Source: a virus. From it: 23,203 nt of DNA. Made by a program: the position numbers and the translations under genes. The stretch is from the IMG/VR virus record IMGVR_UViG_3300031963_011286, positions 1 to 23,203 of that record, one strand, 5' to 3'. Under the pieces are notes generated by a model. It was given only the letters and a program-made list of their open reading frames with translations. It had not been told where the DNA came from and made no database searches. Numbering within the stretch: the first letter of the stretch is position 1; each line of letters begins with the position of its first letter. Positions 1 through 23,203 of the stretch are shown piece after piece.

Positions 1-3000
1 CCACCGAGCTTCTCACCCGCGTGCTCACCGGCCGCAACCAGCAGGAAACTCCCAATGTCTCGCAGGCCGGGGCGTTGGAAATCGTCGCCGACCCCACGAA
101 CCTCATCCCCTTTGGAGCTGGAGCCAAGGCCATCGGCCTTTCCCGCCTCGGCAAGGTCGTCAGCTCCGAAGCCGCAGGCGCAATAGAATTCGCCGCAGGC
201 GGGCTCGTAAAAGGCAACGACGCCCTCGCAGAGCGCTTCGCCAATGTCGTCACCAATGCCACAGGATTCACGCCAAAGGATCTTACTGCCGCAGGCAAAA
301 TCCTTGATTTCGGAAAAAATGTCGGCATCGGCGGAGGTATCGCCGCAGGTGCTGCCGCAGTAGGCGCACCGCCCGAGGTCGCCGCCACCATCGCCGGGTT
401 CTACCCCGTCTACAAAGCAGGCTTCGGCGTGCTCCGCAAAATCGAGACCGGCGCAGGCACAGCCAAGATCATCCTCCGCGAATCTGCCGACGCCACCAAT
501 GGCCTCGACCAAGCCGCCCGCGCCGCAGTGTTAGCCAATCCCTCCGTTCCCCAAGCCTTCAAAGAAGTCCTCGAGCGACCCAGCCAGTTCGTGAGCATCG
601 AAAGCACCCCCGCACGCCTCGCTGCCAATCAAGCCCTCTCGCCGCAGATGCGAGCGCTCGCCAGCAAACTCTCCAACCCCGCCATAGTCCAAGCTGTGCG
701 CGGATCCAGCGCACTCGCCACAGGCGCAGTCAAAGGCGCCGCGGTCAACGCCCCCTTCGCACTCCTCGCCGCCAACGCAGGTCAAGACGAAGAAGCCGCC
801 GCCATCCTCGGCGCAGGCGCAGCTTTCGGTGCCGCAGGTGCAGGCGTGGAGCGCTTCACCGGCCTCCAGCAACGCCGCCAACAAGCCGCCATCAGCGATG
901 TGTCCCGCATGCTCGTCGATGTCGAACTCAACGGCGGAGATGTCGGCAAAATGATGTCCACCCAGACGCCAGACAGCCTCGTCAAGCTCGCCGCCATGCA
1001 GGGCACCTTCCGCAACGCCCTCGACTTCGTCCCGCTCAACGCCATCGACTACGAGAAAAATGTCTCATCCAATGGCGGGTCCGGCGCTGCCGGGCTTTTC
1101 CTCCAAGCCACCCCAGGCCAACGCGCCAAGGTCTACATCAACCTCGACGCCAAGCGCACCGGCGTAGAACTCCACGAATTCGGCCACGCCCTCCTCTCCA
1201 GCGGAGCCCTCGATGGTCAACAAAAATACGCCGCCCGCGCATGGGTTGATAAAACCTACGGCCTCGACGGCATCAACGCCCGAGCTGCCGAATACGCCAG
1301 CACCATCATCCGAGGCAAAAACTCCGAGGCATTCCCAGACGGCAACTTCGAGATCACCCCCACCACGCTCTCGAGCGAGATGGAGAACCTCTCCCAGGGC
1401 GGACTCGCCCGAGGCGACATGGACGGCCTCGACTGGGCGCGTGACGAAATCTTCGCCGAGACCTTCGCCCAAGCCAGCCAGACCATGGATTTCGCCGCCA
1501 TCCGCCGAGGCGCACCCGCAGGCGAAAACTTCCTCACCTTTGCCGAAGGCATCCTCGGCGCCCAAGCCCGAGCCCTCACCGCCAGCGGCATCCGCATCGA
1601 CGGCCAGACCGGCCGCCCGCTCGACACCCCCGGCAGCCTCTTCAAAGAAAACCCCCTCCTCGCAACCGACAAGGCGCTTCTCAACCAGCTCGGCACCTAC
1701 ATCAACAACTACCGGCAGTGGGCCAACAACCCCACGCACGAAAAACCCGCCGGCGTAAAGATCGCCCCCAGCGGCCGCGCCAGCGACCTCGCCAACAATC
1801 CCCAAGTCACCTTCTACGACCGAGGCGACGGCGTAAAAGCCAACGCCTTTGCCATCCAGGATCCAGTCACCGGCCAAGCCATCCTCCGCGACCAACGCGA
1901 CCTCAACGCCGAGCACGCCAAGCTCAAAGCCCAACTCAAAGCCCTCGGCGGATCCAAGCTCCTCGAGCCAAGCAACCCCGTCCTCGGCCCCAAAAAGACA
2001 GCCGACGGCCGCGTCACCATCCGAGGCAAAACCCTCCCGCAATCCTTCGACTTCCTCAACGGCTTCATGCCCCACATCCGCAACTTCGCCCGCCAGTTCG
2101 AGCAATTCGGCCAGACCGGCGAAAGCATGCAGGTCCGCTACCACGCCATCGGCAGCGGCGACTCCGGCGCCTTCCAGATCAAGAAACTCGGCAACCTCGA
2201 AGCCATCACCCGCGAGGTGCTCCCCTTCGAGTGGCAGCTCACCAAGGCCGGAAACCTCAACGCCGTCCTCCTCGACCTCACCCAATTCCGCAACCGCGCC
2301 ATGCGAGGCATCAACGACCGCAACGAAGCCCTCGCCCCCTTCAACTGGGAACTCAGCCAGGTCGAAACCGACCTCAAGCAGTGGATGGATAACCACCGCA
2401 ACAATCTCCCCGGCGAAAACAAAATCGGCACCGCCAAGCGCGACGCCATCAACTCCCTCGTCGGCCTCGCCACCAACTACAACCGAGGCAAAAACCCCCT
2501 CAACGGAGCCTTCGGCCCCGGCAGCGCCATCAAACAATTCCGCCTCGACCGCGTAGACGCCGCCATAGGCACCGGCCGCCAAGGCTTCCACTTCGACTAC
2601 GAAAAAGCCAACGGCAACCTCCTCCCCAACATCCCCGCCGCCATGCCGGACTTGTCGAAAGACCTGCCAACCGCTAAAGGCCAAGCCATGCCGGATATCA
2701 CAATCACGCCGGACGAAGCCAAACGGCAGGGATTGGTTGGCCCAGTTTATCATGGGAGCCCTGACTTTAAGGGGCAAAAATTTGATCCGAAATACAGGGC
2801 AAGAAATTCCGGCCTGTCTCGAGGTGGTTTTTCTTTCACCGATAATGTCGAGTCGGCAAAAGGCTATGCTTCAAATAAAATTGATTCCGCGCAGTCCGCA
2901 GTAGATTCGGCAAATGATGTTATGCGAGAGCTCGCAGGCAGAATGGATAACGGATTAAAAGTGGATGGGTTTGCAGACTCTGCCGAGTTGCCAGAATTCA

Positions 3001-4829
3001 ATTCCAGCTATGTGGACGACATTGAAAGCCTGGGAATTTATTTCGACGAGATCGCAAACAAGATTCCAAAAGACCTTGGAGATCGCCTTCGTGTTGCCGC
3101 AAGCAAAACAAACGAGCCCGCGAATCCTGTAGTTGTCGAAGCCTTTTTAAAGAATCCAAAAGTCAAGGAAATCAATGGCAAAAAACTTTGGCTCACAGAA
3201 AATCCAGATGACATTTTTGTATCAGGAACAACAAGACCCACCCAAGGCCAAGCCATGCCGGATGTGGTTCCAAATGTGGTGCCGGATAAAGGCGTCGAAA
3301 TGCCAGCGGGATCGATGACCCAGCTTTTTACCACGGCAGCAAAATCCTTGCCCAAGACAATCCCTCAAGCAAAGTCGGTGCCTATCGTCCGCGTGATGAT
3401 TCGTGAAAAGCTTTTCGATGACGAAGGCAAGCCTGTGCTGGATAAAAAGGGCAATCAAAAGGAGGGCATGACTCCAAAGCTGCGCGACAATACCGAAGTG
3501 AAATTTCAGCCAGGAAACTTCGATCTTCCCCTTCCAAATTATCAACTGGCAAAATCAAAATTCTCTCTCGGCAACAAGAACTTCATCAGCGAAGCGGCAA
3601 AAAACAGGGACAAGGTCGTAGCCGCTATTGAACAAGTAAACAGGGCGACTGAAGTAATTACCAACGACCCTTTCAAATTTACAGACCCCAAGGGATACGC
3701 CGAAATCATGCGAGACGCCGGCGTCACCAAAAACATCCTAGTCCCTCCGAGTGGCATCGACATGATGCTTAAGAGGCCAAAGGATTTCATCGCCCTACTA
3801 GATGGCGGATTCCATGGGCCCCGCACGGTCCAAGGAACAAAGGCCGCAGCCATGGCTGGCCTGGATGGAGTCGTGGAGATGCGCCAAGTGATCGGCGAAA
3901 AACCCACCGAGTTTGTCACGGCGCTGCACCACCTATGGGGCACGCTCTCCAAACAACTCCCGCCACTTGATCAGGAAGCCCTGTGGATGCGGCTTGTCTT
4001 GCAGCCGGAGGTCATCCAGCAAATCCAAAACTCTATTGATGGAACCTTCAAACTTAAAAAGGAACAATGGAAAACCATCGTGGACAAAGCCCGAAAAGCT
4101 ACCAAGGGGGAATACGGAAAGCTCGGCAACAATGCCACATCAAACGCGAATTCCTTCTATCTAATGCTGAAGAACCACAACGGTCGCTGGAACCAAGTGG
4201 CAAACCTGTATGCCACCGATTCCGCCATCGATATGCGTTCCAAATTTAATAGCCTCGGGCACGGCGCCACAGGCATCAAAAACAAAGTGCAGGGATTCAT
4301 TGGCCTCACCTTCGGCATCAAGGGAACCGTGTTGGACCGCTGGCGTTTCGTTGACCTCTACATGGCCCCAGTCATGCAGGCCACAGGCGCCCCGACGCAC
4401 CAGCACTACTTCCAATACACAGGCGATGCGAAGCGGATTCCAGAAGACCCGATTGGCATCTACGCAAACTACGGCACCATCGAGAACGACAACCCGGCAT
4501 TCAGCCTCGCCCTCTACAACGGCATCGACAGGGCCGCGCAAGCCGCCATCAATGCCTCGCCGGACCTACAAGCCTACCTTGGCAACCACGCCGATCCAGG
4601 CGGACTGCATTGGGTGACATGGAACGCAATCAAGAACGAGGCTGTAGGGCACTCGTCGCTGGATTTGACCAAGAATTTCCTCAAACAATTCCAACGGGAA
4701 GGAACGGCGCAGGATTGGCTTAAGTTTGCCAACTCATCGAAAGCGTATGTGGAAGGCCAAGCCGCCAATGGCCGTGAAATCATTAGACTTTCTTTGGACA
4801 ACGGCGTATTTGATTATTCAAGACAATGA
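1..4829 (+). CDS. Large polyvalent virion-type protein (zincin + ART-like domain), 5'-partial
   Basis: The frame is open to the left edge, so the N-terminus is missing; the first in-window start is GTG at 21, giving 1602 residues (numbering from there). Residues 1-290 are Gly/Ala-rich with hydrophobic stretches. HEFGH at 385-389 is a zinc-metallopeptidase motif, and E476/E480 in DEIFAETF are candidate third ligands. Residues about 903-1070 look like the ADP-ribosyltransferase-like domain of phage polyvalent proteins (YHGS at 910-913, GGFSFTDN at 935-942, then a GYAS segment). The last 500 residues have no clear match. Giant multi-enzyme proteins at the end of a phage late operon are usually internal virion proteins injected with DNA; that role is inferred here. 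Base composition changes near 2650, where the C-ending codons of the first part give way to mixed, more AT-rich usage. The stop overlaps the next ATG. Confidence 0.75.
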   Translation, partial: TELLTRVLTGRNQQETPNVSQAGALEIVADPTNLIPFGAGAKAIGLSRLGKVVSSEAAGAIEFAAGGLVKGNDALAERFANVVTNATGFTPKDLTAAGKILDFGKNVGIGGGIAAGAAAVGAPPEVAATIAGFYPVYKAGFGVLRKIETGAGTAKIILRESADATNGLDQAARAAVLANPSVPQAFKEVLERPSQFVSIESTPARLAANQALSPQMRALASKLSNPAIVQAVRGSSALATGAVKGAAVNAPFALLAANAGQDEEAAAILGAGAAFGAAGAGVERFTGLQQRRQQAAISDVSRMLVDVELNGGDVGKMMSTQTPDSLVKLAAMQGTFRNALDFVPLNAIDYEKNVSSNGGSGAAGLFLQATPGQRAKVYINLDAKRTGVELHEFGHALLSSGALDGQQKYAARAWVDKTYGLDGINARAAEYASTIIRGKNSEAFPDGNFEITPTTLSSEMENLSQGGLARGDMDGLDWARDEIFAETFAQASQTMDFAAIRRGAPAGENFLTFAEGILGAQARALTASGIRIDGQTGRPLDTPGSLFKENPLLATDKALLNQLGTYINNYRQWANNPTHEKPAGVKIAPSGRASDLANNPQVTFYDRGDGVKANAFAIQDPVTGQAILRDQRDLNAEHAKLKAQLKALGGSKLLEPSNPVLGPKKTADGRVTIRGKTLPQSFDFLNGFMPHIRNFARQFEQFGQTGESMQVRYHAIGSGDSGAFQIKKLGNLEAITREVLPFEWQLTKAGNLNAVLLDLTQFRNRAMRGINDRNEALAPFNWELSQVETDLKQWMDNHRNNLPGENKIGTAKRDAINSLVGLATNYNRGKNPLNGAFGPGSAIKQFRLDRVDAAIGTGRQGFHFDYEKANGNLLPNIPAAMPDLSKDLPTAKGQAMPDITITPDEAKRQGLVGPVYHGSPDFKGQKFDPKYRARNSGLSRGGFSFTDNVESAKGYASNKIDSAQSAVDSANDVMRELAGRMDNGLKVDGFADSAELPEFNSSYVDDIESLGIYFDEIANKIPKDLGDRLRVAASKTNEPANPVVVEAFLKNPKVKEINGKKLWLTENPDDIFVSGTTRPTQGQAMPDVVPNVVPDKGVEMPAGSMTQLFTTAAKSLPKTIPQAKSVPIVRVMIREKLFDDEGKPVLDKKGNQKEGMTPKLRDNTEVKFQPGNFDLPLPNYQLAKSKFSLGNKNFISEAAKNRDKVVAAIEQVNRATEVITNDPFKFTDPKGYAEIMRDAGVTKNILVPPSGIDMMLKRPKDFIALLDGGFHGPRTVQGTKAAAMAGLDGVVEMRQVIGEKPTEFVTALHHLWGTLSKQLPPLDQEALWMRLVLQPEVIQQIQNSIDGTFKLKKEQWKTIVDKARKATKGEYGKLGNNATSNANSFYLMLKNHNGRWNQVANLYATDSAIDMRSKFNSLGHGATGIKNKVQGFIGLTFGIKGTVLDRWRFVDLYMAPVMQATGAPTHQHYFQYTGDAKRIPEDPIGIYANYGTIENDNPAFSLALYNGIDRAAQAAINASPDLQAYLGNHADPGGLHWVTWNAIKNEAVGHSSLDLTKNFLKQFQREGTAQDWLKFANSSKAYVEGQAANGREIIRLSLDNGVFDYSRQ
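2677..3263 (+). repeat. 20-bp perfect direct repeat bracketing the ART-like segment
   Basis: AAGGCCAAGCCATGCCGGAT occurs at 2677-2696 and again at 3244-3263. The 567-bp offset is exactly 189 codons, so both copies are read in the same frame and encode the GQAMPD motif. A shorter relative (AMPD) lies just upstream near 2640. The repeats enclose the ART-like domain, which is visibly more AT-rich than the preceding 2.6 kb of the same gene. Confidence 0.85.
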
Positions 4830-5017
4830 GTGGATTACCAGCTGACTTTAGCGAAGACATCGGTGAGACAGAATCCGAAATCAAGGAGGCCATCGAAGAC
4901 TATGAGAATGACCTCAAGAGGTCTCTGACAAAAACTGAAAAGGAGTATGTCCGCTTGTCCTACACCGACCCAGATGCCGGGTCGGAATTCTATAAGCAAA
5001 ACGGGTTAGATATTTAG
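4826..5017 (+). CDS. Small acidic hypothetical protein, 63 aa
   Basis: ATG at 4826 overlaps the stop of the giant protein by four bases (ATGA), the coupling pattern used throughout this phage. The protein is highly charged and probably helical (GETESEIKEAIEDYENDLKR), with no signal peptide, membrane segment or recognisable domain. It is the last gene before the attachment-site region and may be the end of the late operon. No function can be assigned. Confidence 0.6.
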   Translation: MSGLPADFSEDIGETESEIKEAIEDYENDLKRSLTKTEKEYVRLSYTDPDAGSEFYKQNGLDI

Positions 5018-5078
5018 CTTGCCTCGGACAACAACGGACAACAGCAACGCAAGTCGTTGCATTTAAGAAGCAGTTAAC

Positions 5079-5134
5079 CGACTCGAAATCGAACGTAGCG
5101 CAAGCTACCGCGGGTTCGAATCCCGCCCCTTCCG
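5079..5134 (+). tRNA. tRNA-Ser(CGA) 3' fragment, attachment core (not a full tRNA gene)
   Basis: Visible parts are an anticodon loop CTCGAAA at 5082-5088 (anticodon CGA at 5084-5086) closed by only three pairs, a long variable arm GTAGC-GCAA-GCTAC at 5095-5108 typical of class II tRNAs, a perfect T-arm GCGGG-TTCGAAT-CCCGC at 5110-5126, and a 3' acceptor strand CCCTTCC at 5127-5133 followed by discriminator G at 5134. Class II form, anticodon and G73 identify tRNA-Ser. No 5' acceptor strand (GGAAGGG) or clear D-arm lies upstream and the outer anticodon-stem pairs fail, so this is the 3' part a phage carries to restore the host gene on integration. Confidence 0.75.
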
Positions 5135-5138
5135 CTCC

Positions 5139-5157
5139 CTCCAGTAAGCCTCTGGAG
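5139..5157. repeat. Inverted repeat (6-bp stem) after the tRNA fragment
   Basis: CTCCAG at 5139-5144 pairs perfectly with CTGGAG at 5152-5157 across a 7-base loop, immediately downstream of the tRNA-like 3' end. There is no convincing U-tract, so it is only a possible terminator for the upstream late operon or the tRNA. It could also be part of the integrase or excision-factor binding region. Confidence 0.4.
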
Positions 5158-5282
5158 CCTTTACTAGTCTGCTTCTGCGGGCGGTCTTTGCTGTTGATAT
5201 TCGTTTAGGATTGTTTATCATTGTTGATGTTCAAGTGCAGTGTTTGGACAACGCCGGACAACACCGATCAACATCAATCTCT

Positions 5283-6284
5283 ATGAGTGCTTCGCCTTTT
5301 ATTGTCTCTCCCTACCCCGCTCGGCCTTCGTCTCCTTGGAAGCTGGAGATCAAGCAGTCGTTTGCCGGGAAAAAGATTCGTCGGTTTTTTGCCAGCGAGG
5401 CGGAGGCTTTTGAAGAAGGGGCGCGAATGGTTTCGCTGATTCGGGAAAAGGGAACGCAAGGATTGCAGGAGGAGGCGGGGCTTTTGGTTTCGCAGGCGGC
5501 GACCTTGTGGGTTCGGAGTGTGGACGCTCAAAGTAAAAGCCACCGAGATAAAATTGCGGCGACTCAGGTGGCGCTGATGCGGCAATTCCGCGGCCGTCTG
5601 GATGAGGTGATGCCGCTGGATGTGGACCGCTGGCTAAAGGAACTCGGGCGGACGGAGACGAGCAAGGCGATGTGGTTTCGTTACGCGAGGATGTTTTTCC
5701 GCTGGTGCTACCGGATGCGATTCATTGACCGCTCGCCGTTGGATGGGCTTCGCGCTCCTCGGGCGACACCTGGGCGAAATATTTTGACGCCCGAGCAAAT
5801 GAAGGAGCTGCTCAAGGCGCCGATGAGCGATGATGTGAAGGCGCTGGTGCTGCTGGGAGGATTTGCGGGCCTAAGGACGGTGGAGGTGGCTCGTATGAAT
5901 TGGGAAGACATCGATACGAAAACGAAACAGATCCATGTGCGGGCGGAGGTCTCGAAACAGCACGAGGGGATGCTGGAGCGGGTTGTCGATATGACGGAGC
6001 CGTTGATGAAGCGGAGGAAATTTTTCGAGAAGAAGAAGGGGCGGATTGTGGCGAACTCAATGGAGGCGCTGCATGAGCGCCGGCGGAAGGTGGCGTTGGC
6101 GCTTGGCTGGGAGGGCTGGCCGGACAACGCGCTGCGGCATTCGTTTGCGACCTACCATCTCGGGCGGTGCGGGAATGCGGGGCTTACTGGATATCAGATG
6201 GGGCACACTTCTCCGGCGATGGTGCAGCGGGTCTATGCGGTGCCGGCGGTGCGGGCGGATTGGCGGGCTTGGTGGCGGATTTAG
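5283..6284 (+). CDS. int: Tyrosine site-specific integrase
   Basis: With the ATG at 5283 the protein has 333 residues. The N-terminal 60 residues fit an arm-binding domain, 71-160 a SAM-like core-binding domain, and 168-325 the catalytic domain. Catalytic positions: R198 (GLRTVE), K225 (VSKQ), R285 (NALRH), H308 (GHTS) and the nucleophile Y318 (RVYAV). The first residue of the usual HxxR box is Asn282. It should catalyse recombination between the adjacent attP-like site and a host tRNA-Ser gene. A TTG start at 5211 would add 24 residues, but that extension is encoded by the arm-type repeats, so 5283 is preferred; neither start has a clear Shine-Dalgarno site. Confidence 0.9.
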   Translation: MSASPFIVSPYPARPSSPWKLEIKQSFAGKKIRRFFASEAEAFEEGARMVSLIREKGTQGLQEEAGLLVSQAATLWVRSVDAQSKSHRDKIAATQVALMRQFRGRLDEVMPLDVDRWLKELGRTETSKAMWFRYARMFFRWCYRMRFIDRSPLDGLRAPRATPGRNILTPEQMKELLKAPMSDDVKALVLLGGFAGLRTVEVARMNWEDIDTKTKQIHVRAEVSKQHEGMLERVVDMTEPLMKRRKFFEKKKGRIVANSMEALHERRRKVALALGWEGWPDNALRHSFATYHLGRCGNAGLTGYQMGHTSPAMVQRVYAVPAVRADWRAWWRI

Positions 6285-6304
6285 GAATTAACTTATAGGT
6301 TAAC

Positions 6305-6329
6305 CACGGAGGACACGGAGAGCACGGAG
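6305..6329. repeat. Three CACGGAG units at 9-bp spacing
   Basis: CACGGAG occurs at 6305-6311, 6314-6320 and 6323-6329, in the 73-bp gap between the convergent integrase and lipoprotein genes. It may be a short intergenic repeat of bacterial origin. No transcription terminator with a stem and U-tract is evident in this gap, only a weak TTAAC/GTTAA inverted repeat at 6288-6303. Confidence 0.55.
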
Positions 6330-6341
6330 GGGGGATTTGCG

Positions 6342-6853
6342 GTTCGCGAATGGCGAATCACCGCTGGGTGAGGGCGGGGGTCTCGGGGAGGATTTTGTTG
6401 GGGATGGGGTGGAGGAAGACGACATGCTTGGGGAGGGGCGTGCCGGTGCAGAAGATTTGGTTGGCGCGGGAGCCGTCGGTCCAGCGGGCGTTTATTGTTT
6501 GCTGGGTGTAGCCGTTGTCGGGCCACTGAGCTTTGTAGGAGTCTTTGACCAGGATGCTGCAGGGACTGACGCCGATGACATCGTTGTTGAAATCGATGAT
6601 GGCTCCGGGAGGGAGGGTTTGGATTTGGATGAGGTGGTCGCCGGTGTGGGATTCGCGCTCGCTGATGATTTGATCGAGCAGGCTGGGTTGCTGGGTGGCG
6701 CAGGCGCTGAGGCTGAATGCGAGAAGAAGGGTGGCTAGGATTTTCATGCGACAAAAAGAAGACACAACGAGAGGTCGATTACTTTGCCTTGCCAGCCTGG
6801 CGGGAGGCTTTGGTCGGAGCTGTTGAGGATCCACCACCGGAGTTCGCGAATGG
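6342..6853. repeat. 12-bp direct repeats flanking the lipoprotein gene
   Basis: GTTCGCGAATGG occurs at 6342-6353, just beyond the lipoprotein stop, and at 6842-6853, inside the 3' part of the RHH gene. After a one-base indel both copies continue with CGAAT. The pair encloses the whole lipoprotein gene. The sequence contains a short palindrome (TTCGCGAA), so chance similarity is less unlikely than for a random 12-mer. Confidence 0.6.
6358..6747 (-). CDS. Small lipoprotein, 129 aa (possible lysogenic-conversion gene)
   Basis: The ATG at 6745-6747 (minus strand) begins MKILATLLLAFSLSACATQQ, a lipoprotein signal peptide with lipobox LSAC and Cys16 as lipidation site, so the product should sit in the cell envelope. 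An in-frame ATG at 6862-6864 would add 39 residues in front of the signal peptide and overlap the RHH gene, so it is rejected. The mature part contains LPPGAIIDFNNDVIGVSPCSI, resembling the PEGA-type carbohydrate-associated beta module of surface lipoproteins (tentative), and a second region rich in Trp and Asn. It is on the opposite strand to integrase, downstream of the RHH gene, and could be expressed in the lysogen as a moron. Function unknown. Confidence 0.7.
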   Translation of the reverse strand: MKILATLLLAFSLSACATQQPSLLDQIISERESHTGDHLIQIQTLPPGAIIDFNNDVIGVSPCSILVKDSYKAQWPDNGYTQQTINARWTDGSRANQIFCTGTPLPKHVVFLHPIPNKILPETPALTQR

Positions 6854-7078
6854 TCGAATGACATTGGCAGAGTTGCTCTGGGGCTGGCGGTTTCCCAGTG
6901 TGTCGGGCGATTCGTCGCGGGATTTCATGTCGGCGATGGCGTCGGCGATGATGGCGCTGACGCTGGTTTTGAGGCGGCGGTCTTTGGCTTCGAGCTCGGC
7001 TTTTTTTTGCTTCACCCACTCAGATAAATCGGGCGGTAGGGTGATGGTGATGCGGGTGTAGTTTTCTTCGTTGCTCAT
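6779..7078 (-). CDS. Ribbon-helix-helix (CopG/Arc-like) regulator, 99 aa
   Basis: Residues about 7-52 fit the RHH fold: a beta strand TRITITLPP, helix DLSEWVKQKKAELEAK, then helix TSVSAIIADAIADMK. RHH proteins bind palindromic operators as dimers through the strand. The C-terminal half (55-99) is low-complexity, Ser/Ala/Lys-rich and probably disordered. The gene is divergent from another RHH gene at 7257, with matching palindromes at both ends of the intergenic region, so it is the best candidate for the lysogeny repressor. An antitoxin role is the alternative, but no toxin-like partner is seen, unless the downstream lipoprotein plays that part. Confidence 0.75.
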   Translation of the reverse strand: MSNEENYTRITITLPPDLSEWVKQKKAELEAKDRRLKTSVSAIIADAIADMKSRDESPDTLGNRQPQSNSANVIRPFANSGGGSSTAPTKASRQAGKAK

Positions 7079-7090
7079 GCCCTACTAGTA

Positions 7091-7103
7091 ATATCGGATA
7101 TGA
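7091..7103. promoter_or_regulatory. Left operator candidate (ATATC-G-GATAT)
   Basis: ATATCGGATATGA contains an 11-bp odd palindrome 12 bp upstream of the minus-strand RHH gene start. It matches the right operator (ATATCGATATGA, 7242-7253) except for one extra central G. A further palindrome, TACTAGTA, lies at 7083-7090. Confidence 0.5.
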
Positions 7104-7230
7104 AAAATGCAAGCGGGTATGAATTTTTTTTTCGCCCGCAGACCCTTTGCTAGAGCGGATGTCAAGTGTTTTTTTGCATGGGGTGAACACCTCATTGCGC
7201 CACCCTAAAAAAAATCTCTTGTCGCATGAG

Positions 7231-7253
7231 TATGATCGATCATATCGATATGA
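7231..7253. promoter_or_regulatory. Right operator candidate: two overlapping 14-bp palindromes
   Basis: TATGATCGATCATA (7231-7244) and TCATATCGATATGA (7240-7253) are both perfect palindromes with centres 9 bp apart, ending 3 bp before the ATG of the 55-aa RHH gene. TATGAT at 7231-7236 also resembles a -10 element, though no matching -35 hexamer is seen. A dimeric RHH repressor bound here would block the early operon promoter or the start of translation. Confidence 0.6.
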
Positions 7254-7256
7254 GCC

Positions 7257-7424
7257 ATGCAGACAGCATATGAACGAACAAGCGTGAGTCTCCCGGCGGG
7301 CCTCATGGATTACCTAAAAGGAAAGAGTGAGCGGGTGGGCGCTCCGGTGAGTCGGTTAATCGCGGAGGCTCTCCGCGAGAAAATGACTCGGGAGGAAAAG
7401 GCGAAAAAGGGGGCGCGGAAATGA
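7257..7424 (+). CDS. Small ribbon-helix-helix protein, 55 aa
   Basis: Translating from ATG at 7257 gives MQTAYERTSVSLPAGLMDYL continuing KGKSERVGAPVSRLIAEALREKM, then a Lys/Arg-rich tail. The pattern strand TSVSLP, helix AGLMDYLKGKSERVG, helix PVSRLIAEALREKM is the RHH (CopG/Arc) fold. It is the first gene of the early operon and divergent from a second RHH regulator, so it may play the Cro-like role in the switch, possibly sharing operators. The stop overlaps the next ATG by four bases. The Shine-Dalgarno site is weak and lies inside the operator palindrome. Confidence 0.7.
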   Translation: MQTAYERTSVSLPAGLMDYLKGKSERVGAPVSRLIAEALREKMTREEKAKKGARK

Positions 7425-7636
7425 AATTGATGATCAGCGTCGAGGAGGCGTCGGAGTTCACGGGTTACGCGCCATTCACTCTCCGGTTGTTCTGCCGGTC
7501 TGGAGCTTTTACCGCCGAGAAGCCGAGGGGAAATCGGGGCGGATGGATGATTTTGCGGCCGTCGCTGGAGAAGTGGTGGGCAGCGAAGCGCCGCGCAACA
7601 ACGAACACCTACCAACAAGGAGGAGTCAAAATATGA
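7421..7636 (+). CDS. Excisionase-like small HTH protein, 71 aa
   Basis: MISVEEASEFTGYAPFTLRLFCRSG followed by GGWMILRPSLEKWW fits the winged-helix/MerR-like fold of excisionases and AlpA-type regulators (HTH_17): helix-turn-helix at about 5-28, wing with Trp, and a final helix ending in WW. In a temperate phage with a tyrosine integrase this suggests a recombination directionality factor or an early regulator. It is joined to both neighbours by ATGA overlaps. Confidence 0.65.
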   Translation: MKLMISVEEASEFTGYAPFTLRLFCRSGAFTAEKPRGNRGGWMILRPSLEKWWAAKRRATTNTYQQGGVKI

Positions 7637-7782
7637 GTCTATTCCATTGCATGGCGAACGGCGTTTTTGGGCCGTTTGGAGAATACATACACGCTGCGAG
7701 CGCAGCGGAGGCACGGCTGAAGTTCTGGCGTCAATTTCGGATGACACCGTTCGAGGTGAAGTTCGAGAGGAGGCTGAAATGA
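7633..7782 (+). CDS. Microprotein, 49 aa, unknown
   Basis: ATG at 7633 overlaps the previous stop and is preceded by a strong Shine-Dalgarno site (AAGGAGGAG at 7617-7625). The frame is also open from an ATG at 7543, but that would overlap the excisionase-like gene by 94 bases and lacks a ribosome site. The protein contains a Phe/Gly-rich start (MANGVFGPFGEYIHA) and a basic Arg/Phe-rich end. The segment AASAAEARLKFWRQF resembles pieces of small phage proteins of unknown function. Confidence 0.55.
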   Translation: MSLFHCMANGVFGPFGEYIHAASAAEARLKFWRQFRMTPFEVKFERRLK

Positions 7783-7886
7783 GCCACCAGGAAGCGATCT
7801 GGTTGTGCCAAGCGGTAGTGGAGGCGATCAAGGCGCTGGGGCCGGCGGCGGTGCTGGCGGCGATCACGCTGGGGGTGACGAAATGA
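7779..7886 (+). CDS. Microprotein, 35 aa, probable single membrane helix
   Basis: ATG at 7779 overlaps the preceding TGA. Residues about 12-32 (AVVEAIKALGPAAVLAAITL) are mostly Ala, Leu, Ile and Val and could form one membrane-spanning or amphipathic helix. The protein is very short, so it stands mainly on the unbroken chain of overlapping starts and stops around it. Confidence 0.45.
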   Translation: MSHQEAIWLCQAVVEAIKALGPAAVLAAITLGVTK

Positions 7887-8053
7887 GCGCGGAAAACTCG
7901 GAGGCGTGGCGGGAGTTGGCCGTGGAGGCTCGGGTGGCGGTGATGGACTACTGGACCCACGAGCATGAGCGCAAGAGTGAGGTGCGGATGCTGAGGGTGG
8001 TGCGGATCTTGGACAAAATCCAAGAGCTGGAGCGCAGGGAGGACAGGCAATGA
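7883..8053 (+). CDS. Small charged helical protein, 56 aa
   Basis: ATG at 7883 overlaps the previous TGA, and its own stop overlaps the next ATG. The protein is rich in Glu, Arg and Trp (AWRELAVEARVAVMDYWTHE, then VRILDKIQELERRED), likely an all-helical coiled coil. No family is recognised. Confidence 0.5.
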   Translation: MSAENSEAWRELAVEARVAVMDYWTHEHERKSEVRMLRVVRILDKIQELERREDRQ

Positions 8054-8205
8054 GTGGCTGGGAGGGATTCATTCTGGCGCTCATCACCATCGGCTCGGTC
8101 TGCGCCGCTTACTGGGCGGGCCAGCAAAACATCCTGATTCGCATGCGCGACATGGAGCAACGGCGACGCGAGCGCGAGCGCCGGTGGGAGGAATTCGAGG
8201 ACTGA
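8050..8205 (+). CDS. Small membrane protein, 51 aa (single TM helix)
   Basis: Direct translation from ATG at 8050 gives MSGWEGFILALITIGSVCAA followed by YWAGQQNILIRMRDMEQRR and an Arg/Glu-rich end. Residues 6-23 form one clear transmembrane helix and the rest is a strongly charged cytoplasmic tail. Such topology is seen in superinfection-exclusion and holin-like phage proteins, but the position among early genes argues against lysis. Its start overlaps the previous stop by four bases. Confidence 0.55.
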   Translation: MSGWEGFILALITIGSVCAAYWAGQQNILIRMRDMEQRRRERERRWEEFED

Positions 8206-8227
8206 TTTTTTTTAGGAGTCAAACAAC

Positions 8228-9007
8228 ATGAACAACACACAACTCGTCCCTATCGGGGACATGCAGACCATGGCGGGGGCTCTCGCCAAATCGGGGCTCT
8301 TCGGAGTCAAAACAAGTGATCAGGCGCTCGCGCTGATGATTGTCGCGGCCGCGGAGGGTCGGCATCCCGGCTCGGTGGCCTCGGACTACCATATTATCCA
8401 GGGGCGGGCTTCGCTGAAATCGGATGCGATGCTGGCGAGGTTTCAGCAGGCGGGCGGCAAGGTGGAGTGGCACGACCACAGCAATGACAAGGTCTCGGGA
8501 ACTTTCTCGCACCCACAGGGCGGATCGCTGCGCATCGATTGGGACATGGCGAGGGCTAAGTCGGCGGGGCTGGGGACGAAGGACAACTGGCGCCAATACC
8601 CAAGGCAGATGCTGCGGGCTCGGGTGATCTCGGAGGGCGTGCGTGCGGTTTTCCCGGCGGTGCTCAATGGAATGTATACACCGGAGGAGGTCCGAGATTT
8701 TGAACCGGCGCGGGAGTATGTGCAACTGCGGTCGGTGAACACCGAGCTGGCGGCTCTGCCGGCGCCGGAACCGGAAGCGATCTCGGTGGAGGTATCAAAT
8801 GATACCCCCGCCGACCGGCTGGGGGAGTTTGAGCAAGCATTCTCTGGCCGCGAGGCGGAGGTGGAGGCGTTTTTGCGCCATCGCAAGCAACTCACCGAGG
8901 GCCAGACTTGGCGTGATGCCTCCGAATACCTCGAGGCGCGTGTGGCTGGGAAGGTGCCGGCGTTCCTCAAGGCGGTCTCGGATTTCAACAAGGAGGCGAG
9001 GGCGTAG
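8228..9007 (+). CDS. RecT-like single-strand annealing protein
   Basis: 259 residues. The arrangement LAKSGLF...AEGRHPGSVASDYHIIQGRASLKSDAMLARFQ (about 18-72), then RQYPRQMLRARVISEGVRA at 122-140 and VLNGMYTPEEV at 145-155, is the pattern of the phage RecT/Bet-like recombinase family. The C-terminal 100 residues are less conserved and charged. It would anneal complementary single strands during recombination or repair. An AGGAG site at 8213-8217 precedes the ATG. The exonuclease two genes downstream is the expected partner, forming a RecET- or Red-like pair. The family call rests on recognition by eye. Confidence 0.6.
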   Translation: MNNTQLVPIGDMQTMAGALAKSGLFGVKTSDQALALMIVAAAEGRHPGSVASDYHIIQGRASLKSDAMLARFQQAGGKVEWHDHSNDKVSGTFSHPQGGSLRIDWDMARAKSAGLGTKDNWRQYPRQMLRARVISEGVRAVFPAVLNGMYTPEEVRDFEPAREYVQLRSVNTELAALPAPEPEAISVEVSNDTPADRLGEFEQAFSGREAEVEAFLRHRKQLTEGQTWRDASEYLEARVAGKVPAFLKAVSDFNKEARA

Positions 9008-9013
9008 CATTTT

Positions 9014-9243
9014 GTGAAGGATTGGGACTTCTCCGGCGAGGTGCGTTTGGTCGAGGGCAGAGGGGACGACTTGGAGATCCGCTTGAAGGCGGTGAATCCT
9101 GCCGACGCCCGAGCCGGGGGGGTCTACCTGACGGTGGCGACCTGCCAGGAGATCAACGAGGCGTGCGATGCGTTTTTTAAAAAGCGGAACATGCCGGTGG
9201 GCAGAGAGTATTTCAAAAAAATTTACCAACAAAGATATTATGA
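9014..9243 (+). CDS. Unknown early protein, probable frameshift in an A7 run near its end
   Basis: Starts with GTG at 9014, six bases after the RecT-like stop. About 70 residues read as a plausible globular protein (MKDWDFSGEVRLVEGRGDDL, then GVYLTVATCQEINEACDAFF). At 9215-9221 is a run of seven A. In the zero frame the ORF runs on to 9541, 300 bases into the exonuclease gene, as low-complexity Gly-rich sequence typical of an out-of-frame read. One extra base, or a -1 ribosomal shift, at the A run puts TGA at 9241-9243, exactly overlapping the exonuclease ATG as elsewhere in the operon. The end given assumes that shift. Function unknown. Confidence 0.5.
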
Positions 9244-10265
9244 AAATAAGACATTCGATGCTGCCAAAACTGGCGCAGTGCCCGAAGTATCAACCGAAGG
9301 AGGGTCCGGTGGGTCCGGCGGCGGAGCGGGGCACGAGGATCGACCGGGCGGTGAGGTTGGCACTCCAGGGGGACCGGACGGAGCTGGAGGCGTTGGCACC
9401 GGAGGACAAGGCGCCGGCGGAGTGGGCGGTGCAGTTGTTCCTTTCCTACAAGATGACGGGGGAGCTGGAGACGAGGGAGGAATTCTTGGCGATGCACACG
9501 CCGGGCATGAGCCATGTGGGGACGGCCGATGTGCTGTGTGAGTCGATTGGCTGGGTGGCAGATTTGAAAACCGGAGCCGTCAGGGATTATTACCACCAAA
9601 TACTTGCCTATTGCTTGGCGGTGATGGAACGGCATTTCTTGCAGGACTTTGTGGGCCATGTGGTGTATGCGGACGAGCGGAAGGTGGTGAGCTACCGCGT
9701 GAGCTACGCCGAGGCGAAGCGGCAGATCGAGCTGCTGCTGGCCGAGGTGCGGGATCCGAATGCCCAGCCTCGGGCGTGTGACTATTGCGACTGGTGCCAG
9801 CGAAAAGATTCGTGCCCAGCGGTGGTGCGGCCGGTGGAGGAGGGTCTGGCGGTGGTGCAGGGCTCGGCCTCGCTGGCGGAGATTAAGGACCGCTTGCTGG
9901 CGGACCCCGAGACACTTGGGAAATTTCTGACCCAATGGAAGGCGGTCGAGAAGGAGATCGCCGACGCGGCCTCGGATCGCATCAAGGAACTGCTGGAGGC
10001 GGGCGAGGATGTGCCGGGCTGGCGGATCAGCAAGGCGAAGGGCAGCGAGTATTTCGACACCGAGGGGATTCTGTATGCGGCTAAGGAAAAGAACGCGCCG
10101 CTGGATGGACTCATCGAGGTGATGGGGGGCAAGCTGGGCGGGGAGAAGTATCGCGCCTGGTGTGCGAGCCTCGGCCACGAGCCGCTGACGGCCCATGTGC
10201 GCACAGGCAAGGAGACGACCCGGTTGTTGCAGGACCGGAAGAAGCAGAAGGCGCTGAAGGAATGA
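9240..10265 (+). CDS. Cas4/AddB-like PD-(D/E)XK exonuclease with Fe-S cysteines
   Basis: 341 residues from ATG 9240. The nuclease core is visible: GTADVL with D97, then WVADLKTG with D108 and K110 (the D-x-K pair), then QILAYCLA with Q120 (motif QxxxY). Cysteines C180, C183, C186 and C192 (CxxCxxCx5C) with C14 resemble the iron-sulfur cluster ligands that clamp Cas4 and AddB nucleases. It probably resects double-stranded ends for the RecT-like annealase. ATG at 9168 would add 24 residues but lies deep in the preceding gene. Its stop overlaps the next start. Confidence 0.75.
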   Translation: MKIRHSMLPKLAQCPKYQPKEGPVGPAAERGTRIDRAVRLALQGDRTELEALAPEDKAPAEWAVQLFLSYKMTGELETREEFLAMHTPGMSHVGTADVLCESIGWVADLKTGAVRDYYHQILAYCLAVMERHFLQDFVGHVVYADERKVVSYRVSYAEAKRQIELLLAEVRDPNAQPRACDYCDWCQRKDSCPAVVRPVEEGLAVVQGSASLAEIKDRLLADPETLGKFLTQWKAVEKEIADAASDRIKELLEAGEDVPGWRISKAKGSEYFDTEGILYAAKEKNAPLDGLIEVMGGKLGGEKYRAWCASLGHEPLTAHVRTGKETTRLLQDRKKQKALKE

Positions 10266-10468
10266 ACCCTGCACTATTTTCCCAACTGGTCTGGCGCGAG
10301 GTGGAGGACGAGCTGCCTGATGCGGACATGACGGTCCTCGTGCACATGGATGACGGAGAGGTGTGGACCGGATTCCTGGATGGCGAGGTGTGGCGATTTG
10401 TCTCGGGCGACCGCATCGAGGCGCGGGTGCTGCATTGGATGCAATTCCCTGAACCGCCGGAGACATGA
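10262..10468 (+). CDS. DUF551-like protein, 68 aa
   Basis: The pattern WREVEDELPDADMTVLVHMD, then GEVWTGFLDGEVWRF, then VLHWMQFPEPPE matches the small phage family DUF551, known by a W...lP...VLv start and an HWmplP..P end. No biochemical role is established for that family. Both ends use ATGA overlaps, so it belongs to the early operon. Confidence 0.65.
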   Translation: MNPALFSQLVWREVEDELPDADMTVLVHMDDGEVWTGFLDGEVWRFVSGDRIEARVLHWMQFPEPPET

Positions 10469-10668
10469 GTAATCAAATGACCATGGATTTTCGGCCTGTT
10501 CGGGTAGTGCAAAACCACTGGACTCCCGTTTGGCATGTGAAGCGCGGGCATCTTACTTGGCCAGAACATGTCGATCAACCCTGCTTTGCCAGTATCGAAG
10601 AGGCCGTCGCATTTGCCCGGATTCACGGCGCGGAACCGGAACTTTTTCAACAACAACCAACCAACTAA
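10465..10668 (+). CDS. Hypothetical protein, 67 aa
   Basis: ATG at 10465 overlaps the DUF551-like stop. The sequence has a strand-rich start (MDFRPVRVVQNHWTPVWHVK) and the helix SIEEAVAFARIHG, and resembles small phage proteins that are only known as hypothetical. It ends eight bases before the SSB-like ATG. Confidence 0.55.
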   Translation: MSNQMTMDFRPVRVVQNHWTPVWHVKRGHLTWPEHVDQPCFASIEEAVAFARIHGAEPELFQQQPTN

Positions 10669-10675
10669 CAACAAC

Positions 10676-11182
10676 ATGGAAAAACAAGACAAGCAGTATG
10701 TGAACGCGGAGGGCAAGTTCCTCGGCACGGTGAAACGCCCCGGCAACGGATGGCTCGGCATGGAGGCGAAGTCGGGCTCGGAGTTTGTGCGGGTGCCGGT
10801 GGTGATCGCCGATGAGGGGGAGCAGAAGGGCAAGGAGATCGTGTGGAAGGGTTACCTCACAGAGAAGGCGACGGAGCGGACGCTCAAGACGCTGGACGAT
10901 ATCTTCGGCTCGGGCTGGACGATGCAGCAACTGGAGGACCAGGCTGTGCCAAATTGGGTGGGCACGGAGGTGCGGGTGACCGTGCAGGGAGAGGAATACA
11001 ACGGGGAGATGCGCTTCAAAATCAAGTGGCTCAACCCTGTGAAGGCGCCGGCCGTGGCGATGGAAGTGGACCGGATCAAGGCGCTCGACGCGAAGCTGGC
11101 GGAGGTCCGCGGCGGGGCGCCGGCTCCGGTGGTGGCGGCAGTGAAGACACATGATGCCGAGGGGGATGAGATTCCATTTTAA
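10676..11182 (+). CDS. SSB-like protein with acidic DEIPF tail
   Basis: 168 residues from ATG 10676; an in-frame ATG at 10568 would overlap the previous gene and is not favoured. The body is strand-rich (FVRVPVVIADEGEQKGKEIV, then VRVTVQGEEYNGEMRFKIKW), compatible with an OB-like fold but without a family signature I can name. The very end, HDAEGDEIPF, copies the acidic tip of bacterial single-stranded DNA-binding proteins (DDDIPF in E. coli), which recruits repair and replication partners. It sits between the recombinase pair and the resolvase, as expected. The leader is CAAC-rich and has no Shine-Dalgarno site. Confidence 0.55.
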   Translation: MEKQDKQYVNAEGKFLGTVKRPGNGWLGMEAKSGSEFVRVPVVIADEGEQKGKEIVWKGYLTEKATERTLKTLDDIFGSGWTMQQLEDQAVPNWVGTEVRVTVQGEEYNGEMRFKIKWLNPVKAPAVAMEVDRIKALDAKLAEVRGGAPAPVVAAVKTHDAEGDEIPF

Positions 11183-11187
11183 GCATT

Positions 11188-11418
11188 ATGGCCAAGGCGA
11201 CTCTGGAGTATGACATGGTGGAGGAGCGGGACGAGCTGGACTACGCGCTGGCGGGGCTGGATGCCCTGCTGGTGCTCTCGGACCTAGACAATGAGCTGAG
11301 GAGCATGATGAAGCATGGCGCCGGTGCTTTTGCCGGCCTGGATGAAAAGACCATCGAGCGGGTGCGTGAGTGGGTGTGGGACCAGCGCTCGACTCGGAAT
11401 CTGCCGGAGGTGAGATGA
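11188..11418 (+). CDS. Small phage protein, 76 aa
   Basis: Helical and acidic: YALAGLDALLVLSDLDNELR followed by SMMKHG and a second helix KTIERVREWVWDQR. This arrangement (a hydrophobic helix, then NELRxxxKHG) recurs in small early proteins of many phages, but I know of no assigned function. Its stop overlaps the resolvase ATG. Confidence 0.6.
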   Translation: MAKATLEYDMVEERDELDYALAGLDALLVLSDLDNELRSMMKHGAGAFAGLDEKTIERVREWVWDQRSTRNLPEVR

Positions 11419-11852
11419 CGATCCTTGCCCTCGACCCCGGCACGACCGAGACGGCGTTTGTCCTGTGGGATGGGCGCCGGATCCTCGATGCCGGCCACTA
11501 CCCGAATGCGGAGATCAGACAGATCCTAATCGGGCGGGAGTATGATCTTGTGGCCTGCGAAATGATTGCCTCCTACGGCATGGCGGTGGGCAAGGAGGTC
11601 TTCGAGACCTGCGTGTGGATCGGGAGATTCCTCGAGGTGGCTCGGACGGACACTCGGCTGTGCTACCGGCGGGATGTGAAGTTGCACCTGTGCCACTCGC
11701 CGAGGGCAAAGGACGCGAATGTGCGCCAGGCGTTGATCGACCGCCTTGGGCCGCAGGGCACGAAGAAATCCCCCGGGCCGACCTACGGCATGCGCTCGCA
11801 CCTGTGGGCTGCGCTGGCGGTGGGCGTGTATGCCCACGATACAAACAAATGA
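11415..11852 (+). CDS. RuvC-like Holliday junction resolvase
   Basis: 145 residues from ATG 11415. The RNase H-like fold shows ILALDPGTTETAFVLWDG with D7, then LVACEMIASYG with E49, then RAKDANVRQALIDRLG with D100, and SHLWAALAVGVYA where H129 takes the last metal-ligand position (Asp or His in relatives). It would cut branched DNA made during recombination or remove junctions before packaging. The in-frame ATG at 11370 overlaps the previous gene and is rejected. Confidence 0.8.
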   Translation: MTILALDPGTTETAFVLWDGRRILDAGHYPNAEIRQILIGREYDLVACEMIASYGMAVGKEVFETCVWIGRFLEVARTDTRLCYRRDVKLHLCHSPRAKDANVRQALIDRLGPQGTKKSPGPTYGMRSHLWAALAVGVYAHDTNK

Positions 11853-13369
11853 CAGCTATTGCTCAAAAGATAATTCCATTCATGTCAGTATTTTCCTACC
11901 CCGAAAAAGAAAGCGCCGTGATCGGCTACATTAGCTCGCAGGGTTTCCATGGTGTGCCGGCGGCGGCGGTTGTGGAACCGGAGGCGTTCATTGATAAAAT
12001 GCATGGGATCATCTATGCAGCGGGGTATTCGTTGTATCGGGCGGGCAAGCCGGTGCAGGCGCACACAATCATCGGGGCGGTGGAGAGCAATGCATTCTGG
12101 CTGGCGCTGGCGGAGAAGTCGGCGAAGGAGGCTGGGTTGGTGGATTGGAAGGATGCCTTGGCGGCGTCGGATGGAAGTCTGTCTTACAATCCGCAGGGTG
12201 GCGAGATCGTGGGGGAGATGTTGGGACAGATTGGGGAGGCGTATCGGCGCCGGCGGTCGGTGGAGATTGCCGGGATGATGCAGCGGGGCGAGATGGATTA
12301 CCGCGAGGCGATGGTGGAACTCCAGAAGCTGGCGGCGCCAAAGTCTGGGATGAAGGGCGTGGAGGTGCATTCGTTCAAGTCGTTGTTTTCCTACACGCCA
12401 GAGGCGGACGAGAGCACGCTGCTGGGGGATCGATGGGTGTGCAAGGGTGGGCAGTTGCTGCTCGTGGGGCAGTCGGGTATCGGGAAGAGCAGCTTGACGG
12501 TGCAGGCGGCGGTGACATGGGCGCTGGGGTTGCCGTTTTTCGGAATCAAGCCGGCAAGGCCGCTGCGGTCGCTCTTTATCCAAGCGGAGAATGATCAGGG
12601 CGATATGGCCGAGATCGTGCAGGGCGTGCTGCCGTATGTGATCGCCAACTCGCATTACACGGATGCCAATGCACTAGAGATATTGAAGGAGAACCTGATG
12701 TTCGTGCGGGCAACGGCTCAAGTGGGAGAGGAATTCATGGGAGTGGTGCGGGAGCTGCTCCAGACCCACGGCGGGCGTGACCTGGTCTTTGGCGATCCGC
12801 TTTTGTCTTACATCGGGGACGACATCTCGCAGCAATCGGTGGCATCGCATTTCCTGCGGCAACTATGTAACCCGCTGGCTTTTGAGTATGGGTTTGCGTG
12901 GGTGTGGAGTCACCACACGGGGAAGCCGAAGGAGGATACGAAGAGCAGACAGCATTGGAATACGAATGATTTCGCCTACATCGGGCTGGGGTCTAGCGAG
13001 CTGACGAACTGGGCGCGAGCCATCGCCGTGCTGCAAACGACACGAGAGGATGGGGTTTTCAAACTTCTGCTGGCAAAGCGTGGCAATCGGGCTGGCGTGG
13101 TGGATGAGCATCGCCTGCCGACGACCAGCATTGTGCTACAGCATGCGGCACAAGGATTGCACTGGGAGCTGGGCAAGCTCGAGGAGGATGACCAGCAAGA
13201 CAATAAGGGCCACGCGGGGCGCAAGCCGACAATGTCGGCCGCTGATCTGATCCAACTCAAAGCGGAGCATGCCGCTCACTCCGGGCCGATGTCGGCTTTC
13301 ATCGCTGCGGCCATGAAGAAATACAAATGCTCCCGCTCGAAAATCTACGATGCCATCCACTCAAAATAA
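11849..13369 (+). CDS. Replicative DNA helicase/ATPase (DnaB_N + RecA-fold)
   Basis: 506 residues from ATG 11849, which overlaps the resolvase stop by four bases. Residues about 12-110 resemble the DnaB N-terminal domain (EKESAVIGYI, PEAFIDKMHGIIYAAGYSLY, then GKPVQAHTIIGAV). Residues 190-450 are a RecA/RepA-type ATPase: Walker A GQSGIGKS at 207-214, Walker B DLVFGDP at 311-317, and SHHTGKP further on as sensor segment. The last 50 residues (GRKPTMSAADL, then KKYKCSRSKIYDAI) look like a small helix-turn-helix. Probable role: loading or unwinding at the phage origin, possibly at the repeats just downstream. Confidence 0.8.
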   Translation: MTAIAQKIIPFMSVFSYPEKESAVIGYISSQGFHGVPAAAVVEPEAFIDKMHGIIYAAGYSLYRAGKPVQAHTIIGAVESNAFWLALAEKSAKEAGLVDWKDALAASDGSLSYNPQGGEIVGEMLGQIGEAYRRRRSVEIAGMMQRGEMDYREAMVELQKLAAPKSGMKGVEVHSFKSLFSYTPEADESTLLGDRWVCKGGQLLLVGQSGIGKSSLTVQAAVTWALGLPFFGIKPARPLRSLFIQAENDQGDMAEIVQGVLPYVIANSHYTDANALEILKENLMFVRATAQVGEEFMGVVRELLQTHGGRDLVFGDPLLSYIGDDISQQSVASHFLRQLCNPLAFEYGFAWVWSHHTGKPKEDTKSRQHWNTNDFAYIGLGSSELTNWARAIAVLQTTREDGVFKLLLAKRGNRAGVVDEHRLPTTSIVLQHAAQGLHWELGKLEEDDQQDNKGHAGRKPTMSAADLIQLKAEHAAHSGPMSAFIAAAMKKYKCSRSKIYDAIHSK

Positions 13370-13395
13370 TATGCGCTCAATACATTTTTTACCAT

Positions 13396-13568
13396 GTCCA
13401 GAAATAGTCCAGAAATGTGTCCAGAAATTGATTCTTGGACTCGCCATGGCTTGTCCAGAAATGTCCGTCCAGCAATCCCCCTTTAAGGGGGGATATTTCT
13501 GGACTTGGACACTTTCATGGACTGCGCCGTTTGGCCCAAGGTTTGTCCAACAATTCTGAAATCTGGAC
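13396..13568. repeat. Iteron-like cluster of GTCCAGAAAT (candidate origin or pac/cos site)
   Basis: GTCCAGAAAT occurs exactly at 13396-13405, 13407-13416, 13419-13428 and 13453-13462, and inverted (ATTTCTGGAC) at 13495-13504. Degenerate copies lie at 13467-13476 (GTCCAGCAAT), 13545-13554 (GTCCAACAAT) and inverted at about 13559-13568 (AAATCTGGAC). The first three are 11-12 bp apart, one helical turn. A near-palindrome CCCCCTTTAAGGGGGG occupies 13477-13492 between direct and inverted copies. The region is noncoding, between the helicase and the putative small terminase. Confidence 0.8.
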
Positions 13569-13574
13569 AAAGCT

Positions 13575-14372
13575 ATGAAACCACCACGCAAAATCCCCAA
13601 AGTCGAAACCCGCCACCAGGTCGCCGTGAAGCTGGCGGCTGAGTTTAATGTGAAGAAAGAATCCGCATTGCAGTGGTTCGACTCCGGCTGCCCTCAGAAT
13701 TTCGAGGAGGGCAAGGCTTGGAAGCTCCAGAGGATCGAGGAGGCGAAAATCCGGCAGCATAGTGTCACGACACCCTGCAAGTATGAAAGAGCCCGTAGCG
13801 AGGCTGCAAACGCCAACAAAGAGCCCAACTGGGAACTCATGTCTCCCGAATTCAAAAACCTCTGCGATGTCGTCGCCGACCTCTACCTCGCCGGCATGGT
13901 CACCTCCCGCATCAACCAAATCCTCGGAGTCAGCGAGGAAGTCATCTATCGGGTGATCAACAACCACCCCCGCACCAAGGACAAGGACAAGGAACTCTCC
14001 GCCTCTGCCTGGTCCGACATCCGGCGCCTCGCCCAGTCCGAGATCCGCAACCGCCTCCGCGATCCCGAGGAGCGAAAGAAGATCAAGGCCGGGGACCTCA
14101 ACTTCCTCGCCGGCACTGCTCACGACAAGCTCGAAAAGGGCGAGGGTCCGCAGCAGGTCAATGTCAACATCCGAGCCAAGATCGAGGCGATGTCCTACGA
14201 TGAGCTAATCAAAGCCATTAGCTCCAAGCAGGATGTCGTCGAAGGAGAGTTCCAAGTCGAGGGTAAGGAGATGAGTGTGGGGGCGCAGAACTCCGAAATC
14301 AAAATCCCCTCTCAGTCTCAACAACAGGCGTTATCCGAGCCCAAAAAAGACACTGATTCTGTAAATGATTGA
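13575..14372 (+). CDS. Putative terminase small subunit (HTH DNA-binding protein)
   Basis: 265 residues. An N-terminal HTH-like segment (about 14-38, VAVKLAAEFNVKKESALQWF) and a second one at 104-132 (AGMVTSRINQILGVSEEVIY) suggest sequence-specific DNA binding. Residues 169-190 (KIKAGDLNFLAGTAHDKLEK) resemble a segment found in phage proteins encoded just before the large terminase. Position two genes upstream of terL and right after a repeat cluster fits packaging-site recognition. A replication initiator or transcription regulator binding the iterons is the main alternative. There is no good Shine-Dalgarno site. Codons change from mixed to C-ending near 13815. Confidence 0.5.
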   Translation: MKPPRKIPKVETRHQVAVKLAAEFNVKKESALQWFDSGCPQNFEEGKAWKLQRIEEAKIRQHSVTTPCKYERARSEAANANKEPNWELMSPEFKNLCDVVADLYLAGMVTSRINQILGVSEEVIYRVINNHPRTKDKDKELSASAWSDIRRLAQSEIRNRLRDPEERKKIKAGDLNFLAGTAHDKLEKGEGPQQVNVNIRAKIEAMSYDELIKAISSKQDVVEGEFQVEGKEMSVGAQNSEIKIPSQSQQQALSEPKKDTDSVND

Positions 14373-14429
14373 AACACAATGCTGGCTCATTATCGATAAG
14401 TATGCTTATATGAAGTTATGACCTCGACA

Positions 14430-14444
14430 GGGGGGGGAGGGGGG
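14430..14444. repeat. G-tract (G8-A-G6)
   Basis: Eight G at 14430-14437, one A, then six G at 14439-14444, in the 128-bp gap after the putative small terminase. It is a purine run that could cause sequencing or replication slippage. There are too few separate runs for a standard intramolecular quadruplex, although the two long tracts could fold if split. Confidence 0.8.
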
Positions 14445-14500
14445 TGCCTCGGCGGCGTTTCATTTTTACCCCCGACTCATCCACCCGTCGGAAAAATTTT

Positions 14501-14764
14501 ATGAAAAAACAAAAACCACAAGAAGATAAACAAGAGAAGGAACAAGAATGGCCGAGGCCCGCGAGGGTATCTCGGGCGAGGCAGCCGCAGAATCGTCGCC
14601 TGTTATTGGTGAACTTCAGCGAGGTGGAGTCTGCCAGCATCGGCGTGCGGGACAATGCGTTTTACCGGGCGAACGAGAAGGTGATCGTGGCGAAGGCTGC
14701 GGACGGGAGCCTGGTGGATGCGAAGCCGAAGACGAATGCGTTGTTGAGGGGTGGGCAGGAATAA
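14501..14764 (+). CDS. Hypothetical basic protein, 87 aa
   Basis: ATG at 14501 starts a very basic, Gln/Lys-rich tail (MKKQKPQEDKQEKEQEW), then RRLLLVNFSEVESASIGVRD and KVIVAKAADGSLVDAKP. The stop lies three bases before the terL ATG. A GTG at 14444, ending the G-tract, would add 19 residues. A competing frame with ATG at 14548 has a better ribosome site but runs deep into terL and looks like a shadow. Function unknown. Confidence 0.5.
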   Translation: MKKQKPQEDKQEKEQEWPRPARVSRARQPQNRRLLLVNFSEVESASIGVRDNAFYRANEKVIVAKAADGSLVDAKPKTNALLRGGQE

Positions 14765-14767
14765 CGC

Positions 14768-16375
14768 ATGAAAGGCCAGACCACCCACCCCGTCATCCCC
14801 GAAGTCCCGGCGAGTCTCTTCAAGAAGGATTACGAAGAGGCGAAGCGGCTGCTGTGCGAGCGCGAGGAGCGTATCGTTTTGGAGAAGGAGGATCCGATTC
14901 GGTATGGCTACGAGCCGGAGCATTGGAGTGAGGTGGACGAGGCGGCGGCGAAGTATCGGGACATCCTTGTGCTCGGGGGCAACCGCTCGGGGAAGTCTAC
15001 CTGGGCGGGGAAATATTTGATGCGCCTGCTAGTCGAGAAGCCAGACGCCCGGGCTTGGTGCTTCCAAACAACGAATGACAACTCGATCTCGATGCAGCAG
15101 CCGATCCTGTGGGATTTCATGCCGGCCGAGCTACGGAAAGCCAAGCGCACCCAGGTCACGAATATCAGCTACACTCAAAAAAACGGCTTTTCCGAGAACA
15201 CCTTTGTGCTCCCAAACCGTAGCCAGTGCTGGTTTCGCAACTACGCGCAGGACATCAAGACGATTGAGGGCGGCGAGGTCGATGTGGTGTGGTGCGACGA
15301 GTTGGTCCCGCTGGATTGGCTAGAGACCATCCGCTACCGCCTCGTCACCCGAAACGGAATCCTCATCGTTACCTTCACGCCAGTGGAAGGCTACAGCGCG
15401 ACCGTGAAGGAATACCTCCAAGGCGCCAAGACCCTGCGAGAGATCGAGGCCGAGCTCCTGCCTAAGCGCAACGGCAAAGGCTTCGAGACCGTCCCCACGC
15501 TCCAGAAGTGCGCCACCCGCAACGCCGCCATTTTTTACTTCCACACGCAGGCGAACCCCTGGGCCGGTTACGAGCGCATGAAGGTCGAGCTCGCCCAGCA
15601 GCCCCGCGAAAAAATCCTCTGCCGCGCCTACGGAGTCCCCACAAAAGCCACCGCCACCTCGTTCCCCCGGTTCCGCGAGTCCGTGCATGTCGTCAAAGCC
15701 GACCAGATCCCCAAAGACGGCACCGTCTACCTTTTTTGCGACCCCGCCGGGAACAAAAATTGGTTCATGCTATGGATCAAAATCGACGCCAACGGCCGAG
15801 CATGGGTCTACCGCGAATGGCCCCAGGCCGACGAATACATCGAAGGCGTCGGCTACCCCGAGGAGTGGTGCAAGCCGAGCGGCAAGAAAGCCGACGGCGA
15901 GCCCGGCGACGGCCAGAAATCCTTCGGTTTCGGCCTACTCGCCTACACCGCCGAGATTTTGCGATTGGAAAAACTCGACGGCGTCCAGCCCTTCGAGCGG
16001 TGGATCGATTCCCGTTATGGGAACACCACCGTCGCCGGCACCCGCGAGCACGCCACCACGCTCCTCGAGGAGCTCGAAGAGGCCGGCATGCCCTTCCGCA
16101 GTTGCCCCACCGAAAACATCTCCGAGGGCGTCTCCCTCATCAACGACTGGCTCTACTACCATGACGACAAACCCATCGACCACCAGAACGCGCCCCGCCT
16201 CTACATCAGCGAGCGGTGCGCCAATACCATATTCGCCCTCAAGGAATGGACCGGCGCCGACGGCCAGAAAGGTGCCTGCAAAGACCCCATCGACTGCCTG
16301 CGCTACCTCGTCTGCTCCGGCGTCGAGAATGTGGAAGGAGGGATCCTCAATGTCACAGGCGGCGGCTCTTACTAA
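14768..16375 (+). CDS. terL: Terminase large subunit
   Basis: 535 residues, the usual length for TerL. ATPase domain: Walker A GGNRSGKST at 70-78, Walker B VDVVWCDE at 171-178 with catalytic E178, and a coupling motif in ILIVTFTPV. RNase H-like nuclease domain: D325 in LFCDPAG, D414 in WIDSRYG, and D506/D509 in DPIDCLRYL as candidate metal ligands. It cuts and pumps DNA into the prohead through the portal. Codon usage changes inside the gene: G-rich up to about 15330, C-rich after. The next gene begins inside its last 26 bases. Confidence 0.93.
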   Translation: MKGQTTHPVIPEVPASLFKKDYEEAKRLLCEREERIVLEKEDPIRYGYEPEHWSEVDEAAAKYRDILVLGGNRSGKSTWAGKYLMRLLVEKPDARAWCFQTTNDNSISMQQPILWDFMPAELRKAKRTQVTNISYTQKNGFSENTFVLPNRSQCWFRNYAQDIKTIEGGEVDVVWCDELVPLDWLETIRYRLVTRNGILIVTFTPVEGYSATVKEYLQGAKTLREIEAELLPKRNGKGFETVPTLQKCATRNAAIFYFHTQANPWAGYERMKVELAQQPREKILCRAYGVPTKATATSFPRFRESVHVVKADQIPKDGTVYLFCDPAGNKNWFMLWIKIDANGRAWVYREWPQADEYIEGVGYPEEWCKPSGKKADGEPGDGQKSFGFGLLAYTAEILRLEKLDGVQPFERWIDSRYGNTTVAGTREHATTLLEELEEAGMPFRSCPTENISEGVSLINDWLYYHDDKPIDHQNAPRLYISERCANTIFALKEWTGADGQKGACKDPIDCLRYLVCSGVENVEGGILNVTGGGSY

Positions 16376-16550
16376 AAAAATCCTACGCCGTCGCGATGTC
16401 ATGGACCTCCTCGGCATCAGCGAGCGCGAGTATCGCACCTACATCGACATCGGCCTCCTCCAGCCCATCCCGAGCCAATCCAAGCGGCACGCCTTCCTGC
16501 ATGCCCAAGTCGTCCAGAAATTCGACCTCCACCCCACCCCATCCAAATGA
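16350..16550 (+). CDS. Small HTH (MerR/excisionase-like) protein, 66 aa
   Basis: ATG at 16350 has a strong Shine-Dalgarno site (AAGGAGGG at 16335-16342) and overlaps terL by 26 bases. KILRRRDVMDLLGISEREYR followed by TYIDIGLLQPIPSQSKRHAF fits a MerR-like winged helix: HTH at about 12-30, then the wing with a basic residue cluster. It is a second excisionase-like fold in this phage, and its place after terL suggests a late regulator or packaging accessory. Confidence 0.6.
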   Translation: MSQAAALTKKILRRRDVMDLLGISEREYRTYIDIGLLQPIPSQSKRHAFLHAQVVQKFDLHPTPSK

Positions 16551-16837
16551 AACCCATGATCACCATAAAAAAAACCATCCGCCTTACCGCCCCCGACCGT
16601 CTTGACGAAGACGACATGCAGACCGCGCTCTGCATGCCCGGGATCAAGCCCCTCGTCGTCCTGGCCCTCCAGCAAGTCCTGCAAGACCACATCGACGACG
16701 CCGTCGAGTTGGTCGGCAACCTCAAGACCGCCTCGGACCACGGCACCCTCGCCCACTGCGCCGGCGGCCTCGACGCCCTCCGCGCCTTCCAGAGCGACCT
16801 CATCCAGCGCATCGAGGAATCCAGCAAGCAGCCGTGA
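16547..16837 (+). CDS. Hypothetical protein, 96 aa
   Basis: ATG at 16547 overlaps the previous TGA (ATGA); a second in-frame ATG at 16556 is possible. The sequence is helical (IKPLVVLALQQVLQDHIDDA, then DALRAFQSDLIQRIEE), with no membrane or signal segment. It belongs to the small-gene cluster between terL and the scaffold gene. No family recognised. Confidence 0.6.
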   Translation: MKPMITIKKTIRLTAPDRLDEDDMQTALCMPGIKPLVVLALQQVLQDHIDDAVELVGNLKTASDHGTLAHCAGGLDALRAFQSDLIQRIEESSKQP

Positions 16838-17061
16838 CCTCCTCTTTCCAATGCAACGCCTGTGGCCGCGAGTGGCAAGACCACCCGGGCGTCGAGCCGA
16901 CTTGCAAGCTGGCCATCGATTTGGCCCTCACGCTCAAGGAAGTGCTTACCTACGCCGAGCCGCCCAAATACACGCGGGACATCACGGAGCAGGAAATTTA
17001 TTTCGACCTCATCGAACGAGCCCGCCGGTTGATCGTCAAGTCTCGCCATTTTTCACAATGA
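16834..17061 (+). CDS. Small zinc-knuckle-like protein, 75 aa
   Basis: GTG at 16834 overlaps the preceding TGA (GTGA). The start FQCNACGREWQDHPGVEPTC gives CxxC plus a third Cys and a nearby His, compatible with a zinc-binding knuckle, followed by a helical part (YFDLIERARRLIVKSRH). No family is recognised. Its stop overlaps the next ATG. Confidence 0.6.
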   Translation: MTSSFQCNACGREWQDHPGVEPTCKLAIDLALTLKEVLTYAEPPKYTRDITEQEIYFDLIERARRLIVKSRHFSQ

Positions 17062-17258
17062 CCTGCCCCGCCTGCCAGCACCCCCGCAGCAAAGTCGTGG
17101 ATACCCGCAAGGCCAAGCGCCGCCGGGAGTGTCTCGCGTGTCTCATGCGGTGGACTACCACCGAAATCCTCGCTGCCGGCACCATCGCGCCGGTAAAAAA
17201 AAGCCCCGCAGGCGACCCCCGCTCGTGGCTCGAGCGTATCGAAGAAAAGCTCCGGTGA
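17058..17258 (+). CDS. NrdR-like zinc-ribbon protein, 66 aa
   Basis: MTCPACQHPRSKVVDTRKAK followed by RRRECLACLMRWTTTEIL closely follows the N-terminal zinc ribbon of the regulator NrdR (CPxC...SKVxDSR...RRRECxxCxxRFTTxE). The ATP-cone domain of full NrdR (about 150 aa) is absent, so this is a ribbon-only version, probably binding DNA or protein. In host NrdR the domain contacts the promoters of ribonucleotide reductase genes; whether the phage protein competes there is unknown. Confidence 0.65.
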   Translation: MTCPACQHPRSKVVDTRKAKRRRECLACLMRWTTTEILAAGTIAPVKKSPAGDPRSWLERIEEKLR

Positions 17259-17278
17259 AAACCTAGCTCGGCGGGCGG

Positions 17279-17314
17279 CTTCGGGGAAAACTTCGGGGAA
17301 AACTTCGGGGAAAA
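17279..17314. repeat. Three perfect tandem 12-bp repeats CTTCGGGGAAAA
   Basis: Copies at 17279-17290, 17291-17302 and 17303-17314, followed by a purine-rich stretch, in the noncoding gap before the scaffold gene. They start 20 bp after the stop of the zinc-ribbon gene. Confidence 0.9.
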
Positions 17315-17344
17315 TCAGGGCCGCGCCCCCCAATTCCTCCCTTT

Positions 17345-17384
17345 TTCGCGTCGATATCTGTCGATTCGCGTCGATATCTGTCGA
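17345..17384. repeat. Two perfect tandem 20-bp repeats
   Basis: TTCGCGTCGATATCTGTCGA occurs at 17345-17364 and 17365-17384. Each unit has two TCGA tetramers 10 bp apart around GATATC, and TCGA recurs at 17400-17403. The 17259-17490 gap also holds the 12-bp repeats above and probably the promoter for the head genes, though no clear -35/-10 pair or terminator is seen. Confidence 0.9.
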
Positions 17385-17490
17385 TTCCTGCTCAAGTCCA
17401 TCGACTTAGCGGAAAAATATCGCAATCCAACCGGCATCGAGCCTCTGCGCCGCTCGTGAATCCCGCGCTGACCCACTTGGTTGGATTACC

Positions 17491-18498
17491 ATGACGCAAA
17501 CACAAGAAACCCAAACAGAAGACACGCTCAACCTCACCGATTTGGCCACAGAAATGGGGCTCACATTGGAAAAAGTTGAGGAAACACCGCCGGAACCATC
17601 GACCGAAGAGGCCGACCCGAATGCGGAAATAGATCCTTCACAGGAAAACACCGAGGAAACCGAAGATTCCGAACCGGCTGAAGAAGCCGAGCCCGAATCC
17701 GAGGAAAAATCTGACGACGACGCCGAGGAAGACGCTCCCGCCCCCACGCAGGACAAGCTCCTCAAGCGGATCGATAGGATTACCGCCAAACGCCGCGAGG
17801 CCGAAGAACGCGCAGAGCAACTGGAGACCGAAATTTCCGACCTCCGCGCCAAATTTGACGCCGCGCCACCCATCACGCTCGCTCCCACTCCCGCCGACCC
17901 GCTCGCCGATGTGGAAAGCCCCGAGGCACTCGAAGAACGCATCTCCATTGCGAAGAAAGTTCGCAAGTGGGCGCTCGAAAACCTCGAAGGCGGCACCGTG
18001 ACGAACGCGCAAGGCGAAGAGGTCTACCACGAGCCCGCCCAGGTCCGCCAATACCTCGCCAACGCCGACGAGATGCTCACCGAGCACGCTCCGAAGCGCC
18101 GCGAGTGGCTCACCCAGCGCCAGACCGTCTTGCCCGAGGCCCGCACCGCGTATCCCGCGCTCTTCCAGACCGGATCGCCCGAGCAGGCCATGTATCGCGA
18201 GACGCTCAAAGCCTACCCGGCACTAAAAAACATGCCGAATCTCGAAATGGTGATCGGCGATGCCATCGAGGGCCAAAAGCTCCGGTTCGCCCGCCAGCAA
18301 GCCGCCCAAAAAGCCGCCTCCGCGCTCAAATCCTCGGCCGCCCCTGTGAAATCCGCCCCATCCACCCCGTCTCCTGCCAAAGGTCAAAAAGTGCCTGCCA
18401 AAGACATCAACAACCGCGCCAGTGCCAAAAGCCTCTACGAGCGCGGACACAACCTTAAATCCGACGACATCGCAGCCTTCTTAGAGGGCGCCCTGTAG
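17491..18498 (+). CDS. Putative capsid scaffolding protein
   Basis: 335 residues. The first 90 residues are very acidic (many Glu, Asp, Pro and Ser), 90-125 form a coiled-coil (KLLKRIDRITAKRREAEERA, EQLETEISDL), the middle is helical, and the C-terminal third is Ala/Ser/Pro/Lys-rich ending in a basic-then-acidic tail. This composition and the position immediately before the major capsid gene are those of phage scaffold proteins, which template the prohead and then leave or are cut. There is no sequence motif, so the call is positional. The start lacks a Shine-Dalgarno site. Confidence 0.65.
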   Translation: MTQTQETQTEDTLNLTDLATEMGLTLEKVEETPPEPSTEEADPNAEIDPSQENTEETEDSEPAEEAEPESEEKSDDDAEEDAPAPTQDKLLKRIDRITAKRREAEERAEQLETEISDLRAKFDAAPPITLAPTPADPLADVESPEALEERISIAKKVRKWALENLEGGTVTNAQGEEVYHEPAQVRQYLANADEMLTEHAPKRREWLTQRQTVLPEARTAYPALFQTGSPEQAMYRETLKAYPALKNMPNLEMVIGDAIEGQKLRFARQQAAQKAASALKSSAAPVKSAPSTPSPAKGQKVPAKDINNRASAKSLYERGHNLKSDDIAAFLEGAL

Positions 18499-18520
18499 TC
18501 AAATCCAACCAACCAAAATT

Positions 18521-19531
18521 ATGGCAGCAACACTCATCACCAACCAAGTCGGCATCCGCCAAGACCTCAGCGACCTCATCGCCGTTGTCGATGCCAAAAC
18601 ATGTCCCGTCGTTTCAACCGCGAAGAAGGGGTCCGAGCCCATCAACCCATTGACACAATGGCAAGCCGATGCCTTTGCAACGACTGGCGTCCCATCGGGC
18701 GTCCTCTCAAATACAGACATCAGCTCGTCTGACTTCATCGACAACGCCGCGAACCGCGCAATCTTGAGCGCCCGAGTTCAGAAGTTTCGCGAAGTCCCTA
18801 GCGTTGATGATATGGCTCAGAACATCTCCGAAGTTGCCGGCATCGGTAAAAAGCGCGAGATGGCCAAAGCCGTCACCAAGAGCCTTGAGCAAATCAAACG
18901 CTCCATGGAAGCCGCCTTCTGCTCGGATCAAGAGTCCCAAGAGCAGTCCGGCAGCGATGCCTACCTCACCCGCGGCCTCGGCAAGTGGATCCAAAACGGC
19001 GCCCAGACCGATCTCCCGGTCGCAGCCGCCTACCGCACACCCACAGCCTCGATCAACACCACGGCCACCGCTTCCCTCACCGAAGCGAATGTCCAGGATG
19101 TGCTCCAGAGCATCTACGAGCAGACCGGCAAGGTTTCGACCTACAGCCTCATCTGCGGGCCGAACCTCAAGCGTGCCTTTACAGGATTCACACGCACTCA
19201 GTTCGCCACCACCAGTGTCGCCAGCGCGATCCGCACTCTGAATCAAGATGCGGAAGCCAAAAAGATCACCAGCACGGTGGATATCTTCGAGGGCGATTTC
19301 GGCACGCTAGAACTCATCCCATCGCTCTTCCTCGCGAAGAACGCCAGCACCGCCGAGCAACTCTCCCGTGGCTATGTCCTCGATATGGACATGGTTGAGC
19401 TGCGCTACAACCGCAAGCCCCGCTTCCAAGAGTTGGAAGACCGTGGCGGCGGATCCCGCGGCATCGTCGATGCGATCTGCGCCTTGTGCGTCAAGTCGCC
19501 CCTCGGCCTCGGTAAATTCGACCCAGCCTAA
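18521..19531 (+). CDS. Major capsid protein, SU10-like (DUF5309 type)
   Basis: 336 residues, typical size. Segments DLIAVVDAKTCPVVSTAKKG and NPLTQWQADAF near the N-terminus, KREMAKAVTKSLEQIKRSME, and RGYVLDMDMVELRYNRKPRF near the C-terminus match the arrangement of the SU10 major capsid/DUF5309 family, an HK97-fold group. The leader is CCAACCAACCAAAATT with no Shine-Dalgarno site, notable for what should be the most expressed gene. Position after the scaffold supports the call. Confidence 0.8.
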   Translation: MAATLITNQVGIRQDLSDLIAVVDAKTCPVVSTAKKGSEPINPLTQWQADAFATTGVPSGVLSNTDISSSDFIDNAANRAILSARVQKFREVPSVDDMAQNISEVAGIGKKREMAKAVTKSLEQIKRSMEAAFCSDQESQEQSGSDAYLTRGLGKWIQNGAQTDLPVAAAYRTPTASINTTATASLTEANVQDVLQSIYEQTGKVSTYSLICGPNLKRAFTGFTRTQFATTSVASAIRTLNQDAEAKKITSTVDIFEGDFGTLELIPSLFLAKNASTAEQLSRGYVLDMDMVELRYNRKPRFQELEDRGGGSRGIVDAICALCVKSPLGLGKFDPA

Positions 19532-19634
19532 TCTCTGGCATGCCCGGCTCGGCGGCGTCCCTGACTCCCGCCGCCGAGCCCACGGGCCTTGGAGTCTCCC
19601 ATTTTCCGCAGTTCAGAAAAAAACCAAAAACTCT

Positions 19635-19979
19635 GTGGTAGACGACGCATCCGAACTCGAAGCCGATCTCGGCGATCTCGCGCCCCTCGTGAAAGAGGAA
19701 CTCCAACGCGGCCACTTCGCCAGCATGGTCACCGCCGAGATGCGCCAGCAGCGCATCAAAGCCGCCAGCGACCGCCTCGCCGAAGCCCGCCGCACCGTGG
19801 ACGGCATCGGCCAGCATGTGATGTCCATTGATTTCGACTCCTACCTTTTCTGGAACCAACAACTCCCCGGCTGCTGGACCGACAAAGGATTCCGCGACGA
19901 TTTCGCCAAAGCCAACCCGCACACCCGAGTCGTTTCCACCTCCACCACTTTCACCACGCCCGGCCTCGCCACCGCATGA
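19635..19979 (+). CDS. Small virion-cluster protein, 114 aa
   Basis: The frame continues upstream into the capsid gene, so a GTG at 19635 is taken as start; this leaves a 103-bp leader (19532-19634) without an evident ribosome site. The protein is helical at first (DLAPLVKEELQRGHFASMVT, RIKAASDRLAEARRTVDG), then Trp/Phe-rich (YLFWNQQLPGCWTDKGFRDD). The stop overlaps the portal ATG. No family recognised. Confidence 0.5.
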   Translation: MVDDASELEADLGDLAPLVKEELQRGHFASMVTAEMRQQRIKAASDRLAEARRTVDGIGQHVMSIDFDSYLFWNQQLPGCWTDKGFRDDFAKANPHTRVVSTSTTFTTPGLATA

Positions 19980-22054
19980 AATCCGACGAAGTCTCCGAAC
20001 TCATCGGCCTCGTCGAGCAGGCCGAAACAGACGCCGCCAATTACTGGACCCGCAAAAATCTCAACTACAATTTGAGATATTGCCTCTGGCCCGGCCAAGA
20101 CGACTCCGGCCGCAAACTTTCCTCCGTCCTCGGCAAGCCCGCTTTTCCATGGGATGGCGCCAGCGACTCCCGAATCCGCCTCGCCGACATGATCGTCAAC
20201 GAGCGGGTGCGAATGATGAAAAATTCCTTCGCGAAATCCCGCATGTCGATCCTCCCGACCGAGAGCACCGACATGCAGGCCGGCCGCAAGGTCGAGACCG
20301 TCATCAAGTGGCTCCTCAACTCCCACTGCGCGGCCATGACCAAGCGGGAAATCGAACTCGCTGCAAACATCCGCGAAACCTACGGCCTTGCCATCATGGG
20401 CGTCTTCTGGCGCCGCACCACTCGCAACGAAGTCCTCACCTTCCGCCTCGACAGCCTCCAGCAGACCTTCGCCGAGACCGGCGATCCGAATCTCGCCCTG
20501 ATCATCGAGGCCATCCTCGATCCCACGCAGGAAGAGGCCGTCGCCCGCGAGATGGAGATGCTCCTTCCCGGCCAAGGCACCACCGCCAATGTCCGCCGAC
20601 TCCGCGAGCAGGGATTCTTTGAATACGACTCCCCCTACATTTTTGAAAACCTCCCCGATTGGCAGGCTTACGAGCCTTGGGAGGACATCGTTTTCCCCCC
20701 ATCAACCTACGACCTCCAACGCGCCCCATTTATCGCCTGCCGCGAGCTTTTGCGCGAGGACGAGATCCGCGAGCGAGAGGTCACCGAGGACTACGACCCC
20801 AAGTGGATCGAGGAAGCGGTGAAGCACAAAGGCGTCTATCGCCGCAATGCCCGCAACCTCTACCGGATGACCGATACCATCCTGCTGAGTGACGACCGCG
20901 ACCTCGTGGAAGTCTGGCGCGTCTACCAGAAAAAATGGAACGAGTCCCTCGGCGCCATGGAGGTCATCTGCACCCACATGCAGCCCTCGGTCACCGACCG
21001 CGTCGCCAAGAGCGAGGCCATGGGCTACGAGCACGGTCAGTATCCCTTCATCGAGCTCCCGCTTGAGCGCACCAGCCGCCCGCTCGTCGAGTCCCGCGGC
21101 GTTCCCGAGCTTCTCAGCACCCACCAGCAGGAAATCAAGACCCAGCGCGATTTTCGCAATGATCGCGCCAGTATAGAAATTTTGCCCGTTCTCAAAGTCC
21201 CCGCGAACCGAGGCAAGCTCGACATCGTCCTCGGGCCCGCCAAGCAACTCCCCGAGCGCCGCCCTGGCGAATTCTCTTGGATGGCGCCGCCGATCACGAC
21301 CAACGCCACCATCGAAATCGAAGCCGCCACCCGCCGCGATGTTGACGAGTATTTCGGCATCCCCCGCGCCGACCTTGCCCCGCAGCGGTCCGCCCTCGCG
21401 CAGCAAGACCTCGTCGATAGCTGGCTCTCCGATTGCTCCCTCATTCTCGCTCAGACCTTCCAACTCGCACAGCAATACCTCGACGATGTGCAATTCGTGC
21501 GAGTCGCCGGCGGCATGCCCATGCCCTTCCGCGCCTCCCGCCAGGAGATCCAAGGCAAGTTCGACATGCGCCTCGACTTCGACGCCCGCACCTTCGATTC
21601 CGAAGCCCTCCAGGTCAAAATCAAGGGAATGATCGAGCTCCTCCCTCTCGATGTCATGGGCGTCGTGGACCGCGTCGGTCTCGTCAAATTCCTGTTTAGC
21701 GCCATCGATCCCACCATGGCCGAATTCCTCATCAAGGATGTCGAAGCCGCCTCCCAGCAGGAAATCGAAGACGAGCAGTTGCAATTCACAAAGATCGCCG
21801 CCGGCACCGAGCCTCAACTCAAGAGCGACGGCCAAAACGCCCAGCTCCGCCTGCAAACACTCCAGCAGATCGTCCAAGCGAACCCCGCCGTTCAGCAACG
21901 ATACGCTCAGGACGAGATTTTCAAAAACATGCTCGACGCCCGCATGCAGGCATTTTCGTTCGCCCTCCAGCAGCAACAAAACGCCCAAATCGGCCGCGTC
22001 GGAGCCCAGCCCGCCCTCGAAAAAATGGCCCAACAGCAAGGAGGCCCGGCGTGA
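19976..22054 (+). CDS. Portal protein
   Basis: 692 residues, the size of large podovirus-type portals. Typical portal features: an N-terminal helical region with WDGASDSRIRLADMIVNERV (about 60-80), a central beta-rich wing, a long helical stem with LVESRGVPELLSTHQQEIKT and RDFRNDRAS (about 362-392), and a Gln-rich C-terminus (ALQQQQNAQIGRVG). It forms the dodecameric DNA channel docking TerL. Unusually it lies after the capsid gene and not between terL and the scaffold. The start overlaps the previous stop, and the stop overlaps the next GTG. Confidence 0.75.
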   Translation: MKSDEVSELIGLVEQAETDAANYWTRKNLNYNLRYCLWPGQDDSGRKLSSVLGKPAFPWDGASDSRIRLADMIVNERVRMMKNSFAKSRMSILPTESTDMQAGRKVETVIKWLLNSHCAAMTKREIELAANIRETYGLAIMGVFWRRTTRNEVLTFRLDSLQQTFAETGDPNLALIIEAILDPTQEEAVAREMEMLLPGQGTTANVRRLREQGFFEYDSPYIFENLPDWQAYEPWEDIVFPPSTYDLQRAPFIACRELLREDEIREREVTEDYDPKWIEEAVKHKGVYRRNARNLYRMTDTILLSDDRDLVEVWRVYQKKWNESLGAMEVICTHMQPSVTDRVAKSEAMGYEHGQYPFIELPLERTSRPLVESRGVPELLSTHQQEIKTQRDFRNDRASIEILPVLKVPANRGKLDIVLGPAKQLPERRPGEFSWMAPPITTNATIEIEAATRRDVDEYFGIPRADLAPQRSALAQQDLVDSWLSDCSLILAQTFQLAQQYLDDVQFVRVAGGMPMPFRASRQEIQGKFDMRLDFDARTFDSEALQVKIKGMIELLPLDVMGVVDRVGLVKFLFSAIDPTMAEFLIKDVEAASQQEIEDEQLQFTKIAAGTEPQLKSDGQNAQLRLQTLQQIVQANPAVQQRYAQDEIFKNMLDARMQAFSFALQQQQNAQIGRVGAQPALEKMAQQQGGPA

Positions 22055-22779
22055 GAACCGCCTCGTTCAAAACCCTCCGCGATTCCGTGCTCCGCCGCAT
22101 GGGGCTTGACGCCGCCCAGCCGGTGCTCGGCTCCCAAGCCGCCGCCATCGCTGACTACATCGAGGCCGGCCTCTCGGATGTGTGGGGACTCTACGATTGG
22201 CCCGACACCACGCTCACCGAGGCCCGCACGCCCGTCGGCAGCGTCATCACCTACCGAGTCGCCGGAGAGAGCACCATCGGCCAAATCCTCCGCATCACCG
22301 ATTTCCTCCCTTCCTCCACCCGCCTCGTGCAGACCTTTTCGTTTGCCGACAACGACGACTCGGCCACCATCACCGATGCCCGCTACACGGCCGGCGCCGA
22401 GGTGCAGGTGAAATTCCGCCGCCCCGAGCCGCGCCTCACCAGCACAGCCTTTTCGGCCGGCACCGCCTACTCGCCCGGCGATGTCGTTTACTTCGACACC
22501 ACCGGCGATTGCTACCTCTGCATCGCGGCGACCACCGGCAACCTGCCGACCTCCGCCACGCATTGGGAGCGCCAGAGCATCCCAGCCATTTTCGCTCCCT
22601 ACCTCCGCGCCGCCGCTTTTGCCAACACGCTCGAAGAGGACGGCCAATACGACAAAGCCGCCTTCCAGCTCCAAAAAGCCGAGGCCGAAATCGTCAAAAC
22701 GCACGACGACATTTTCCTGCGAAACAACAACACCCCGCTCACCTGGTCGCTCCAGCGCGACTCCGTCTCACCCTATTGA
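22051..22779 (+). CDS. Head-tail connector-like protein with CBM5/12-like insert
   Basis: 242 residues from GTG 22051, with a good AAGGAGG site at 22037-22043. The N-terminal (SFKTLRDSVLRRMGL...IADYIEAGLSDVWGLYDWP) and C-terminal helical parts (PYLRAAAFANTLEEDGQYDK, AAFQLQKAEAEI) fit a connector/adaptor protein. Between them, residues 135-173 (AYSPGDVVYFDTTGDCYLCI ... ATHWE) follow the carbohydrate-binding family 5/12 pattern Y-x-x-GD-x-V...Y-x-C...W. The insert might face outward on the virion. The connector role is inferred from position after the portal. Confidence 0.6.
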   Translation: MRTASFKTLRDSVLRRMGLDAAQPVLGSQAAAIADYIEAGLSDVWGLYDWPDTTLTEARTPVGSVITYRVAGESTIGQILRITDFLPSSTRLVQTFSFADNDDSATITDARYTAGAEVQVKFRRPEPRLTSTAFSAGTAYSPGDVVYFDTTGDCYLCIAATTGNLPTSATHWERQSIPAIFAPYLRAAAFANTLEEDGQYDKAAFQLQKAEAEIVKTHDDIFLRNNNTPLTWSLQRDSVSPY

Positions 22780-22801
22780 CAAGCACCACCCATAATAATT
22801 C

Positions 22802-23086
22802 ATGAACGCCAACATTCGCTACAAAAACGGCGGCACCTCCGAGGTCGCCACATCCGCCACCGGCGCAAATTTCGTGGCTCTCCCAACCTTCCGCGCCACC
22901 AAGGTCACCCTCTTCAACTACACCGGCCAAAAGATCGATTGGAAGATCGACAACGGCTCGTTCATCGAAGCGAACAACAACACGGCCGTCGCCATCGACG
23001 GACTCGTCGGCTCCCAGCAGGTCAGCGTCCGCCGCACCGACCTGAGCGGGTCGCCCGTCACGGTCAAGTTCCACTACGCCGACTAA
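22802..23086 (+). CDS. Small virion-type protein, 94 aa
   Basis: Beta-rich sequence (KVTLFNYTGQKIDWKIDNGS, VSVRRTDLSGSPVTVKFHYA) without signal peptide, suggesting a small structural or decoration protein. ATG at 22802 lacks a Shine-Dalgarno site (leader CACCCATAATAATTC). No family recognised. Confidence 0.55.
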   Translation: MNANIRYKNGGTSEVATSATGANFVALPTFRATKVTLFNYTGQKIDWKIDNGSFIEANNNTAVAIDGLVGSQQVSVRRTDLSGSPVTVKFHYAD

Positions 23087-23089
23087 GCG

Positions 23090-23203
23090 ATGCGAATTTT
23101 CCCGCTCACACCTTCTGCCGCGCAGGCCGCGATTGTTTCTACGGGAACGCTCGCCGACCTCACCGCGCCGCAGCAGGCGCTCGTGCAGGAGGGATCGTTT
23201 GTC
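23090..23203 (+). CDS. Partial ORF at right edge
   Basis: ATG at 23090, three bases after the preceding stop, opens a frame (MRIFPLTPSAAQAAIVSTGT ...) that runs to the window end (38 residues visible). It is Ala/Thr/Leu-rich. Too little is seen for a call, but it continues the late operon. Confidence 0.5.
   Translation, partial: MRIFPLTPSAAQAAIVSTGTLADLTAPQQALVQEGSFV

Follow-up and report, generated by a model that had tools for sequence, protein, structure and literature searches.

The window, by which we mean the whole stretch of DNA analysed, is the entire IMG/VR record IMGVR_UViG_3300031963_011286, a linear fragment of 23,203 bp whose ends do not overlap. A phage attachment site (attP) occupies positions 5026-5272 and consists of a P arm, the 3' half of a tRNA-Ser(CGA) and a P' arm. 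It directly adjoins a tyrosine integrase gene that starts 20 bp past the P' pair. The features discussed below are the following.

5026-5042, + strand: P-arm pair of putative integrase arm-type sites, two copies of GGACAAC (at 5026 and 5036) at 10-bp spacing
5079-5135, + strand: attP core, 57 bp identical to the host tRNA-Ser(CGA) gene (exact match in contig JAPLTG010000032.1, L041)
5082-5088, + strand: anticodon loop CTCGAAA, presumed 7-bp overlap (crossover) region
5095-5108, + strand: variable-arm stem-loop, allele TAGC-GCAA-GCTA, at which alleles differ by paired changes (100% of cells paired)
5110-5126, + strand: T-arm of the tRNA segment, its pairing kept across alleles
5127-5134, + strand: acceptor 3' strand CCCTTCC and discriminator base G73, invariant in all alleles and pairing with the host 5' strand GGAAGGG
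5139-5157, + strand: hairpin CTCCAG...CTGGAG directly after the tRNA end
5246-5262, + strand: P'-arm pair of putative arm-type sites, two copies of GGACAAC (at 5246 and 5256)
5266-5272, + strand: degenerate third P' arm site GATCAAC, with CAAC preserved in nearly all relatives of the GGACAAC type
5283-6284, + strand: tyrosine integrase, 333 aa (PF00589, 1.2e-10; phrog_1 integrase, 1.3e-33)
7421-7636, + strand: small HTH_17-like protein (E 5e-5, just below the Pfam cut-off), candidate excisionase (directionality factor)

The HTH_17-like gene near the integrase gene is conserved among relatives. Rightward beyond it lie genes for RecT, an exonuclease, a RuvC-like resolvase, a DnaB-like/AAA protein and terminase, and the right part of the window also carries an SU10-type capsid protein and additional large open reading frames. 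Left of attP, an open frame of more than 1,600 codons (21-4829) has related genes in two other genomes (G003 and G009) and no Pfam or PHROG match. The integrase itself has no close relative in the phage collection, where the best match is 33% identical.

The tRNA segment extends from the 5' strand of the anticodon stem to G73 plus one base. The earlier note had described the site as an attP built on the 3' segment of a tRNA-Ser(CGA), and had predicted that gene as the host attachment site (attB). Both proposals were borne out: 5079-5134 was found exactly in one public genome contig, from a Lake Pavin Verrucomicrobia metagenome-assembled genome (MAG; JAPLTG010000032.1), inside an intact tRNA-Ser(CGA) gene called by ARAGORN. 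The end of the core at 5134 needs adjustment, since identity with the host continues to 5135 before the sequences part: positions 5135-5137 read CTC in the window and CCA in the host gene. Integration with this attP would thus remove the encoded CCA end; L002 and other relatives have CCA. The general tRNA core pattern is carried by 159 of the 213 genomes of the same order. Phage and host sequences occur together in one MAG (G039), in which a phage contig encoding an integrase 86% identical to that of the window, with the same GGACAAC pairs and an intact attP, has a core identical over 53 nt to a full tRNA-Ser(CGA) gene on another contig.

The segment lacks the 5' half of a tRNA, and for this reason ARAGORN called none in the window. 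All 12 core alleles found among relatives yielded a tRNA-Ser(CGA) call once the 5' half of the host gene was added, and attP by itself did not. Matches of Rfam models to the segment (Plastid-psbl-rps4 in antisense, Deinococcus Y RNA and the T-arm of tmRNA) were weak and partial, and were set aside as explained by likeness to a tRNA. The first of these (RF04351) matches 5085-5134 on the minus strand, antisense to the tRNA-Ser segment, so the model may itself contain an antisense trnS. Most relatives have a hairpin at the place of 5139-5157 with an altered sequence, and this hairpin may possibly be a terminator or processing signal of the regenerated tRNA.

The anticodon loop CTCGAAA is invariant in all 41 attPs compared, and identity between attP and attB starts 3 nt before it. 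Crossover probably takes place within this loop, a placement based on the start of identity and on the known anticodon class of crossover described for Islander, whose attPs of about 250 bp contain a tRNA fragment that restores the gene (PMC4383910).

GGACAAC pairs flank the core on both sides, with the four exact copies and the degenerate copy at 5266 where the earlier note had placed them; its suggestion that they specify the integrase arm-site sequence is supported by their presence in the attPs of related phages. The motif GGACAACNNNGGACAAC, allowing at most one mismatch, occurs twice in the window compared to 0.00 times across 100 dinucleotide shuffles. The GGACAAC type of arm was found in 20 attPs, with both P-arm copies exact in 18 of them and the distance of the P-arm pair to the anticodon loop fixed (-56/-46) in all except L038. 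A sister clade of 21 attPs has TTGGCAC in the same places, and the switch between the two types represents one change on the integrase tree. Compared with this clade, the window integrase is 82-85% identical in the catalytic part, 44-45% identical over residues 9-70 and 41-42% identical over residues 71-160. The L038 integrase, at 50% overall identity, keeps both GGACAAC and the N-terminal motif SPYPARP..PWKLE.

These patterns fit GGACAAC pairs being arm sites bound by the N-terminal domain of the integrase, an assignment supported at the level of sequence because the TTGGCAC clade combines pairs in the same places with a diverged integrase N-terminus. The link to the N-terminus is not exclusive, since residues 71-160 diverge equally in that clade. 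The repeats could instead bind a repressor or another factor, as the position of the right pair just upstream of the integrase gene, near a promoter-like site, might suggest. We consider this very unlikely, given that all relatives have a pair on either side of the core, that the distance of the left pair to the core is nearly fixed, and that the repeat sequence changes together with the N-terminal region of the integrase.

The arrangement is general in this phage group. Among 39 loci of integrase relatives in IMG/VR, every one has attP before the integrase gene with the same layout. A scan of the viral collection found the core pattern in 42 contigs, which belong to this phage group apart from L119; these comprised relatives already known and four contigs with the same arms that end before the integrase gene (L121, L126, L129 and L138). 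L119 was the sole hit when viral contigs were scanned for the integrated junction, and it was rejected: it has an intact tRNA-Ser(CGA) gene, and no relative of this integrase was found beside it. Four genomes of 37.7-40.4 kb (G005, G009, G013 and G018) have exact 127-bp terminal direct repeats and therefore close into circles with attP internal, as expected from the claim in the earlier note that the genome is unintegrated or circularly read. That claim holds for these relatives but not demonstrably for the window contig, which, like G001 and G003, showed no closure by terminal repeats. G009 shares most of the window genes, with terminase, capsid and portal-position proteins 76-81% identical, which would make the window about 57% of a genome as large as that of G009.

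A tRNA fragment and an integrase gene also occur together at the ends of prophages, so the site might be an attL or attR, the boundary between host DNA and a prophage that is integrated or has decayed. We regard this as extremely improbable. The core has an arm pair to its left and another to its right, it has no tRNA 5' half, whereas the attL sites of G236 and G032 do, and in related circular genomes the site is internal and flanked left and right by phage genes. At no related phage site was the fragment replaced by a full tRNA-Ser gene. The integrated form was seen naturally in G236 and G032 (integrases 57% and 47% identical), in which a complete tRNA-Ser(CGA) gene is followed by a GGACAAT or GGACACA pair and then the integrase gene, consistent with regeneration of the tRNA upon integration. 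Integration behind tRNA-Ser(CGA) was seen in these two more distant relatives but in none of the close ones, as no integrated copy of a relative with an integrase more than 60% identical was found.

Taken together, the window almost certainly contains a complete attP of a temperate tailed phage of about 40 kb that infects freshwater Verrucomicrobiota and targets the host tRNA-Ser(CGA) gene. In the mechanism we envisage, the N-terminal domain of the integrase would contact the GGACAAC pairs, and strand exchange with the host tRNA-Ser(CGA) gene would occur at the anticodon loop (5082-5088), the exact crossover bases being predicted. Integration would unite the host 5' tRNA half with the phage 3' half into a whole tRNA-Ser that precedes the P' arm and the integrase gene, leaving the P arm at the other junction together with the 3' half displaced from the host gene. 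Excision would presumably depend on a separate factor.

The 12 alleles of the tRNA segment are distributed among 41 attPs. In the 11 alleles of equal length, every variable-arm and T-stem position is paired, with 23 double changes versus 7.7 in shuffles that take no account of relatedness. No variation was seen at the beginning of the anticodon stem or in the acceptor strand, the parts that must pair with the host 5' half, although the search patterns required some bases of these parts. The paired changes suggest that attP tRNA fragments are under selection as working tRNA halves. Mapped on the integrase tree, the alleles have undergone no fewer than 14 switches, and allele TAGCGCAAGCTA is found on separate branches. 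In some phage pairs the allele is switched and both flanks are nearly unchanged; for example, L023 and L024 differ at 7 of 30 positions in the block, at none in the right flank and at one in the left 60 nt. Four alleles are exactly those of host genes: that of the window (G024), that of L005-L008 (G040, G042 and G047), that of L010 (G045) and that of the G039 phage (its own host, G039). A class-wide scan of 384 genomes, with a pattern that did not cover every allele, found no ATCGGCAACGAT, CAGGGCAACCTG or AGCGGCAACGCT allele. For alleles with no match in the searched genomes a host origin is our inference, and exchange between phages is also possible.

One possibility, which we put forward tentatively, is that the tRNA half of attP is actively exchanged as a block with host tRNA genes while the phage flanks are kept. 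If exchange took place solely at the anticodon loop, allele and integrase gene would stay together, which points to a second exchange at the acceptor end or to gene conversion. For such a second exchange the phage could draw on the exonuclease, RecT and RuvC-like resolvase that it encodes. Alternatively, the alleles may have arisen by point mutation inside the phages, as the single core base that separates L009 from L010 might suggest, along with the failure to find hosts with the ATCGGCAACGAT and CAGGGCAACCTG alleles among the genomes searched. Point mutation is an unlikely source, however, of 7 or 8 differences packed into 30 nt between flanks that differ little (as in L023 and L024), of stem pairs that all stay paired, of the same allele in distant phages, or of four alleles that equal host genes exactly. 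If block exchange does occur, these phages would collect host tRNA alleles and spread tRNA halves among related bacteria. Block-wise exchange would be only mildly surprising; the unusual part is that near-identical phages have different host-like tRNA halves, and this makes renewal of the attP core testable. Our literature search found no paper on exchange of tRNA halves between attP and host, which does not establish that the literature contains none.

This kind of attachment site is already known. Like Islander class A (PMC4383910), the site combines an attP of about 250 bp, a 3' tRNA fragment through which integration restores the gene, and a tyrosine integrase; it differs in its freshwater Verrucomicrobiota host and phage lineage, its GGACAAC arms and the occurrence of several natural core alleles in a single group of phages. 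Among described cases of core divergence, the nearest is mycobacteriophage Boilgate (PMC10865867), whose attP at tRNA-Lys(TTT) (attB-4), immediately upstream of the integrase gene, has a 43-bp core over the tRNA 3' half with five mismatches to attB and an attL tRNA that can still fold. The two sites share their position just before the integrase gene, a tRNA 3'-half core, core divergence with a foldable tRNA and putative flanking arm-type sites; however, phage and host are unrelated, and Boilgate has five mismatches in one phage compared to 12 alleles here. Fionnbharth, an example of tRNA-dependent lysogeny (PMC10865867), likewise has a lambda-like tyrosine integrase, paired arm sites and a tRNA gene target. 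In Fionnbharth-type phages the core spans about 10 bp and an entire replacement tRNA gene is present, whereas the core here is 57 bp and the window, an incomplete genome, carries no tRNA gene, which sets the site apart from tRNA-dependent lysogeny. The present analysis names a host and an integration site for a widespread, uncultured Verrucomicrobiota phage group, in which one integrase group appears, from its sequences, to have two natural arm specificities on one core.

More distant integrases (48-50% identical; L042, L045 and L047) accompany tRNA-Leu(CAA)-like attP cores with GGGCAAC or GGCACAA pairs, and intact tRNA-Leu(CAA) genes are present in G024, G039 and G032. The tRNA-Leu(CAA)-like cores suggest that the target of the subfamily has shifted from one class II tRNA gene to another. 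The attP variable arm in G024 and G039 differs from that of the host's own tRNA-Leu(CAA). The prophage of G032 could not be bounded, as its attL and the matching attR-like site are on different contigs. These halves of a site with the same core (L052 on contig C2 and L095 on contig C3) lie on two large contigs, far from the contig ends (about 36 kb from one end for L095), suggesting a rearranged prophage or a misassembly. G086 and G087 each have an intact tRNA-Ser(CGA) gene and a 3' fragment 21 and 25 kb away, respectively (L091/L092 and L093/L094), which appear to bound other elements; the two copies in G087 are different alleles.
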